From positions 62,001-126,000 of the forward strand of contig NZ_BDQK01000003.1 of the NCBI RefSeq assembly GCF_003864295.1: DNA of 64,000 nucleotides, in the 5' to 3' direction. Under the pieces are notes generated by a model that did not search any database, was not told the origin of the DNA, and saw only the letters and a list, made by a program, of their open reading frames with translations. The position numbers were made by a program, and so were the translations under genes. Below are positions 1-64,000 of the stretch, one piece after another. Source of the stretch: Aphanothece sacrum FPU1 (lineage in GTDB: Bacteria; Cyanobacteriota; Cyanobacteriia; Cyanobacteriales; Microcystaceae). How positions within the stretch are numbered: the stretch's first letter is position 1; every line of letters begins with the position of its first letter.

Positions 1-48
1 GATCCCGTTAGTGAGGTGTTAATGGTGGAAGCTTGGGATGAATCGTAA
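1..48 (+). CDS. 3' end of an unidentified gene cut by the window edge
   Basis: The first 16 codons are open in one frame and end in TAA at 46-48, reading DPVSEVLMVEAWDES. There are too few residues to name a family. The gene would converge on the phosphatase gene that ends at 189. The 140 bases between them show only an imperfect hairpin around 126-151 with no T-run, so a terminator is not clear. Confidence 0.35.
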   Translation, partial: DPVSEVLMVEAWDES

Positions 49-188
49 GAAACTTATCCTTGCAATCTGATTCTACCTTTCTTCTGCCAGAGGACTCCCA
101 CCACAGCAAAGCTTGGTGACGAGATGAATGGTTTGGTTCCACTCACCAACCATCGCACCACAGGATTTTATGATATAACTAGGCAATG

Positions 189-2162
189 TTACCAGTCATT
201 AAAGCTGCTTTGGGGTCGCACTTTAACCCTAACTAAAACCGCCGTAATGTTATCATGGCCATTGTAACGATTGGCAAATTCTATGAGTTTATGGAGTCCC
301 TGTTCTAAATTTTGGCTAGAACTCAACAAGGGCGATAAATAAGTCTGCCAATGATCTTCGATCAGATCATTATCCGAGAGTCCGTCAGAACACAATAACA
401 ATAGGGTGTCTTCATAAAGTTCCAGAAAGCGGATATCCGGTTGCACATAATTGTTATCATGAGGTCCCAAGGCCTGAGTTAATTGATAAGCATCAGGTCG
501 CCCATAGGCAATTTCTGGGTCAATACCGCGTTGAATGGCTTTTTGACCCACCTCATGATCGACTGTTAGCTGTTCGAGTCCCCCTTTGCGACTCAGACGG
601 TAAACCCGACTGTCTCCTACATGAGCGATCGCTACTTGAGTATCTTTGACAGACACCAAAACCAGGGTGGTTCCCATGCGGCCACTACCAGAACTGGAGT
701 TTTTTTGATTAACATCATAAAGACTTTGATTGGCCAATAAAATCCCCTGTAAGATGGTTTCTTGGGTCGGGAAATCTTCTGTCCAATGCTTGGCAAAAAA
801 TTCTTGTAAACTTTCCACGGCCATTTTACTGGCCACCTCTCCGGCCGCATGACCTCCCATTCCATCACAGACAATATATAAGCCGCGACCTTCCAGGTTT
901 TTCCCCTGATTAGTCTCTTGTTTATGTACTTCCGTATTAATCCCAAAATAGTCTTCATTGTGATGACGTTGACGACCTTTATCAGTACATCCAGCCTCAT
1001 CGAGACTGAGCAATTCCAGGGGAAGAACGGCCGTGGGTAAGTCATGACCCCGTTCACCAATGGTCAGAGGTTCGTCCGAACTCATATCCAGTAAATCTTC
1101 GGAGAAATCTGGTAAAATTGAGAGATTATCCTGAGGCAAATTTTGGGGTACATCAGAAGATGCTCCTTCTTGGGTGGGGTTATCTTCTGAAATACCTTGT
1201 TGTTCGGTGGCTAAATCTTGCAATTCTAATCGCAAGTCGGTTAGGTTTTCAATCTCTCCTTGAGCGACTTTAGTCACGAGAGTCATTAAAGAAGTCCCAG
1301 GGGGATATTTAGTTTGAGTCAACCATTTTTGCCATAATTTGCCTAAATTTTTTAAAGCGGGTGGTTTATGAGGAATATCGGGATAAAGTTGCCCTATGCC
1401 AAACATTTGATCCTCATCCACTCGTAAGTTATCATCGATCAGCAGACTTTGACGACAGTTGACGGTAGCAAGGGATTTCCAAAGAGTCACCATCTGCTTA
1501 AACCAGTAGATAATCTGAAGGATGGGTAAAGATTCTTCGATGAGTAAGGTTGAGAGGACTTGCCAATGGGTGCGATCAGGCAATAAAATGACTTCTGTTT
1601 CTTCTTCAATCCAAGCGTCGTGGACTTCGGGAATTATGGGGTATAAGTCAGGAAAACTAAGATAAGGTAAGGCTAAGTTAGGCAGCCCTATTTGTTGCCA
1701 GATAGAGCTAGAAGACTCATTTTGAGGAGATGAGGTCAAATTAGGCGATTGGGTTAATAAAACCTTGAGGACGGATTTTTGCAGGGGTTGACAATCAACC
1801 ACTTGTCCCCGATACAATTTTTGGGTATCAGTGAGTGCTATGGTTTGTAAGGCAGTCTCTTTGTTCTGTGTCCATAGTTGATACTTTTGTCCGGCATCTA
1901 AGTAGTCTCCATAGAGAGTTAGTTGTTGAGATGAAGGGATTTCTTCGACTGAGGTATTATTTTGGGGATCATCAATGGTTTGTGCTAGGATGGCCTGCCA
2001 GATTGTCCCAATTAAGGCCTCACATTCGGGACAAGTGGCCGTATTTAAGGGAACACTTTTAGTGCATTTATGACAAATCTGATGAGTCAACGAGGTTCCA
2101 CATTGTTGACAAAATTTATAATGATTGGCATTTTCTAATTGACATTGGGGACAAACCAGCAT
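189..2162 (-). CDS. Zinc-ribbon protein with C-terminal PP2C-type Ser/Thr phosphatase
   Basis: The protein has 657 residues when started at the ATG ending at 2162, where the conserved zinc ribbon begins (MLVCPQCQ). An earlier in-frame ATG at 2201 would add 13 hydrophobic residues with no support. Four Cys pairs in the first ~50 residues form two zinc ribbons. The C-terminal ~250 residues are a PP2C metal-dependent phosphatase: RHHNEDYF, CDGMGGHAAGE, GTTLVL, HVGDSRVYRL and LLCSDGLSDND carry the expected metal-binding Asp residues. The middle (~residues 90-340) has pieces such as VLKVLL and LLIDDNLRVDEDQMF that look like a decayed protein-kinase fold without recognisable catalytic residues. The likely role is dephosphorylation of Ser/Thr kinase targets in the cytoplasm. 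The phosphatase domain is secure; the pseudokinase reading is inference. Confidence 0.85.
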   Translation of the reverse strand: MLVCPQCQLENANHYKFCQQCGTSLTHQICHKCTKSVPLNTATCPECEALIGTIWQAILAQTIDDPQNNTSVEEIPSSQQLTLYGDYLDAGQKYQLWTQNKETALQTIALTDTQKLYRGQVVDCQPLQKSVLKVLLTQSPNLTSSPQNESSSSIWQQIGLPNLALPYLSFPDLYPIIPEVHDAWIEEETEVILLPDRTHWQVLSTLLIEESLPILQIIYWFKQMVTLWKSLATVNCRQSLLIDDNLRVDEDQMFGIGQLYPDIPHKPPALKNLGKLWQKWLTQTKYPPGTSLMTLVTKVAQGEIENLTDLRLELQDLATEQQGISEDNPTQEGASSDVPQNLPQDNLSILPDFSEDLLDMSSDEPLTIGERGHDLPTAVLPLELLSLDEAGCTDKGRQRHHNEDYFGINTEVHKQETNQGKNLEGRGLYIVCDGMGGHAAGEVASKMAVESLQEFFAKHWTEDFPTQETILQGILLANQSLYDVNQKNSSSGSGRMGTTLVLVSVKDTQVAIAHVGDSRVYRLSRKGGLEQLTVDHEVGQKAIQRGIDPEIAYGRPDAYQLTQALGPHDNNYVQPDIRFLELYEDTLLLLCSDGLSDNDLIEDHWQTYLSPLLSSSQNLEQGLHKLIEFANRYNGHDNITAVLVRVKVRPQSSFNDW

Positions 2163-2394
2163 AATTCGTCTAATCAGTAATAATAAAGCAGACGCAAACA
2201 TTATTTAGCTCTATTTTCTATTGTCTCAGTCAAAGTAGTCTTTTAGGGAAAAGATTACGATTATTGTAATATTTCAAGGGGGATCAAACTCTCTCAAGAT
2301 TGATGCGCATCGCTAATCTGTTACCCATCGTCTTTTATCAATTATTTATTAGTTTAGCATAGTTTGTCTGATAAAATCATCTGGTAGTAATGTT

Positions 2395-2550
2395 CTCAGT
2401 CCGCTTCTGAGGGAAAATATTATTAATTCCGAAGGGCGAGTTATTTATCAGCAACTCACTCAAGAAAAGGTTATGCTTGATATTAGTCCTAATAGTAATT
2501 GGGAATTAAATGGGACAATTCGTCAAGCATTAGGTTTAATCTGTCAATAA
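2395..2550 (+). pseudogene. Decayed fragment, nucleotidyltransferase-like tail
   Basis: An open stretch without a start codon ends at TAA 2548-2550. It encodes LSPLLRENIINSEGRVIYQ followed by about 30 residues. The first part resembles the C-terminus of MNT-type (MntA) nucleotidyltransferases, where an R-x-x-I-x-x-E-G-x-x-I-Y pattern is usual. The frame is closed by a stop upstream of about 2356, so the catalytic part is missing. The rest of the 2163-2631 gap shows nothing else. It is probably a relic of a toxin-antitoxin or HEPN/MNT module. Confidence 0.35.
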
Positions 2551-2631
2551 AGCTAGAAAAATCAATCTTTTCTGCTTATTTAGTGTTAAAATTGAAAGCA
2601 CAATGACTGGTTAGTTAAAAAGACTTAAATA

Positions 2632-3546
2632 ATGTCTACTGTTAATGTTTCCGTTCCAGCGACTACCGCTAATTTAGGACCAGGTTTTGACTGTATTGGA
2701 GCAGCCTTAACCTGCTATAATCAATTTCAGTTTGCCCTCACAGAAGATACCCTAAACCCCCTCAAAATTACGGTAACAGGAGCAGAATCTCATCGGGTGA
2801 GCATCGACCAAACTAACCTCATTTATCAAGCTTTTGTTAATTTTTATCAACATCTTGACAAAAGTCCCCCTAGTATTGCTATTAATATAGAGTTGGGGAT
2901 TCCCTTATCCAGAGGTTTAGGCAGTTCCGCCACTGCCATTGTGGGGGGATTAGTCGGGGCCAACGAATTAGCAGGACAGGCCCTATCCATCGAGGAAGTG
3001 ATGGAATTAGCGATCGCCATAGAAGGACATCCCGATAACGTTGTCCCTGCTTTATTGGGTCATTGTCAATTATCTGTAGGAGAGAGGGGAAACTGGCAAA
3101 TTTGTCAAGTACCTTGGCATCAGGATTTGATTCCGGTGGTAGGCATTCCTAATTTTGAACTATCCACCCAAGAAGCGCGGGGGGTCTTACCGAAACAATT
3201 GAGCCGTGCCGATGCTATTTTCAATATAGCCCACATGGGGTTACTGATCAGAGCCTTAGAAACAGCCAATACAGACTGGTTAGCCATGGCCCTAGAAGAC
3301 AAATTGCATCAACCTTACCGTCAAAGTTTAATTCCAGGATATGAAGCTGTCAAACAAGCAGCGATCGCGGCTGGAGCTTATGGTATGGTCATTAGTGGGG
3401 CTGGCCCGACCTTATTAGCGATTACATCCCCTAAGCAGGCCACAGAAGTGATCAAAGGAATGGAAACAGCCTGGCAGTCATTAGACATTATAGCACAAGT
3501 GAGATCTCTTTCTCTAGATACCCAAGGAGCCAGAATCTTTTATTAA
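2632..3546 (+). CDS. thrB: Homoserine kinase
   Basis: The 304-residue GHMP-family kinase phosphorylates homoserine with ATP, the step before threonine synthase. The N-terminus VSVPATTANLGPGFDCIG and the ATP-binding loop SRGLGSSATAIVGGL (about residues 90-105) are diagnostic. The C-terminal GAYGMVISGAGPTLLAI is GHMP motif 3. The length is normal for bacterial ThrB. The ATG at 2632 begins directly before the conserved strand. It is followed after 81 bp by hisG and then fmt on the same strand, a possible loose operon of amino-acid and translation genes. Confidence 0.95.
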   Translation: MSTVNVSVPATTANLGPGFDCIGAALTCYNQFQFALTEDTLNPLKITVTGAESHRVSIDQTNLIYQAFVNFYQHLDKSPPSIAINIELGIPLSRGLGSSATAIVGGLVGANELAGQALSIEEVMELAIAIEGHPDNVVPALLGHCQLSVGERGNWQICQVPWHQDLIPVVGIPNFELSTQEARGVLPKQLSRADAIFNIAHMGLLIRALETANTDWLAMALEDKLHQPYRQSLIPGYEAVKQAAIAAGAYGMVISGAGPTLLAITSPKQATEVIKGMETAWQSLDIIAQVRSLSLDTQGARIFY

Positions 3547-3627
3547 TGAATAATTAATAATGGTTCTATAGTATCAGAGTTTAGTTTATTTGTAGACGTT
3601 GATTTAACCGAATAATTAATAACTTAA

Positions 3628-4272
3628 ATGATTACTATTGCATTACCAAAAGGCGCGCTTTTATCAGATTCAATTCAACTTTTTCAAAAAATTGGCTTAG
3701 ATTTTAGTGCTTTTTTAGATCCCAAAAATCGTCAACTGCAAATTAGTGATCCCACTCAGACAGCGACCGCTTTATTAGTAAGAGCAACTGACGTTCCGGT
3801 TTATGTAGAATATGGTCAGGCCCAATTAGGTATTGTGGGCTATGATTTATTACTAGAAAAAAAACCTGTCGTTGCTAATTTAGTAGATCTAAAATTTGGG
3901 TCTTGTCGGATGTCTGTAGCTGTGCCAAAAACAAGTCCATATCAACGTCCAGTTGACTTACCACCTCATGGAAAAGTTGCCTCTAAATTTGTCAATTGTG
4001 CCAAAGAATATTTCCGAAGTTTAGACTTACCCGTAGAAATTATACCCCTTTATGGTTCTGTGGAATTAGGTCCCATTACAGGGATGTCTGAAGCAATTGT
4101 TGACTTAGTTTCTACGGGAAAAACCTTAAGAGAAAATGGTTTAATTGAAATTGATACTCTCTTTGAAAGTACCTCTCGTTTAATTGCTCATCCCTTAAGT
4201 TATCGCCTCAATTTAGATAATCTTAATAATTGGGTAGAAAAAGTTAGAACAAGTGTAATTAATCAGCCCTAA
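3628..4272 (+). CDS. hisG: ATP phosphoribosyltransferase, short form
   Basis: At 214 residues this is the short HisG type, which lacks the C-terminal regulatory domain and needs the HisZ partner. It condenses ATP and PRPP in the first step of histidine synthesis. Visible motifs are the N-terminal [14 protein letters not shown], the central VGYDLLLE and the PRPP-binding segment [22 protein letters not shown] (~residues 148-170). It ends 9 bp before fmt, so the two are probably co-transcribed. No hisZ is present in this window, so it must lie elsewhere. Confidence 0.95.
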
Positions 4273-4281
4273 AATTTATCT

Positions 4282-5295
4282 ATGGAAGTTATTTTTTTTG
4301 GAACCCCAGAATTTGCTGTCCCGACTTTACAACGATTAATTGATCAGCCTAATATTAAGGTAATAGGAGTGGTAACTCAACCCGATAAACGACGGGGACG
4401 GGGTAGTCAATTAATCCCCTCAGCCATTAAAAAATTAGCTTTCAAGCATGATATTCCCGTCTGGCAACCTAAAAAAATCAAAAAGCATCAAGACACCCTT
4501 TATGCTCTTAAGAATGCTCAAGCGGATGCTTTTATTGTAGTAGCCTATGGACAAATTTTATCCCCCGAAATATTAGCCATGCCAAAACTGGGATGTATTA
4601 ACGTTCATGGCTCAATTTTGCCCAAATATCGGGGTGCGGCCCCTATTCAATGGTGTCTTTATCATGGGGAAGCAGAAACGGGTATTACAACGATGCTGAT
4701 GGATGAAGGAATGGACACAGGGGCCATGTTATTAAAAGCTTATACCCCAATTGATTTATTAGATAATGCTCATCAAATTGCAGAAAAATTAGCTGAACAA
4801 GGAGCGGATTTACTGATAGAAACTTTAGGAAAACTTGAACAAAGTAAGATTAATCCTATACCTCAAAATGATAGTGAAGCAACTTATGCTTCCTTGATTA
4901 AAAAAGAAGATTATCTTATTAATTGGTCAAGGTCAGCTAGAGAAATTCATAATCAAATTAGAGGATTTTATCCTAATTGTGTGACACCATTTAGAGATGG
5001 TTTTGTCAAAATCATGGCAACTTTTCCCCTTATTGAAGCTTATTATTCCCAACTTCCTGATGACTTAAAAGCTTTAATTAACCTAACAAATATACATTAT
5101 AATACAGCACAAAATCCCGGAGAAGTTGTTAGTATTATCAAAAATTTTGGACCGGTTATTCAAACAGGAGAAGGATTTCTATTATTACGAGAAGTTCAAC
5201 GTTCTGGTAAACGTCCACAATTAGGTCAAGATTTTGTTAACGGGAGTCATTTACTAATTGGAGAATCATTAGGGGTTTCAATAATTAATAATTAA
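4282..5295 (+). CDS. fmt: Methionyl-tRNA formyltransferase
   Basis: The 337-residue protein transfers a formyl group from 10-formyl-tetrahydrofolate to initiator Met-tRNA. The N-terminus [17 protein letters not shown], the core [19 protein letters not shown] (~105-125, containing the catalytic N-x-H and the SLLP-like loop) and [11 protein letters not shown] are classical Fmt signatures. The C-terminal OB-like tRNA-binding domain is present. Length is usual for cyanobacteria. It lies 9 bp after hisG. Confidence 0.95.
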
Positions 5296-5302
5296 TAATA
5301 AG

Positions 5303-5320
5303 GTCAATTCATGAATTGAC
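5303..5320. repeat. 18-bp perfect palindrome just after fmt
   Basis: GTCAATTCATGAATTGAC is its own reverse complement. It starts 8 bp after the fmt stop codon. A relative with extended arms occurs at 61675-61704 after another gene, so this is a dispersed palindromic family. It could form a 3'-end hairpin, but no T-run follows. Confidence 0.6.
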
Positions 5321-5404
5321 TGATAACTGATAAGTACCGAAGCAAAATTAATTGCACAGTCAAGGCGCGGGTTTTGATATAGTCGTAATGGTTGAGTAAC
5401 AACG

Positions 5405-5469
5405 GTAAGGGCGGGTTTATTTAATTTTTTGGTGAGAATAATTGATTTATGTAAAAAACCCGCCCCTAC
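5405..5469 (+). repeat. 65-bp palindrome-ended repeat, copy 1
   Basis: The element begins GTAAGGGCGGGTTTAT and ends AAAAAACCCGCCCCTAC, so its ends are inverted repeats. The reverse complement of 44568-44632 matches it at 60 of 65 positions by hand alignment. An extra copy of one end (AAAACCCGCCCCTAC) follows at about 5470-5484. It carries no gene. It looks like a small non-autonomous (MITE-like) cyanobacterial repeat. Confidence 0.75.
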
Positions 5470-5521
5470 AAAAACCCGCCCCTACAAATTTTGTGTACCT
5501 ACTTAACTGAAATGACTGTAT

Positions 5522-6112
5522 TTATTGATTAAAATCAGCAATAATTTTTTCTAATTCAGTAATTTTAGCTTGCAATGTGTCAACTTCTTCTTGGGAATAA
5601 CGAACAGGGATATGTTGGGGACAATTCCAATTCCAAGCTTCAATATCAAAGACAATAACGCGTTCAATTTCGGTATCATCGTTATGATCTCTAACTTTTT
5701 CAATTAAAGCTTTATCTCCTTCAATATATCTGGCTTTGCCCCAAATTTTCAACCGTTGACGATGACGATAGTCCATTAAAAAGAGGAACGCTTTGTAATT
5801 TTCTGCAAGGTTGCCAACGGTGATATATTGAACATTACCTCTAAAATCAGGAAAACAAACAGTTTTTTCCGATAAAACCTTGAGAAATCCTGGGTTTCCT
5901 CCCCGAAACTGAATATAGGGATAACCATTAGAACTCACGGTTCCGAAATAAAAACCATCCAAATTAGCAATAAATTGGGCAATTTCTGGAGTGACTGTAT
6001 CGTTATCGGGGCCGTGTTGTTCAAACTTAGCATAAATTTGTCGTGACCCTCGTTTTTCTTGTGCTTCCTTAACAGCAGGGGTAAAGGCAATTTCTGTGAA
6101 TTTGCGAGGCAT
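5522..6112 (-). CDS. Pyridoxamine-5'-phosphate-oxidase-family flavin protein
   Basis: The 196-residue FMN-binding split-barrel protein has the conserved segment DGFYFGTVSSNGYPYIQFRGGNPGFLKVL, then FPDFRGN and KAFLFLMDYRHRQRLKIWGKA (~100-125), as in the PNPOx-like family. A C-terminal helix (EEVDTLQAKITELEKII) follows. The family includes flavin- or heme-handling and general redox proteins; the substrate cannot be told. It is not classical PdxH. The ATG ends at 6112. It is downstream of the GST gene on the same strand but 219 bp away. Confidence 0.75.
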   Translation of the reverse strand: MPRKFTEIAFTPAVKEAQEKRGSRQIYAKFEQHGPDNDTVTPEIAQFIANLDGFYFGTVSSNGYPYIQFRGGNPGFLKVLSEKTVCFPDFRGNVQYITVGNLAENYKAFLFLMDYRHRQRLKIWGKARYIEGDKALIEKVRDHNDDTEIERVIVFDIEAWNWNCPQHIPVRYSQEEVDTLQAKITELEKIIADFNQ

Positions 6113-6331
6113 TTTAATTATCTCCTAATAAGTTGCCATTAATGAACTTTTGGTTATGGATCTGAGCTAAAATAATAGGTGAGAGTTGCTCCGTTTTAGG
6201 AAATAAAATCATGGATGAAAATACTAATCTGAAAAATATGTTATCCGTTCTATAAGTTTAATTATATATAGCGTTCGGTACAATCAAGAAAATCAAAAAA
6301 GATTGCCCGAACATCACTAAAAAAAGCCTTT

Positions 6332-6931
6332 TTACAGTCCTAACATGGGAACATAACCGGATAATTGCTTAACCCGTTCAATCCAGGCTAATACATTGGG
6401 ATAGGGGGCTAAATCAATCTTACCATCAGCCGCTAAAGCCACATAGGGAAAAACGGCGATATCAGCAATGGTAGGACGTTCAAATTCTAACCATTGACGT
6501 TCTTTAAGATGATTATTGAGTTGAGTTAAAATAAATTCAGATTTTTGAGTTGCGCGCTCAATATTAATGGTCGTAGCGTTAAATAGATAGTATAATCTAG
6601 CGTTTTCTGGTCCTTGGCGTACTTCTCCTGCTGTGGTAGACAACCAACGCACAACTTGACTCAAGGAAACTGCATCCAAAGGAAGCCATTCTTCACCCCC
6701 ATATTGACGAGCTATATAGACTAAAATGGCTTGAGCATCGCTAATAATCTGATTGTCGTCAATCAAAACAGGGACTTGACCAAAAGGATTAAGTTGCAGA
6801 AATTCGGGTGCTTTGTGCGCTCCTTGCATTAAATCCACTTTAATCCACTCAAAATCAAGCTTTAACAAGCATAACAAAAGTTTAACTTTGTAGCTATTAC
6901 CAGATAGTTCGTGACCGTAAAGTTTAATCAT
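6332..6931 (-). CDS. Glutathione S-transferase family protein
   Basis: The protein has 199 residues when started at the ATG ending at 6931. This start begins the thioredoxin-fold domain (MIKLYGHELSGNSYKVKLLL) and has an AAGGAAG ribosome-binding site about 8 bases upstream. A longer frame to 7030 would run through the promoter. N-terminal GST domain: NPFGQVPVLIDD and SDAQAILVYIARQYG (glutathione site, ~45-75). C-terminal helical domain: RPTIADIAVFPYVALA. The likely role is conjugation or peroxide/xenobiotic defence in the cytoplasm. Transcription probably starts at the promoter at 6984-7012 and crosses an inverted repeat. Confidence 0.88.
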   Translation of the reverse strand: MIKLYGHELSGNSYKVKLLLCLLKLDFEWIKVDLMQGAHKAPEFLQLNPFGQVPVLIDDNQIISDAQAILVYIARQYGGEEWLPLDAVSLSQVVRWLSTTAGEVRQGPENARLYYLFNATTINIERATQKSEFILTQLNNHLKERQWLEFERPTIADIAVFPYVALAADGKIDLAPYPNVLAWIERVKQLSGYVPMLGL

Positions 6932-6959
6932 GGGGGTTACTTCCTTTAGTTTAACTTGT

Positions 6960-6977
6960 GTACCCTTTATTGGGTAC
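6960..6977 (-). promoter_or_regulatory. Operator-like inverted repeat at the GST transcription start
   Basis: GTACCC-N6-GGGTAC is a perfect 6-bp inverted repeat. It overlaps the predicted +1 (about 6976) of the promoter at 6984-7012. This is a classic place for a repressor to block initiation. The regulator is unknown; the function is inferred from geometry only. Confidence 0.5.
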
Positions 6978-6983
6978 GGGATT

Positions 6984-7012
6984 ACTATACCGAATATTTG
7001 GTTTAATGTCAA
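6984..7012 (-). promoter_or_regulatory. Consensus sigma-70 promoter for the GST gene
   Basis: Reading the minus strand, TTGACA (7007-7012) is separated by exactly 17 bases from TATAGT (6984-6989). This is a near-perfect housekeeping promoter pointing at the GST gene, leaving a leader of about 45 bases. Such a strong promoter with an inverted repeat at +1 suggests repression control. Confidence 0.75.
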
Positions 7013-7022
7013 GGGGTTAAAA

Positions 7023-7073
7023 AAGATCAATGATCTTCTTTGACAAAGCTTTTGACAACTTGTTATAACAAGT
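7023..7073 (+). promoter_or_regulatory. Promoter with two palindromes for the desaturase gene
   Basis: On the plus strand TTGACA (7040-7045) is followed after 17 bases by TTATAA (7063-7068). A perfect palindrome with one central base, AAGATCA-A-TGATCTT (7023-7037), abuts the -35 box. A perfect 16-bp palindrome, ACTTGTTATAACAAGT (7058-7073), covers the -10 box. A second TTGACA lies at 7052-7057. Binding of a dimeric regulator is likely but unproven. Confidence 0.6.
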
Positions 7074-7112
7074 ATGAGGCTCGAATGACACCAAAGCCAT
7101 TATTGAGGCTTT

Positions 7113-8141
7113 ATGACTATGGCTGATGCTAGATTTGACGAAATTTCAATCCAATCATCCCTCAAGGTGACAAGAGACGAAACTGTTGATTCAGAACGAA
7201 ACTTTGAGCGTTCCCCAAAAAGAGCAGTAGCTTATCTGTCTCCCCAACAAGTCTTTTCGAGTGAAGGATTGACGGAACTCAATCAACCATCCAATCTCAA
7301 AGGAATCCTGCAACTACTTGGACATTTAGCCGTCATGGTAGGTAGTGGATATATTTGGCTGAATCAGGACAATTTAGGGCTTAAGATTCCGGCCTTAATA
7401 ATCTACGGATTTACGCTTGCGACCATGTTTGCCGCTTTACATGAATGCGTTCACCGCACTGCCTTTGCCAACAATCGTCTTAACGACATAGTGGCTTGGT
7501 TCGCAGGTTTACTATCCTTTTACAATAGCACGTTCTATCGTCGCTACCACAAATGGCATCACCGCTATACTCGTATTCGAGATAAAGACCCCGAACTTAC
7601 TGATCTCACACCCACTAACCTGGGTGAATATCTTTGGGTAATAAGCGGCATTCCTTGGTGGATAGGTAAGGTGCAAACCCATTATCTTTGCGCTACAGGA
7701 CAGATGGAAGATTTGCCCTATATTCAGGAAACCGCGAGAGGGGAAATTCAGCGTTCAGTACAGTTACAACTATTAACCTATTTGGGCGCGATCATCGTCT
7801 CAATATATTACCAACAACCTTGGTTTGTTTTGTTTTGGCTATTGCCTCTAGCTATGGGACAACCTTTATTAAGATTCATTTTATTGGCAGAACATACAGC
7901 TTGCACTTTTGATGCTAATCCTTTTGCCAATACTCGCACGACTTTGACAGCTATACCCCTAAGATTTTTGATGTGGAATATGCCCTTTCATGCTGAACAT
8001 CATTTTTGTCCTTCGATTCCTTTTCATGCTTTAGGTAAAGCCCACCAAAAATTGCAGCCCCATCTGTGTTACGTTGAACGCGGCTATATCAATGTTAACT
8101 TAGGTGTTGTTAAGAATAATACCCACAAAGAAATTCGATAA
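7113..8141 (+). CDS. Fatty-acid-desaturase-superfamily membrane enzyme
   Basis: The 342-residue integral membrane di-iron enzyme has three His boxes: HECVHRTAF (~110-118), HKWHHRYT (~146-153) and HAEHHF (~294-299). Four hydrophobic spans surround them. It inserts double bonds or hydroxyls into an acyl or carotenoid-like substrate using O2. The substrate is not clear from sequence; the boxes are of the CrtR/CrtW/DesC-like general type. ATG 7113 or ATG 7119 could be the start; a GAGG site lies at 7102. A desaturase gene is reported beside the low-oxygen acsF-ho-hemN set in some cyanobacteria, and hemN is next here. The last codons (NTHKEIR) lie inside a duplicated repeat. Confidence 0.8.
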   Translation: MTMADARFDEISIQSSLKVTRDETVDSERNFERSPKRAVAYLSPQQVFSSEGLTELNQPSNLKGILQLLGHLAVMVGSGYIWLNQDNLGLKIPALIIYGFTLATMFAALHECVHRTAFANNRLNDIVAWFAGLLSFYNSTFYRRYHKWHHRYTRIRDKDPELTDLTPTNLGEYLWVISGIPWWIGKVQTHYLCATGQMEDLPYIQETARGEIQRSVQLQLLTYLGAIIVSIYYQQPWFVLFWLLPLAMGQPLLRFILLAEHTACTFDANPFANTRTTLTAIPLRFLMWNMPFHAEHHFCPSIPFHALGKAHQKLQPHLCYVERGYINVNLGVVKNNTHKEIR

Positions 8142-8270
8142 ACCCGCCTCTACCTTATTTATGATAGCCACAAAAAAGGTTTTCGTCGGGGCGGGTTTTT
8201 TGCTAAAATAAATGATACCCACAAAGAAATTAGATAAACCCGCCCCTACATTATTTATGATACCATTCCC
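8115..8270 (+). repeat. Two tandem degenerate repeat copies covering the desaturase 3' end
   Basis: ACCCACAAAGAAATT occurs at 8121 and again at 8217, each followed by (C/A)GATAAACCCGCC(T/C)CTAC and TTATTTATGATA. The copies are 96 bp apart. The first copy includes the final codons and stop of the desaturase gene. The CCCGCCCCTAC end is shared with the 65-bp repeats at 5.4 and 44.6 kb. Confidence 0.65.
8140..8201 (+). terminator. Possible terminator of the desaturase gene
   Basis: AAACCCGCC (8140-8148) can pair with GGCGGGTTT (8190-8198), which runs into six T residues. The loop is long (~41 bases), so efficiency is uncertain. The arms belong to a dispersed repeat. Confidence 0.4.
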
Positions 8271-8276
8271 ATCTGC

Positions 8277-9674
8277 TTAAATAGCCTTAGAAAAAGATTG
8301 CAACTTACGAGTTTTAAGATAAGGATCAAAAACGGCTGCAATATTTCTGATAAGCCATCTTCCAGAATTAGTAACTTCTAATCGATCTGGAAATAAATGA
8401 ATTAACCCATCGGCTTCTAGAGGACGTAAATCAATCAATTCTTGAGCAAAATATTCATCGAAATCTAGCTCAAAATTAAGATTATATTTTTCTTCAATTC
8501 GTTCTTTATAAAGCTGTGACTGACACATTAATTCCATAATAACAGCGCGACGGATAATATCATCTCGCGTTAAACTTACACCTTTATCAATGGGAATTTG
8601 TTCAGCATCAAGAGCATTATAATACCCTTTTAATGATTTATCATTTTGGACATAAACATCTTGTAACATACTAATAGATGTTACACCAAAAGCAAACAAA
8701 TCAGATTCAGGTTTTGTGGTATATCCTTGAAAATTACGATGAAGTTTACCTTCTTTTTGAGCAATGGATAGTTCATCATTGGGTTTAGCAAAGTGATCCA
8801 TGCCAATATATAAGTAATCGTTTCGATTGAATTCTTCAATGGTCATTTGCAACATTGCTAGTTTTTCTGACACATTAGGAAGTTCTTCCACAGGTAGATT
8901 TTTTTGCGCTGGTTTTATCCAAGGAATATAAGCAAAATTAAAGACAGCAATACGATCAGGATTCAATTCAATGGTCTTTTTGACTGTCTTTTCAAAGGTG
9001 TTCCGATTTTGATAAGGAAGTCCATAAATTAAGTCCACATTGACACTATCAAACCCTGCTTCCCAAATCCAACTCATCACATTAAAGAGCATTTCTTCAG
9101 GTTGAACTCGGTTGATGACTTCTTGAACTTTAGGATCAAAATCTTGGATACCAAAACTGATCCGATTAAACCCTAAACTTCTCAAGAAAAAAATATAATT
9201 TTTGTCGATATATCTGGGGTTTATTTCAATAGAAATTTCTGCGTTTTCCTCAATATTAAAATTGTTAACTAACGTAGTAAATAACTGATCAATTTGAGAC
9301 TGGTTTAAATAATTAGGTGTTCCTCCACCCCAGTGAATTTGATTAACTGTGCGATCAGAAGAAATTAATTCAGCCGTCTGGTGAATATCTTTAGTTAAAT
9401 AATCTAAATAAGGGGGAGCAACTTTTTTGTTTCTAGTTATAATAGTATTACAACCACAAAAATAACAAGCACTCTCACAAAAAGGAATATGACAATAAAG
9501 AGAAATAGGTGTTTTTTTATGGTTTCCTGCCGCTATTCCTGCCCGAAAATCTCTTTCTCCGAAATTTTCTTTTAATTCCGTTGCAGGCGGATAACTGGTA
9601 TATCTAGGTAAAGATTTATCATATTTGTTCAATAAATCAGTGTCAAATATTACAGCAGGGGATTGGCAAATCAT
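8277..9674 (-). CDS. hemN: Oxygen-independent coproporphyrinogen III oxidase
   Basis: The 465-residue radical-SAM enzyme converts coproporphyrinogen III to protoporphyrinogen IX without O2. The cluster motif C-x3-C-x2-C is in HIPFCESACYFCGCN (~residues 65-80), preceded by the family start KYDKSLPRYTSYPPA. IHWGGGTPNYL is the SAM-binding glycine motif, and YGLPYQN and FNFAYIPWIKPAQ are HemN-specific. The ATG ending at 9674 is preferred; the frame extends to 9695 only with TTG. It lies downstream of the heme oxygenase gene on the same strand (156 bp apart), consistent with a low-oxygen tetrapyrrole unit. Confidence 0.93.
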   Translation of the reverse strand: MICQSPAVIFDTDLLNKYDKSLPRYTSYPPATELKENFGERDFRAGIAAGNHKKTPISLYCHIPFCESACYFCGCNTIITRNKKVAPPYLDYLTKDIHQTAELISSDRTVNQIHWGGGTPNYLNQSQIDQLFTTLVNNFNIEENAEISIEINPRYIDKNYIFFLRSLGFNRISFGIQDFDPKVQEVINRVQPEEMLFNVMSWIWEAGFDSVNVDLIYGLPYQNRNTFEKTVKKTIELNPDRIAVFNFAYIPWIKPAQKNLPVEELPNVSEKLAMLQMTIEEFNRNDYLYIGMDHFAKPNDELSIAQKEGKLHRNFQGYTTKPESDLFAFGVTSISMLQDVYVQNDKSLKGYYNALDAEQIPIDKGVSLTRDDIIRRAVIMELMCQSQLYKERIEEKYNLNFELDFDEYFAQELIDLRPLEADGLIHLFPDRLEVTNSGRWLIRNIAAVFDPYLKTRKLQSFSKAI

Positions 9675-9830
9675 AAAAATAACAACCTGTGTCAATAGTG
9701 AAGGTGAGTAAACTGTCTCAATTCTAGATTAATGACAGGAAAAGATAGGGAGTCTATGGGAATAAGAGGAGAACCTTGACCCATTTTTTGATGCTTTGTT
9801 TGACTCCCTAAAAATAAACACAAACTTAAA

Positions 9831-10595
9831 TTATGACTCGGCAGATACTAATTCAGTAGGCCGATGACCATGATGATGGTGATGATGTTCTGTGCTACCC
9901 GGAATCTCTTGACGAGTAATTAAGTCAAAAACATGATCCCCAATAGCAGCTTTAACATCAGCTTCTAATTCATGCACCACATCCCGATTAAGGTTAAAGG
10001 CATAATTAGCTTCAGCAACGATTTTTTGAGCGAGTTCTTCATCAACATCAATGGAGTTTAAACCATCCCGATAAACACCTTTAAAAGCCCGTCTATCTTC
10101 AGGACTTCCTAGTTCATTAAAGTCATAGAATTGTAGACCTTGGTTGGGAGGTAATTCTAATGCAGAACGAGCAATATTTTTTAAACTTTGGCCTCCTGAT
10201 AAATCCCCCATATAACGAACATAAGAATGGGCTACTAATAAGGCAGGTTCAGTATTAGCAACATCGTGAATACGTGCAACATAAGTTTTGCCTGCTTCAG
10301 ATGCTTTAATTTCATTACGCCAGTTTTCACCATAGTGGAATGCTAGGTCTTCTTCCAACTTTTTCTGACGGTTTAGTTGAGGAAAATATATCTTACTAAC
10401 AACTCGATGATCATGATGACGAAGTATTTCTTCTTCTAAGGAACTATAGAGAAAATAAAAGTCTGCCAACAGTTTACGAAATGGTTCTTTTTCTACAATA
10501 CCTTTAAGAAAACATTTGGTAAATGCCGTATTTTCTGCTAAGGTGTGAGAATGACTGGTTCCTTCTCGCAGTTGGGTCGCTAAATCATGACTCAT
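9831..10595 (-). CDS. ho2: Heme oxygenase, HO2-like, with histidine-rich tail
   Basis: The 254-residue enzyme opens heme to biliverdin, the precursor of phycobilins. The start is the ATG ending at 10595 (MSHDLATQL), with an AGGT site 8 bases upstream. Key features are the proximal-His region GTSHSHTLAENTAF (~11-25), the heme pocket YVRYMGDLSGGQSLKNIA (~130-147) and PEDRRAFKGVYRDGLNS. By memory of Synechocystis sequences, the SHTLAENTA, EANYAFNLNRDVVHELE and TRQEIPGSTE stretches match HO2 (micro-oxic) better than HO1. The C-terminus holds six consecutive His plus Gly-His (~237-244). It is divergent from acsF. Confidence 0.9.
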   Translation of the reverse strand: MSHDLATQLREGTSHSHTLAENTAFTKCFLKGIVEKEPFRKLLADFYFLYSSLEEEILRHHDHRVVSKIYFPQLNRQKKLEEDLAFHYGENWRNEIKASEAGKTYVARIHDVANTEPALLVAHSYVRYMGDLSGGQSLKNIARSALELPPNQGLQFYDFNELGSPEDRRAFKGVYRDGLNSIDVDEELAQKIVAEANYAFNLNRDVVHELEADVKAAIGDHVFDLITRQEIPGSTEHHHHHHGHRPTELVSAES

Positions 10596-10662
10596 ATATC
10601 GATACCTCGTAGCTGGGGGACTTTTCCTAAAAGGCAAGGGAAACAACTAAATTTCTCTCTCG

Positions 10663-10700
10663 CTTTATTACTATACAGTTATACAAGAAAAGATTGTCAA
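10663..10700 (-). promoter_or_regulatory. Candidate promoter and shared motif upstream of ho2
   Basis: On the minus strand TTGACA (10695-10700) precedes TGTATA (10672-10677) by 17 bases. TTGTATA (10680-10686) and GTAATAAAG (10663-10671) are both repeated upstream of acsF (10908-10914 and 10933-10941) with different spacing. This may mark a common regulator of the divergent genes. Confidence 0.4.
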
Positions 10701-10767
10701 GTCTTAATGAATTGTAACATTCCGCCTCAAATGTCTGGGCTTAATGATATTAAACCCCTCTATCCGT

Positions 10768-10864
10768 AGGGGTCAACGGCCGTTGAATCCTACCGTTAAT
10801 TTTATCTAAAATGATGGGTTACGCTGCGCTAACCCATCCTACAAGTTTTATCTAATCAGCCTTT
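10768..10864. repeat. Dispersed palindromic repeats in the ho2-acsF gap
   Basis: AGGGGTCAACGGCCGTTGA at 10768-10786 is a decayed copy of the palindrome at 62635-62660. From 10813 to 10864 a 52-bp stretch (ATGGGTTACGCTG.. and ..TAACCCATCC arms, then AAGTTTTATCTAAT) matches 38436-38487 upstream of psbV with about four mismatches. No gene is seen in this ~360-bp gap. Confidence 0.65.
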
Positions 10865-10953
10865 ATGTAACAGTTTGCAAATACCCCTAGTCAAAAGGAG
10901 AAAATAATTGTATATTGTGATATAACCATGAAGTAATAAAGTTGATAAGCGTT

Positions 10954-12024
10954 ATGGTAGCGACTCTCCCTAGATCCCAGGAACTCAAAACAGGAACAAA
11001 AGCACCTGCGAAGGAAACTCTCCTGACACCGCGTTTCTACACCACAGACTTTGAAACAGCGGCCAGTCTCTCTTTAGCGGAACAAGAGACAGAGTTACAA
11101 GCGATGTTAACGGAAATGCGGAATGACTATAACCGTCATCATTTTGTCCGTAATGATGATTTTAAAGGGTGTTGGGATCATTTAGATGAAACCACAAGAG
11201 AAGGGTTTATTGAATATTTAGAACGGTCTTGTATTTCCGAATTTTCTGGGTTTTTGTTATTTAAAGAATTATCTCGGAAACTCAAAGATCGTAACCCTAT
11301 TTTATCAGAAATGTTTCATCTTATGGCTAGAGATGAAGCCCGTCATGCTGGTTTTTTAAACAAAGCGATGGCTGATTTTAATCTATCCTTAGATTTAGCC
11401 AAAGTGACCAAAACTCGTACCTATACATTTTTCCCTTTAGAGTGGGTCATTTACACGGTTTATCTCTCCGAAAAAATTGGTTATTGGCGTTATATTATTA
11501 TCTTCCGTCACTTAGAAAAGCATCCAGAAAAAGAATTTTATCCTATTTTCAAGAAGTTTGAGAATTGGTGTCAAGACGAGAACCGTCATGGAGATATTTT
11601 CAACGCTTTATTACGTTCTCAACCGAAACTTTGGAACACTTGGCAATCTCGGTTATGGAGTCGTTTTTTCCTCTTATCTGTGTTTGCAACCCATACGTTA
11701 ACGGTTCATGAAAGAGGAAGTTTTTATGAGTCTTTGGGTTTAAATCCTACTGAGTTTGATAAAGAAGTAATTCGCAAAACAAATGAAACTTCTGCCAGAG
11801 CATTTCCTAGTGTATTAGATGTAGATCATCCCGAATTTTATCCCCGTTTACAACGTTGTTCTGAGCGCAATCAAGAGATTAAAGCGATTCAAGAAAGTAA
11901 CACAAATAAAGTCCTTAAAACCTTGCGTAAACTACCTTTAATTGCGGGTATTGTTGGGGATTTATTACGAATTTACTTAATTAAACCCATTGATGCTGAA
12001 GCATTACGAGGAACAGTTCGTTAA
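10954..12024 (+). CDS. acsF: Mg-protoporphyrin IX monomethyl ester oxidative cyclase, ChlAII-like
   Basis: The 356-residue di-iron enzyme forms the isocyclic ring of protochlorophyllide. It has two E-x2-H iron motifs, MARDEARHAGF (~122-132) and CQDENRHGDIF (~207-217), together with ERSCISEFSGFLLFKEL. The start at ATG 10954 (MVATLPRSQ) replaces a TTG at 10942. From memory of Synechocystis homologues, segments such as FFPLEWVIYTVYLSEK and FATHTLTVHERG resemble the low-oxygen paralogue ChlAII (sll1874) more than ChlAI. It is divergent from ho2; in many cyanobacteria this paralogue, ho2 and hemN form one operon under ChlR. No MarR-type regulator gene is present in the window. Confidence 0.92.
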   Translation: MVATLPRSQELKTGTKAPAKETLLTPRFYTTDFETAASLSLAEQETELQAMLTEMRNDYNRHHFVRNDDFKGCWDHLDETTREGFIEYLERSCISEFSGFLLFKELSRKLKDRNPILSEMFHLMARDEARHAGFLNKAMADFNLSLDLAKVTKTRTYTFFPLEWVIYTVYLSEKIGYWRYIIIFRHLEKHPEKEFYPIFKKFENWCQDENRHGDIFNALLRSQPKLWNTWQSRLWSRFFLLSVFATHTLTVHERGSFYESLGLNPTEFDKEVIRKTNETSARAFPSVLDVDHPEFYPRLQRCSERNQEIKAIQESNTNKVLKTLRKLPLIAGIVGDLLRIYLIKPIDAEALRGTVR

Positions 12025-12038
12025 GTTAATTATGAGTA

Positions 12039-12070
12039 GTAGGTGGGCAATGCCCACCCTACGGTTTTTT
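12039..12070. terminator. Hairpin between acsF and the ParE-like toxin gene
   Basis: GTAGGTGGGCA pairs with TGCCCACCCTAC with one bulged base, and is followed by GG and six T residues (12065-12070). It would stop acsF transcripts on the plus strand. The stem is a copy of a dispersed repeat; a near-identical stem (GGTGGGCAATGCCCACC) follows leuS at about 25963. Confidence 0.65.
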
Positions 12071-12368
12071 ATTCATGATCATCAAATAAAATTCCTAAAT
12101 CTCGATACCCACTCACAACTCTAACGATTTCAATTTCTTCTTTGATTACCTGATATAAAATAATATAATTATCTAGAGGAATACCTCGTAAATTAGGCAT
12201 AATTTCTGTATAACTTCGTCCCATATTCGGAAAATTCACTAGATTTCTACACTTATCAGCAAATCGACGAATAAAGCTTTCACCTGCTTCTAAACTTTGC
12301 AGAGCAAAATAATCAGAAATCTCATCTAAATCACGGATAGCTTCCTCAGAAATGCTATATTTAGCCAT
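12069..12368 (-). CDS. RelE/ParE-family toxin
   Basis: The 99-residue RelE/ParE-superfamily protein begins MAKYSISEEAIRDLDEISDYFALQS. It has the FADKCRNLVNFPNMGRSYTEIMPNLRGIPLDNYIILYQV core and the terminal VSGYRDLGILF typical of ParE. It probably inhibits gyrase or cleaves mRNA when unchecked. The ATG ending at 12368 overlaps the antitoxin gene's end by 8 bases, the usual coupled arrangement. A TTG-initiated extension to 12395 is rejected. Confidence 0.85.
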   Translation of the reverse strand: MAKYSISEEAIRDLDEISDYFALQSLEAGESFIRRFADKCRNLVNFPNMGRSYTEIMPNLRGIPLDNYIILYQVIKEEIEIVRVVSGYRDLGILFDDHE

Positions 12369-12633
12369 GTAATTTTTCCTGACGTAAACAAGCAAATTTC
12401 TGTTCTAATTGTGCTATAACAGTTTCTCCATCAACCTTTTCACCTCTTTCCAATTGATTTAAACCAATTGCAACTTTTTGACGAGTTTCATCAAGCCATT
12501 TTTCATAATCTTGATCTTCTTGTTCTAACAGCTTTAAAGCGTGATCAATTACTTGCTGAACATTAGTATATTTTCCTTGCTTAATCTGAGATTCAATGAA
12601 TTCTTCTTGTTCTAAATTTAAGTGAATATTCAT
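12361..12633 (-). CDS. ParD/CopG-type antitoxin
   Basis: The 90-residue protein starts with a strand-helix-helix (IHLNLEQEEFIESQIKQGKYTNVQQVIDHALKLLEQ), which is the ParD ribbon-helix-helix pattern. A longer acidic-basic helical tail would wrap the toxin. It is first in the minus-strand pair and overlaps the toxin by 8 bases. It presumably represses its own promoter with the toxin. Confidence 0.82.
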   Translation of the reverse strand: MNIHLNLEQEEFIESQIKQGKYTNVQQVIDHALKLLEQEDQDYEKWLDETRQKVAIGLNQLERGEKVDGETVIAQLEQKFACLRQEKLHG

Positions 12634-12858
12634 ATATTAATAATGGTCAGGTTGAATAGAAGTATCTGAACTCTATTTTAACACAACTTTTTGGAGATAT
12701 CTGTTTTTAGGGAGTCGTTAAACTGATTAAAATTAAAATGACGGAAATGGGGATAAATTTCGATTTGTAAACAATTAGCAGCCTGTTGACAAATATGGAG
12801 TTAGAATAAAGTTATTAGACCTGTAATAAAAAAATTAACTTTGTTTATAATTGACATC

Positions 12859-13089
12859 ATGGACGCAATAAAAATAAAAAGTTTGATCAAAAGAACTGTA
12901 TTGTTATATCCAGGAGAAGATGGTTATTTTATAGCAGAAGTTCCTAGCTTACCTGGTTGTATTAGTCAGGGAAAAACTCGCCAAAAAGCCCTAGAAAATA
13001 TTCAAGAAGCGATTGAACTTTATATTGAATCACTAATACAAGATGGAGAGATTATTCCTGAAGATTGCTATGAAGTGATTAAGGTATAA
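12859..13089 (+). CDS. hicB: HicB-type antitoxin
   Basis: The 76-residue protein carries the HicB core: LYPGEDGYFIAEVPSLPGCISQGKTRQKALENIQEAIELYIESL. This partial RNase-H-like fold neutralises HicA. The ATG at 12859 is chosen over a TTG at 12841. No C-terminal DNA-binding domain is present. hicA follows after 2 bases, so the order is B then A. Confidence 0.88.
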   Translation: MDAIKIKSLIKRTVLLYPGEDGYFIAEVPSLPGCISQGKTRQKALENIQEAIELYIESLIQDGEIIPEDCYEVIKV

Positions 13090-13091
13090 CA

Positions 13092-13313
13092 ATGAGTTCA
13101 TTACCTGTTATTTCTGGGAAAGAATGTGTCAAAGCATTCACTAAAATTGGGTTTGTTGTCAATTCTCAAAAAGGAAGTCATATTATTATAGTGAGACAAA
13201 CGCCTAAAACTCGTCTTTCTGTTCCTAATCATAAAGAATTAGATAGAGGGACATTACGAACAATTATTCGCCAAGCAGGATTAACTGTTGATGAATTTAT
13301 TGCTTTATTATAA
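13092..13313 (+). CDS. hicA: HicA-type mRNA interferase toxin
   Basis: The 73-residue double-stranded-RNA-binding-like protein has the catalytic-His segment QKGSHIIIVRQ (about residues 27-37) and the family ending LSVPNHKELDRGTLRTIIRQAGLTVDEFIALL. It cleaves mRNA when free. The ATG is 2 bases after the hicB stop. Intact in length and in its catalytic His. Confidence 0.9.
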   Translation: MSSLPVISGKECVKAFTKIGFVVNSQKGSHIIIVRQTPKTRLSVPNHKELDRGTLRTIIRQAGLTVDEFIALL

Positions 13314-13358
13314 TTTATAAAAGTTCAAAATAAGCGGTTTAAATGCACAACAGCTTAC

Positions 13359-13958
13359 TTAAGATTTTCTTTTTTCTTGAATTAAATGCCAAACCGAAGG
13401 CAACAAAGAAATCACAATAATTGCAACAATAATAGGCAGTAAATAATGATCTATTTTGTCTTCAGGAATGATGCGACCAAGAAATACGCCAAGGGAGGTA
13501 ACTCCCACCGTCCAAAAAAATCCTCCTAGCAAATTATAGGTCAGGAAAGTTTTATAGTGCATAGCGGCCGTTCCTGCCACAATGGGAGCAAAAGTGCGAA
13601 CAATAGGTATAAATCGCGCTAAAACAATAGTTTTTTTGCCATACTTTTCATAAAAAGCTTGGGTTTGCATCAAGTATTTTTTCTTAAAAAATCTAGAATC
13701 ATCTCGGAGAAATAATTTACGTCCAAAGCGGAAACCTGTAGCATAGCCAACATTATCCCCTAAAACAGCACAGATAAACGCCCCAAAAATCAAGACAAAA
13801 ACATTGAGGTATCCTAAAGAAGCAATAAAACCAGCCGTAAATAGTAAACTATCTCCAGGTAGAAAAAAGCCAATCATCAACCCCGACTCAGCAAAAATAA
13901 TGGCCCAAACGCCAAAGTAACCTAACGATTTAATCAATTCCGGTAAATCTAAGTGCAT
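13359..13958 (-). CDS. DedA-family membrane protein
   Basis: The 199-residue inner-membrane protein has the DedA hallmark FFLPGDSLLFTAGFIA (~30-46), a GDNVGYATGFRFGRKLF segment and FARFIPIVRTFAPIVAGTAAMHYKTFLTYNLLGGFFW (~115-150). Four or five hydrophobic spans are evident. DedA proteins act as lipid scramblases or transporters and affect membrane homeostasis. It converges with hicA and is divergent from accC. Confidence 0.9.
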   Translation of the reverse strand: MHLDLPELIKSLGYFGVWAIIFAESGLMIGFFLPGDSLLFTAGFIASLGYLNVFVLIFGAFICAVLGDNVGYATGFRFGRKLFLRDDSRFFKKKYLMQTQAFYEKYGKKTIVLARFIPIVRTFAPIVAGTAAMHYKTFLTYNLLGGFFWTVGVTSLGVFLGRIIPEDKIDHYLLPIIVAIIVISLLPSVWHLIQEKRKS

Positions 13959-14032
13959 ATAAAGCTTTGATCACTAAATAGTGTCCTTAAAGGTTATCCT
14001 ACTAATAGCACTGTTCATGCACGGGTCAAACG

Positions 14033-15382
14033 ATGCAATTTTCCAAAATCCTGATTGCCAATCGCGGGGAGATCGCCTTACGAATTTTACATAGCTGTGA
14101 AGAATTAGGCATCGCCACAGTCGCCGTCCACTCTACTATAGACCGTCACGCCCTCCACGTTCAGTTGGCGGATGAGAGTGTGTGTATTGGCCCGCCAGCG
14201 AGTAGTAAAAGTTATCTCAATATTCCTAATATTATTGCGGCGGCCCTCACTCGTAATGTGAGCGCAATTCATCCAGGTTATGGTTTTTTGGCGGAAAATG
14301 CCCGATTTGCGGAAATTTGTGCTGATCACAAAATTACTTTTATTGGCCCTACTCCTGAAGCAATTCGTTTGATGGGAGATAAATCTACCGCTAAAAAAAC
14401 AATGCAAAAAGCTGGAGTTCCCACCGTACCAGGGAGTTGGGGCATTATTGACAGTGACAAAGAAGGTCTAAGTATTGCCCGTGATATGGGTTATCCCGTG
14501 ATTGTTAAAGCGACTGCAGGAGGTGGGGGACGAGGAATGCGTCTGGTACGAGAAGATAGCGAATTTACACGGTTGTTTTTGGCGGCCCAAGGGGAAGCAG
14601 AGGCAGCTTTTGGTAATGCAGGGGTTTATATCGAAAAATTTATCGAACGGCCCCGTCATATTGAGTTTCAAATATTAGCAGATAGTTACGGCCACGTGAT
14701 TCATTTAGGAGAGAGAGATTGTTCGATACAACGTCGCCATCAAAAACTGCTTGAAGAAGCCCCTAGTCCCTTTTTAACCCCTGAATTACGCTTAAAAATG
14801 GGAGATGCTGCGGTTAAAGCGGCCCAGTGCATTGATTATGTGGGAGCAGGAACGGTAGAATTTTTAGTCGATAGTGAAGGAAATTTTTATTTTATGGAGA
14901 TGAATACCCGGATTCAAGTAGAACATCCGGTGACGGAAATGATTACGGGATTGGATTTAATTACAGAACAAATTCATATTGCCCAGGGGGAAAGATTAAC
15001 GTTACAACAAGATCAAGTACAACTTAAAGGCCATGCGATTGAATGTCGTATTAATGCTGAAGATCCTAATCTGAATTTTAGACCCCATCCTGGTAAAATT
15101 AGCGGTTATTTGCCCCCTGGTGGCCCTGGAGTTAGAATGGATTCTCATGTTTATACGGATTATGAAATTCCCCCTTATTATGATTCTTTGATTGGCAAAT
15201 TAATTGTTTGGGGGCCTGATCGTCCTACTGCTATTAAACGCATGAAACGGGCTTTAAAAGAATGTGCTATTACGGGGATTCCAACAACAATTGAATTTCA
15301 TAAAAGAGTGTTAGAAACTCCTGCTTTTTTAGCAGGTGATATCTACACTAATTTTGTGACAGAACATATGCTTAATAAATAG
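14033..15382 (+). CDS. accC: Biotin carboxylase subunit of acetyl-CoA carboxylase
   Basis: The 449-residue ATP-grasp enzyme carboxylates the biotin carried by AccB at the start of fatty-acid synthesis. It shows [14 protein letters not shown] at the N-terminus, GPGYGF-type [14 protein letters not shown], the glycine-rich ATP lid [14 protein letters not shown] (~165-178), [19 protein letters not shown] and [22 protein letters not shown] (~288-310). Length is standard. Its carrier gene accB lies 1.8 kb downstream on the same strand, separated by an ABC ATPase gene and efp. Confidence 0.97.
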
Positions 15383-15392
15383 GCTACATTAA

Positions 15393-15475
15393 ACAAAGTA
15401 GGTCGAAGGAAACGACACCAAAAACAGAGGTTTTGTTGGGTTTCACTATGGTTCAACCCAACCTACGTTTATTCA
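15393..15475. repeat. Dispersed GTAGGTTGGGTT-type repeat after accC
   Basis: GTAGGTCGAAGGAAACGAC.. and ..GTTGGGTTTCACTATGGTTCAACCCAACCTACG form an imperfect hairpin. Related sequences are at 21953-21985, 48592-48624 and 48679-48712. These are short cyanobacterial intergenic palindromes with no coding content. Confidence 0.6.
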
Positions 15476-15510
15476 AAATACTTAAGTTTGCCTACCATAA
15501 AAATATTAAT

Positions 15511-16500
15511 ATGTCAAGTATTATTGTCCAAAATTTAAGTAAATGCTATCAAGTAGCGGTTAAGAAACCTGGACTTAAAGGAACATTAACCCATTTTTTC
15601 CATCGGAATTATCGAGAAATAAAAGCAGTTCAAAATATTTCTTTTAGGATTGAAAGTGGAGAAATGGTAGGATTTTTAGGTGCAAATGGGGCGGGAAAAA
15701 CCACTACCTTAAAAATGTTAACAGGGTTAATTTATCCCTCAGAAGGAAGCATTACGGTGGCCGGTTATATTCCTTTTCGTCGTCAGACTCCATTTCTCAC
15801 AAAAATGAGTTTAGTGATGGGACAAAAACAACAATTACTTTGGGATTTACCTGCTTTAGATTCTTTGAGAATTAATGGAGCAGTTTATCAAATTCCTGAG
15901 AAAATTTTTCAGAAAAGGCTAGAAGAATTAGCTCAAATGTTAGATATAAAAGATAAGTTAACTCAGCCTGTTCGTAAGCTTTCTTTAGGGGAAAGAATGA
16001 AAGCAGAGTTATTAGCTGCTCTTTTACATCATCCTCAAGTTTTATTTTTAGATGAACCCACATTAGGATTAGATGTAAATGCACAGGCAACTATTAGAAC
16101 CTTTTTAAAAGAATATAATCAAAGGTATCAAGCGACTATTTTGTTAACCAGTCACTACATGGCGGATATTACCGCTTTATGTCAACGAGTTTTGCTAATT
16201 CATCAAGGAGAATTAATCTATGACGGCAGTTTAGAACAACTTGTAGAAAGATTTGCTCCTTATCGAGAAATCAAAGTAGAATTAGCCAATCCTTTATCTT
16301 CTCAAGAGTTAGCCCAATATGGAGAAATAGAAGTATTAGAAGGACCAGAGGTGCGGTTTTTAGTTCAACGAGACAAACTAACCACAACCCTCGCCAAAAT
16401 TTTATCCCAATTAGACGTAATTGATCTTAATGTCACTGATCCACCCATAGAGGAGATTATTGGCCGTCTGTTTCAATCGGGAAATGTTAATGTTAATTAA
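15511..16500 (+). CDS. ABC-2-type exporter ATP-binding protein
   Basis: The 329-residue ATPase has Walker A GANGAGKTTTLKML (~66-80), the ABC signature LSLGERMKAELLAALLHHP and Walker B VLFLDEPTLGLD (~165-195), then SHYMADITALC. The extended N-terminus with PGLKGTLTHFFHRNYREIKAVQNISF and the C-terminal domain fit the NatA/DUF4162-like exporter subfamily. Partner permease genes are not adjacent, so the exported substrate is unknown. ATG 15511 is preferred; upstream in-frame TTG codons lie in a repeat. Confidence 0.88.
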   Translation: MSSIIVQNLSKCYQVAVKKPGLKGTLTHFFHRNYREIKAVQNISFRIESGEMVGFLGANGAGKTTTLKMLTGLIYPSEGSITVAGYIPFRRQTPFLTKMSLVMGQKQQLLWDLPALDSLRINGAVYQIPEKIFQKRLEELAQMLDIKDKLTQPVRKLSLGERMKAELLAALLHHPQVLFLDEPTLGLDVNAQATIRTFLKEYNQRYQATILLTSHYMADITALCQRVLLIHQGELIYDGSLEQLVERFAPYREIKVELANPLSSQELAQYGEIEVLEGPEVRFLVQRDKLTTTLAKILSQLDVIDLNVTDPPIEEIIGRLFQSGNVNVN

Positions 16501-16567
16501 AGTTTATTGCTAGTTCCCAATCTCCTGTACAATTAATCATGACATTTCTAGGGTCTCATAGCATTTC

Positions 16568-17125
16568 ATGATTTCTAGTAACGATTTTCGGAGCGGTGTC
16601 ACCATTGTTATAGATGGGTCTGTGTGGCGGGTCATCGAATTCTTGCACGTCAAACCAGGTAAAGGATCTGCGTTTGTCCGCACTAAATTAAAAAATGCCC
16701 AAACCGGAAGCGTAGTGGAACGTACCTTCCGTGCAGGGGAAACCGTCCCCCAAGCTACGTTAGAAAAACGTACTATGCAGCATACCTATAAAGAAGGTGA
16801 ACAGTACGTCTTTATGGATATGGAAACTTTTGAAGAACGTACCCTATCTCCTGAAACAATGGGGGATGCGGTAAAGTACGTTAAACCAGAAATGAACGTA
16901 GACATCGTTTTCTGGAATGAGCAGGTATTAGAAGTTCAAATGCCTACTTCCGTTATCCTAGAAGTTACTGAAACAGATCCAGGACTTAAAGGAGATACTG
17001 CTACCGGGGGATCGAAACCCGCTATCGTAGAAACTGGGGCCCAAATTATGGTTCCTCTGTTTATTACCACTGGGGAAAAAATTAAAGTAGATACCCGCGA
17101 TGGTTCTTATTTAGGACGAGAATAA
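16568..17125 (+). CDS. efp: Translation elongation factor P
   Basis: The 185-residue three-domain protein rescues ribosomes stalled on proline runs. The N-terminal KOW-like domain shows [40 protein letters not shown], with the loop lysine of PGKGSA at residue 32. The C-terminal OB domain ends with [14 protein letters not shown], the family signature. It lies 61 bp upstream of accB, a neighbourhood known in cyanobacteria and other bacteria. Confidence 0.97.
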
Positions 17126-17186
17126 CCTCTTGGGGTTTAATTGTCATGAATCACGGTTTTTGCTCACATTATGGGATGGATAATTT

Positions 17187-17669
17187 GTGTCGATCAACTT
17201 CAATGAACTTCGAGAATTATTAGGGGCGATCGCTCAGACGGATATTGAGGAAGTCACCTTAAAAACGGATACTTTTGAATTAAAGATTCGTCGAGGGGGT
17301 AATGTGACTCCTTCTTTGCCTTCTATAGCGACACCAGCACCAGTGGTAGTCACGCCTACAACCCCTCCTCCCTCTGTGATAACCGCCACCCCTGTTGAAC
17401 CCCCTACCCCTTCTCCAGTGGAGAAAAAATGGGTGGCTATTACTTCGCCGATGGTAGGTACATTTTATCGCGCTCCGGCACCTGATGAGGCTGCTTTTGT
17501 CGAAGTAGGCGATCGCATAGGTAATGGCCAAACGGTTTGTATTATTGAAGCGATGAAGTTAATGAATGAAATAGAGGCCGAAGTAACGGGCCAAATTATG
17601 GAAATTGTAGTCGCTAATGGGGAACCTGTCGAATATGGTCAGACCTTAATGTGGGCCAATCCTAGTTAG
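17187..17669 (+). CDS. accB: Biotin carboxyl carrier protein of acetyl-CoA carboxylase
   Basis: The 160-residue carrier has the biotin-attachment motif IIEAMKLMNEIEAEVTG, with the modified lysine at residue 124. A proline/threonine-rich flexible linker precedes it (~40-80). The N-terminal MSINFNELRELLGAIAQTDIEEVTLKT is family-typical. Translation begins at GTG 17187; no ATG is available at the conserved N-terminus. It works with AccC (14033-15382). Confidence 0.96.
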   Translation: MSINFNELRELLGAIAQTDIEEVTLKTDTFELKIRRGGNVTPSLPSIATPAPVVVTPTTPPPSVITATPVEPPTPSPVEKKWVAITSPMVGTFYRAPAPDEAAFVEVGDRIGNGQTVCIIEAMKLMNEIEAEVTGQIMEIVVANGEPVEYGQTLMWANPS

Positions 17670-17744
17670 TTTAATATTGTTGGATTAGTATCATTAAAAA
17701 TGAGGTTATTGCCTTGTTTAATGGTATCTTGTGGGTCAAGTATG

Positions 17745-17774
17745 TTGTTTGACGACCCAAGCCAGAGGTATAAT
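17745..17774 (+). promoter_or_regulatory. Probable promoter of the higBA pair
   Basis: A perfect TATAAT at 17769-17774 is preceded by TTGTTT (17745-17750) at an 18-base spacing. GGGTC (17733-17737) and GACCC (17754-17758) form an interrupted repeat across the -35 box, a possible site for autoregulation by HigA. The start codon of higB is 26 bases beyond the -10 box. Confidence 0.5.
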
Positions 17775-17799
17775 CTGAGGATTGGGAGGCTTTGCTTTT

Positions 17800-18102
17800 A
17801 TGCACTTAATTTCAGCAGGTAAACTCAAACAGGCAGCATCAAAATACCCCGAAGTGACTAAAATTGTCAAAGCCTTTTGCCAAACTATCAAAAAAGCTCA
17901 ATGGAAAAACCTTATTGAACTGCAACAAGCTTATAAAGATGCTGAATCGGTAGGAAATTTCACTGTTTTGAATATTAAAGGGAATACATATCGTCTGATT
18001 CTCGATATTGATTATCAAGAACAAGTCGTCTATTTTAAATATTTTTTAACTCATGCAGAATATGATAAGGAGCAATGGAAGAATGACCCTTACTTTCAAT
18101 AA
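17800..18102 (+). CDS. higB: HigB-type mRNA interferase toxin
   Basis: The 100-residue RelE-superfamily toxin reads MHLISAGKLKQAASKYPEVTKIVKAFCQTIKKAQWKN and ends in KYFLTHAEYDKEQWKNDPYF, a strong HigB pattern. It cleaves ribosome-bound mRNA. The ATG at 17800 has GGGAGG at 17784-17789; the frame opens earlier only with TTG. It precedes and overlaps higA by 20 bases, the toxin-first order typical of higBA. Confidence 0.9.
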   Translation: MHLISAGKLKQAASKYPEVTKIVKAFCQTIKKAQWKNLIELQQAYKDAESVGNFTVLNIKGNTYRLILDIDYQEQVVYFKYFLTHAEYDKEQWKNDPYFQ

Positions 18103-18508
18103 AAAAAGTTACCTAAAACTTTTAGAGGAAACGAAGATTATTCCGAAGATAATTGAGACAGAGGCTGAATATCAGGACTACTTAACTGTTGCCGAAAACC
18201 TGATTTCCAAGAAAGATAACCGTACTCCAGAAGAAACAACCTTATTTCGCTTACTGGTCAAATTAATAGAAGACTATGAAGAACAATATTATTCGTTAGA
18301 AGATTGGAGCCACCTCCCACCCCATGAAATTTTACAACATCTTTTAGAATCTAGTGAGACTCAACAAGCACATTTAGTCGAAGTGATTGGTTCTGACCGT
18401 GAGTTGATTTCAGCCCTAGTTAATGGTCAACAAACAATTAGTGTTGAACAAGCAAAAAAATTAGGAGTATATTTTAAGGTTGCACCTAGTTTATTTATTG
18501 AGTCTTAG
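18083..18508 (+). CDS. higA: HigA-type antitoxin
   Basis: The 141-residue protein starts at ATG 18083 inside higB. The central LISKKDNRTPEETTLFRLLVKLIEDYEEQYY and the C-terminal helix-turn-helix (SDRELISALVNGQQTISVEQAKKLGVYFKVAPSLFI) match the HigA group that pairs with this toxin. It neutralises HigB and probably represses the operon. Confidence 0.88.
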   Translation: MTLTFNKKSYLKLLEETKIIPKIIETEAEYQDYLTVAENLISKKDNRTPEETTLFRLLVKLIEDYEEQYYSLEDWSHLPPHEILQHLLESSETQQAHLVEVIGSDRELISALVNGQQTISVEQAKKLGVYFKVAPSLFIES

Positions 18509-18612
18509 GAAAGTCTTGGTCGTATAAATTGTATTCAGTTAGTGGTTGATTTACTTTAGCAGAAGTCATAAGTCATATCAGGTTGACTATTTTATTTATT
18601 ATATAATAGATA

Positions 18613-18629
18613 ACAGGCAAGATGCCTGT
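18613..18629. repeat. Small hairpin repeat in the higA-Uma2 gap
   Basis: ACAGGCA-AGA-TGCCTGT has 7-bp arms with a 3-base loop. The remaining 210-bp gap is AT-rich and shows no gene. Confidence 0.5.
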
Positions 18630-18718
18630 GCCACTTTGATTTTGTTATAAAGTTGTTATAATTTAATTATTACCTACATCTGTATTCCTTTAATAATCAT
18701 AATAGGAGTCAAGGAAAA

Positions 18719-19285
18719 ATGGTTCAAATACTAACTAAAACTTATTCTTTTGAAGAATATCTCAACTATGATGATGGGACAGACAACAAGTATGAATTAG
18801 TTAATGGAGAGTTAAAACTTATTCCAACTGCTAGTGGTTTTCATGTTTTGATATTACATTTAATTTTTAATATTTTAGAGCAAGAAATTGACAAATTAAA
18901 ACAGCAGTGGAAAGTTATGCCAGGAACAGTCGGTGTCAGAACTTCTAAGAATAAATCAAGAATTCCTGATTTAATTATTTTGTCGGAAAGTCAATGTCAA
19001 GATATTCGAGAAATGTCTACAGCAGTTTTAGAATCTCCTCCTATGTTAGCAGTGGAAATTGTTAGTCCAGGAAATTCAGATGATGACTATCGTTATAAGC
19101 GTTCTGAATATGCGGTTAGAGAAATACCTGAATATTGGATTATTGATCCAGAGGCAAAAAAAGTATCAGTATTATTGTTAGTTTCTGGGTTTTATGAAGT
19201 GACAGAATTTACAGAAGAACAAGATATTAAATCTTTGCTTTTTCCTGATTTAAAGTTAACTGTTAAACAAGTTTTTGATATATAA
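18719..19285 (+). CDS. Uma2-family (DUF820) putative restriction-endonuclease-fold protein
   Basis: The 188-residue protein is of a family greatly expanded in cyanobacteria. It shows SFEEYLNYDDGTDNKYELVNGELKLIPTASGFH, then IPDLIILSESQCQ, PPMLAVEIVSPGNSDDDYRYKRSEYA and PEYWIIDPEAKKVSVL. The PD-(D/E)xK residues are the Asp of IPDLIIL and the Glu of VEIVS. The biological role is unknown; nuclease activity is only inferred from the fold. A truncated relative lies at 28254-28679. Confidence 0.82.
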   Translation: MVQILTKTYSFEEYLNYDDGTDNKYELVNGELKLIPTASGFHVLILHLIFNILEQEIDKLKQQWKVMPGTVGVRTSKNKSRIPDLIILSESQCQDIREMSTAVLESPPMLAVEIVSPGNSDDDYRYKRSEYAVREIPEYWIIDPEAKKVSVLLLVSGFYEVTEFTEEQDIKSLLFPDLKLTVKQVFDI

Positions 19286-19338
19286 TTTGTTTATCTTTAT
19301 TGAGTAAAATTAAATAAAATTATATTTTTTTGTTTCCA

Positions 19339-20148
19339 ATGTATGATAATGTTTGTAAATTTCTAGCAGAAAGATTTAGTAGTGACTTTGCTAACTGGTT
19401 ACTAAATAAACCCATTGAACTCACAGAATTAAAACCCACAGAACTCTCATTAAATCCTATTAGAGCAGATTCTCTCATTTTTTTGCAATCAGAAGAAATT
19501 GTCCTGCATATTGAGTTTCAAACCTCACCGGATGAAGATATACCCTTTAGGATGACTGACTATCGTTTACGGGTGTATCGTCGTTATCCCAATAAGGAAA
19601 TGTATCAGGTGGTAATTTATCTAAAACCCAGTAATTCAGAATTAGTGTATCAAAATACCTTTGAGTTAACTAATTTACGTCATCAATTCCAGATTATTCG
19701 TCTTTGGGAAGAACCGACAACTATTTTTATGGAAACTCCTGGTTTATTACCATTTGCTGTTCTCAGTCGTACCGATAACCCTACAGAAACATTAACTCAA
19801 ATTGCCTCTATTATTGACGATATTCCTAACCGACAAAGACAAGGTGATATTAGTGCCTCCACTGCTATTCTATCTGGGTTAAAATTAGATCAAGAGAGTA
19901 TTCAACGAATTCTTAGGAGTGATATCATGCGCGAATCAGTTATTTATCAAGAAATTTTCCATGAAGGTGAAATTCAAGGAGAAAAAAAAGGTGAAAAGAA
20001 AGGAGAACAAAAAGCAATTAGAAAAATAGCTTTAAATATGCTTCAAAATAACATGAATCTGGAGGATATTGTTAAGCTAACAGGACTAACCTTAGAACAA
20101 ATTCAGCAAATTAGTTTATCTTTGAATAACCAAGAACAATCAAAGTAA
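19339..20148 (+). CDS. Rpn-family recombination-promoting nuclease-like protein
   Basis: The 269-residue protein has an N-terminal PD-(D/E)xK-type core: FANWLL, then RADSLIFLQSEEIVLHIEFQTSPDEDIPFRMTDYRLRVYRRYP, with the E-x-Q motif. It has a helical C-terminus including a lysine/glycine-rich run (GEKKGEKKGEQK) encoded by short DNA repeats near 19975-20010. These proteins are linked to transposase-like DNA nicking. ATG 19339 is preferred over TTG 19330. Its tail is duplicated immediately downstream. Confidence 0.78.
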   Translation: MYDNVCKFLAERFSSDFANWLLNKPIELTELKPTELSLNPIRADSLIFLQSEEIVLHIEFQTSPDEDIPFRMTDYRLRVYRRYPNKEMYQVVIYLKPSNSELVYQNTFELTNLRHQFQIIRLWEEPTTIFMETPGLLPFAVLSRTDNPTETLTQIASIIDDIPNRQRQGDISASTAILSGLKLDQESIQRILRSDIMRESVIYQEIFHEGEIQGEKKGEKKGEQKAIRKIALNMLQNNMNLEDIVKLTGLTLEQIQQISLSLNNQEQSK

Positions 20149-20159
20149 AAATTAATCTT

Positions 20160-20336
20160 ATGCACGAATCAGTTATCTATGAAAAAATTTTCCATGAAGG
20201 TGAAATCAAAGCTATCCGAAAAATAGCTTTAAATATGCTCAAAAATAACATGAATATGGAGGATATTGCTAAAGTAACAGGATTAACTTTAAAAGAAATT
20301 CAACAACTTAGTTTATCTTTGAATCAGGAGGATTAA
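20160..20336 (+). pseudogene. Duplicated tail of the Rpn-like gene
   Basis: A 58-codon frame begins MHESVIYEKIFHEGEIKAIR and ends at TAA 20334-20336. It is a near copy of the last ~75 residues of the preceding gene (MRESVIYQEIFHEGEIQ.., then KIALNMLQNNMNLEDIVKLTGLTLEQIQ). The copy lacks the GEKKGEKKGEQ insert and the nuclease core. It arose by partial tandem duplication and is probably non-functional, though it is open and has an ATG. Confidence 0.7.
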
Positions 20337-20355
20337 TTTATCTACTTGAGGTTTT

Positions 20356-20538
20356 ATGAAAACTCTAATCACGTTAAAAATAGAGAAATTTGAAGAAAAA
20401 GGACAAGAGTATTTTGTGGCAACTACCGAACAAATACAAGGATTAGTTGCTGAAGGTAACACCATTGAGGAAGTCGTAGAAATTGCTTCAGATTTAGCTA
20501 AAATTTTAACCGACAATGATGATTATGGAACGAGATAA
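20356..20538 (+). CDS. DUF1902/HicB-like small protein
   Basis: The 60-residue protein reads KIEKFEEKGQEYFVATTEQIQGLVAEGNTIEEVVEIASDL, matching the HicB-related DUF1902 pattern (aromatic strand, A-T-x-x-x-x-x-G-L, then a helix). It has TTGAGG 6-10 bases upstream of the ATG. It overlaps the following mntA start by 14 bases. No HicA partner follows. It may be an orphan antitoxin. Confidence 0.6.
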   Translation: MKTLITLKIEKFEEKGQEYFVATTEQIQGLVAEGNTIEEVVEIASDLAKILTDNDDYGTR

Positions 20539-20815
20539 GGTACTTAATATCCTAAAAATAAATTACCAAATTATAGAAGATTATGGTATTAAATCTTTAG
20601 CAATTTTTGGATCAGTTGTTAGAAACGAGGCAACTGTTAATAGTGATGTTGATATTTTAGTAGAGTTTACGGAAAAAGTTACATTTGATCGCTATATGGA
20701 TTTAAAATTTTATTTAGAAGATTGTTTAGGTACTAAAGTAGATTTAGTAACTCACAATATGCTAAAGTCTCCAATTCGTCAAACCGTTAAACAAGAAGCG
20801 ATTTATGTCTCGTAG
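20525..20815 (+). CDS. mntA: MntA-type nucleotidyltransferase antitoxin
   Basis: The 96-residue minimal nucleotidyltransferase carries the GS-x10-DxD motif in IFGSVVRNEATVNSDVDILVEF. In HEPN/MNT modules this enzyme AMPylates the HepT toxin to silence it. ATG 20525 is preferred among three clustered ATGs. Its last 11 bases overlap a hepT-like start, but that toxin gene is truncated (20805-20924), so the antitoxin is left without a full partner. Confidence 0.82.
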   Translation: MERDKVLNILKINYQIIEDYGIKSLAIFGSVVRNEATVNSDVDILVEFTEKVTFDRYMDLKFYLEDCLGTKVDLVTHNMLKSPIRQTVKQEAIYVS

Positions 20816-20924
20816 TATTCGGTTATATTTAGAGGATATTATTATTAGTGGTAATAAAGTTTTGCGTTATACTCAAGATATCAACTTTGAGGCATTTATG
20901 AATTATGCTCCCATATTCCCTTAA
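20805..20924 (+). pseudogene. hepT: HepT (HEPN) toxin gene truncated after ~30 codons
   Basis: The frame begins MSRSIRLYLEDIIISGNKVLRYTQDINFEAFM, as in HEPN/DUF86 RNase toxins (usually ~110 residues). It then runs into the start of the DUF433 gene and stops at TAA 20922-20924. The catalytic R-x4-6-H motif, which lies further along in HepT, is absent. The break is at about 20895-20905, where the ATG of the next gene lies. Confidence 0.75.
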
Positions 20925-21306
20925 ATTACCCCCTCAATTACAACAAGAAGCAGAAAAATATGCTACTGATCAAGGCATAACATTAGATAATCTAATTATT
21001 TGGGCAATTGCAGAAAAAATTGGCAGTTTAAAGCAAAAATTAGATGATCCTAATTTTCCAGATATTGTCTATTGTCGTAATATAGAAGGTGAAATGATTC
21101 CTAAATTACGAGGCACAAATATACAAGTAAAAACTTTAGTTATTGCTATACAAAATTGGAGATTAACACCTAAACAAGTTGCTGATGAATATGGAATAAA
21201 TGAAGAACAAGTTATTAACATAATGGCATTTTATGAAAGTCATCGTCAAGAAATTGATGCTGTGATCGCTACTGATAAAATTATTGAATCTATCTATAAT
21301 GACTAA
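20905..21306 (+). CDS. DUF433-type antitoxin with N-terminal helical region
   Basis: The 133-residue protein has an N-terminal YSLKLPPQLQQEAEKYATDQGITLDNLIIWAIAEK, which is ribbon-helix-helix-like. A DUF433 helix-turn-helix follows: KLRGTNIQVKTLVIAIQNWRLTPKQVADEYGINEEQVINIMAFYESHRQEIDA. DUF433 proteins commonly precede DUF5615 PIN-like toxins. Its ATG overlaps the truncated hepT remnant and its end overlaps the truncated DUF5615 start by 8 bases. Confidence 0.78.
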   Translation: MLPYSLKLPPQLQQEAEKYATDQGITLDNLIIWAIAEKIGSLKQKLDDPNFPDIVYCRNIEGEMIPKLRGTNIQVKTLVIAIQNWRLTPKQVADEYGINEEQVINIMAFYESHRQEIDAVIATDKIIESIYND

Positions 21307-21382
21307 GTTAAAGTTACATTTAGATGCTGACACTTCTATTAAAGCTTTACAGTTTACAAAAATTTGTGCTAGAATAACATAG
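21299..21382 (+). pseudogene. DUF5615 PIN-like toxin gene truncated after ~17 codons
   Basis: The frame reads MTKLKLHLDADTSIKALQ, the characteristic start of DUF5615 toxins including the first acidic catalytic residues (LDAD). It then diverges and stops at TAG 21380-21382. A full toxin is about 110-120 residues. The DUF433 antitoxin before it is intact. Confidence 0.7.
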
Positions 21383-21421
21383 TATGTTAGTCTAATAGCT
21401 AATTCATCGAGGAAACAAAAA

Positions 21422-21658
21422 ATGGATACTAAAACCTATGATGATATATTTAGTGCAGCATTAGCCTTATCACCTAGTTCAAAAGTAATGTTAGCTGAAC
21501 ATTTACTGAAAAGTTTAGATAATGAAAATCAAGAAGAAATTGATAAAGCTTGGGTAGAAGAAGCAGAAAAAAGAATAGAAGAAATAGAAAAAGGTGAAAT
21601 TCAAATGATCAGTAAAGAACAAGTATTTAAAGAACTTAATTTAAAAAGACAATCATGA
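21422..21658 (+). CDS. Addiction-module antitoxin (TIGR02574-like)
   Basis: The 78-residue helical, acidic protein contains FSAALALSPSSKVMLAEHLLKSLD and IDKAWVEEAEKRIEEIEKGEI, matching the addiction-module component family paired with RelE/ParE toxins. GAGGA lies 10 bases before the ATG. Its stop overlaps the toxin start (ATGA), indicating coupled translation. Confidence 0.82.
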   Translation: MDTKTYDDIFSAALALSPSSKVMLAEHLLKSLDNENQEEIDKAWVEEAEKRIEEIEKGEIQMISKEQVFKELNLKRQS

Positions 21659-21945
21659 TTTTTGAATTTCATCCCAAAGCAAAGCAGGAATTAGAAGAAG
21701 CAGTTAGTTATTATGATAGTATTAGTCAAGTATTAGGAGGTCAGTTTATCTTAGAAATCCAACGAACTTTAGATCGTATTGAAAAATTTCCTCAAGCTTG
21801 GCCTCAACTATCAAAAAATACTCGGAGATGTCGAGTTGTTGCTTTTCCCTACGGTATTGTATATCAACTTAAAGAAAAAGAAATTTTTGTTATTGCTGTT
21901 ATGAACCTTCACCGAAAACCTAACTATTGGACTGATAGGAAATAA
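21655..21945 (+). CDS. RelE/ParE-family toxin
   Basis: The 96-residue toxin reads FEFHPKAKQELEEAVSYYDSISQVLGGQFILEIQRTLDRIEKFPQAWPQL and ends VVAFPYGIVYQLKEKEIFVIAVMNLHRKPNYW, as in ParE-type toxins that follow TIGR02574 antitoxins. Length is complete, so this pair looks functional. The gene overlaps the antitoxin by 4 bases. Confidence 0.85.
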   Translation: MIFEFHPKAKQELEEAVSYYDSISQVLGGQFILEIQRTLDRIEKFPQAWPQLSKNTRRCRVVAFPYGIVYQLKEKEIFVIAVMNLHRKPNYWTDRK

Positions 21946-21998
21946 TAGTATTGTAGGTTGGGTTGAGGAACGAAACCCAACAAATAGGTATAAAATCG

Positions 21999-22208
21999 GA
22001 TTTAACAGTGTTAAATCCCTACAAAATATCATAATTACTGTAGGGGCATAATACCATTATGCCCTGTGATTATTGTTAGGTTAATTTGACAAAAATCACA
22101 ATCAGGGGAATGAGTTTTAACAGTGTTAAATACCTACAAATTATGATAATTACTGTAGGGGCATAATACCATTATGCCCTGTTCTTATTGTTAGATTAAC
22201 TTGACACA
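21999..22208. repeat. 115-bp unit repeated twice in tandem
   Basis: Two copies offset by 115 bp share TTAACAGTGTTAAAT, ATAATTACTGTAGGGGCATA and ATACCATTATGCCCTG. Each holds two small palindromes (TTTAACAGTGTTAAA and GGGCATAATACCATTATGCCC). A GTAGGTTGGGTT repeat precedes them at 21953-21985. The 264-bp gap holds no gene. Confidence 0.75.
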
Positions 22209-22209
22209 A

Positions 22210-22821
22210 TTATTGTTGTTTAGGTTTCTTAAGCCATTTGAAAGAATTACAAATCAACCGACGAAAATGGTAAAGATAAGCAGATGTAAACACCCAACTA
22301 ATGGATAAGATGGTCACTTGCGTATCTGATAATTCTGAATTTTGATAAGACGATGAAAAAACATGAGGATCCAATGAAAAAAGTATAAGTACACCCATTA
22401 AGACAGCAAAAATTGAGACAAACCAACCCCAAATACCCTCGCCTAAACTTCGATAGTTTGGCATCCATGAGGGCAATTTAGGGTTAGGATTACTCCAAAG
22501 TAATTGATAAATATGGGCTAATAAAAACACTGGAAATAGTAGACCTAAAAAACACGCCCAAAGGATAATTGGCAAATTCAATAATATTTTGTCTTTAGAA
22601 TTTCCTATCATTGCTAAAATTGCCACTCCACTAATGACTCCAATAATTCTTAATAAAAAAATAATTAAACAAAAAGATAATAAGAGAATTATAGTTTTAA
22701 GCCAACAATGAGGATAAGGAAACCAGACTGGATAGTAATTTTTATTGGTGGCTTTTTGCTTTTGACTGTTGGGTTTTGACTGTTGGTTATCAATGTTGGA
22801 ATTCATTTTGATGATCATCAT
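22210..22821 (-). CDS. Putative membrane protein
   Basis: The 203-residue protein has four hydrophobic spans (roughly residues 45-72, 88-108, 130-150 and 172-190) and a polar, Asn/Gln-rich N-terminus. I do not recognise a family. Several ATGs cluster at the start (22821, 22818, 22806), so the true start is uncertain. It stands alone on the minus strand beside tandem repeats. Confidence 0.55.
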   Translation of the reverse strand: MMIIKMNSNIDNQQSKPNSQKQKATNKNYYPVWFPYPHCWLKTIILLLSFCLIIFLLRIIGVISGVAILAMIGNSKDKILLNLPIILWACFLGLLFPVFLLAHIYQLLWSNPNPKLPSWMPNYRSLGEGIWGWFVSIFAVLMGVLILFSLDPHVFSSSYQNSELSDTQVTILSISWVFTSAYLYHFRRLICNSFKWLKKPKQQ

Positions 22822-22923
22822 CCCTACGGAATGAACTAAAGTCTCATTTCTAGTATTCCCGTAGTCGTACTAAAACTAACAAGTCTAAAAAATAACTTCT
22901 GGAAAGCGATCACATCCCAACCC

Positions 22924-22980
22924 CCGACAGATTAACCAAGGATCAGGGATAATTGATAATAGAGTCCCAATATAACGGAG
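22924..22980 (+). repeat. Partial duplication of the leuS leader
   Basis: CGACA.ATTA.CCAA..ATCAGGGATAATT and AGTCCCAATATAACG are shared with 23324-23405. The leuS copy has about 30 extra bases between the two blocks. In the leuS copy the second block encodes SQYN of LeuRS. Confidence 0.65.
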
Positions 22981-22988
22981 ATTAAACC

Positions 22989-23273
22989 ATGTCTGATGAT
23001 GATTTAAAGAAATTGATTGAATCAAACGCCCGTGCAATTGAAGCATTAACTGACAATTTTGCCTCATTCCAAAAAGAATGGCAAAAAGACAGGGAGGAGT
23101 GGCAAAAAGATAGAAGGGGTATCTATCAGCTATTAGGACAATTAACCCGTTCTATGTCAGATTTTTATGAAGTACAATCAGATTTTTACCGACGCTTTGA
23201 TCAGATAGATGAAAGACAAGCTAGGATGACTGAGATCCTCGATCGCTTATCCCCTCCCGAAAACAAGCAATAA
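22989..23273 (+). CDS. Small coiled-coil protein, unknown function
   Basis: The 94-residue hydrophilic helical protein (LIESNARAIEALTDNFASFQKEWQKDREEWQKDRRGIYQLL.. then FYRRFDQIDERQARMTEILDRL) belongs to a common cyanobacterial type. WQKDREEWQKDR is an internal repeat. Its upstream region (22924-22980) is a partial copy of the leader and first codons of leuS. It could be a regulator-like coiled-coil accessory protein; the function is unknown. Confidence 0.6.
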   Translation: MSDDDLKKLIESNARAIEALTDNFASFQKEWQKDREEWQKDRRGIYQLLGQLTRSMSDFYEVQSDFYRRFDQIDERQARMTEILDRLSPPENKQ

Positions 23274-23385
23274 ATCAGTTCTCCTTACCTCATTACCCCA
23301 TCACCCCCTCACCCCCTCACCTTCCGACACATTACCCAACAATCAGGGATAATTAATCAAGAAAATAGCAGTGGAGTAGACATTC

Positions 23386-25956
23386 GTGGAGTCCCAATAT
23401 AACGCAGCAGCGATCGAACAAAAATGGCAAGAAGACTGGGTTAAACAAGGGTTAGACAAAACCCCAGAAAACAGCGATAAACCCAAATTTTACGCCTTAT
23501 CCATGTTTCCCTACCCTTCAGGAAACCTACACATGGGTCATGTTCGCAACTATGTCATTACTGATGTTATCGCCCGTCTCAAGCGTCTGCAAGGGTATCG
23601 CGTCTTACATCCGATGGGTTGGGATGCGTTTGGACTTCCTGCCGAAAATGCTGCCATCGATCGCGGTATTCCCCCCGCAGAATGGACGTATAAAAATATT
23701 GCCCAAATGAAACAACAACTACAAACATTGGGACTGTCTATTGACTGGGATCGAGAAGTGGCCACCTGTTCCCCAGACTATTACAAATGGACACAATGGC
23801 TATTTTTACAATTTTATCAAGCAGGGTTAGCTTATCAAAAAGAAGCGGCTGTTAACTGGGACCCCATCGATCAAACCGTCTTAGCGAATGAACAAGTAGA
23901 CAGTGAGGGTTATTCCTGGCGATCGGGTGCTAAAGTAGAACGGAAACTATTGCGTCAGTGGTTCTTTAAAATTACTGATTATGCAGAACAATTATTAAAC
24001 GACCTCGATAAATTACCAGGATGGCCCGACCGTGTTAAATTAATGCAGGAAAACTGGATCGGTAAGTCTGTCGGTGCATATTTGGAATTTCCCATCAAAG
24101 GGAGTGAGGAGAAGATTGCCGTCTTTACCACCCGTCCTGATACGGTTTATGGCGTAACTTACGTCGTTTTAGCCCCAGAACATCCTTTAACCCCTAAAGT
24201 TACCACTGCTAAGCAACAAAAAGCAGTAGACGCATTCATCAAAGAAGTAGCAAGCGAAAGCGAAATAGAACGAACCGCAGAGGATAAACCTAAACGGGGT
24301 ATCTTAACCGGAGGAACTGCCATAAATCCCTTTAATGGTCAAGAAATCCCCATTTTAATCGCTGATTATGTCCTTTATGAATATGGTACAGGTGCAGTGA
24401 TGGGAGTTCCGGCCCATGATACCCGTGATTTTAAGTTTGCAAATAAGAACAAACTTACTATTAAAGTGGTTATTGTTCCTGAAGACAGCAAAGAAACCAA
24501 CCCCAAATTAACCGAAGCGTATACAGAACCAGGAATTATGGTTAATTCCGGTAAATTTGATGGAATGAAGTCTACAGAGAGCAAAACCGCCATTATTGAG
24601 TATGCAGAAAAAGAGGGTTACGGTAAAGCTAGAATACAGTACCGTTTGCGAGATTGGTTGATTTCTCGTCAGCGTTATTGGGGTTGTCCCATTCCTGTGG
24701 TTCATTGTCCTAGTTGCGGTAGCATTGCGGTTCCTGATGCAGATTTACCCGTTAAATTGCCCGAAAATGTCGAATTTACGGGACGGGGGACTTCTCCTTT
24801 GGCAAAATTGGAAGATTGGATCAATGTTTCTTGTCCTAGTTGTGGGGAACCTGCAAAGCGTGAAACCGATACAATGGACACATTTATTGATTCATCTTGG
24901 TATTATTTAAGATATACGGATGCAGTCAATGATCAAGAAGCTTTTAAGTTAGAAAAAGCCAATGATTGGATGGGTGTAGATCAATATGTTGGTGGTATTG
25001 AACACGCTATTTTACACCTGTTATATTCCCGCTTTTTTACTAAAGTATTGCGAGACAGAGGTTTAGTAAATGTAGATGAACCTTTTAAACGTCTTTTGAC
25101 ACAGGGAATGGTACAAGCTTTAACTTACAAAAATCCGCAAACAGGTAAATATGTCCCCTTGGAAAATGTCGTCTATAAAGATGATAATTACCGTGATCGT
25201 GAAACAGGAGAAATTTTATCTTTCTTCTTTGAGAAGATGTCTAAATCTAAATATAATGGGGTCGATCCACAACAAGTTTTAGGCAAATATGGGGCAGATA
25301 CAGCGCGAATGTTTATTTTATTTACTGCACCTCCTGAGAAAGATTTAGAATGGAATGATGCGGGAGTAGAAGGACAATTTCGCTTTTTAAATCGGGTATG
25401 GCGATTAGTAGTTGAATATGGAGAAAACAAACATCATAAAGTCAAGAAAAACCCTGAGTTAACTAAAGTTGAAAAAGACTTAAGATGGGCGATACATACT
25501 GCTATTAAAGAGATATCCGAAGACTTAGAAGGAGACTATCAATTTAATACCGCAGTTTCGGAGTTAATGAAGTTAAGTAATGCCCTAAATGATGCTAAAT
25601 CTTTTGATTCTGCGGTCTATCAAGAAGGGATAGAAACCTTATTAATTTTATTGTCACCTTTTGCCCCTCATATTGCTGAGGAATTATGGCATAATTTGGG
25701 ATATAAAAAGTCGATTCATTTAGCAAGTTGGCCACAGCTTGATCCTGATGCTTTGGTAGTAGATGAAATTACCTTAGTTATTCAAATTATGGGTAAGACA
25801 AGAGGAACTATTCAAGTATCAGCAAGTGCGACTAAAGATGAGTTAGAAAAGTTAGCCCGTGAGTCAGAAGTAGGTAAGCGTTATTTAGAGGATGCAGAGG
25901 TTAAAAAGGTGATTGTTGTCCCTGGAAAATTAGTTAATTTTGTCGTTGGTAAATAA
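23386..25956 (+). CDS. leuS: Leucyl-tRNA synthetase
   Basis: The 856-residue class I synthetase has the HIGH-type motif [11 protein letters not shown] (~40-50) and KMSKSKYNG (~620). The editing domain lies around residues 225-420 ([20 protein letters not shown]). The zinc-like Cys segments are CPSCGSI and CPSCGEP. Translation begins at GTG 23386. Single-copy essential gene within an otherwise accessory stretch. Confidence 0.97.
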
Positions 25957-26042
25957 CTCCGTAGGGTGGGCAATGCCCACCTTTCGCTTTGAAGGTATAT
26001 AATAAAATAGTCATTCGTGGGATAGTTCAATTCCCTAATGCC

Positions 26043-27218
26043 ATGTCATTTGACTACAGACTATTAGGTAAAAAACTACGAGAAGCAAGAGAAAGCTTAT
26101 TAATTGAGCCTTCTGAAGTTGCTGGTATCTTAAAAATCAGTAAAAATGAATATATAAAGTTAGAAAATGGAGAAAAACAAGCAACAGGCGATCAAATTTT
26201 AAGATTAGCTACATTATATCAAAGAGATTTTAGATATTTTATTACAGGAGATTATCCGTCAGCAGAGTCTCAAATTCAAGAACTTTTTCGCTTAAACTCA
26301 TCTTTATCAAAAAATGATAGACTTGCTATTCAAGAATTTATTAGATTTTGTGAATATGAATACTTTTTGGAAGGTCTAATATCACAAAAAGTAAGTGAAG
26401 AATTACCAGATTATAGTAACATAATTCACCATAATTATTATCAACAGCAAGGTCAAGAAGGAGCTTATTTAGAAAGAAAAAGATTGCAGATTGGAAATTC
26501 TCCTATTACTGACATTTTTCAACTAATAAGACAACAAGGTGTTCATGTTTTTAAACGTAAATTAGAAGATCAAAATATTTCTGGTTTATATATTAAACAT
26601 CCTGAAGCTGGACACTGTATTTTAATTAATTACATCGATGATTTATATCGTCAAAATTTTTCCGCTGCTCATGAATATTGTCATGCTTTATTTGATTCTT
26701 CATTAGAACAAGAAATGACTTATTTCAAAACGAACAATAATAATCATAAAGAAAGAGAATGGAGAGCAAATAGTTTTGCTGGTTATTTTTTAGTTCCAGA
26801 AAAAGCTATACATAAATACTATAGACTTCAAAATAATTATGGAGAATGGCTTACTTTAATTAAACAAATGTGTTCAGATTTTTCAGTCAGTTCAAAAGTT
26901 GTTATTATCAGACTGCATGATATCAAATGGATTGATGCAGAACTCAAACATAGGTTATATAATGATCAAAGATTAATTATTAAAAAAACAGATAAATTTG
27001 ATCCAGAAATTTCTGATGATTTATCTATAGGTTCAAAAGAAAGAATTATGAAACTTATTCATAAAGGATTATCTTGGTATTTTATTGAACTAGCAACTGA
27101 AGCTTATCGTAAAAATGACATAACCTATCAGAAACTCTTAGAAATGCTCAATTTACCAATAGAAGAAGGAAATGAATTACTAAGTGATTTAAGAGTATTT
27201 ATGGAGGCGACTAAGTAG
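26043..27218 (+). CDS. XRE helix-turn-helix protein fused to an ImmA/IrrE-type metallopeptidase
   Basis: The 391-residue protein has an N-terminal XRE domain (LGKKLREARESLLIEPSEVAGILKISKNEYIKLENGEKQATGDQILRLA, ~6-55). A central M78 peptidase domain carries the zinc motif HEYCH in FSAAHEYCHALFD (~210-222), and EREWRANSFAGYFLVPE follows. Such proteins are transcription factors that cleave or sense partner regulators. ATG 26043 is used rather than TTG 25989. Its last base overlaps the PIN-protein start (27218), suggesting a two-gene TA-like module. Confidence 0.85.
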   Translation: MSFDYRLLGKKLREARESLLIEPSEVAGILKISKNEYIKLENGEKQATGDQILRLATLYQRDFRYFITGDYPSAESQIQELFRLNSSLSKNDRLAIQEFIRFCEYEYFLEGLISQKVSEELPDYSNIIHHNYYQQQGQEGAYLERKRLQIGNSPITDIFQLIRQQGVHVFKRKLEDQNISGLYIKHPEAGHCILINYIDDLYRQNFSAAHEYCHALFDSSLEQEMTYFKTNNNNHKEREWRANSFAGYFLVPEKAIHKYYRLQNNYGEWLTLIKQMCSDFSVSSKVVIIRLHDIKWIDAELKHRLYNDQRLIIKKTDKFDPEISDDLSIGSKERIMKLIHKGLSWYFIELATEAYRKNDITYQKLLEMLNLPIEEGNELLSDLRVFMEATK

Positions 27219-27766
27219 TGGATAAATTGGTCGTTATTGATTCTTGTGCGATTATTCATTTTATGTATGCTGAATGTTGGAATCTACTCAAACAATTAAA
27301 ATATTCCGTAATAACTACTGATTCCATACAAGAAGAATTTGAATTAGGACTTAATAAAGGACACGAAAATAGTTATAATTTTTTTATGTCACTCATAGAT
27401 AGCAAAGACATTATACTTTATCCTTTAGAAATTAATGATTTAATTATCATGGCAAATATTCCAGAATCTAGAAAAGCTAGTAAAGGAGAATTATCTTGTT
27501 TTGCTATAGCTTATCGTCTAGGATGTAAAGTGATGACCGATGATGCAAAAGCAGTAAAATATGTTAAAAGACATTTAACAATAGAATCTGATAAAATTAT
27601 TAGTATTATAGATATTGCTTTAGAAGCTTACATAAACTATCTAATTACGGATCAAGATTTAATAAATATACAAACAAAACTCGAAAGAAATAACTATAAA
27701 CTAAAAATAGATTTAATTAGCGAAGGTCCAAGACGAAGATTATTGAATGGAAACTTTAATACATAA
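27218..27766 (+). CDS. PIN-domain-like protein, probable toxin of the XRE-peptidase pair
   Basis: The 182-residue protein starts at GTG 27218, overlapping the previous stop by 1 base. The acidic residues expected of a PIN nuclease are visible: VVIDSCAIIHF (Asp ~8), TTDSIQEEFE (~35-43), KGELSCFAIAYRLGCKVMTDDAKAVKYVK (~88-115). It likely cleaves RNA, with the XRE-peptidase as antitoxin; the pairing is inferred from overlap. Confidence 0.7.
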   Translation: MDKLVVIDSCAIIHFMYAECWNLLKQLKYSVITTDSIQEEFELGLNKGHENSYNFFMSLIDSKDIILYPLEINDLIIMANIPESRKASKGELSCFAIAYRLGCKVMTDDAKAVKYVKRHLTIESDKIISIIDIALEAYINYLITDQDLINIQTKLERNNYKLKIDLISEGPRRRLLNGNFNT

Positions 27767-27940
27767 TTCATAACATTTTTTCTTCTCTAGTATAAATATT
27801 TTCTCTATTAATCGCTTCATCTGATAAAGGTTATTCACATAAACAGAACGATTAATAAACTTATTTAACTTTTCTTCCCAAGCTTCATATTCTAAAGCTT
27901 CTGATTTATAATTATCTTTATTATAGTATAGGATCTCCTA
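27745..27940 (-). other. Possible coding remnant on the minus strand
   Basis: A minus-strand stretch is open without a start codon. It reads about 60 residues including KSEALEYEAWEEKLNKFINRSVYVNNLYQMKRLIEKIF, and overlaps the end of the PIN gene. The composition is protein-like, but no family is recognised. It may be a gene fragment. The rest of the 27767-27968 gap shows nothing. Confidence 0.25.
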
Positions 27941-27968
27941 ATTATTTATCCGTTAATAAAGAAAAATT

Positions 27969-28190
27969 ATGAATACTGACATTGCTTTATGGAAAGTTCT
28001 GATTAATATGCCAGAATCTCTTAAAACTGAACTTTTACACTATGCTGAATATTTACTATAAAAGTACCCAAATATTAAAAAACCAAGTGAAGAAATAGAA
28101 AATGATCATGGTTATAGTAGTTGGAAAGGACAAATTATTATGTCTGATGATTTTGATGAACCATTAGAAGATTTACAGGAATATATGTAA
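27969..28190 (+). pseudogene. DUF2281-like antitoxin gene with an in-frame stop
   Basis: The frame reads MNTDIALWKVLINMPESLKTELLHYAEYLL, then TAA (28059-28061), and then continues in the same frame as KYPNIKKPSEEIENDHGYSSWKGQIIMSDDFDEPLEDLQEYM to TAA 28188. The two halves together form a typical 73-residue VapB-like antitoxin with the usual L-x-D-D-F-D-x-P-L-x-x-x-x-x-Y-M end. One base change explains the stop. A truncated vapC follows. Confidence 0.75.
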
Positions 28191-28191
28191 C

Positions 28192-28278
28192 ATGAAATTT
28201 CTTCTAGATACTCATACCTTTCTTTGGTATTTACTTGGTGATTCTCAGCTAAGTATGGTAATATTTATGCAGAATTAA
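28192..28278 (+). pseudogene. VapC PIN toxin gene truncated after ~21 codons
   Basis: The frame begins MKFLLDTHTFLWYLLGDSQLS, the standard VapC start with the first catalytic Asp. It then reads into an unrelated Uma2 fragment and stops at TAA 28276-28278. Full VapC proteins have ~130 residues. The ATG follows the antitoxin stop by 1 base, the usual pair geometry. Confidence 0.78.
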
Positions 28279-28679
28279 GAAGTTGGTCACGTCAAAAAAG
28301 ATTAGGTAAAGCATTTATTACCCCAGGAATTATCTTTTCTGAAACCGATGCAGTGATTCCTGATGTAATTTGGGTTAGTAATGAAAAGCTTACTAAATTT
28401 ACAGATAATTCCGGTCATCTTACAGTGGCCCCAGAATTAATAATAGAAGTTTTATCAACTTCTGAAAAAGATATCAAAAGAGATCGCCAAACTAAGTTAA
28501 AATTGTATTCAATTCAAGGAGTTTATGAATATTGGATTATTGACCGTCAGCAACAATTAATAGAAGTTTATCGCCGTGATCAGGGAATTTTAATAAAAGT
28601 GATGACTTTGTATGGTTCAGACCAATTAACTAGCCCCTTATTACCCGATTTTAACTGTCAGATTGTAGACTTATTTTAG
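28254..28679 (+). pseudogene. Uma2-family gene lacking its N-terminus
   Basis: From about 28254 an open frame encodes GNIYAELRSWSRQKRLGKAF.., then VIPDVIWVSNEK, APELIIEVLSTSEKDIKRDRQTKLKLYSIQGVYEYWIIDRQQQLIEVY and a normal C-terminus. About 50 N-terminal residues are missing and replaced by the vapC start in another frame. A GTG at 28353 could initiate a 108-residue product, but it would lack the first part of the fold. Confidence 0.75.
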
Positions 28680-28717
28680 ATTATAATTTCGCGCAAAGAC
28701 GCAAAGAGGGAGCAAAG

Positions 28718-29866
28718 ATGTTACGAGATTTAACAATTAAAAATTATCGCTGTTTTGAAGATTTTTCTGTTAATGGTTTAGCACAAGTTAATTTAATTGT
28801 TGGTAATAATAACAATGGTAAAACTACTTTTTTAGAAGCGATTTATCTTTTAACTAATCAACAAACAAGCAAAAATATAGAACAAGCTTTTGCTGATATT
28901 TTTCAAAGTAGAAATGAATTTATTAACGTTATTGAAGAAGAGACTGTTAATAGTGGTATATTTGTCAAGAAGAAAAGTTTATCCATTAATTACTTAACAG
29001 ATTATTTATTTTATAATTTTGATCGGAATAATCAAATTTCTATTTACAGTAAAGAAGAAAATCCAAAGGTAGTTAATATTGTTTCAAATAATGGTAGTTT
29101 TTATTTTTATTTGATTTATAATAAACAAGAAAACACAGATATTTACGGTGAATTTATTGGCATTTTTAATAATAAAACTGGAGAAGTTAAGTTTAGACCT
29201 CTTGCCCTCGAACTTGATGAAAATCCTGAGTTGTCAAACTACCTAGAATCATCTTTAATTAAAAGAGATTTACCAATAAAAAATGATAACAAATCTCAAT
29301 CAGTCAGTCTTTCTCAATTAGTTTCAACTAGACAAAAAAGCCATGAAGAAGTAGCAAAATTATGGGATCAAATCAGCATGACTCTGAAAGAAAAAAGAAT
29401 AATAGAAGCATTAAATATAATTCATCCTGACATAGAACGTATAGGATTTACTGTTAGTCAAGGAATTAATCAAATTCGCTTAAAACTTAAAGATCAAGAT
29501 CAGTTAATTCCTTTGGGTAGTTTAGGAGAAGGAATCAATAAAATACTGACCTTAGCAATGTTTACTGTTACTTCAGAAAATGGAGTATTATTAATCGATG
29601 AAATCGAAACAGGATTACATTATGAAGCACAAATTGATATGTGGCGTTTACTGATACAAACTGCCCAAGAATTAAATGTACAAATCTTTGCTACTACCCA
29701 TAGTTGGGACTGTATTTCTGCTTTCCAAGAAGCATTACAAGACATAGAAGATAAATCAGTTGGTAAACTGTTTAGACTTGATAATAAATACGGTAAAATC
29801 AGGGCTGTAGAATATAAAGCTGATGAGATTTCTATTGCTGTTCGTCAAGGTATTGAGGTACGTTAA
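28718..29866 (+). CDS. OLD/RecF-like AAA ATPase of a two-gene module
   Basis: The 382-residue ATPase has an N-terminal KNYRCFEDFSVNGLAQVNLIVGNNNNGKTTFLEAIYLL with Walker A GNNNNGKTT (~28-36). It has an ABC-like SLGEGINKILTLAMF (~270) and Walker B GVLLIDEIETGLHYEAQIDMW (~288-308), followed by the ATTHSWDC switch. This AAA_15/21 architecture is typical of OLD-type and abortive-infection systems. The next gene (DUF3226, Toprim-like) overlaps by 1 base. Its partner carries a stop codon, so the system is probably inactive. Confidence 0.82.
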   Translation: MLRDLTIKNYRCFEDFSVNGLAQVNLIVGNNNNGKTTFLEAIYLLTNQQTSKNIEQAFADIFQSRNEFINVIEEETVNSGIFVKKKSLSINYLTDYLFYNFDRNNQISIYSKEENPKVVNIVSNNGSFYFYLIYNKQENTDIYGEFIGIFNNKTGEVKFRPLALELDENPELSNYLESSLIKRDLPIKNDNKSQSVSLSQLVSTRQKSHEEVAKLWDQISMTLKEKRIIEALNIIHPDIERIGFTVSQGINQIRLKLKDQDQLIPLGSLGEGINKILTLAMFTVTSENGVLLIDEIETGLHYEAQIDMWRLLIQTAQELNVQIFATTHSWDCISAFQEALQDIEDKSVGKLFRLDNKYGKIRAVEYKADEISIAVRQGIEVR

Positions 29867-30525
29867 TGACAAGAAAAAAGACACCCTCTCAACCTGAACC
29901 GCAACAACTTTTAGTAGAAGGAGAAAACGATAGACACGTTATTTAGGCATTATGTAAACAATACAATATACCTCAAACTTTTTCTGTAGAACTACCTGAT
30001 AAAGATCAAACTACAGGAGTAGAAGCCTTATTATCAGGATTACCTGTTAGACTAAAAGAACCTCATTTAAAAACACTAGGAATAGTTGTTGATGCTGATC
30101 AAGATTTACAGGCAAGATGGCAAGCAATTAGTGATAAACTAAAATTAGTAGGTTATACAAATATTCCTAAAACTCCATCTCCTGAAGGTTGGATTTATGA
30201 ACAATCAGAACTACCTAAAATTGGGGTTTGGATCATGCCTAATAATCAACTAACAGGAGAATTAGAAGATTTTGTTTCTTATCTCATTCCTAACGATGAT
30301 CCATTACATCCTCAAGCTAATAATATCTTAAATGAACTTGAAAAACTCAATATTAATTGTTATCCTATACAAGATAGATCTAAAGCGTTTATTCATACTT
30401 GGTTAGCATGGCAAAAACAACCAGGAATGCCAATGGGACAAGCTATAACTGCTAAAGTTTTAAAATATGATAACGCGATCACTAAAAAATTTATTAATTG
30501 GTTAAATCAATTATATACTATCTAA
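29866..30525 (+). pseudogene. DUF3226 Toprim-like partner gene with an in-frame TAG
   Basis: The frame from ATG 29866 reads MTRKKTPSQPEPQQLLVEGENDRHVI, then TAG (29944-29946). It then continues in-frame for ~190 residues to TAA 30523 (ALCKQYNIPQTF.., GIVVDADQDLQARWQAI, ELEDFVSYLIP, IHTWLAWQKQPGMPMGQAITAKVL). VEGENDRH and VDADQD are Toprim-like acidic motifs. The single stop is the only lesion seen. Internal ATG 30235 could give a 96-residue tail only. Confidence 0.8.
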
Positions 30526-30633
30526 TTTTGAAACCTTTTATTGGTTTTTAAAAATCGTTTTAACGTCTTATAACAGCTTACTACATTATTAAAGTTATGA
30601 AATATTTTATTGTAACGTAGGAGAATTATTTAT

Positions 30634-33600
30634 TTAAAATCTTCGTTCAAATTGAATACTTCCTCGACTATCATTAGAAAAATTACTCGATCCTCTAATA
30701 GTTGTACTTTTATTAATGCGGTACTTAATCCCTAATTCCGGGGGACGATCTGTATTTAAAATTTTCTGAATAGACAAGGATAAATTATTAGTTAAATCTA
30801 CTCCAGCTTCCGCAGCAACCCCAAGAGAAGAAGAGTCAACCAGATCTTTTTCATTAATTAAAGTAGTAGGAAAAATACGAAATTCATTTAATCCTAATGC
30901 TTCTCCAATTGCCCCTTGTACTGCCCCTAAGACGGCAGTTCCGGCTAAATTTGCTAATCCTAATGTTGTCTCTCCTTGTCCTAAAGTATTGAGGAAATTT
31001 CCCCCTAATAAAGTAATAATTTCTTCTGGGGTTCGTTGAGGTTGACTGGTGAGTTCAATTTTATCTGTTAATTGACTCGCATATCCTTTGACGTATGCTT
31101 GAATACGAACCGTTTGTAAACTATCACTATTCGCACTAAAAGGTTCATTAATTTCGGCAGAATTTGGATTAATATTCACCCTATTACGACTGGTTTCTGT
31201 GGCCGCAGTGAATAAGCGAACATTCAAATAAGGATCAAGTCCTTTCTCTGAGAAAAATTGGGCTGTATTATCTTTTCCTCCTGCTAATCTTAACTGAGTT
31301 GCAAATAAATTAATTAACCCACTATTAAGATTAATAATTCCTTCGGGAAGGGGTTTATTTAAGGTTCCATTAACAGTTAAACTTCCTGTTGCTAAAAAGT
31401 TTAAAATTGGGGGACGACTCACTACAATATTTTCCCCTAATGTCAATCTTAAATCAGCAAATTCTGTCTTTGCTAATAATTCTCCTTGATTCTTGTTTTC
31501 CTCTTTTTCATCCCCTAAGAAAATCTCTCCCTCAAATAACCCTATATTGCCCCCAATTTTAGGAGTTAATGCACTTCCGGTAATGTTAAGAAACCCTGTT
31601 ACTCCCCCTCGATATCTTTGAGGAAGATTCAACGCTAAATCATCAAATTGTATCGTTAAAGGATTGGTTTCTGGAATACTTTGTAGTAATGGTAAAGAAC
31701 CTGTTACTGCAACCTTTCCACCGCTAAATTGCCCCGTTAAACTCTCTACGGTAAGACGATCAAGATTTAAGAAAATTTTGCCCTGAACTTTGGTTAAAGG
31801 GGCTTGAGGCATCATCTGAGCAGCAATGGTGGCATTTTCTACCCAGGCTATACCATTTGCCTCTAATTCATAAGGAATACCCCATTTTGGCTCAACCTTT
31901 CCTGATACATTAAGTTGTACTTCTCCCTGACCACCTAACCAGGCAACTTGTCCTTTAGTTAACACATTTAATAAGCTTAAATCTTCATTTTGTGCCTGAA
32001 ATTTAAGAGCAAAATTATCATTTTTGGGCTTAACTTTAGCAAAGGGTAATTGATAGGGAAATGTGCCTTCTAATGTTAACGGATTAGTTCGTCTTCCTAA
32101 CACACTATGAACAGAAAAATTAAATCTTCCTTCACTGTAAATAAACTCACCTTGAGTAGAATTAAGAGAGGTTTCGTTAATACTTGCTTGGTCAATGACC
32201 AGTTTTCCTCGTCCTTGAGGGTTCTCACGACTTCCCCCAAGGGTCAAAGTTGCATTGAGTTGTCCCCCAAAATTCAGAGGAGGAGGAACCGCTAATAAGT
32301 CTGAAATCTTCTCTAAAGAGATATTTTGCACGGTTAACTCCCCTTTTTGGGTTTTTTCCGTGATCTGGCCCGCAAATCCGACTAAACTGTTACCGACTTG
32401 TACACTGACGGGTTCTAGGGTCAACTTCCCTTTTGTCCAGTCACCCTTGGCAGTCATTTGATCTATCTGATATTGTCCCCATTTCCACTGCTGTCCCTGA
32501 AGATCAAAGTTCGCTTGTATTCCTAATTGGGGGGTCATTTTTAGGGCAACTTGACCGGTGAATTCTCCTTGTAATTCCCTTAATTCGGGTAAAGGTGCGG
32601 TTTTTTTGCGGTTTTTCTTGTCTTCATCCCATGTTGCACTAAAACGTTTAAAATAATCCAAACGATTGTTTAAGTCTGCTTTTCCTACTTCGATTAAGGG
32701 AGAGTTTGGGGAAGCATTTCCATAGAGATCGGCAGCTTTTCCGTATACGGGGGGGGTTAACCCTCTTTTTAAGTCATCTAAGTCAAAAATCTGCAATGTC
32801 TCTAAAATATCTTGCAAGTTTCCTTGATTAATGGCCACTTCTGCATTGATGAGGGGGCCGTTAGCGGTTGAGGTAAACTGTCCGTTAAGTTGATATTGAC
32901 TGTTTTTCGCTTGCCATTGACCATTTTTAAGGGTAACGCTACCATTTCCATAATGAATGTTTCCGGTAAATTCTTTCCCTTTGAGGGTTCCCACAACAGG
33001 ATTGGCGATCGCCACTTGTTTTCCGGTAATGGCCCCTGTTTGAATATCCCAGACAAATTTACCCGATAATTCCCCTGATACGGGTTGAGAGAGGAGATAA
33101 TTAGAGGATACAAGGTTATTTTGCGTTTTTGTAATCGTTTTAGCTAAATTTTGCAGGAAATCAAGGGAAATTTGCTTAGCTTCTACTTGAAATTCTTGAG
33201 TTTGACGAATTCCTGTAACTGACTGCTGACCTTGTTTAATACTAAAGGTGACAGGTTGCCAATTTTTGGCTAATTCTAGGTTTAATTGGTCGTTACGTCC
33301 TGCTAATGCTAGTTTAACTCCTTGTGTGGGTTCTCCGGCAATATTTCCCGTTAAAACGGGTTCAAACTGTAATTCTCCGACTTTTAAGTTAATTAAGGCT
33401 AATTTCCCTTCTATAGTCGGGGTTTTGGGGGTTCCTGTGACTGTTCCCTCAAAGTCCATTTTTCCCGAATAGTTTAAGTTGGGGATGACAGAGGATAAAT
33501 CAAGGGGTAAAGCGGTTAAATCAAAGCTTTTTGCGGCTATTTCTAGAAAAAATCCTTTTATTTGGGGTAATTTATCTGTTTTTTCGACTTCGGCCCAACC

Positions 33601-36042
33601 TTGGGCCGATAGTCCAAGAGATTTGATATTTTCTAAGGTTAAACGTTGTCCGTTCCAATTAAAATTAGTGGTTAAAGTTTGTCGAATGGATGGGATTCCT
33701 TGACTAAAATTTAATTGTCCTTTAGCTTGTAAATTCTCAGGATTTAATTTATCTAATTGACCAATAATTGTAACGTTTCCGTTTAATTTACCTGTTAAGT
33801 TGGCAGATATTTTTTTTAAATCAATGTTTTGAGGAGATAAAATTGTGATGAATTTTCCTTGATTTAAAGTTATCTTTTGTGCTGTAATAATTCCTTGAGA
33901 TATAGCTAATTTGGCTATTCCCTGACCTTGAATACTGTCTAAAGAACCTGTTACATTACCTGATAAGTTTAATTGACTATTTAATGTTCCGTTTAAAGTA
34001 GGAGGACTATGGGTAAATAACTGAGTAATAGGAATATCTGAAGTGCTTAGTTGAGTTGACCACTTACCGTCAGTTAAGTTTATATTAGATGCTTGTATTT
34101 GACCTTTTTCTAAGTCTAAACCTGCTTTACCTTTTGCTTTAATATTCTCTAAACTATTATTGATTTTGCCACTTACAACTAAATTACCGTTAATATTTCC
34201 ATTCAAATTTTGGGGTACTGTAGGTAAAATTTCTTTGAATTTAATTCCTTGAATACCTAAATTAGTTTGCCAATTTCCTTGACTTAACTGTAAATTATTA
34301 GCAGTAATATGTCCCTGATTTAAAACAAGTTTGGCGTTACCGTCAGCTTTAATATTATTAATATTTGCTAATTTTACTTGACCAGATACATTAAAAGTGC
34401 CTGCTAATTTACCTTGATTTAATTTATCGGGTAAAGATACATTTAGATTTTTTAAATTAATATTTTCTGCTTGTAATATTCCTTGCCAACTGCCCTGACT
34501 TATACTTATATTATTCGATTGAATGGTTCCCCCTGCTACCTGAAAATCAGCCTTACCTTGACCTTGTAAACTATCCGGTTTATTGACAATTCCTGATAAG
34601 TTAATCTGTGCATTTGTGGTTCCTATTTCTAGGGGTAAGGTAACATTATAAAGACGAACTAATGTAGTTGTCGGTACATTTTCTCCTTGAATATTAAGGT
34701 CAAATTTAGGCGCATTTTTAACAGTTAAAGATAGTTTTCCTGTTCCGTTTATTTTACCTCCTATGGTGGGGAATGCTTGAATATTATTAATAAATAAATT
34801 ATGATTATTAAAGTTTAATTGAGCATTAATTTGCTTAAAATTAACCCGATCAACTTGTGTAGGTTTAGTTGTCGCAACCCCTAAATCAAAGTTAGGTTTA
34901 TCAATACTTCCTGTTACTTGTAAAGTTGATTTAATTTCCCCAGAAAGAGCAACTTTAGGCGGTTTATGATTTAAAGTCTTAAAAAGATTAGAGATAGTTA
35001 TCGGCTTAGTTTGAGCAGTTATATTATAACCTTTTCTTAAATCAATAGTACCACTTACAATACTATTAATAGCACCAAAATTAGTAGCTACTTGATTAAA
35101 ATTAATTTCAGTCTCTTTAAAACGTAATTCTCCAGTTGTTTGGACAGTATGGGGTAAAGAGGAAACCTTAGCTGTAACCTGATGTAACGTCCCTATACCC
35201 CGTAATAAAGGTAATTGATTACTTCTTAAACTAACTTCTAAATTGGTATCTAATTCACCTGATTTAAGTATCACAGGCAGGGCAAATAAATTACCTACCT
35301 CACTAACTTTAAGTCCATTTCCTCGCACCAACAAATTAGTATTTCCTGTTGTCGGTTTAGCTACTCCAGAAACATTAAATTGTCCCCCTTGAGTTAGATT
35401 AGCATTGACCTCAAATTTAATTTCTTGATTATTATTAATAAAATCCGTTTGACTAGATAAGTTTTGCAACGTAACCGGGGAATTTTTTTGTCCATTATTC
35501 CCACGAGCCACTACAATAGTCTTAGCATTTTTAAGCCGTAAAGACTTGAGAGCAACCGGATGATTAGCATTAACCGGATCAAACTCAGTCAATAACCAAT
35601 TTCCTTTGGTTCCTTGTTCTAAATAAATATCCGGTTCAATCGCAGTAACAACTATATCTAATTTCTGTTTCAATAATAACTTAAGAGGATTATAACTCAC
35701 CCTTAATCCTTTCATAGAAACTTGAGCTTTATCAGTGGGAGTCGTTGAAATTTTAGTCTCCCCAAAATTAACTTGACCCAAAGAAAAATACTCCACCGAA
35801 CCCATTTTAACAGGACGATTGAGAAAATTACTTAATTCTGCTTCTACGAGGGGAGATAAATGTCTTTGTACCCAAAACCACCCCGTAAGACAACTTCCCC
35901 CTAATCCCACCATCAAAACACCAGTTCCCCACCAAATTAGGGAACGATGGGATAAAATAGACTTAGGTTTAGGCTTAGACGTAACTACCAATGGTAATAG
36001 TAATTTGGTTTCCCGTTTACGTTGGGAACGATCTGTGATCAT
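30634..36042 (-). CDS. tamB: TamB/DUF490-family translocation and assembly protein
   Basis: The 1802-residue protein has an N-terminal membrane anchor (LIWWGTGVLMVGLGGSCLTGWFWV, ~35-58). A very long beta-strand-rich region follows with repeated short patterns (GxLNSQLNLSGNVTGSLDSIQGQG type). The DUF490 C-terminal domain has TGSLTVNGTLNKPLPEGIINLNSG and a terminal SNDSRGSIQFERRF. These envelope-spanning proteins move lipids to, or assist protein assembly at, the outer membrane. Cyanobacterial homologues are similarly large. The ATG ends at 36042. Confidence 0.9.
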   Translation of the reverse strand: MITDRSQRKRETKLLLPLVVTSKPKPKSILSHRSLIWWGTGVLMVGLGGSCLTGWFWVQRHLSPLVEAELSNFLNRPVKMGSVEYFSLGQVNFGETKISTTPTDKAQVSMKGLRVSYNPLKLLLKQKLDIVVTAIEPDIYLEQGTKGNWLLTEFDPVNANHPVALKSLRLKNAKTIVVARGNNGQKNSPVTLQNLSSQTDFINNNQEIKFEVNANLTQGGQFNVSGVAKPTTGNTNLLVRGNGLKVSEVGNLFALPVILKSGELDTNLEVSLRSNQLPLLRGIGTLHQVTAKVSSLPHTVQTTGELRFKETEINFNQVATNFGAINSIVSGTIDLRKGYNITAQTKPITISNLFKTLNHKPPKVALSGEIKSTLQVTGSIDKPNFDLGVATTKPTQVDRVNFKQINAQLNFNNHNLFINNIQAFPTIGGKINGTGKLSLTVKNAPKFDLNIQGENVPTTTLVRLYNVTLPLEIGTTNAQINLSGIVNKPDSLQGQGKADFQVAGGTIQSNNISISQGSWQGILQAENINLKNLNVSLPDKLNQGKLAGTFNVSGQVKLANINNIKADGNAKLVLNQGHITANNLQLSQGNWQTNLGIQGIKFKEILPTVPQNLNGNINGNLVVSGKINNSLENIKAKGKAGLDLEKGQIQASNINLTDGKWSTQLSTSDIPITQLFTHSPPTLNGTLNSQLNLSGNVTGSLDSIQGQGIAKLAISQGIITAQKITLNQGKFITILSPQNIDLKKISANLTGKLNGNVTIIGQLDKLNPENLQAKGQLNFSQGIPSIRQTLTTNFNWNGQRLTLENIKSLGLSAQGWAEVEKTDKLPQIKGFFLEIAAKSFDLTALPLDLSSVIPNLNYSGKMDFEGTVTGTPKTPTIEGKLALINLKVGELQFEPVLTGNIAGEPTQGVKLALAGRNDQLNLELAKNWQPVTFSIKQGQQSVTGIRQTQEFQVEAKQISLDFLQNLAKTITKTQNNLVSSNYLLSQPVSGELSGKFVWDIQTGAITGKQVAIANPVVGTLKGKEFTGNIHYGNGSVTLKNGQWQAKNSQYQLNGQFTSTANGPLINAEVAINQGNLQDILETLQIFDLDDLKRGLTPPVYGKAADLYGNASPNSPLIEVGKADLNNRLDYFKRFSATWDEDKKNRKKTAPLPELRELQGEFTGQVALKMTPQLGIQANFDLQGQQWKWGQYQIDQMTAKGDWTKGKLTLEPVSVQVGNSLVGFAGQITEKTQKGELTVQNISLEKISDLLAVPPPLNFGGQLNATLTLGGSRENPQGRGKLVIDQASINETSLNSTQGEFIYSEGRFNFSVHSVLGRRTNPLTLEGTFPYQLPFAKVKPKNDNFALKFQAQNEDLSLLNVLTKGQVAWLGGQGEVQLNVSGKVEPKWGIPYELEANGIAWVENATIAAQMMPQAPLTKVQGKIFLNLDRLTVESLTGQFSGGKVAVTGSLPLLQSIPETNPLTIQFDDLALNLPQRYRGGVTGFLNITGSALTPKIGGNIGLFEGEIFLGDEKEENKNQGELLAKTEFADLRLTLGENIVVSRPPILNFLATGSLTVNGTLNKPLPEGIINLNSGLINLFATQLRLAGGKDNTAQFFSEKGLDPYLNVRLFTAATETSRNRVNINPNSAEINEPFSANSDSLQTVRIQAYVKGYASQLTDKIELTSQPQRTPEEIITLLGGNFLNTLGQGETTLGLANLAGTAVLGAVQGAIGEALGLNEFRIFPTTLINEKDLVDSSSLGVAAEAGVDLTNNLSLSIQKILNTDRPPELGIKYRINKSTTIRGSSNFSNDSRGSIQFERRF

Positions 36043-36107
36043 GGTTTTTCCTCACACCACCATAGTCAGCTCAAATAAATGGCGACCTTTGGCTTTATAT
36101 TATAACC

Positions 36108-37631
36108 TTAAGTTAAACGTCTTATGGCTTCTAGAAGTCCTCTGGCTTTACTGATGGTTTCTTCGTATTCCGTTTCGGGATCAGAATCAGCCACTAAACC
36201 GGCCCCTGCTTGAACAAACACCTGATGTTGATTGCCTCCTAGAGATCTGACTACCATAGTACGAATAGTTATGGCCGTATTAAGTTGTCTTTCAAAATCA
36301 TAATAACCATAAATTCCTGAATAGGGGCCTCGTCGTTCCGGTTCAAGTTCATGGATAATTTCCATGGCCCGAATTTTGGGCGCACCACTGACAGTTCCGG
36401 CCGGAAAACAAGCCTTCAGTAAGTCCCAGGCAGTCTTATTAGGGGCTAATTCTCCGATAACGTTACTAACGATGTGCATCACATGAGAGTATCGCTCAAT
36501 GACCATTAATTCGTCAACCGTGACACTTCCTTCGAGACATACCCGGCCCAAATCATTACGCCCTAAATCCACTAACATCACGTGTTCAGCGATTTCTTTG
36601 GGATCTTGCAGTAAATCTTGAGCTAATGCTTGATCTTCTGTGACGGTTTTACCCCGTCTTCGAGTTCCGGCAATGGGTCTTAGAGTTGTTTTAATGTGAT
36701 TTTCGTCCGTTTGTTCCGCTTTAACCATAATTTCGGGACTTGACCCGATAATTTGCCAATCCCCAAAATTATAATAAGCCATGTAAGGAGAAGGATTGAT
36801 CAATCTGAGGGAACGATAGAGATTAAAAGGATTATCACTATAAATAGCCCGTAAACGTTGAGAAATGACCACCTGAAAGATATCTCCGGCCCTGATGTAG
36901 TCCTTAGCGCGACGGACATTATCACAAAATTGCGATCGCTGAGTATTACTTTCATACACTAAAGGCTCAACTTCAGGCGATTTCTGGTTTAATTCTAATA
37001 TTTTGGCTTCTATGGGTAAAGGAAGTTGTAACTTCAACACCAATTTCGTCACGCGATCGCAAGCGTCTTGATAAGCATCTTCTCGACTAACAGTAGTATC
37101 TCGTAAATCTCCATAGGCGATCGCCCAAATTTTCCGTTTTACCTGATCAAAAATAATCAGATTATCAACTTGCATCCAGACCCCATCGGGCAAATCTTCA
37201 TCTTTTAGGGGATAAACAGGGACTCTTGACTCGATCCATTGAATTAGTTCATAACCCCAAAAACCGAACAAACCGCCGATACCTGATGGGAGTTCAGGTA
37301 AAGTGACGGGAACAATAGGGCCAATACACTCAGTTAAGATCTCAAAGGGGTTGCCTTCAAACACTTTAACAGTGCCATCTCGATGAGTCTGGGTAGTAGT
37401 ATGACCTCTAGTTTCTAATATCCAAACCGGATCACAACCCAAAAAACTGTAACGTCCGAGATTTTCTCCCCCTTCCACCGATTCTAATAAAAAACTATAA
37501 GGGCGATCGCCACATACTTTATACCAGGAAGAAACAGGGGTTTCCAAATCAGCCACCCATTCTTGATACACCGGAATAAAATTGCCTTGTTCAGCTAAAG
37601 CAGAAAACTGCTCAAAATCGGGAAAAATCAT
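36108..37631 (-). CDS. trpE: Anthranilate synthase component I
   Basis: The 507-residue chorismate-utilising enzyme makes anthranilate with a glutamine amidotransferase partner. It shows the MIFPDFEQFSALAEQGNFIPVYQEW N-terminus, FRSPEIMV-like SSPEIMVKAE, RPIAGTRRRGKTVTEDQALAQDLLQDPKEIAEHVMLVDLGRNDLGRV (~325-375) and FPAGTVSGAPKIRAMEII. The LLESVEGGENLGRYSF motif is the tryptophan feedback site. It lies 146 bp downstream of psaD on the same strand, a pairing also known from Synechocystis. Confidence 0.95.
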   Translation of the reverse strand: MIFPDFEQFSALAEQGNFIPVYQEWVADLETPVSSWYKVCGDRPYSFLLESVEGGENLGRYSFLGCDPVWILETRGHTTTQTHRDGTVKVFEGNPFEILTECIGPIVPVTLPELPSGIGGLFGFWGYELIQWIESRVPVYPLKDEDLPDGVWMQVDNLIIFDQVKRKIWAIAYGDLRDTTVSREDAYQDACDRVTKLVLKLQLPLPIEAKILELNQKSPEVEPLVYESNTQRSQFCDNVRRAKDYIRAGDIFQVVISQRLRAIYSDNPFNLYRSLRLINPSPYMAYYNFGDWQIIGSSPEIMVKAEQTDENHIKTTLRPIAGTRRRGKTVTEDQALAQDLLQDPKEIAEHVMLVDLGRNDLGRVCLEGSVTVDELMVIERYSHVMHIVSNVIGELAPNKTAWDLLKACFPAGTVSGAPKIRAMEIIHELEPERRGPYSGIYGYYDFERQLNTAITIRTMVVRSLGGNQHQVFVQAGAGLVADSDPETEYEETISKARGLLEAIRRLT

Positions 37632-37777
37632 GGTTAAGAGCTAATGTTAAGAGATCGGACAAGGAGAGGAAGGAGAAAGGGAGACAAGAGAGAGAGGGAT
37701 TTTTTGCCCAAATCTCCCATAGTCCCCAAACCTCCCCACACTCCCTATCTCATCAAGAAGTTAGGGGACGTAAAAAA

Positions 37778-38206
37778 TTAAACGTCACAAGGTGCTTTAC
37801 CGGAGAATTTGAGGGTAACAGGTTCAGGGTTGCTACCAATATTTCTGTCTTTCTTGCCGTTAAATTCCCGGCCTTGATTGACTTTTTCGGGAAATACTCC
37901 ATCGGCAGGATGAAGATATTGTACTTCTCCACTGGGATAGACCCGGTAAATTTTATAGTTGTCGATTTTGGGTTTGAACTTAGTACGTAACTGAGTTCCC
38001 AAGGCCAGACATTGCTCTTTACGAGCTAAATACAGGAGATTGTCGCCTTCATTCATGATAGCGGCTCCACCTGTAGGCATCTCAAAGACTTGCTCTGTAG
38101 AGCTTGTCCAGGTGATAGCGTATTTTTCTTCACGCTCAGCTTTCGAGAGTAAGCCGCCAGTGCTACCACCGAATTTAGGTAGTTGTCCTTGAAGTTCTTC
38201 TGCCAT
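37778..38206 (-). CDS. psaD: Photosystem I subunit II (PsaD)
   Basis: The 142-residue stromal-side PSI subunit docks ferredoxin. It begins [33 protein letters not shown] and has the basic ferredoxin-binding part [35 protein letters not shown]. Length matches cyanobacterial PsaD. AAGGA is 11-15 bases before the ATG. A consensus-like promoter is at 38254-38282. Confidence 0.97.
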
Positions 38207-38253
38207 GGTAATGTTATTCCTTCAAAAAGGTGTTTTAGGGCATGGTATCACTG

Positions 38254-38282
38254 AGATAACCTTTGTTACCTAGCTTTGTCAA
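38254..38282 (-). promoter_or_regulatory. Promoter of psaD
   Basis: On the minus strand TTGACA (38277-38282) is 17 bases from TTATCT (38254-38259). The leader would be about 40 bases. No clear HLR1 repeats (TTACAA pairs) are seen in the usual position. Confidence 0.6.
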
Positions 38283-38349
38283 GAACTGTAACAAAAGGCC
38301 CCTGGAATGGCTAAAAATCATCAGCAACAGAATTTACAAACCAACAGAT

Positions 38350-38487
38350 TGTAGGATGGGTTGGCAAGGCTGAAGGAAGATTGCTGAAATTTAGGGAACC
38401 CGCGTGCCGTAACCCATCATTTATCGTCTTCTGGTGATGGGTTACGCTGGGCTAACCCATCCTATAAGTTTTATCTAATAAGCTTTT
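38350..38487. repeat. Dispersed TAACCCATC repeats in the psaD-psbV gap
   Basis: GATGGGTT and AACCCATC arms recur between 38350 and 38465, and 38436-38487 matches 10813-10864 with about four mismatches over 52 bp. The other part of this ~430-bp divergent gap holds the psaD promoter; no clear psbV promoter was identified. Confidence 0.65.
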
Positions 38488-38633
38488 TCAATAAAGTGTG
38501 TCCAGGGATGGCATGATAGTTAATGATAACTTTCAATCTTGTTTAGACTTACGCCCTTGGGTCTATTCAGATTGAGATGGGGCCGATTACACGATTTATC
38601 ATGACAAAATCAATCACTTTGAGGAGAACAATA

Positions 38634-39116
38634 GTGAAACGATTCTTTTTAGTTGCGATCGCAACAGTATTTTTCTTTTTGCAATTTCAACTTAATCCAG
38701 CCAACGCCATAGTATTGACTGAAGATACTCTTACCATTCCTTTAAATGAGTCAGGATCAAAGACTGTCTTTAAAGCTGAACAATATACTAATGGTAATAG
38801 ACTGTTCATTCAAGAATGTACTCAATGTCATCTACAAGGTAAAACAAAAACTAACAATAATGTGAGTTTAGGACTCGCTGATTTAGGGAAAGCAGAACCT
38901 CCCCGTGATAATTTGTTAGCTTTGATTGATTACTTAGAAAACCCTACCAGTTATGATGGCGAAGATGACTATAAGGAATTACATCCTAATGTGAGTCGCC
39001 CTGATATCTATCCTGAGTTGAGAAACTGGACTAAACAAGATGTCGAGGATGTGGCAGGTTATATGCTAATTGCCCCCAGACTTGACCAAAGATGGGGCGG
39101 TACCATTTATTTCTAA
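38634..39116 (+). CDS. psbV: Photosystem II cytochrome c550 (PsbV)
   Basis: The lumenal extrinsic PSII subunit is read as 160 residues from GTG 38634. AGGAG lies 7 bases upstream, and the product starts MKRFFLVAIA as in other PsbV. Longer ATG frames (38577, 38601) would add residues before the signal peptide. Cleavage after NPANA (residue 25) gives a mature protein where CTQCH is Cys37-Cys40-His41 and the second heme ligand is His92, exactly the published numbering. The C-terminus APRLDQRWGGTIYF is invariant-like. Confidence 0.95.
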   Translation: MKRFFLVAIATVFFFLQFQLNPANAIVLTEDTLTIPLNESGSKTVFKAEQYTNGNRLFIQECTQCHLQGKTKTNNNVSLGLADLGKAEPPRDNLLALIDYLENPTSYDGEDDYKELHPNVSRPDIYPELRNWTKQDVEDVAGYMLIAPRLDQRWGGTIYF

Positions 39117-39155
39117 TCTGTCTTATAACCTTCATTTAACTCCTATTTTGTTAAC

Positions 39156-39184
39156 ATCTCTCTAGACTCTCTAGGGAGATTTTT
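39156..39184 (+). terminator. Rho-independent terminator of psbV
   Basis: ATCTCTCTAGA pairs with TCTAGGGAGAT (one G-T pair) around a CTC loop and is followed by TTTT. It lies 40 bases after the psbV stop. Confidence 0.8.
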
Positions 39185-39295
39185 CTATAATTGATCCCCC
39201 TAAATCCCCTTTTAAAAGCAGTTTTCTTTGTCGGTTTTGGTTTCTTTTTGCTAATCGTCTATGATAAGTAAAGCAATAAAACTTTACTTATCTTC

Positions 39296-40750
39296 ATGAG
39301 TTCAATAGAACTAAAGCTCAAATCTCTGAAAAATATCGTAAAAAATAGCCTTCTGTTTGGGAATGAACCAACTCCTGAACTATTAGCTATCCTTAACGTT
39401 TATTTTGTGCAAGGAATCCTCGGTTTAGCCCGTTTAGCAGTTAGTTTCTTTCTCAAAGATGATTTAGGGTTAACTCCCGCCCAAATGGGGGCATTAATTG
39501 GGGTTGCGGCTATCCCTTGGATTATAAAACCTGTTTTTGGCTTTCTTTCGGACGGTTTGCCTTTATTTGGCTATCGTCGTCGTTCTTATATGATACTTTC
39601 GGGATTATTGGGCAGTTTATCTTGGATAATTTTAGCAACTGTCGTTCATAATGTTTGGTCAGCGACTTTAACTCTTTTATTAACGTCTATATCTGTAGCT
39701 ATTAGCGATGTTATTGTAGACTCTTTAGTAGTAGAAAGGGCCCGTAAAGAATCTTTAGACAAAGCAGGTTCCCTACAATCATTAGCTTGGGGAATGTCTG
39801 CTGTGGGAGGTCTAATCACGGCTTATTTAAGTGGGTGGTTATTACAACATTTCAGTAATCAAACTGTTTTTGAAATTACCGCAATTTTCCCCTTTATTGT
39901 TTGTGCTTCTTCCTGGTTAATTTCGGAGGAACCTATTGCTAAAAATTCAACAAATTCTTCTGCTTATTCTTTCCCCATTAAAGAACAAAGTAAACAACTT
40001 TGGCAAGCCATAACCCAAAAATCTATTCTCTTGCCTACTTTGTTTATTTTTATCTGGCAAGCAACTCCTAATTCTGAGTCAGCTTTCTTTTATTTTACTA
40101 CCAATGAATTAGGCTTTCAACCAGAATTTTTAGGACGAGTTCGTTTAGTCAGTAGTTTGGCGGCATTATTAGGAATTTGGGTTTATCAAAGATTCCTTAA
40201 AACTGTTTCTTTTAGAATAATTCTCGGCTGGAGTATCATCATTTCTTCTGGATTAGGTATGACAACCTTATTATTAGTTACTCATACCAATAGACTAATA
40301 GGAATTGATGATCATTGGTTTAGTTTAGGGGATAGTCTTATTCTGTCTGTTGCTGGTCAAATTGCTTTTTTACCAGTTTTAGTTTTATCTGCCAGATTAT
40401 GTCCTAAAGGAATTGAAGCAACTCTCTTTGCTTTATTAATGTCTTTTACTAATTTATCAGCCTTATTATCTCATGAATTAGGAGCATTATTAACTCATTT
40501 ATTAGGAGTCACAGAAACAAATTTTGATAAGCTTTGGTTATTGGTCATGATTACCAATTTATCAACTTTATTGCCCTTACCTTTAATTCGTTGGCTACCT
40601 AATACTGATCCTCAAACTCAAGAAAAAGAAGCTAAAGGCAAAATAATGTCTCCTTCAGAAGTTTATGAAAATCATACTTTAGGTGCATCTATTGGAGAGT
40701 CAATTATACCCGAATTAATTCCTGATTTTATTACCAATCAGGAGCGATAA
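39296..40750 (+). CDS. Folate-biopterin transporter (BT1/FBT) family protein
   Basis: The 484-residue protein has about 12 transmembrane spans. FBT signatures are FLKDDLGLTPAQMGALIGVAAIPWIIKPVFGFLSDGLPLFGYRRRSYMILSG (~50-100) and the SDVIVDSLVVERAR segment (~140-155). Family members move folates or pterins; substrate here is inferred. A carotenoid oxygenase gene follows after 42 bp. Confidence 0.88.
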   Translation: MSSIELKLKSLKNIVKNSLLFGNEPTPELLAILNVYFVQGILGLARLAVSFFLKDDLGLTPAQMGALIGVAAIPWIIKPVFGFLSDGLPLFGYRRRSYMILSGLLGSLSWIILATVVHNVWSATLTLLLTSISVAISDVIVDSLVVERARKESLDKAGSLQSLAWGMSAVGGLITAYLSGWLLQHFSNQTVFEITAIFPFIVCASSWLISEEPIAKNSTNSSAYSFPIKEQSKQLWQAITQKSILLPTLFIFIWQATPNSESAFFYFTTNELGFQPEFLGRVRLVSSLAALLGIWVYQRFLKTVSFRIILGWSIIISSGLGMTTLLLVTHTNRLIGIDDHWFSLGDSLILSVAGQIAFLPVLVLSARLCPKGIEATLFALLMSFTNLSALLSHELGALLTHLLGVTETNFDKLWLLVMITNLSTLLPLPLIRWLPNTDPQTQEKEAKGKIMSPSEVYENHTLGASIGESIIPELIPDFITNQER

Positions 40751-40792
40751 ATAATGTATAATTAATAATTGGTAAACTATTAACTATTACTT

Positions 40793-42277
40793 ATGACAAA
40801 TTTATTAACAAAAAACGAAAATGAAAGATCCTATAACCTTGAACAATGGAAACAAGGTTATCAATCTCAACCCCATGAATATGATTATTTCATTGATGAT
40901 ATTGATGGGGAAATTCCCCCCGAATTACAAGGAACTTTATTCCGTAATGGCCCGGGTTTATTAGACGTTCAAGGAATACCATTAAAACATCCTTTTGATG
41001 GAGATGGGATGATTTGTGCAATCTCATTTCTATCTGATGGAAAAGTTCATTTTCGTAATCGTTTTGTTCAGACTGAAGGTTATGTTAAAGAACAAAAAGC
41101 AGGAAAAATGCTCTATCGGGGAGTATTTGGTAGTCAAAAACCTGGAGGATGGTTTAATAATTTTCTGGATATAAAAATCAAAAATATTGCAAATACTAAT
41201 ATTATATATTGGGGAGATAAATTACTAGCACTTTGGGAAGCGGCTGAACCCTATAGACTAGATCCAGCTACTTTAGAAACTCTTGGATTAGATTATTTAG
41301 ACGGAACATTAAACCCTGGTGATTCTATTTCTGCTCATCCTTGTATTGATCCTACTTGTGAGTTAGATAATGGACAACCTTGTTTAGTTAACTACTCTAT
41401 TAAACCAGGATTTTCTAGTAAAATAACTGTCTATGAATTTGCCAAAAGTGGTGAATTATTGCGGAGTCATTCCCATAGTATTCCTGGCTTTTGTTTTATC
41501 CATGATTTTGCTATTACATCCCATTATTGTATATTTTTACAAAATTCTGTCACCTTTAATCCTTTACCCTATATCTTAGGATTTTGTGGGGCAGGAGAAT
41601 GTGTTGATTTTCATCCTAACCAACCCACTCGCTTAATTATTATTCCACGAACTCCTCCCTATGAAGATATAAGAATAATAGAAACTCAAGCAGGTTTTGT
41701 TTTTCATCATGCTAATGCTTTTGAAGAAGGAAAAACTATTTATTTAGACTCTATTTGTTATGCTTCTTTGCCGCAAATGAAACCTGAAGATAATTATCAA
41801 AAAGTAGATTTTGATACCTTAGATCCAGGTAAATTATGGCGATTTACTATTGATTTAAACAAGAATACAGTGCAGAATAAATTATTAGAAAATCGTTCTT
41901 GTGAATTTCCTAATCTTCATCCCGATAAAATAGGACGAGATTACCGTTATTTATACCTGGGAACTACTCATAATTCTCTAGGAAATGCTCCCTTGCAAGC
42001 TATTCTTAAACTTGATGTAAAAACCAAAGAAAGACAAGTGCATTCTTTTGCGCCTCAAGGTTATGTTGGTGAACCGATTTTTGTTCCTAAACCTAATGGG
42101 ACATCAGAAGATGAAGGATGGGTATTAACCCTGGTTTATGATGGGATTCGTCATCGTTCGGATCTGGTTATTTTAGATGGACAAAATTTAGAAAAAAGTC
42201 CTCTTGCCACCTTACATCTTAAACATCATATTCCCTATGGTTTACATGGAAATTGGACAAATGAAGTGTTTATTTAA
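40793..42277 (+). CDS. Carotenoid cleavage oxygenase family protein
   Basis: The 494-residue seven-bladed propeller enzyme has Fe(II)-binding His in SAHPCID, FIHDFAIT, FHHANAFEE and GLHGNW near the C-terminus. The entrance PPELQGTLFRNGPG (~42-55) and DGDGMICAISF are family marks. It cleaves carotenoid or apocarotenoid double bonds; the product cannot be told. It is preceded closely by the FBT gene, and the two may be co-transcribed. Confidence 0.9.
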   Translation: MTNLLTKNENERSYNLEQWKQGYQSQPHEYDYFIDDIDGEIPPELQGTLFRNGPGLLDVQGIPLKHPFDGDGMICAISFLSDGKVHFRNRFVQTEGYVKEQKAGKMLYRGVFGSQKPGGWFNNFLDIKIKNIANTNIIYWGDKLLALWEAAEPYRLDPATLETLGLDYLDGTLNPGDSISAHPCIDPTCELDNGQPCLVNYSIKPGFSSKITVYEFAKSGELLRSHSHSIPGFCFIHDFAITSHYCIFLQNSVTFNPLPYILGFCGAGECVDFHPNQPTRLIIIPRTPPYEDIRIIETQAGFVFHHANAFEEGKTIYLDSICYASLPQMKPEDNYQKVDFDTLDPGKLWRFTIDLNKNTVQNKLLENRSCEFPNLHPDKIGRDYRYLYLGTTHNSLGNAPLQAILKLDVKTKERQVHSFAPQGYVGEPIFVPKPNGTSEDEGWVLTLVYDGIRHRSDLVILDGQNLEKSPLATLHLKHHIPYGLHGNWTNEVFI

Positions 42278-42302
42278 GAGTAGTTTGTCGGTTAAATTAT
42301 GC

Positions 42303-42494
42303 GGTTCTACCGAACTTAGTAGGATGTAAAAGGATTACAAATTACAGGCTTAAACCCGCTCAGGGTTAAGCTATAGGAACTAAGCCTGGCCACCCAGGCT
42401 TAAAATTAGGCTGTGTAGACAGCCTTTGTGCTTATAGAATAAGGCTTTAGCCTGTATTGATTTATTAATTTTACATGACAAGTTCGGTAGAACC
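42303..42494. repeat. 192-bp element with 15-bp perfect inverted ends
   Basis: GGTTCTACCGAACTT (42303-42317) and AAGTTCGGTAGAACC (42480-42494) are exact inverted repeats. The interior has further AGGCTTAAA/TTTAGCCTG-type short inverted segments and no coding frame. It looks like a MITE. The remaining gap to 42726 has AAGTAAGTCGAAGTAAGCCGAAGT short repeats. Confidence 0.6.
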
Positions 42495-42726
42495 AACTTG
42501 TCGAGTAGTTCCTATAGGAATCTCCCAGGAAAATGGCGATGCACTGAGGGATTTGTACTGAGAGACTCGTACTGAGCGCAGTCAAAGTAAGTCGAAGTAA
42601 GCCGAAGTGACGAGATTTTAAACCCAAATTTCTGATAAAATTGAACGAGATTGGCGATCGCCTGTTAATTCAGGCGAGGACATTGGGCATATTGAAAATG
42701 ACTTACCTAAATTGTGGAGACAATCT

Positions 42727-44460
42727 ATGAATCCTGTTATTGCTATGGTTATAGGGTTAATTATTGGGGCTATCGGGGGTTTCTTCTGGGTTCAGTCTTC
42801 CCAACGGAAGCTACAAAACGCAGAAAGTAAATTAGCACGTACAGAGAAAGCTCTAGCCGAAAGTGAAGCACAACTGCAACAATTACAACAATCTCCGTCG
42901 GATCTGCAAAAGATTGAAACTTCCCATCGTCATCTAGTACAAGAGATAGAGAAAAACCATCAACAAGAACTAGAAGAACTCGCCAGGGTGAAAACACAAC
43001 TGGAAGGGAGTATTCACGAGACTGAACAATCCTATCAAGTTCGTATCCAAAACATTGAACAATCTTATCAAACCCGTATTCAGGAGATTGAACAATCTTA
43101 TCAAACCCGTATTCAGGAACTTCAGACGCTTCAAGTCCATGGACAAACCATAGAAGAAAGCCTTGGTCAAATTCAAGCTTATCAAGAGCAAATTCAAGAA
43201 TTACAGCAAATTAATCAACAAGAGATTGCAGCCTTACAATCGGCTCATCAAAACCAACTTAGAGAAATAGAACAAGCTCATCAAACTCAACTGCGAGATA
43301 TTGAATCTGCTTATCAAGGACAAATTCTTGAATTACAACAAGCTCACGAAGAAAAAATTCAAGCCTTACAACCAACCCCTTCATTTTCTTCTGAATCGAC
43401 TTCAGACAGCATGAGCGCGACAAATGTCATGATGGGAGTAGGGGGAGCGATGGGAGTCGTTGCGGGGTTTGCGGGGTTAGCTGCTTTAGCAAATCAAGAA
43501 GAAGTTAGAGAAGATGAACCTATTGATGAATCTGTCTCAGACGAAGGGGAGAACATTTTAGAGGCTAACAATACCGCCGAATCAACTCAAACTTTCCCAG
43601 AAATGGGTGAGGTTGAAATCTCCGATGAATTCTTTTTTCCAGAAACTCCCGAAATAGCCTCAAAAGACTTGGCTAGTGGTGACTTTTTTGGGGAACAATC
43701 AGAGAATAACCTGGAAGAATTAGCCTTTGTTTCCAAAGAAACTGAGCAGATGGATATGGATTTCTCGAATTTCCGGGAAAATGAGCCAGTTTCCTCTGAT
43801 GCTTCCGAAGACTTGGCTAATGCTGACTTTTTTGGGGAACAACCAGAGAATAATCTGGAAGAATTAGCCTTTGTTTCCGAAGAAACTGAGCAGATGGATA
43901 TGGATTTCTCGAATTTCCGGGAAAATGAATCAGTTTCCTCTGATGCTTCTGAAAATTTGGCTATTGCCGACTTTTTTGGGGAACAACCAGACGAGCATAT
44001 TGAAGACCTTTCTTCAGAATTGACGGCCGACACCACAAATGACTCTTTTATTGACTTGTTTAAGGAAGAGGAAAGCAAAGAAGATTTAGACTTTTTGGAA
44101 ATGCTGCCAACTTCAGAAGAAAAAAGCATGGGGATAGAGAATTTCACCGAAACAGTTTCAGAAAAAGAACAAGACAAAGATCCCTTTGCTGATTTATTTG
44201 AACCAGAAAACGAATTAATCCCTAGTGATCTTAATGATCCTTTTGCTGATATCTTGGCAGAAGAAAATCCCCTAACTAATGATGAGTTTCTGAAAATGTT
44301 GCAAACTGATTCTGAGGACAAAGTAACTGATACTTTTAATGAATCAACAGAAGATTGGGATAATCTTTTTGATGATAATTCTACCAGCAATGGTCATTTA
44401 GAAGATGCTTTTAAAATAGGTGAAATGGTAGAATCTTCAAAATCTGATACTTCTACTTAA
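42727..44460 (+). CDS. Membrane-anchored coiled-coil protein with acidic 48-residue repeats
   Basis: The 577-residue protein has one N-terminal transmembrane helix (MNPVIAMVIGLIIGAIGGFFWV). A long Gln/Glu-rich coiled coil (~30-215) includes three near-copies of IEQSYQTRIQE. A short Gly/Ala-rich hydrophobic stretch (MMGVGGAMGVVAGFAGLAALA) follows, and then an acidic tail. The tail carries a 48-residue unit (DLANADFFGEQPENNLEELAF.. to ..SSDASE) 144 bp apart at 43669, 43813 and 43957. The third copy is partial. I do not recognise a family. ATG 42727 is preferred over TTG 42712. A terminator follows. Confidence 0.8.
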   Translation: MNPVIAMVIGLIIGAIGGFFWVQSSQRKLQNAESKLARTEKALAESEAQLQQLQQSPSDLQKIETSHRHLVQEIEKNHQQELEELARVKTQLEGSIHETEQSYQVRIQNIEQSYQTRIQEIEQSYQTRIQELQTLQVHGQTIEESLGQIQAYQEQIQELQQINQQEIAALQSAHQNQLREIEQAHQTQLRDIESAYQGQILELQQAHEEKIQALQPTPSFSSESTSDSMSATNVMMGVGGAMGVVAGFAGLAALANQEEVREDEPIDESVSDEGENILEANNTAESTQTFPEMGEVEISDEFFFPETPEIASKDLASGDFFGEQSENNLEELAFVSKETEQMDMDFSNFRENEPVSSDASEDLANADFFGEQPENNLEELAFVSEETEQMDMDFSNFRENESVSSDASENLAIADFFGEQPDEHIEDLSSELTADTTNDSFIDLFKEEESKEDLDFLEMLPTSEEKSMGIENFTETVSEKEQDKDPFADLFEPENELIPSDLNDPFADILAEENPLTNDEFLKMLQTDSEDKVTDTFNESTEDWDNLFDDNSTSNGHLEDAFKIGEMVESSKSDTST

Positions 44461-44493
44461 AAAACTTATTTATTTATTTGACTAAAATCCTGT

Positions 44494-44528
44494 AGCGGCA
44501 AAACACAATGTGTTTTGCCGCTCTTTTT
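44494..44528 (+). terminator. Strong rho-independent terminator
   Basis: A 13-bp perfect stem (AGCGGCAAAACAC / GTGTTTTGCCGCT) with an AAT loop is followed by CTTTTT. It lies 33 bases after the coiled-coil gene's stop. Confidence 0.88.
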
Positions 44529-44567
44529 GTAAGTAAGTAAGTAGACAAAATTAATTATATAAAATAT

Positions 44568-44632
44568 GTAGGGGCGGGTTTTTTACATAAATCCATGATT
44601 CTCACCAAAAAACTCAATAAACCCGCCCCTAC
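44568..44632 (-). repeat. 65-bp palindrome-ended repeat, copy 2
   Basis: This is the inverted counterpart of 5405-5469 (60 of 65 bases the same). It begins GTAGGGGCGGGTTTTTTACA and ends AAACCCGCCCCTAC. The 414-bp gap 44461-44874 otherwise holds the terminator and presumably the promoter of the next gene; nothing else is seen. Confidence 0.75.
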
Positions 44633-44874
44633 GCATCACGACCCCAAAAACCATTATTAGCGCAATTCTAAAATTTTTCCAGCAATACCTTGGCATAATG
44701 ACAAATTAACGCTATCATTAGCCAGCCCTGATTGGAGTAAGAGAGTTTCCTAACTAAAAAAATCAGTAATGTCAAAATTTAGAAATAGACTATACTGTTA
44801 AATTTAGCTAGGCGATAGGTCTTCTCTAACCTTCTCCGGTTAAGCATTAAGAAACTAACGTCGGTTGTCAATTC

Positions 44875-46311
44875 ATGTTTTCACCGTCTGATGTCATAAC
44901 TGCTGTGCCTATTCCTCGCCAGCCCTCACCCACCACTAAATTTCCAATGCGTGGTCTCAATAATGAAGCCACTCCCGTTTTCGCGCTTAAAGAACTGGTT
45001 GCGAGTCTCTATCGAGAACAAAATAAAATTCAAAATTTATTAAGTTCCTTGGGGTTTGCCCTACGGAGTTTTAATAACTTGAATCAGTTTTTGGAATTGA
45101 CTCCCTTAATGGCAGCCAGAGTTACCGATGCGGATGGCAGTGCTTTGATTTTGTATAAAACTAAGGGTCAGCTATCCCTAGAACAGCTACATTGCCAAGA
45201 TCATCAGATCGCTCAAGAAATCCGTCAAGCGATCGCTCGCATTATTGGTCAAACCAATACTCAAGAGGACACCCCCGATTTATTAAGTTCCTTAGATGAA
45301 CAAATTCGTCATCTTTTAGGCACAAAAATTCGTCTTTATAGTACCCCAATTTTAGTTAAAAATGGTGAACGAGGTCGGCTCTATGTTTTTAGTACCGATC
45401 CAGAATATATTTGGACTCAAACTCGCCGTAAGTTACTACAATTAATCGCTGATCAAACGGCTGTGGCCATTGCCAATAACGAATTAACTGTAGAATTACG
45501 TTCCAAAGAACGACAAGATCGAGAACTCGAAATTGCCTCAGAAATTCAGTTACGCTTATTACCCCGTCAATGTCCCACTATTAAAGGAGTAGAACTGGCT
45601 GCTCGTTGTCAAACAGCTAATCGAGTCGGTGGGGACTATTACGATTTTATTCCCACTAATTACGATCAACTGCGTCAAGAGTCGCCAAACAAAGCTGATG
45701 AACCGGCCGCTTGTGTGCCTTGGAGCATCGTTATTGGGGATGTTATGGGTAAAGGAGTCCCTGCAGGTCTAATTATGACCATGACTAGGGGAATGCTCAG
45801 AGCAGAAGTGTTAAACCGTCACTCTCCGGCTAAGATTCTCCAACATCTTAATCGAGTCATGTACGCAGATTTAGACAATTCTCACCGTTTTGTCACTCTG
45901 TTTTATTCTGAATATGACCCCCAAACCGCTTGTCTATCTTTTAGCAATGCGGCCCATAATCCGCCTCTGTTATGGCAAGCAGCGACTCAGACGATTCAAA
46001 AACTCGATACGGATGGAATGTTAATCGGGTTAGATCCTGATTCTCAATACGAAGATGCCCAAATACAATTAGCTTCTGGGGATATAATTATCTATTATAC
46101 CGACGGGTTAACCGATGCTGTGAACCAACAGGGCGGTCGTTTTGATGAAGAAAATCTGGTTCAAACCTTCCAGGACGGATGTCAGCAATACGAAAATCCC
46201 CAAGAGATTCTAGATTATTTATTTAAGAAAATCGAGCATTTTATCGGTTCAGGTCATAATAACAATGATGATATGACTTTAGTCGTGATGCGGATAAAGT
46301 CATCTGAATAA
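44875..46311 (+). CDS. GAF-domain SpoIIE/RsbU-type PP2C phosphatase
   Basis: The 478-residue protein has an N-terminal GAF-like sensor (~40-210; ARVTDADGSALILYKTKGQLSLEQ.., LIADQTAVAIANNEL). A short helix follows (ELRSKERQDRELEIASEIQLRLLP) and then the SpoIIE phosphatase domain with GGDYYDFIP, VIGDVMGKGVPAGLIMT, FSNAAHNPPLL and YYTDGLTDAVN. It probably acts on anti-sigma-antagonist-like or response-regulator partners. It heads a run with a small protein, argH and a Nudix gene at 16-35 bp spacing. Confidence 0.92.
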   Translation: MFSPSDVITAVPIPRQPSPTTKFPMRGLNNEATPVFALKELVASLYREQNKIQNLLSSLGFALRSFNNLNQFLELTPLMAARVTDADGSALILYKTKGQLSLEQLHCQDHQIAQEIRQAIARIIGQTNTQEDTPDLLSSLDEQIRHLLGTKIRLYSTPILVKNGERGRLYVFSTDPEYIWTQTRRKLLQLIADQTAVAIANNELTVELRSKERQDRELEIASEIQLRLLPRQCPTIKGVELAARCQTANRVGGDYYDFIPTNYDQLRQESPNKADEPAACVPWSIVIGDVMGKGVPAGLIMTMTRGMLRAEVLNRHSPAKILQHLNRVMYADLDNSHRFVTLFYSEYDPQTACLSFSNAAHNPPLLWQAATQTIQKLDTDGMLIGLDPDSQYEDAQIQLASGDIIIYYTDGLTDAVNQQGGRFDEENLVQTFQDGCQQYENPQEILDYLFKKIEHFIGSGHNNNDDMTLVVMRIKSSE

Positions 46312-46338
46312 ACTTCAAATGGTAGGAGATATCTCTAA

Positions 46339-46584
46339 ATGCTGTTGTTTGACCCAACTATCAGTCTCGGTGTTGTTGATTGGTCTTGGTTACACGATCA
46401 TTTCTCTTTAGTAACTAATCCTCTGGTAGAGTCGGGCCATTTCTTAGCCCAAAAGATTGAAGATCCCCAGATTCTTGAAAAATTACAAAAATCTTGGCAA
46501 AACTTTATTAAATCGGGACAAGTTTGGGCCCTGGGGATTGGCTTTTTTTTTGGATGGGTTTTTCGTACTTTTACGGGTTCTTAA
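46339..46584 (+). CDS. Small conserved-type membrane protein, unknown function
   Basis: The 81-residue protein has a C-terminal hydrophobic span (VWALGIGFFFGWVFRTF) and a basic/aromatic N-terminal part. There is GGAG at 46323-46326 before the ATG. It sits 27 bp after the phosphatase gene and 35 bp before argH. Family not identified. It may be a cyanobacteria-specific small protein. Confidence 0.7.
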   Translation: MLLFDPTISLGVVDWSWLHDHFSLVTNPLVESGHFLAQKIEDPQILEKLQKSWQNFIKSGQVWALGIGFFFGWVFRTFTGS

Positions 46585-46619
46585 ACCCTTGTTGATTTGA
46601 ACTGTTTTAAGGATTTGCC

Positions 46620-48008
46620 GTGATACAACAAAAGACTTGGAGCGATCGCTTTGAAGGCAGTTTACATCCTGCCATTGTTCAGTTTAACGCTAGTATTGGC
46701 TTTGATATTGAACTGATTGAATATGATTTGACTGGATCAATCGCTCATGCAAAAATGCTGGCTCATACGGGTATTATTGCCCCGGAAGAAGCTCAACAAC
46801 TGGTAACAGGATTAGAGCAAATTCGTCAAGAATATCGTCAAGGCCAGTTTACCCCCGGCATCGATCAAGAAGATGTTCACTTTGCGGTTGAACGTCGTTT
46901 GACTGAACTTGTGGGAGATGTAGGTAAAAAACTCCATACCGCGCGATCGCGTAATGATCAGGTAGGGACTGATATCCGTCTTTACCTACGGGAGCAAATT
47001 AAGGATATTCGCACTCAGTTACGGGAATTTCAAGGAGTTTTACTCAATCATTCCCAAACTCATGTAGAGACCCTGATTCCTGGTTATACTCATTTACAAC
47101 GGGCCCAGCCTATCAGTTTAGCTCATCATTTACTGGCTTATTTCCAGATGGCTCAACGGGACTGGGAACGTTTAGGAGAAATTTACGCTAGAACCAATAT
47201 TTCGCCTTTGGGCTGTGGGGCCTTAGCCGGAACCACTTTTCCCATTGATCGTCATTACAGTGCCGAATTATTGGGGTTTGGTGGCGTTTATGGTAATAGT
47301 TTAGATGGGGTTAGCGATCGCGATTTTGCTATTGAATTTCTCAATGCGGCCAGTTTAATTATGGTACATTTGAGTCGTTTGAGTGAAGAAATGATTCTCT
47401 GGTCTTCCCATGAGTTTAGTTTCATTAGTCTGACGGATAGTTGCGCAACTGGCTCAAGTATTATGCCACAAAAGAAAAATCCTGATGTTCCTGAATTAGT
47501 ACGAGGGAAAGCAGGGCGTGTCTTTGGTCATTTGCAAGGTATGTTAGTCTTAATGAAGGGTTTACCCCTGGCCTATAATAAAGACTTACAGGAAGATAAG
47601 GAAGCGATTTTTGACGGGGTTAAAACCGTTAAAGGTTGTCTAGAAGCCATGACCATTTTATTAGGGGAAGGGATCAAATTCCGTCAGGAACGTTTGGCCC
47701 AAGCGGTTGCGGAAGATTTTTCTAATGCAACGGATGTAGCGGACTATTTAGCGGCGCGAGGGGTTCCTTTCCGAGAAGCTTATAATTTGGTGGGCAAAGT
47801 GGTTAAAACTAGCACTGCGGCCGGTAAACTGCTCAAAGATTTAACTTTAGAGGAGTGGCAACAACTCCATCCTAAGTTTGAAAGTGATATTTATGAAGCC
47901 ATTGCCCCTAAACAAGTGGTAGCGGCCCGTAATAGTTACGGAGGAACTGGTTTTGAGCAGATTCGTCAAGCCATTGCCAGGGCTATCGCTCAAATTGAGC
48001 AAACTTAA
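46620..48008 (+). CDS. argH: Argininosuccinate lyase
   Basis: The 462-residue fumarase/aspartase-superfamily enzyme makes arginine and fumarate. The signature [12 protein letters not shown] (~280-291), [12 protein letters not shown] (~105-116) and [10 protein letters not shown] (~155-164) contain active-site residues. [23 protein letters not shown] is the typical N-terminus. Translation starts at GTG 46620. It converts argininosuccinate in the last step of arginine synthesis. Confidence 0.97.
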
Positions 48009-48024
48009 AGGTAATTGTTGATTT

Positions 48025-48480
48025 ATGAGTCAGTTATGGCGATATATTAAAACGATTATGGGGATAGTCTTCCGTCACCCGATTACGGGGGCCACGATTA
48101 TTCCCGTTCTTCCTGATGGTCGCATTGTCTTAATTCGACGGCAAGATACGGGGCAGTGGGGACTTCCTGGGGGTATTGTGGATTGGGGGGAAGATATCAC
48201 TACGACTGTTAAACGGGAATTAAGGGAAGAAACGGGCTTAGAATTATTAGAAATTCGTCGTTTAGTTGGGGTTTATTCTTCTCCTGATAGAGATCCCAGA
48301 ATTCATTCTATTTCTGTTTTAATGGAAGCTAATGTAACGGGTACATTCTCTGTTAAAGATACTTTAGAAGTTCTGGAGGTTGAGGCTTTTTTACCGGATG
48401 AATTACCATTAGGAAATCTCAGTCATGATCATGATCGTCAATTAGCAGATTATTTTCAAGGTTTGACTATTTTAGCTTAA
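48025..48480 (+). CDS. Nudix hydrolase
   Basis: The 151-residue protein has a complete Nudix box, GGIVDWGEDITTTVKRELREETGLEL (G-x5-E-x7-REL-x-EE-x-GL). LPDGRIVLIRRQDTGQWGLPGG precedes it. It hydrolyses nucleoside diphosphate-linked substrates, identity unknown. It is 16 bp after argH, so probably in the same transcript. Confidence 0.9.
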   Translation: MSQLWRYIKTIMGIVFRHPITGATIIPVLPDGRIVLIRRQDTGQWGLPGGIVDWGEDITTTVKRELREETGLELLEIRRLVGVYSSPDRDPRIHSISVLMEANVTGTFSVKDTLEVLEVEAFLPDELPLGNLSHDHDRQLADYFQGLTILA

Positions 48481-48513
48481 GTCACTGATTTTGAGGTAAT
48501 GTCAAACATGAAT

Positions 48514-48584
48514 TAGACATCTCCAGAAATTAACCTCAAACCCTTGTAGCATCGGGGTCAAATCTGTGATTTTGGAGATGTCTA
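48514..48584. repeat. 71-bp element with 12-bp inverted ends
   Basis: TAGACATCTCCA (48514-48525) and TGGAGATGTCTA (48573-48584) are exact inverted repeats. The interior has no gene. It is immediately followed by GTAGGTTGGGTT-type repeats. Confidence 0.55.
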
Positions 48585-48591
48585 TTGAGAG

Positions 48592-48714
48592 CGTAGGTTG
48601 GGTTTCGTTCCTCAACCCAACATCATATTTATGTTACTTGTTATCTGACATTATCTTCCCCCATTTTTTAACATTGATTTGTTGGGTTTCACTCCGTTCA
48701 ACCCAACCTACGAT
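48592..48714. repeat. Two inverted copies of the GTAGGTTGGGTT repeat
   Basis: GTAGGTTGGGTTTCGTTCC..CAACCCAAC at 48592-48620 and GTTGGGTTTCACTCC..CAACCCAACCTACG at 48680-48713 face each other. The same family is at 15393-15475 and 21953-21985. The 348-bp gap before brnT contains only these repeats. Confidence 0.6.
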
Positions 48715-48828
48715 CATGCTTTAATCTAGTGTACCCAAAAATTGATCAAAAAGCATCATTGTGCTAATAATAATGTAGGGTGAGCATTGCCTATCTTACT
48801 TAAATCATAACGGATCATAGAAATAATT

Positions 48829-49104
48829 ATGCGCTTTGATTGGGATGATCAAAAAAGCCAGCTACTCAAACAAAAAAGAGGGTATTTTCTCGAAGAAATA
48901 GCAGTTATTTTTACAGTCTCTTATGTAGAGAGGATGAAAAATGATGATCCAGAACAATTTATTGCCATTGGTTATTGTAATAATAATTTATTGTCTGTTA
49001 TCTATGAAATTCGTTATGATGAGGAGGGAGAATATATCTGGTTAGTTACCTATTGGAAAAGTACCAAACAAGAAAGTAAACTTTATGAACAATATTTCAA
49101 TTGA
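48829..49104 (+). CDS. BrnT-like (DUF497) toxin
   Basis: The 91-residue protein begins RFDWDDQKSQLLKQKRGYFLEEIAVIF, the BrnT-family pattern F-x-W-D-x-x-K. It ends with a strand-rich VTYWKSTKQESKLYEQYF. BrnT toxins are RelE-like ribonucleases. It overlaps the following antitoxin by 20 bases. The family match is clear but somewhat divergent. Confidence 0.75.
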   Translation: MRFDWDDQKSQLLKQKRGYFLEEIAVIFTVSYVERMKNDDPEQFIAIGYCNNNLLSVIYEIRYDEEGEYIWLVTYWKSTKQESKLYEQYFN

Positions 49105-49366
49105 TGAACTTGAAGAAAAAATTGAAGCAGGGGAAGAAATCATTGATCGCTATTTTGATGTTTCGACAACGCGAGTAGGAACCCCTCATGAAATGATACC
49201 AAGAAGAAAGCAAAATTTGATAATAACGAATATTGATCTTCCTCAATCTATGGTAAACGAACTTGATACAATGGCAACGGAATTAAATATTAATCGTGAA
49301 GCAGTTATTAAAATGATGCTGAGACGTAGCCTTGATGAGCATCATATTGCTAAAAATAGATTATAA
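49085..49366 (+). CDS. CopG/BrnA-type antitoxin
   Basis: The 93-residue protein has an N-terminal toxin-binding part (IEAGEEIIDRYFDVSTTRVG). A C-terminal ribbon-helix-helix follows: LIITNIDLPQSMVNELDTMATELNINREAVIKMMLRRSLDEH. It would neutralise the BrnT-like toxin and repress the operon. Its ATG lies inside the toxin gene. Confidence 0.78.
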   Translation: MNNISIDELEEKIEAGEEIIDRYFDVSTTRVGTPHEMIPRRKQNLIITNIDLPQSMVNELDTMATELNINREAVIKMMLRRSLDEHHIAKNRL

Positions 49367-49558
49367 GCCTTAACTATCATTGACAAGTATTGTTTAAAAA
49401 TTTGAAGCATAACTTTCAACTTTTACCCGACGGCGTACTAAAAATTCCAACTTTCCAACAGTACAGTTAAAAGTCTAGGATGTTTACAGGGTGTTAAGTG
49501 TTAAATTTTTTGTAGAAAGCCCTGAGTAAAAACAGGCGCATCCTAGACTATGTAATAA

Positions 49559-49632
49559 TCGGGATGACAGGATTTGAACCTGCGGCCCCTTCGTCCCGAA
49601 CGAAGTGCGCTACCAAGCTGCGCTACATCCCG
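49559..49632 (-). tRNA. tRNA-Pro (anticodon CGG)
   Basis: The minus strand folds as a cloverleaf: acceptor CGGGATG/CATCCCG, D-arm GCGC..GCGC, anticodon stem CTTCG/CGAAG with loop TTCGGGA, and T-arm CAGG-TTCAAAT-CCTG. The anticodon is CGG (proline, CCG codons). CCA is not encoded. The rest of the 350-bp gap shows no gene. Confidence 0.93.
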
Positions 49633-49716
49633 TAAGCAATAAACATCTAATCTATATTAACACGCTCTTTGAGATAAACTAAGTAAAGATAATACCATCA
49701 CAGGAGTCAACAAGGC

Positions 49717-50586
49717 GTGACGGTTAAACCGGAATGGCTACGAGTAAAAGCACCACAATGGCAACGAGTCGGCAGTGTCAAAGAGATATTGCGAGATTTA
49801 GGCTTAAATACGGTCTGTGAAGAGGCATCTTGTCCTAATATTGGGGAATGTTTCAACGCCGGAACCGCTACCTTTTTAATTATGGGGCCCGCTTGTACCC
49901 GTGCTTGTCCCTATTGTGACATTGATTTTGAGAAAAAACCGAAAGCCTTAGACCCTCTCGAACCCCTCAACCTAGCGGAAGCTGTACGCCGTCTTAATCT
50001 TAATCATGTGGTCATTACTTCTGTCAACCGAGATGATTTATCCGATGGGGGGGCCTCTCAATTTGTGCGCTGTATTGCAGAAATTCGGAAATTTTCCCTA
50101 AAAACAACCATTGAGGTCTTAATTCCTGATTTATGCGGCAATTGGGACGCATTAGCGACTATTTTGTCAGCTAAACCCGAAGTTCTCAATCATAATACAG
50201 AAACTATTCCCCGTTTATATCGTCAGGTACGTCCTCAAGGAGATTATGGGCGATCGCTGGAGTTATTGCAACGATGCAAACAATTAACCCCTGAAATTTA
50301 CACTAAATCCGGCTTAATGGTAGGATTAGGAGAAACAGATGCAGAAGTGCGTCAAGTAATGACAGAATTACGCCAAGTTGATTGTGATATTCTTACCCTG
50401 GGTCAATATTTACAACCCTCTCCTAAACATTTAGGGGTACAAGACTTTATCCATCCCACTCAGTTTGATGCGTGGCGAAAATTTGGCGAATCTATTGGGT
50501 TTTTACAGGTAGTATCTTCTCCTCTAACCCGTAGTTCTTATCATGCAGAACAAGTTAGAGACTTGATGGACAAATATCCTCGATAA
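49717..50586 (+). CDS. lipA: Lipoyl synthase
   Basis: The 289-residue radical-SAM enzyme inserts sulfur into octanoyl-lipoyl domains. Two iron-sulfur motifs are visible: C-x4-C-x5-C in [13 protein letters not shown] (~34-46), which binds the auxiliary cluster, and C-x3-C-x2-C in CTRACPYCD (~61-69). The R-S-S-Y motif is TRSSYHAEQ near the end. GTG 49717 is preceded by CAGGAG. It is flanked by tRNA genes. Confidence 0.96.
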
Positions 50587-50738
50587 TAAAGTTTATCTGT
50601 TCTTGTAAAAGTGCATCCAGACCAATTAGGACTTTTATGTTATCTTGGCCAAGATAGTTAAAAAATTCTGACAAAGATTTTGTCAAATTGTTGAAACTTG
50701 TGTTATGCTAGTATAGGTTGATGAAAAGGAAAATCAAC

Positions 50739-50809
50739 GCGGGTGTAGTTTAGTGGTAAAACCTTAGCCTTCCAAGCTAATGATAGGGGTTCGATTCCCC
50801 TCACCCGCT
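50739..50809 (+). tRNA. tRNA-Gly (anticodon TCC)
   Basis: The 71-base cloverleaf has acceptor GCGGGTG/CACCCGC, anticodon stem TTAGC/GCTAA with loop CTTCCAA (anticodon TCC), and T-arm AGGGG-TTCGATT-CCCCT. The discriminator base is T, and CCA is not encoded. Pol III-like boxes are not relevant in bacteria; the fold alone supports the call. Confidence 0.95.
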
Positions 50810-51027
50810 TTCTCTCAAACCTTGTTAAATCAAGACTTTCAGTAAAATGTTAGATTTTGTTAAAGCCTTTGATTAACTAAAATTAACTTCATTTTGACAG
50901 TCAATTGACAGTCAAAATAAATCATCAATTAACTGTCAAAAAGGTAAAAAAGCTCCTACAACAATACGGACAAACCATAAGACACAAAAACTAATAATCA
51001 CAATTCCAATGTCAATTAAAAAGTACA

Positions 51028-51250
51028 TTAGTTTTTTTTCCGAGAGGTGTCATAGGGGACAAATCCTGTTCCCGTTTTGGCTAAATAAAACTCAACCGCT
51101 CTAACTTGTCCCATAAGCAATTCTATTTGTGATTCAAACTGGCGATGCTTGGATTCCAATAAGCGATCGCGTTCTTCTTGTGATCGTTTGTTAGAAAATT
51201 GGGTTGTACCAAGCGATCGCTGTGTGGATTTGGCGATCGCTGTTTGGGTT
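51028..51250 (-). pseudogene. Fragment of a coiled-coil-type protein gene with HIP1 repeats
   Basis: The minus strand has an open frame without an ATG at its beginning, ending at TAA 51028-51030. It encodes TQFSNKRSQEERDRLLESKHRQFESQIELLMGQVRAVEFYLAKTGTGFVPYDTSRKKN. It lies downstream of the ribbon-helix-helix-type gene. Copies of the HIP1 octamer about 20 bp apart (51213, 51233, 51253, and a degenerate one at 51272) run through its 5' part, and a TAA precedes it. The other part of the 50810-51291 gap shows nothing. It is probably a degraded small gene. Confidence 0.45.
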
Positions 51251-51291
51251 TAGCGATCGCTGTTGGATTTAGCTATCGCTGTCACTGTACC

Positions 51292-51687
51292 TCATGAGAA
51301 AGCTTCAGCCGTTTCCTTTTTTGTTTTCTTCTCCGGCTGCACCCGATTATCCGCGATAACTCGACGCACAAATTCTTTAGCATCGTTAGCGGTTCTTCCT
51401 TCTGGAAATTTACTTAACATTTCCTCCAGTGGTTGAGGAGCTTCAAGAAAAAACTCATCTTTATTTGTCAACTCAGACAAAACCTTAGCTAAATCCTGAA
51501 CAGTTGACTCTAAGGAAGTTAACCGTTCTTCCCAGTTAGGATTCCGAGCATTATCAGTTAATTCATAAGATTCCAACATTTCTAAAAGGAGTCGTTTCGC
51601 CGTCAAGTTTAAAGATTCATTATTTTCAACGTAAGTTTTTAAAAATTCCTCTTGATTTTTATTGATACTGAATGTGATTATGGGCAT
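51292..51687 (-). CDS. Ribbon-helix-helix-type small DNA-binding protein (candidate)
   Basis: The 131-residue protein begins PIITFSINKNQEEFLKTYVENNESLNLTAKRLLLEMLESY, a strand followed by two helices as in CopG/Arc/ParR-type proteins. The rest is a coiled-coil-like segment (EERLTSLESTVQDLAKVLSEL) and a basic tail. An AT-rich direct-repeat array abuts its start codon (51693-51830), suggesting it binds there. No ParA/ParM-type partner is seen. It could be a plasmid-derived partition or copy-control protein; the fold is inferred by eye. Confidence 0.55.
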   Translation of the reverse strand: MPIITFSINKNQEEFLKTYVENNESLNLTAKRLLLEMLESYELTDNARNPNWEERLTSLESTVQDLAKVLSELTNKDEFFLEAPQPLEEMLSKFPEGRTANDAKEFVRRVIADNRVQPEKKTKKETAEAFS

Positions 51688-51692
51688 ATAAA

Positions 51693-51830
51693 CCTTTAGA
51701 TAGTAGTTTAGATATATAGTATAAAATCTAAACTTTTTATATATCTAAGGTATCATCTAAATTATTTTATATATATAAACTATTATCTAAACTATTTATA
51801 TATCTAAATAATTATCTAAACTATTTAGAT
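51693..51830 (-). repeat. AT-rich iteron-like array
   Basis: ATCTAAA(C/T)-type units begin at 51726, 51743, 51755, 51785, 51802 and 51814. They alternate with spacings near 17 and 12 bases (29-30 bp overall period). Inverted copies (GTTTAGAT, ATTTAGAT) lie at 51706 and 51823. The array is directly upstream of the minus-strand gene at 51292-51687. It resembles an operator or centromere-like (parC/iteron) site. Confidence 0.7.
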
Positions 51831-51914
51831 GTTGTGTTAAAACCTAGAATTAGCGGTAATAATAAAAACGGGGTCAAACTGACCCCCACTTAAAACACTC
51901 CTAAAGTATATCCG

Positions 51915-52241
51915 ATGACACCAGAAGAAAGACTAAGCCAAATTGAAGCTTTATTTGCTACGGCAGCTAAATATACTACCCGTCACGAAGCGGCGATCAC
52001 TCGTCAAGAAGAAGCGATCGCACGTCAAGAAGAAGCGATCGCACGTCATGAAGAAGTGATCGTACGTCATGAAGAAACCCTTGAAAGATTAGACAATCAA
52101 GTGATTGACTTAAATCTTAAGTTAGCTGAAACAGTTGAGATTATGCGAGACTTAGCAGTTTATCAACGGCAAAGTCAAGAAGAAATACAACGCATTTGGC
52201 AATACTTAATGAGTCAAACCAGCAACGGTCACAACAGTTAA
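51915..52241 (+). CDS. Small coiled-coil protein with heptad-size repeats
   Basis: The 108-residue helical protein contains four tandem 7-residue units (AITRQEE-AIARQEE-AIARHEE-VIVRHEE). These are encoded by 21-bp repeats that carry the HIP1-like GCGATCGC. The C-terminal part DLNLKLAETVEIMRDLAVYQRQSQEEIQRIWQYLM resembles other small cyanobacterial coiled-coil proteins. Function unknown. A perfect 22-bp palindrome follows the stop codon. Confidence 0.6.
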   Translation: MTPEERLSQIEALFATAAKYTTRHEAAITRQEEAIARQEEAIARHEEVIVRHEETLERLDNQVIDLNLKLAETVEIMRDLAVYQRQSQEEIQRIWQYLMSQTSNGHNS

Positions 52242-52247
52242 TTATTT

Positions 52248-52269
52248 ACTGAGGGGAATTCCCCTCAGT
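52248..52269. repeat. 22-bp perfect palindrome after the coiled-coil gene
   Basis: The arms ACTGAGGGGAA and TTCCCCTCAGT form a perfect hairpin 6 bases after the stop codon. No T-run follows, so it may be a 3'-end hairpin rather than a canonical terminator. Confidence 0.5.
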
Positions 52270-52326
52270 ATTAAAGAGGCGTTACAGGCTCTCCGTTCAT
52301 AATGAGGTAAAATGTAACAGCCTGCT

Positions 52327-52392
52327 ATGGCTCAAGTAACTCAACAGGATATTCGTAACTGGTTTGCTCATTGCTGCTACTGTACCTCATGA
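52327..52392 (+). pseudogene. Gene fragment cut by the IS4-type element
   Basis: A 21-codon frame reads MAQVTQQDIRNWFAHCCYCTS and ends one base before the IS left end (52394). It looks like the beginning of a larger protein, possibly a transposase, but the identity is not certain. The sequence to the right of the IS is from a different gene. Confidence 0.35.
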
Positions 52393-52393
52393 G

Positions 52394-53666
52394 CTGGCGT
52401 GGGGACATGAAACCCTGAAAGCCTTACCAGATGACGAAAAGAGCAAAACATGGTAAAAAGAAAATGTTCTTTTTTTAGCGATCGCCGTCTAAACCCAAAA
52501 TGTTACCAGAAATTTATAACAACCATTTAACAAAGTATCTGAAAAAATCGGAATATTTAATACTGTTAATCATGATAGAATTAGTGCAAGTATATAGGAA
52601 AATTAGGTTTTATGAGTTAGCTAGTTATTTTCCCAGTCCCATTTTATTTGAAAGTAAGAGAAAAAAGTTAAAACGGTTTTTCGAGATTCCTTGTTTGACA
52701 ATTGAAGGAGTATGGATACCTATCATAAAACAGTGGTTAAAGCAATCATTTAGTACAGGAGATGTCTTACATATTGCCATAGATAGAACCCAATGGGGGT
52801 TGATTAATATTTTGATGGTAAGTCTGGTAATTGATAATAGAGGAATTCCCTTATATTTTGAGTTGCTAGATCACATCGGTAATAGTAACTTTGACACACA
52901 GAAAAGTATATTAGCCCGAATATTACTCTTTCTAAAAGAATATAAAATAGTTGTCTTAGGGGATAGAGAATTCTGCTCAGTTGAACTAGCAAAATGGTTA
53001 CATGGACAAAAAAGAGTTTATTATGCACTCAGATTGAAGAAAAGCAACTATATTGAAGTAGAAAAGGAAATGTGGACGCGACTAAAAGATTTAGGATTAT
53101 CTTCAGGAATGTCTTTATTTTATCAAGGAGTTAAAGTTACGAAAACAAAAGGATTTATAGGCAGTAATATAGTGGCGAAATGGAAAAAGAAGTATAGAGG
53201 AATAGAGACAAAAGAAGCTTGGTTTATTATCACAAATTTAACCAGTATTGATGAGACGATTGACGCTTATAAAAAGAGATTTTGTATTGAGGAAATGTTT
53301 CGGGATTTTAAGAAAGGTGGTTATGATTTAGAAAGAACGAAATTAACAGGACATCGCCTTACTTCCTTAATTATATTGATTACTCTAGCTTATTCAATGG
53401 CAACATTTTCTGGAAAAATTATTAAAGAGAAAGGATTGGCAAAATATGTGGGGAGAGTCAGAAAAAACAAGAAAATGCGACGGAGACACAGTAACTTTTA
53501 TATCGGTCTTCATGGAAAAGATTGGGTTGACTCTTGTGATTTATTTACCGTTGAAGCCCAGGCATTAATGCAATTAAGCCCCGAAAAACGCGCCTATTAT
53601 CGACGAGGACGACGGGCTATATCCCTGATTAAGTCTAGCTTATAGATTTTTATGTCCCCACGCCAG
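52394..53666 (+). mobile_element. IS4-family insertion sequence (1273 bp)
   Basis: The ends CTGGCGTGGGGACAT (52394-52408) and ATGTCCCCACGCCAG (53652-53666) are perfect 15-bp inverted repeats around one transposase gene. No target duplication is seen: the left flank ends CCTCATGAG and the right flank begins ATTGTCACG. The flanks belong to different genes, which suggests a deletion or recombination after insertion. Confidence 0.9.
52500..53645 (+). CDS. IS4-family DDE transposase
   Basis: The 381-residue transposase has catalytic Asp95 (HIAIDRTQWG), Asp155 (VVLGDREFC) and Glu264. It shows the IS4 YREK signature: Tyr257, Arg260, Glu264 and Lys271 in DAYKKRFCIEEMFRDFKKGG. The C-terminus is rich in basic residues. 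The frame is intact, so the element may still be active. Confidence 0.92.
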   Translation: MLPEIYNNHLTKYLKKSEYLILLIMIELVQVYRKIRFYELASYFPSPILFESKRKKLKRFFEIPCLTIEGVWIPIIKQWLKQSFSTGDVLHIAIDRTQWGLINILMVSLVIDNRGIPLYFELLDHIGNSNFDTQKSILARILLFLKEYKIVVLGDREFCSVELAKWLHGQKRVYYALRLKKSNYIEVEKEMWTRLKDLGLSSGMSLFYQGVKVTKTKGFIGSNIVAKWKKKYRGIETKEAWFIITNLTSIDETIDAYKKRFCIEEMFRDFKKGGYDLERTKLTGHRLTSLIILITLAYSMATFSGKIIKEKGLAKYVGRVRKNKKMRRRHSNFYIGLHGKDWVDSCDLFTVEAQALMQLSPEKRAYYRRGRRAISLIKSSL

Positions 53667-53714
53667 ATTGTCACGACTACTCAGTTTAAAAAAGATTTAA
53701 AACGAGTTAACAGA
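53658..53714 (+). pseudogene. N-terminal remnant of a YafQ-type toxin gene
   Basis: Immediately at the IS right end the frame reads RQIVTTTQFKKDLKRVNRR, the characteristic YafQ/RelE-type toxin N-terminus. After this the sequence diverges (DKLRYNERSKKF) and the remaining ~70 residues are missing. The native start codon was replaced by the IS end. No antitoxin is present. Confidence 0.65.
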
Positions 53715-53768
53715 AGAGATAAATTAAGATATAATGAACGAAGTAAAAAGTTCGCAACAAGAAAAATT

Positions 53769-54308
53769 ATGACAACTACCGCAGATGATGTATGGCAATT
53801 ATTAGCTGAATTAGTGACAGCCCAAAAAGAAACGGAGCGACGCTTTCAAGAAACAGATCGCAAAATTCAAGAAGTTAGTAAGCAAATAGGAGCTTTAGGC
53901 GGTAAATGGGGGCGTTTTGTGGAAAAAATGGTGGCTCCTGCCTGTGAAACTTTATTTTTTAATAGAGGTATTCCCGTTCATCAAGTTAGTCAACGAGTCA
54001 AAAAACGTCTGGATGGTAAAACGTTAGAAATTGATGTCTTAGTGACTAATGAAGATCATGTTTTAGTAGTAGAAGTTAAGAGTAGTTTAGGTGTGGATGA
54101 TGTTAAAGAATTGAGCGATGATTTAAGCAAATTTCGCCAATTCTTCCCTGAGTATAACGAAAAGCAAGTATATGGGGCGGTGGCAGGAATTGAAATAGAA
54201 GAAGGTGCAGATAAATATGCTTATCGTCAAGGTTTATTTGTGTTGGTACAATCGGGAGAAAATGTCGCTATTCTTAACGATGCTGAGTTTCAACCAAAAG
54301 TTTGGTAG
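53769..54308 (+). CDS. DUF3782-type protein with PD-(D/E)xK nuclease-like core
   Basis: The 179-residue protein starts at ATG 53769 (MTTTADDVWQLLAELV); a longer frame upstream is a chimera with the toxin remnant. An N-terminal helix (AQKETERRFQETDRKIQEVSKQIGALG) precedes a core with TLEIDVLVTNEDHVLVVEVKSSLGVDDVKEL, where D..ExK form the nuclease-like motif. This family is abundant in cyanobacteria and its role is not established. Confidence 0.75.
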   Translation: MTTTADDVWQLLAELVTAQKETERRFQETDRKIQEVSKQIGALGGKWGRFVEKMVAPACETLFFNRGIPVHQVSQRVKKRLDGKTLEIDVLVTNEDHVLVVEVKSSLGVDDVKELSDDLSKFRQFFPEYNEKQVYGAVAGIEIEEGADKYAYRQGLFVLVQSGENVAILNDAEFQPKVW

Positions 54309-54360
54309 TGTGATCTACAAAAATAAGAGCGATCGCACTCAACAAAAAAGCGATCGCACT
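54309..54360 (+). repeat. HIP1 octamer pair
   Basis: Two GCGATCGCAC(T) units occur within 27 bases after the DUF3782 gene. HIP1 is a hyper-abundant cyanobacterial octamer. There is no gene in this short gap. Confidence 0.7.
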
Positions 54361-54425
54361 TTAAGCTGTCTTGGCGATCTCTGCTAGTTTGATTAGTCCT
54401 TATAATTCATAATTCATAATTTATT

Positions 54426-55526
54426 GTGGTATTTTCATTTGACCTTCGGGGCCATTGCTCCCAAACGAAAGCTAGAGTAGGGGTTTGGCATACACCTCAT
54501 GGATTGGTGGAAACGCCCCGATTTATGCCTGTGGGAACCCTAGCGACCGTTAAAGGACTCACTCCTGCTCAACTCGAAACGACTGGGGCCCAGATGATTT
54601 TAGCCAATACTTATCATCTCCATCTACAACCTGGAGAAAGCATTATTCAACAAGCTGGGGGACTGCATCGGTTTATGGGTTGGAACGGCCCAGTTTTAAC
54701 TGATTCTGGAGGGTTTCAGGTCTTTAGTTTGAGTGCATTACGAAAAATTAAAGAATTTGGGGTGACGTTTCGTTCTCCTAGAGATGGACGCATCATTGAA
54801 TTAACCCCTGAACGTTCCATCCAGATTCAAAATGCTTTGGGGGCCGATGTGATTATGGCCTTTGATGAATGTCCTCCGGGAGATGCTGATTATGCAACGG
54901 TAGCTGCTGCTACAGAACGCACCTATCGTTGGTTAGAACGGTGTATCACTGCCCATCAACGTCCCGATACACAAGCTTTATTTGGTATTGTGCAAGGGGG
55001 AACCTATCCAGAATTACGACAAAAGGCCGTAAATGCTTTAAAAGAGTTAAATTTGCCTGGTTATGCCATTGGGGGGGTCAGTGTGGGGGAAGACCCCGCC
55101 TTAGTTCGAGAAATTGTCCAATTTACCGCCCCTTTGTTACCTTTTGAGAAACCCCGTTATTTGATGGGGGTGGGGACTTATAAAGAAATGGCTATGGCGA
55201 TCGCGTCTGGGATAGATTTATTTGATTGTGTGATTCCTACTCGTTTTGGTCGTCATGGTACAGCTTTAGTAAAAGGTGAGCGTTGGAACCTGAAAAATGC
55301 TCCATTTCGGGAAGATTTTACCCCTCTAGATGATAGTTGTGCTTGTTATACCTGTCAAACCTTTACAAGAGCTTATTTGAATCATTTGATACGGTCACGG
55401 GAGATGTTAGGGTATATTCTTTTATCATTACACAATATTGCCGAGTTAATCAGATTTACTCAACAGATTCGAGAGGCGATTTTAAGCGATCGCTTTGTGA
55501 CGGAGTTTGCTCATTGGTTAAGTTAA
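54426..55526 (+). CDS. tgt: tRNA-guanine transglycosylase
   Basis: The 366-residue TIM-barrel enzyme inserts preQ1 at position 34 of GUN-anticodon tRNAs. Conserved segments are [50 protein letters not shown] (catalytic Asp region), [22 protein letters not shown] and [13 protein letters not shown]. The zinc site shows [17 protein letters not shown]. It begins at GTG 54426. The next gene's ATG follows the stop directly. Confidence 0.96.
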
Positions 55527-57020
55527 ATGATTCTCTTAAAACAGTCAAATCAAGTATGGCTAGGATTTATTAGTTGTCTATTAATTATTATTTTAATTTT
55601 TTATAGTCAATTAACTGGTGCTAATGCTAACACTTTAGTAATAGCAACTGAGCCAACTTTTCCTCCCTTTGAAATGGCAGCTAAAACGGGAGGTGAATTA
55701 GAAGGATTTGATATTGATTTAATGAGGGCTATTGGTCAAGAATCTGGCTTAAAAGTTAAGTTTGAAAGTTTACCATTTGATGGCATTATTCCGGCCTTAC
55801 AATCTGGAACAGTTGATGGGGCAATTAGTGGTATGACTATTACCCCTGAACGAGCTAAAACTATTGCTTTTTCTCGTCCTTATTTTAAAGCAGGATTAGC
55901 CATTGCGGTTCAAGAAAATAATAGCAATATAAAAAGTTTTGCCGATTTAGACAATCAAAGAATTGCTGTACAAATTAGTACAACTGGAGCCAATAAAGTG
56001 AAAACAATTCCAGGGGCAAAAATTACAACTTTTGATAATGCACCTTTAGCCCTTCAAGAATTAGTTAATGGTAATGTTGATGCAGTAGTTAATGATGCGC
56101 CTGTCACTTTATATGCCATCAAAACAGGCAATTTACAAGGGATTAAAGTAGTTAGTGAGTTACTTACTGAAGAATATTATGGGATTGCCTTACCACACAA
56201 ATCACCCTATATTCAGATTATTAATAATAGTTTACAAACATTAATTGATCAAGGAAAATATCAAGTTATTTATCAAAAATGGTTTGCGGGTTCACCCTCA
56301 TCTTTGCCGCTTATTGCTCCTAGTTTACAGGAGAATGAGGAATCATCAATTAATTTTAATCAACTGATTTTAAATTTGATTAAAGGTGCGATAATTACTT
56401 TAGAATTAACCGCATTTTCTGTATTTTTAGGAATGGTTGGAGGAGCATTATTAGCCTTAGCGCGTCTGTCTAATTATGAGGTTTTACGTTGGTTAGCAAG
56501 ATTCTATATTGATGGTTTTCGAGGGACACCATTATTAGTGCAAATTTTTATGATTTATTTTGGTTTACCTGCCTTATTTCAACAATTAGGATTTACTTTT
56601 AATATTGCCCGTTTTCCTGCCGCAGTTATGGCCTTAAGTTTGAATGCTTCTGCTTATTTAGCGGAGATTATACGAGGGGGTATTCAATCAGTTCCTAAAG
56701 GACAAGGAGAAGCGGCTAAATCTTTAGGTATGACCCCAACACAAACCATGCGTTATGTAATTTTTCCTCAAGCCTTTCGTTATATTTTACCACCATTAGG
56801 CAATGAATTTATTACCATACTCAAAGATACAAGTTTAGTGGCAGTGATTGGTTTTGAGGAATTATTTCGTCAAGGCCAATTAATGGTAGCCACCACTTAT
56901 CGAGCCTTTGAAATTTATACGGCTGTGGCTATAATTTACTTAATTTTAACCTTACTATCTTCTCGTTTATTTAGTTGGTTAGAATGGAGATTAAATCCTT
57001 TACAACAGGTCAAAAATTAG
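55527..57020 (+). CDS. bgtB: Fused periplasmic binding protein and permease of an amino-acid ABC transporter
   Basis: The 497-residue fusion has an N-terminal signal/anchor and a GlnH-like binding domain (ATEPTFPPFEMAAKTGGELEGFDIDLMRAIG.., ~35-265). The permease domain (~285-495) carries FRGTPLLVQIFMIYFGLP and the EAA loop GEAAKSLGMTPTQTMRYVIFPQAFRYILPPLGNEFITILKDTSLVAVIG. This architecture is that of cyanobacterial BgtB (basic amino acids and glutamine). The ATPase (BgtA) is not in this window. It is next to an amine-oxidase gene, which suggests arginine-type substrates; that link is inference. Confidence 0.88.
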   Translation: MILLKQSNQVWLGFISCLLIIILIFYSQLTGANANTLVIATEPTFPPFEMAAKTGGELEGFDIDLMRAIGQESGLKVKFESLPFDGIIPALQSGTVDGAISGMTITPERAKTIAFSRPYFKAGLAIAVQENNSNIKSFADLDNQRIAVQISTTGANKVKTIPGAKITTFDNAPLALQELVNGNVDAVVNDAPVTLYAIKTGNLQGIKVVSELLTEEYYGIALPHKSPYIQIINNSLQTLIDQGKYQVIYQKWFAGSPSSLPLIAPSLQENEESSINFNQLILNLIKGAIITLELTAFSVFLGMVGGALLALARLSNYEVLRWLARFYIDGFRGTPLLVQIFMIYFGLPALFQQLGFTFNIARFPAAVMALSLNASAYLAEIIRGGIQSVPKGQGEAAKSLGMTPTQTMRYVIFPQAFRYILPPLGNEFITILKDTSLVAVIGFEELFRQGQLMVATTYRAFEIYTAVAIIYLILTLLSSRLFSWLEWRLNPLQQVKN

Positions 57021-57027
57021 ATAAATT

Positions 57028-57444
57028 ATGGCACGAACTCATTTATTCTCTTATTTAGTACGTCTATTAAAGCAAGCAAATATAAATAAACCTTCTGGAT
57101 TATTTACAATTTATAAAAGACGTAAATTTCTCAAAAATATTGCCCTTACTGGAGGTGGTTTAATAACTTCATTAGCCCTATCTAATTATTCTAAAACCTA
57201 TGGTAAAAATTCTCCATCAATTGCGATTATAGGAGGAGGAATAGCAGGATTAAACGCGGCTTATCAACTCAAAAAAGTAGGATTAATAGCAAATGTTTAT
57301 GAAGGAAAAGAACGATTAGGAGGTAGAGTTCATAGTATCAAAATAGGTGCAAAAAAAGACACTATTTTAGATCTTGGTGGTTCATTTATCAATTCTGATC
57401 ACGAAGATTTACTGACTTTAGCTCAAGAATTAGGAGTAGATGTC
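57028..57444 (+). pseudogene. Flavin amine oxidase gene, 5' part (interrupted by an IS200/IS605 element)
   Basis: The 139-codon segment has a Tat-like N-terminus (RRKFLKNIALTGGGLITSLAL, RRKFL at 31-35) and the FAD-binding fold IAIIGGGIAGLNAAYQLKKVG. ERLGGRVHSI and DLGGSFIN follow. At 57445 the reading passes into the IS and ends at TAG 57478-57480. The second half starts at 59235. Restored, it would be about 525 residues, an amine or L-amino-acid oxidase of the Slr0782-like kind. It follows bgtB by 7 bp. Confidence 0.85.
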
Positions 57445-57553
57445 TTGACACTCTCGCCGCTAACCGCTTGGGGGGTGTAGCGGGAGATTCCTGATTCAAC
57501 GAGCGATGCTTTCTAATACAAGTACCAGCGAGTCTTATTCACTCTCCACAGGC

Positions 57554-58672
57554 TTAAAATTCCGTCTGTCCGGCGGTATTTATTGACAGTATTCTTAATC
57601 CTTCTGCTCTGATATTTTTAGCTGCGTTTTCGTCTCGGTCATGGTGAGTTTGACAATTAGGACAAACCCAATCTCTGATGCTTAAATTTATCAAATTATT
57701 TTTGAATCCGCAGCAAGAACAGGTTTTTGTACTTGGATAAAATCTGTCAACTTGAACAAGTTTCCCCCCCTCTCTTTCTAGCTTGTAGCTTAAGAAGTTT
57801 AGTAACATACCAAATCCAGCATCAAGTATTGATTTAGCTAATTTGGTACGCGCTAATCCTTTTATACAAAGGTTTTCTGCTACAATGACTTGGTTTTCGT
57901 CAACGAGCTTTCTTGAGAGTTTGTGGAGAAAATCTTGTCTAGTATTAGTAATTTTTTCGTGAACAAGAGCGACTTCTTTAATCGCTTTTCTACGGTTGTT
58001 AGAACCCTTGGTTCTACGAGATAATTTCTGTTGTCTCCTTTTTAATCGTTTGGCATATTTTCTAGTTGGTTTAATTGGGTCAACCTTATAAGTTGTTTCA
58101 CCATCAAAGACTGTCACTAGGCTAGATAAGCCTAAATCAATTCCTGAGACTTTAGAGGTTTTATTGATGATTAAATCGTCAGATTCAAATAAAATAGAGG
58201 CAAAATATTTACCTGTACTTGTTTTTGAAACTGTCACTGACTTAATCTTTCCTAAAATCTCTTTTGAAAGTTTAGCTTTAACAATCCCCAGTTTTGGGAG
58301 CTTTAAACCGTTGTTATTAAGAGAACAACCTTCAGGGTAACGGATTGATTGTTGTTTATATTTACTCTTAAACTTAGGAAATTTAGCCCTTTTAGAAAAG
58401 AAATTTTTAAAAGCAGCTTCTAAGTTTTTGAGTGCCTGTTGTAAGGTGGCAGCCGTTGATTCTTGCAACCATTCAAAATCAGGGAGCTTTTTTAGCTGAG
58501 TTAGGTCTTTTGCCATTTGGCAATAAGTCATCCCAATCCCAGTTTCTTGATACTGATTGTTAGTCTTATTTAAGTAAAAATTATACACAAATCTTGCACA
58601 GCCTAAATTTCGATTTAAGGCAATTTCTTGTGGCTGATTTGGATAAATTCTGACTTTTAAGACATTTAACAC
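57554..58672 (-). CDS. tnpB: TnpB RNA-guided nuclease of the IS605-type element
   Basis: The 372-residue protein carries the RuvC triad Asp179 (SGIDLGL), Glu266 (VAENLCIKG) and Asp347 (HDRDENAAKNI). A zinc ribbon has Cys318/Cys321 and Cys337/Cys340. All appear intact. TnpB uses a guide RNA from its own 3' end and the element's right end to cleave empty target sites. Here that right end is at about 57445-57553, so its guide would be the adjacent oxidase sequence. Translation starts at GTG 58672. Confidence 0.93.
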   Translation of the reverse strand: MLNVLKVRIYPNQPQEIALNRNLGCARFVYNFYLNKTNNQYQETGIGMTYCQMAKDLTQLKKLPDFEWLQESTAATLQQALKNLEAAFKNFFSKRAKFPKFKSKYKQQSIRYPEGCSLNNNGLKLPKLGIVKAKLSKEILGKIKSVTVSKTSTGKYFASILFESDDLIINKTSKVSGIDLGLSSLVTVFDGETTYKVDPIKPTRKYAKRLKRRQQKLSRRTKGSNNRRKAIKEVALVHEKITNTRQDFLHKLSRKLVDENQVIVAENLCIKGLARTKLAKSILDAGFGMLLNFLSYKLEREGGKLVQVDRFYPSTKTCSCCGFKNNLINLSIRDWVCPNCQTHHDRDENAAKNIRAEGLRILSINTAGQTEF

Positions 58673-58687
58673 GGCTTTCGACCTGTT

Positions 58688-58711
58688 GTGTTACATTAGC
58701 CAGTGTAACAC
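58688..58711. promoter_or_regulatory. Inverted repeat between tnpB and tnpA
   Basis: GTGTTACA (58688-58695) and TGTAACAC (58704-58711) form an 8-bp inverted repeat in the divergent start region. It may be an operator controlling both genes. Confidence 0.35.
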
Positions 58712-58724
58712 TTAACGCTTTAAT

Positions 58725-59141
58725 ATGTCAAACGCTTACAATCATGGATTTAGATCGGTCTACAGACTTAACGCTCATATTGTTTTTGTCGTTAAATACA
58801 GAAAACAGGCTATCAGTGAACCTATACTGTCTAGACTTCAAGAAATCTTTAAAGACACTTTAAATAAATGGGATTGTGAATTACTAGAATTTAATGGCGA
58901 GTCCGACCATGTTCATTTGCTCATTGACTACAAACCCGATAAACCTTTATCTACTTTAATCGGTAATTTAAAAACTGTTAGTAGTAGGTTGATACGAAAA
59001 GAAAACCCTGACTTGTCTAAGAAATACTTTTATGGAAAACCTTATTTTTGGACAGGCTCTTATTTTGTGGCAAGTTGTGGTGGCGTAACTGTTGAACAAC
59101 TTAAAAATTATGTTGAAAACCAAAATTCCCCTAAGAAATAA
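58725..59141 (+). CDS. tnpA: TnpA Y1 HUH transposase of the IS200/IS605 element
   Basis: The 138-residue single-strand transposase has the HUH motif HVHLL (~62-66) and the catalytic Tyr in LKNYVENQ (~128). The length and N-terminus (RSVYRLNAHIVFVVKYRKQAI) match the family. With intact TnpB the element may be mobile and precisely excisable. Confidence 0.92.
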   Translation: MSNAYNHGFRSVYRLNAHIVFVVKYRKQAISEPILSRLQEIFKDTLNKWDCELLEFNGESDHVHLLIDYKPDKPLSTLIGNLKTVSSRLIRKENPDLSKKYFYGKPYFWTGSYFVASCGGVTVEQLKNYVENQNSPKK

Positions 59142-59234
59142 GGACTCCCTACGGTCGGTTTATTTGTTGGCAAAAATTCATCTCACCGCTAACCGCTTAG
59201 GCGGTGTAGCGGGAGTCCTCTTTTTGCATTTTAG

Positions 59235-60395
59235 ATAGAAAGAAATTTAGAGTTACCTTATCCAAAAGTGGGTTATTATTTTAAGAGAAAGGTATGGCCA
59301 GAAGCAGAATTAGCAAATCTTTTAAACCCTATTTCTCAACAAATTGCCCAAGATTCTGCTTTATTAGAAGAAAATTTTGGTCAATATGCTCCTTCATTAG
59401 ATGCTCTTTCAGTTACTCAATATTTAGATAAACATAGGGGTAAAATTTCTCATCCTGTGGTTCAGAATTTATTAGAAAATTCTATTCGTACTGAATATGG
59501 AGTAGAACCTCAAAATTCATCTGCTTTACAGTTAATTAATAACTTACCAAAAGTTGAAAATAAAGAAGTTAATGTATTAGGAAATAGCGATGAAATTTAT
59601 TGTATTTCAGGGGGAACAGGAGCATTAATTAATGAGTTAGTAAAATCTCTGAATTCAGAGCAAATTAAAACCTATAAACAATTAATAAAAATTCAATCAG
59701 AAGCAAATCAATTTAAGCTAACTTTTCAAGATAATAGTCATGTCTTAGCAGATTATGTGATTTTAGCAATTCCCCTTACTACCCTAAGAAAAGTTAATAT
59801 ACAGGTCAGTCTTCCTGACTCCTTAAAACGTTTTATTCAAACCGTTGATCTAGGTAATAATGAGAAAGTTTTTGCGAAGTTTACTCATGCTGTTTGGCAA
59901 CAAGAAACAGGGTTCATTAAAGAAGCATGGACAGATTTAGGTACTTCAGAAATTTGGGAATCTACTACCTCTTTAACTCCTCCTTCAGAACCTTTATTAA
60001 CCTTTTTTCTCGGAGGAAATGAAGCAACTTCCACCATTAAAATGACAGGAAGAGTATTAGGAAATACATTAATTAAACAATTAGATTCTGTCATTTCTGG
60101 GGTTAAAGAAGCAGCAACAGGGGATTTTTGGCGAACTGCTTGGCAAAATGAAAGATTAATTCAAGGGGCTTATACTAATTTTAAACCAGGACAGTATACT
60201 GAATTTCAAGAGTGGATGTATATAGACTCTGAAAATCCTGTCGAAACTCAAAAAGTAAGGGTTGAGAATTTAATATTTGCTGGAGAACAATTTAGTGCAA
60301 ATTACTATGGTTATATGAATGGTGCAGCCGAAACAGGACGTTTAGCAGCACAAACAATAATAGAGACGTTGTTTAAAAACGTCTCTACTCAATAA
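59235..60395 (+). pseudogene. Flavin amine oxidase gene, 3' part
   Basis: This continuation carries ~386 codons, from IERNLELPYPKVGYYFKRKVWPEAELANLL to stop TAA 60393. Conserved features are ISGGTGALINELVKSL, VILAIPLTTLRKVN, RLIQGAYTNFKPGQY and the FAD-closing segment IFAGEQFSANYYGYMNGAAETGRLAA. A GTG at 59268 exists, but a product from it would lack the FAD-binding N-terminus. No further lesion is seen, so excision of the IS would restore the gene. Confidence 0.85.
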
Positions 60396-60440
60396 AAATT
60401 CTCCTTTGCGGGTTCCTATATTTGTAGCTTGAGACTTAAC

Positions 60441-61061
60441 TTAATCGGTGATGGCCTTGAATAACACATCGGTTAAGGACATACCTTTCATATCATCAAC
60501 CGTAACAGTATCAACGATATCAAATTTAGCTCCAGCAGCTTGTAATTGATCATCTAAAGCTTTAAAGAATGCTGTTGCTTTCTTATCTTTACCGACTTGA
60601 ATTAGAGAAATAGCTAATTCCTCGTCTCGATCAATTTTTTGAGTCGCATCAATAATAATATCGATAACGGCTTTACGATCAGTGGGTTCCCCATCAGTAA
60701 TTATTAAGAAGGTTTCTCCATTGGGTTGCGCTGTTCCGACTGCTTTACGCTCAAAATAATTGTCAAAGGCATCTTGAAGAACTTCAGCTAAGTCCGTCTG
60801 TCCCATAGGTTCATTTTCTTCGTAAATCTTCGTTACCTTAGTTGAGGTTACATTGTCATACCGTCTGAAGCGACTAGAAAATAAATAGATGGTGATCCCA
60901 TCAGGATCTATTTCTTCGCATTTTTGCGCCAACATGAAGGTAGACTCCTGAGCAATTTCCCAACGAGTCTTGCCATTAGCCTCATCAGAGGTAGCCATGC
61001 TGCTACTTTTGTCGATCATCAGGGTATAGTCCCGATTTCCGATAATTGAGTCTCCTAGCAT
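60441..61061 (-). CDS. VWA-domain protein
   Basis: The 206-residue protein is a von Willebrand factor A domain with MIDAS motif DKSSSM (~residues 16-21), TDLAE and ITDGEPTD. The start is the ATG ending at 61061 (MLGDSIIGNRDYTLMID), with GAGGAGG 11 bases upstream; an earlier ATG at 61094 lies before that site. Such proteins bind metal-dependent partners; in cyanobacteria their function is unknown. No signal peptide is seen, so it is probably cytoplasmic. Confidence 0.85.
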   Translation of the reverse strand: MLGDSIIGNRDYTLMIDKSSSMATSDEANGKTRWEIAQESTFMLAQKCEEIDPDGITIYLFSSRFRRYDNVTSTKVTKIYEENEPMGQTDLAEVLQDAFDNYFERKAVGTAQPNGETFLIITDGEPTDRKAVIDIIIDATQKIDRDEELAISLIQVGKDKKATAFFKALDDQLQAAGAKFDIVDTVTVDDMKGMSLTDVLFKAITD

Positions 61062-61319
61062 AAGGGAAATAACCTCCTCGGTAGATTTATACATTTGTCT
61101 ACTGTCTAGGTTATTACGATCTTTGAGATCTTTCCCTAAAGACTTGGAATTTTATCAGAATTGAGGTTCCCATCTTTTTGATACAGAATTGTGTGACACA
61201 AATCAAGTTAATTGTAAAGTTATATAACAAAACTTTAGAAAAAATCTTTAAATATAGTCTTACGTCCCGTCATAGTCTTAACGTAGAACATCAGAAGAAG
61301 CTAATTTTGGAAATTTCCA

Positions 61320-61643
61320 ATGATGGACAACAAGACTCAAAAATACCGTATGGTATGCACCCTGACTTTTGGGGATGTCTACGGGCAAATTATCGTTTGG
61401 TTAATTGTTATTTTCTTAAGCTTGGCCAGTGCTTTAGGTTTATGGAGTAGTACCCGTCAAATTTACGCTTTAGCCGTGGTGGGACTGGTTATTGTCTTAT
61501 CTTTTCCTTTCCTATTGTTTGCGTTCGTTACTACCCTGCTCAACCATATTGAGTTTACTCCCCTAGAAGATTCAGAAACTACCAGTTCCTCTTCTCGCAG
61601 AATTTATGGTACTACCCAAAAACCTGCCGAAGCAACCAGTTAG
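61320..61643 (+). CDS. Small two-span membrane protein
   Basis: The 107-residue protein has two adjacent hydrophobic segments (~22-44 and ~50-75: IIVWLIVIFLSLASALGLW, IYALAVVGLVIVLSFPFLLFAFVTTLL) and a Ser/Thr-rich C-terminal tail. ATG 61320 and 61323 are tandem candidates. I do not recognise the family. It diverges from the VWA gene across 258 bp. Confidence 0.65.
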   Translation: MMDNKTQKYRMVCTLTFGDVYGQIIVWLIVIFLSLASALGLWSSTRQIYALAVVGLVIVLSFPFLLFAFVTTLLNHIEFTPLEDSETTSSSSRRIYGTTQKPAEATS

Positions 61644-61674
61644 TATGAACTATCAAGCAATACATTAGTATATC

Positions 61675-61704
61675 TATAGGGTCAATTCACGAATTGACCC
61701 TATA
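61675..61704. repeat. 30-bp palindrome
   Basis: Arms TATAGGGTCAATTC and GAATTGACCCTATA flank AC. It is the extended relative of the palindrome at 5303-5320 and lies 31 bp after a stop codon. The other ~250 bases to 61960 are AT-rich and show nothing. Confidence 0.65.
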
Positions 61705-61960
61705 AAAACTCTATTTTTATTAGTTTTGTCTATGTCCTGTCAAATTTTTGTTTATTTTAATAGTCTCATTAATGAATCTTCTCGATAATAGAGGTGATTG
61801 GTAAAAATTGAGACAATTTTTGTTTTTTCCTGGCTTATTATTAGACAGGAAAACCTGACTCAATTTTAGCGTTATTAAGTGTGTGGTGTTGTGAAAAATC
61901 TTGTGAGGAGTTGGGTGAGATATTCACCTTAAAGTTTATGCTGAAATTTTGGTAAAGATT

Positions 61961-62332
61961 ATGAATTTTTCTCATAGTTTAACACACTCAACTAACATTG
62001 TGATGGGATTACTTACCCTGGGAGTGGGGGTAATGTTTTCAACGGTTCCTACTTTAGCGCAAGAAGAAATTATTACTGACCCCAAACCCTTAGAAATTTA
62101 TACAGGAACAGTACAAGATTTAGGGGGAACTGAAACGAGAACTCTAGTAGAAGGTTTAGGTGGTGTTGGGGGACAATATACACCGGTCGATGGAGTGACT
62201 TCGGGATATAAATTTGACAAAAATTCCTATGAAGCTAAAACAGATGCCCTAAATTCAGTATTAGAACAACATGATGCTACTTTAGGTGATGTTCAACGTC
62301 CCACAGCACGTATTCCTTTAATCAATTTTTAA
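61961..62332 (+). CDS. Secreted small protein, unknown function
   Basis: The 123-residue protein has a signal peptide (hydrophobic NIVMGLLTLGVGVMFSTVPTLA, cleavage likely before QEE, ~36). A glycine-containing mature part follows (EIYTGTVQDLGGTETRTLVEGLGGVGGQYTPVDGVTSGYKF) and a conserved-looking end ARIPLINF. ATG 61961 is used instead of TTG 61949. Family not recognised. It is probably periplasmic. Confidence 0.65.
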   Translation: MNFSHSLTHSTNIVMGLLTLGVGVMFSTVPTLAQEEIITDPKPLEIYTGTVQDLGGTETRTLVEGLGGVGGQYTPVDGVTSGYKFDKNSYEAKTDALNSVLEQHDATLGDVQRPTARIPLINF

Positions 62333-62467
62333 CTTTCTTCCGCGAGAAGTCCCCCGATTTATCGGTGGGACGGAAGTTTCTTTATGTCGGGGAACCCGCC
62401 AACAGAACTGCCTTATGAATCGCGGGCAATAAGCTGTCACGCATCTAAATTGGTAGTTGAGATTGCA

Positions 62468-62545
62468 AGGGAGCAAGGGAGCAGGGAGCAAGGGAGCAGG
62501 GAGCAGGGAGCAGGGAGCAAGGGAGCAGGGAGCAAGGGAGAAAGA
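62468..62545. repeat. Tandem GGGAGCA / AGGGAGCA short repeat
   Basis: About nine units of GGGAGCA with occasional extra A occur in a row. It is a simple-sequence tract in a 360-bp gene gap (62333-62692). The gap otherwise contains the palindrome at 62635-62660. Confidence 0.85.
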
Positions 62546-62634
62546 TTTGAACTTTTGTACCAAAACCCTCTATAACCATTTTAAATGCGTCTTAGCTTAT
62601 TTGTGGATTGTTATTTTGAACAAAGTATAAATTT

Positions 62635-62660
62635 TAGGGGTCAACGGCCGTTGACCCCTA
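62635..62660. repeat. 26-bp perfect palindrome
   Basis: Arms TAGGGGTCAACGG and CCGTTGACCCCTA meet without a loop. A decayed copy lies at 10768-10790. It is 33 bp from the porin gene's stop. Confidence 0.7.
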
Positions 62661-62692
62661 CAGAAAATATCAAATTGAGAGATGATTCAGAC

Positions 62693-64000
62693 TTAGAACC
62701 TGAAGGTAGTCCGCAATGCCCCTACCCAAATACTATTATTGCTATTGTTACCATCAGGATTGATGATTACATAAACCCCAGGAGTCAATAGAATGTTTTT
62801 AGTCAGAGGATACTGATACTGGGTTTCAAAAATGTAAGGAGTATCTTGGTCAGGAACCGTTAAATCTCCAGGTAAGGCATCAATCCGACGAGAATTGGTG
62901 GTAGAACCACCAGCAAAACTCAAGACAGCCCCCTCTTTCCCTAAATCTACGATATTAAGAGCAGCCATCCAAGTCCAGATATCAGCCCCAAAACCGCGAC
63001 GACTTTGACCATTGGCATCAAGACCTTGCGCACGGGCCAAACCATAACCAACCCAACCGGTCAAGTTAAAAGTTTGGTTAATGCGCCAGTTACCATTGAG
63101 TCCATAGGCATCCATAATAGTTGGCGCGCCTAAGAAGGGATCTCGGCCTATCCCAACTCCGAGTCGGCGACTATTAACACCAGCCGCAGTTCGGTTATTC
63201 GGTTCAACATAACTTCCTGTACCAAAAGTCGTATTGAGACGGTTGGGGTTGGGATTGTTGGGGTTGGGATTGACATAGTCGGCAGTGAAATAATGGTGCA
63301 TAAAAGTAAAGTTAAAGGCCAAGCTCTGAGTAGGATAAATCCCTAACTGACCCCCCGCACTAAAATTACCATTAAACAAACCTCTTCCTAAAGCTGGATC
63401 ATTACCTGTATTACTGGGGGCTAAATAAAGACCCCGTACCGTCACCCAATCAGCAAATTTATAGGCAAAACCGCCCCCAATCCCTTCATTCCCCCGCGCG
63501 GTGAGAGGATCATAACGAAGGAAACGAGATAAAGTCCCTGTTCCTGAAGCATTTAAGAAGGGGTTGCCCACATCAAAAATATCGTCAACATCAAGTCCAG
63601 TACCTCCGACATAACCCGTGAAGTTACCAATGGGGAACCGATACCACAAGTTATCAACAATGACGTTACTGGTGTTACGAAGGTTGCTAGTGGTATCGTA
63701 GGAAAGACGAGCCATTTGCGTTCCAGTAGGGTCAGAATAGTCAAAAACACTACCCGCTTGCAGACGAGTAGTTAAGAAGTCTTTTCCGGTAAAACTGGTA
63801 TTGATATTTAAACGAACCCGATAACCAAGATTCGCGTTATCATCAATGCGTCGTCTGCCATTAGGAAGTCTTCCTTGATTGAATAAATTTTGTTCCCGGA
63901 AGTCTAAGGCTCTTTCCCCTGACGCACCAGATACGGAAAATAGGACTTCCCCTCTTAATTTGGTGGTAGTGGAAAATTGATGATCTTCAAGAAACGCTAC
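62693..64000 (-). CDS. Iron-uptake/OprB-type outer-membrane porin, 5' end beyond the window
   Basis: The 435 visible codons are open to the right edge. The visible part holds EDHQFSTTTKLRGEVLFSVSG, then RLNINTSFTGKDFLTTRLQAG, VIVDNLWYRFPIG and amphipathic strands to the terminal ILLTPGVYVIINPDGNNSNNSIWVGALRTTFRF, ending in Phe as in beta-barrels. This matches cyanobacterial SLH-linked OprB-type porins (carbohydrate or iron uptake). The SLH domain and signal peptide would lie beyond the edge. An internal ATG at 63715 is not the start. Confidence 0.88.
   Translation of the reverse strand, partial: VAFLEDHQFSTTTKLRGEVLFSVSGASGERALDFREQNLFNQGRLPNGRRRIDDNANLGYRVRLNINTSFTGKDFLTTRLQAGSVFDYSDPTGTQMARLSYDTTSNLRNTSNVIVDNLWYRFPIGNFTGYVGGTGLDVDDIFDVGNPFLNASGTGTLSRFLRYDPLTARGNEGIGGGFAYKFADWVTVRGLYLAPSNTGNDPALGRGLFNGNFSAGGQLGIYPTQSLAFNFTFMHHYFTADYVNPNPNNPNPNRLNTTFGTGSYVEPNNRTAAGVNSRRLGVGIGRDPFLGAPTIMDAYGLNGNWRINQTFNLTGWVGYGLARAQGLDANGQSRRGFGADIWTWMAALNIVDLGKEGAVLSFAGGSTTNSRRIDALPGDLTVPDQDTPYIFETQYQYPLTKNILLTPGVYVIINPDGNNSNNSIWVGALRTTFRF

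Follow-up and report, generated by a model that had tools for sequence, protein, structure and literature searches.

Introduction

Ribbon-helix-helix (RHH) proteins with repeat arrays are already well known. StbA of R388 has a helix-turn-helix (HTH) fold, and Par of pSK1, presented in a reference title as a single-gene partitioning system, is an HTH protein with upstream repeats and a coiled coil. The omega protein of pSM19035 is an RHH protein that binds arrays over its own promoter and acts as both regulator and centromere binder (PMC9499535), and the targets of StbA are two sets of five 9-bp direct repeats close to the promoter of its own gene (PMC3098194).

We analyzed a 64,000-nucleotide stretch of the genome of Aphanothece sacrum FPU1 (the window), in which an array of ATCTAAA-type heptads adjoins a 131-aa ORF (Table 1), and compared it with these systems. 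The locus is like omega in having a small protein, here with a probable RHH-like N-terminus, and 7-bp units in both orientations at its own gene; however, omega has a ParA partner and contiguous WATCACW heptads (PMC9499535), whereas the window has no ParA-type motif and its heptads are spaced and of another sequence, with exact copies 12, 17 or 30 bp apart and one-mismatch copies 7-19 bp apart. A pairing of an RHH ParB (omega or ParG) with ParA was not found either. The ParA-type Walker motif KGG[VIT]GK[ST] is absent from all six frames of the window, in keeping with an earlier note on this DNA that saw no ParA partner, and among 742 ORFs at 41 loci of relatives it occurs in L098_4 and two NifH proteins, that is, outside NifH at 1 of the 41 loci. 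The same note had named ParR-parC among the known layouts of this kind; that assignment falls because the motor gene is wanting, a Pfam scan of the six ORFs adjoining the array having found no actin-like motor.

The window does have the anatomy of StbA and pSK1 Par, namely one protein, repeats at its own promoter and no motor, the likeness being one of anatomy alone. StbA is a single protein with own-promoter repeats for which the relevant part of PMC3098194 annotates no par motor, but its repeats are 9-bp direct repeats 2 nt apart and its operon is linked to conjugation (PMC3098194). KfrA of RA3 and R751 has a DNA-binding head, a helical tail and autoregulation, much as proposed for the window protein, but it has a longer coiled coil and a different head, and such arrays do not figure in the part of PMC7821693 that describes it. 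The Arc-like regulators of cyanobacterial CAST are small RHH proteins and predicted regulators of mobile elements; they are 53-72 aa long and encoded upstream of cas12k, compared with 131 aa for the window protein (PMC9938897).

The repeat array and the 131-aa ORF

Table 1. Features of the array locus, in positions of the window
Feature	Position	Strand	Basis or remark
Array of ATCTAAA-type heptads, both orientations	51695..51830	.	9 exact ATCTAA/TTAGAT, 13 with at most one mismatch
ORF, 131 aa, RHH-like N-terminus and helical C-terminal part	51292..51687	-	ORF list; relatives
RHH-like region, residues 1-42	51562..51687	-	alignment of relatives; low-confidence model; weak RHH-structure profile matches
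Predicted long helix, residues 52-75	51463..51534	-	low-confidence model
Best promoter-like site, 10/12	51811..51840	-	overlaps distal array end
Divergent ORF, 108 aa, beyond array	51915..52241	+	ORF list
Interspersed repeat	51212..51298	+	overlaps final bases of the 131-aa ORF; two other genome matches

Exact ATCTAA occurs on the + strand at 51726, 51743, 51755, 51785, 51802 and 51814, with successive spacings of 17, 12, 30, 17 and 12 bp, and TTAGAT at 51696, 51708 and 51825. These nine copies lie in 142 bp that are 84.5% A+T; 20,000 first-order Markov sequences built from the array stretch itself gave a mean of 0.67 copies and a maximum of 6. Outside the array no 150-bp stretch carried more than three exact copies, and the pattern of three spaced ATCTAA had no second match in the 4.49-Mb assembly. 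TRF reported a period-29 array at 51707-51827. With one mismatch allowed, 13 ATCTAAA heptads lie between positions -143 and -14, counted from the start codon, at spacings of 10, 12, 7, 10, 12, 7, 11, 12, 7, 10, 19 and 12 bp, some of which are chance matches because the stretch is so A+T-rich. Between the last heptad and the ATG there are 7 bases. The array thus bears out the earlier description of ATCTAAA-type units that abut the start codon of a small gene with an overall period of 29-30 bp (a 30-bp spacing is seen), with perfect copies that follow the 12/17-bp alternation exactly. Within the gene's own coding sequence there is no exact ATCTAA or TTAGAT. Promoter-like sites in the region occurred at chance frequency (4 found, 4.0 expected).

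The protein begins with a putative strand, IITFSI, followed by predicted helices at residues 10-21, 28-40 and 52-75, the last of which may possibly form a coiled coil. The AlphaFold models behind these helices were poor, with a mean pLDDT of 53.5 for the protein alone and 49.2 with ten Microcoleus-type relatives; the monomer models contained helices 10-21 and 28-40 at low confidence and no assigned strand. A profile of 25 relatives gave eight weak matches to solved structures, led by HP0222 (1x93) at E 0.019 and including the CopG-family protein 6xrw, the DUF1778 protein 6ajm and 2kke; we take 1x93 and 2kke to be RHH folds. Pfam RHH models matched at best 3 of 25 members, at E 0.015 or worse. 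From these weak matches and models, an RHH fold is likely for the N-terminus. The strand-helix-helix protein proposed in the earlier note is in keeping with the helices predicted after IITFSI and with the weak RHH profile matches; the models, with mean pLDDT below 54, assign no strand in the monomer.

Neither Pfam nor NCBIfam returned a family above cut-off for the 131-aa protein, and PHROGs gave no match better than E 0.09, which leaves standing the suggestion that it is undescribed. A literature search by titles and abstracts found no description of the family, which is no proof of absence from print, and among the papers listed for the word TGTCTACA/TGTAGACA none had an evident bearing on it. 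The gene is solitary, as had been proposed, with a single, chromosomal-looking copy in the 4.49-Mb genome.

Surroundings of the gene

The divergent 108-aa ORF beyond the array is a possible second target. It carries a 21-bp tandem repeat with GCGATCGC, presumably the HIP1 word, which is translated as a peptide repeat. Other neighbours of the 131-aa gene are a tRNA-Gly and a DUF3782 protein, and further ones are genes that we take to be lipA and tgt. A palindromic repeat at 50888-50941, consisting of TTTTGACAGTCAATTGACAGTCAAAA and a third partial unit, lies just after the tRNA-Gly. We considered integration at this tRNA, and a repeat search of 50600-54500 found, at the settings used, no copy of the tRNA end. 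We also weighed integration between two copies of the 15-mer ACTGTACCTCATGAG, at 51284 and 52379, and rejected it: with four exact copies in the genome and longer matches at two other places, this word resembles the terminus of an interspersed repeat.

An insertion sequence (IS) with 29-bp inverted ends and a DDE transposase occupies 52394-53666, about 700 bp upstream of the 131-aa gene. Its left end recurs at 19 or more other genomic sites, and a 24-bp near-copy of 51275-51298 stops exactly at that end. Some 2 kb from the array, at 48829-49366, a BrnT-like ORF (PF04365, E 6.8e-6, below cut-off) overlaps an ORF with a weak RHH_1 match (E 0.0017), likely a toxin-antitoxin pair of the BrnT/BrnA type. 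The 131-aa gene itself does not sit in a toxin-antitoxin operon: the sole ORF of at least 40 aa within 130 bp after it on the - strand has 43 aa, and the BrnT-like pair is 2 kb off on the opposite strand.

With respect to replication, tblastn with 17 element proteins gave no match in the window, and no VapE domain was found in the A. sacrum genome. These searches revealed neither a cognate initiator, as an iteron origin would have, nor a replication gene under the same control, as in CopG-type copy control.

Relatives of the protein

Relatives were collected by whole-genome searches with the protein as query and next with profiles. In 50 genomes of the family, including its own, matches were found in only four others, the best with 46% identity over 70 residues. 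With a 7-row profile, 46 of the order's 388 genomes (own included) had matches, at 59 places with E <= 0.05, the weakest of which may be chance; we studied 43 of the 59, and 16 were dropped at region choice. A 25-row profile matched 11 of 292 genomes of the phylum at E <= 0.001, nine belonging to the same order (own included); three of these matches (one same-order, two others) fall in long reading frames of 1,161, 5,452 and 416 aa and may also be chance. Early weak genome matches to the window protein were mostly unrelated frames.

The paucity of close relatives bears on whether gene and array are the functionless remains of an element in decay. The overlap of the 3' end of the ORF with an interspersed repeat and the IS upstream would suit such an origin as well; we nevertheless regard it as quite unlikely, the ORF being open and the array dense when erosion of both would be expected without use.

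The protein of locus L092 has close relatives in Microcoleus, Tychonema and other cyanobacterial assemblies. A relative in the C-terminal part is encoded on plasmid pANA03 of Anabaena sp. 90, and distant relatives lie on Nostoc plasmids, all plasmid matches having come from two relatives used as queries. Used directly as query, the window protein matched nothing in plasmids or phages (tblastn), viral contigs or genome contigs; three relatives as queries gave nothing in viral contigs, three gave nothing in plasmids and one gave nothing in phages. The search for gene and array in cyanobacterial plasmids that the earlier note suggested gave nothing with the window protein as query and, with relatives as queries, found family members on Anabaena and Nostoc plasmids, pANA03 having an array of its own motif.

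Arrays beside relatives differ in sequence by lineage

In each of 43 genes (the window gene and 42 relatives at 40 loci) we took the most frequent 7-mer of the upstream 250 bp and set its count against 60 shuffles. In the window gene this 7-mer, counted with one mismatch, was ATATAAA, at 14 places compared with 9.3 in shuffles, none of which reached 14. The upstream count exceeded every shuffle in 18 of the 43 family genes, L073 among them on a low-complexity 7-mer, and in 17 of 41 when the tandem copies L095b and L096b were left out; for other ORFs at the same loci this held in 8 of 255 upstream regions. No array was evident upstream of L088, L089, L090, L098, L101, L108, L109 and L110, and in L078 and L079 the sites were inside the gene only.

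The motifs were compared in 14 members, having been picked after inspection. Upstream of the window gene there are 8 copies of ATCTAAA; the 13 other members have none there. AATCTAT was found 10 times in L071 and 4 times in pANA03, and ACCTATA 6 times in L075 and 3, 2 and 1 times in L071, L072 and L092. Other members had TAGGTAAA (3 in L072), TGTCTAATA (3 in L074), GTAAACG (4 in L087) and GTGTACC (3 in L077), and L076 had GGATACAATTGTATCC as two palindromic units. TGTNNACA occurs 4-10 times upstream in each of L080, L085, L106, L092 and L103. At least three upstream copies of TGTNNACA were present in 21 of the 28 SFR-strand members compared with 0 of 13 others, the tandem copies L095b and L096b being left out; this is a post hoc grouping in which members are counted as they stand, kinship included, and in which the fused L101 is placed with SFR although its SFR strand lies inside the protein, outside the first 16 residues. 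The repeats beside homologues thus appear to be conserved as an architecture that differs in sequence by lineage. Conservation beside homologues, on which the earlier note had staked its case, holds in this sense only, because the sequence itself is not kept and some homologues have no array.

One pair of relatives points to the protein part that goes with the motif. The pANA03 and L085 proteins are identical at 155 of 176 positions in the C-terminal part and at 13 of 51 in the N-terminal part; upstream of L085 there are nine TGTNNACA and no ATATAGAT/ATCTAGAT, and upstream of pANA03 there are none and eight, respectively. In this pair, motif and N-terminal domain seem to change together. We treat it as a single suggestive case because L085 and L092 have a motif in common despite N-terminal identity of only 13 of 52.

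Array motifs within coding sequence

The 27 SFR-grouped members without L101 contain 83 copies of TGTNNACA in their coding sequence, compared with a mean of 24.6 and a maximum of 36 in 500 synonymous-codon shuffles, and a mean of 3.1 and a maximum of 9 in codon-order shuffles. The excess reflects codon choice, because synonymous shuffles retain the amino acids; the synonymous mean lies far above the codon-order mean, which shows that the protein sequence, too, is in line with the motif. The window gene has no such intragenic sites. The intragenic copies translate to Ser-Thr or Val-Asp and make up much of ST- and VD-rich linkers. The pANA03 gene has eight intragenic copies of its own motif compared with 2.0 in synonymous shuffles, and none of 2,000 shuffles reached eight.

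A second gene of the Microcoleus-type elements, c19, has five TGTNNACA in L093 and six in L103, counts that 8 and 0 of 2,000 synonymous shuffles equaled, respectively. The c19 product of L093 (2088-2627) has a VD-rich linker made from intragenic sites and a hydrophobic stretch near the C-terminus that might be a membrane anchor; it had no Pfam match at E <= 0.01. We also observed 12-bp repeats, TCTCTAGATGAT and TCTGAGGAAGTC, in the coding sequence of a neighbouring gene family, c31 (L072:10945-13212 and L071:10396-11337), possibly another array within a gene; one c31 member had a weak RHH_9 match.

Mobile-element context and function

The 742 ORFs of the 41 loci were clustered by single linkage and examples were checked by Pfam. 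A primase-helicase gene (c1) occurs at 18 of 41 loci and a recombinase (c3, c12 or c25) at 20 of 41. Primase examples matched DUF5906, D5_N or VapE; of the other examples, two (L074_6 and the c3 protein of Microcoleus) were without a Pfam match and the L101 integrase was below cut-off. In L082, L101 and L107 the family gene lies between two nifD parts (NCBIfam) with an integrase-like gene present. Elements that interrupt nifD have been described with hypothetical proteins, and no such regulator is mentioned in the part of PMC4874684 that covers them.

Several further arrangements were observed at these loci. The nifD-interrupting element of L107 encodes a KilA-N protein (11916-12698, E 8.5e-17), and L101 has a similar one. 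L101 also has an RHH-like domain fused with a GIY-YIG-like domain (9881-10429, E 7e-4, below cut-off), and L071 has one in a protein with ASCH and HTH matches (9146-10201). The gene order is tandemly repeated in L095 (9,055 bp) and L096 (7,112 bp), which could reflect tandem integrated elements or an assembly effect. In L072 (9729-10519), TTGATCC/GGATCAA units at 9729, 9775, 9797, 9807 and 9817 and at 10435, 10445, 10467 and 10513 flank an RHH-like gene in mirror fashion, an arrangement reminiscent of the termini of a small mobile unit.

The earlier note had derived the window system from a plasmid. Relatives do lie in integrative elements and plasmids, but VapE is absent, and the 17 element proteins and the plasmid collection gave no match; judging from its relatives, the window gene is probably better called a relative of genes found in integrative elements and plasmids.

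In several Microcoleus-type elements the family gene directly follows the primase gene, and a second cluster of their motif lies before or in the first genes of the primase run. This arrangement, with primases confirmed by Pfam, would suit a parent protein that acts on iteron-like sites to set the expression or firing of the primase-helicase, the window copy having lost its replicon. We consider such replication or copy control very unlikely: 23 of the 41 loci have no c1 primase (some of the contigs are short), the A. sacrum genome is without VapE and no origin was identified.

The same context raises the possibility of segregation without an NTPase, in which the array would be centromere-like and the protein would cluster or tether DNA, as proposed for StbA and pSK1 Par, with the window holding the leftover of a lost element. 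A gene and array without a motor, the near absence of non-NifH ParA-type motifs at the loci, the company of replication and integration genes, and the precedent of StbA with repeats near its promoter (PMC3098194) all agree with this, and the many sites, intragenic and in a second gene, would suit a large nucleoprotein complex. We nonetheless hold it to be unlikely. The window copy lies in a large contig with no part of an element found beside it, so there is nothing evident to partition; the pANA03 relative coexists with an annotated ParG partition gene; counting the other way, the loci extend over no more than 20 kb, and in some cases just 3-8 kb, so that a distant motor gene could escape notice.

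We favor, as moderately probable, a sequence-specific RHH protein for which the array is its own operator, the window gene being an orphan relative of regulators in integrative elements and plasmids. RHH dimers would bind ATCTAAA heptads about one helical turn apart, the helical C-terminal part would hold neighbouring dimers together, and the bound dimers would cover the promoter so that the gene represses itself; the related regulators of integrative elements and plasmids have such an array beside the gene that encodes them and, in Microcoleus-type elements, another one elsewhere. We infer the RHH fold, DNA binding, repression and descent from comparison of sequences. The operator reading is supported by an array far beyond chance that adjoins the start codon, by the arrays beside 18 of 43 family genes compared with 8 of 255 controls, by the lineage-specific motifs, the association of SFR with TGTNNACA and the pANA03-L085 pair, and by the second motif clusters and the omega precedent. 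Counting against the operator reading are the poor models, the structure match at only E 0.019, the array-less relatives, the promoter-like sites at chance frequency and the sites deep within genes, which are superfluous for simple promoter repression. Because relatives carry intragenic sites, a larger nucleoprotein complex is possible, as with StbA on R388 (PMC3098194). Self-repression is the safer reading than partition and the most economical.

Significance

The window copy appears to be a plain, solitary example; the interesting part is the linked difference of strand and motif, together with the intragenic arrays of the relatives. More tentatively, and with doubt outweighing confidence, the relatives may constitute an undescribed cyanobacterial RHH family in which protein and array evolve as a matched, exchangeable pair and the array extends into the gene of the protein itself; the linker (repeats of the ST, VD or SIQDID type) would then be a by-product of selection on DNA. 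The assembly might then be an NTPase-free centromere-like complex or a master-repressor complex of integrative elements, including those in nifD, and the window would hold a domesticated solitary unit.

The family offers many natural pairs of strand and motif, including a plasmid pair that differs in both with the remainder conserved, so that reading of DNA by the strand is directly testable. Binding arrays embedded in genes, if real, would clearly exemplify how selection at the DNA level shapes a protein linker. The three relatives inside nifD-interrupting elements provide a candidate regulator for a long-studied system of developmental excision.
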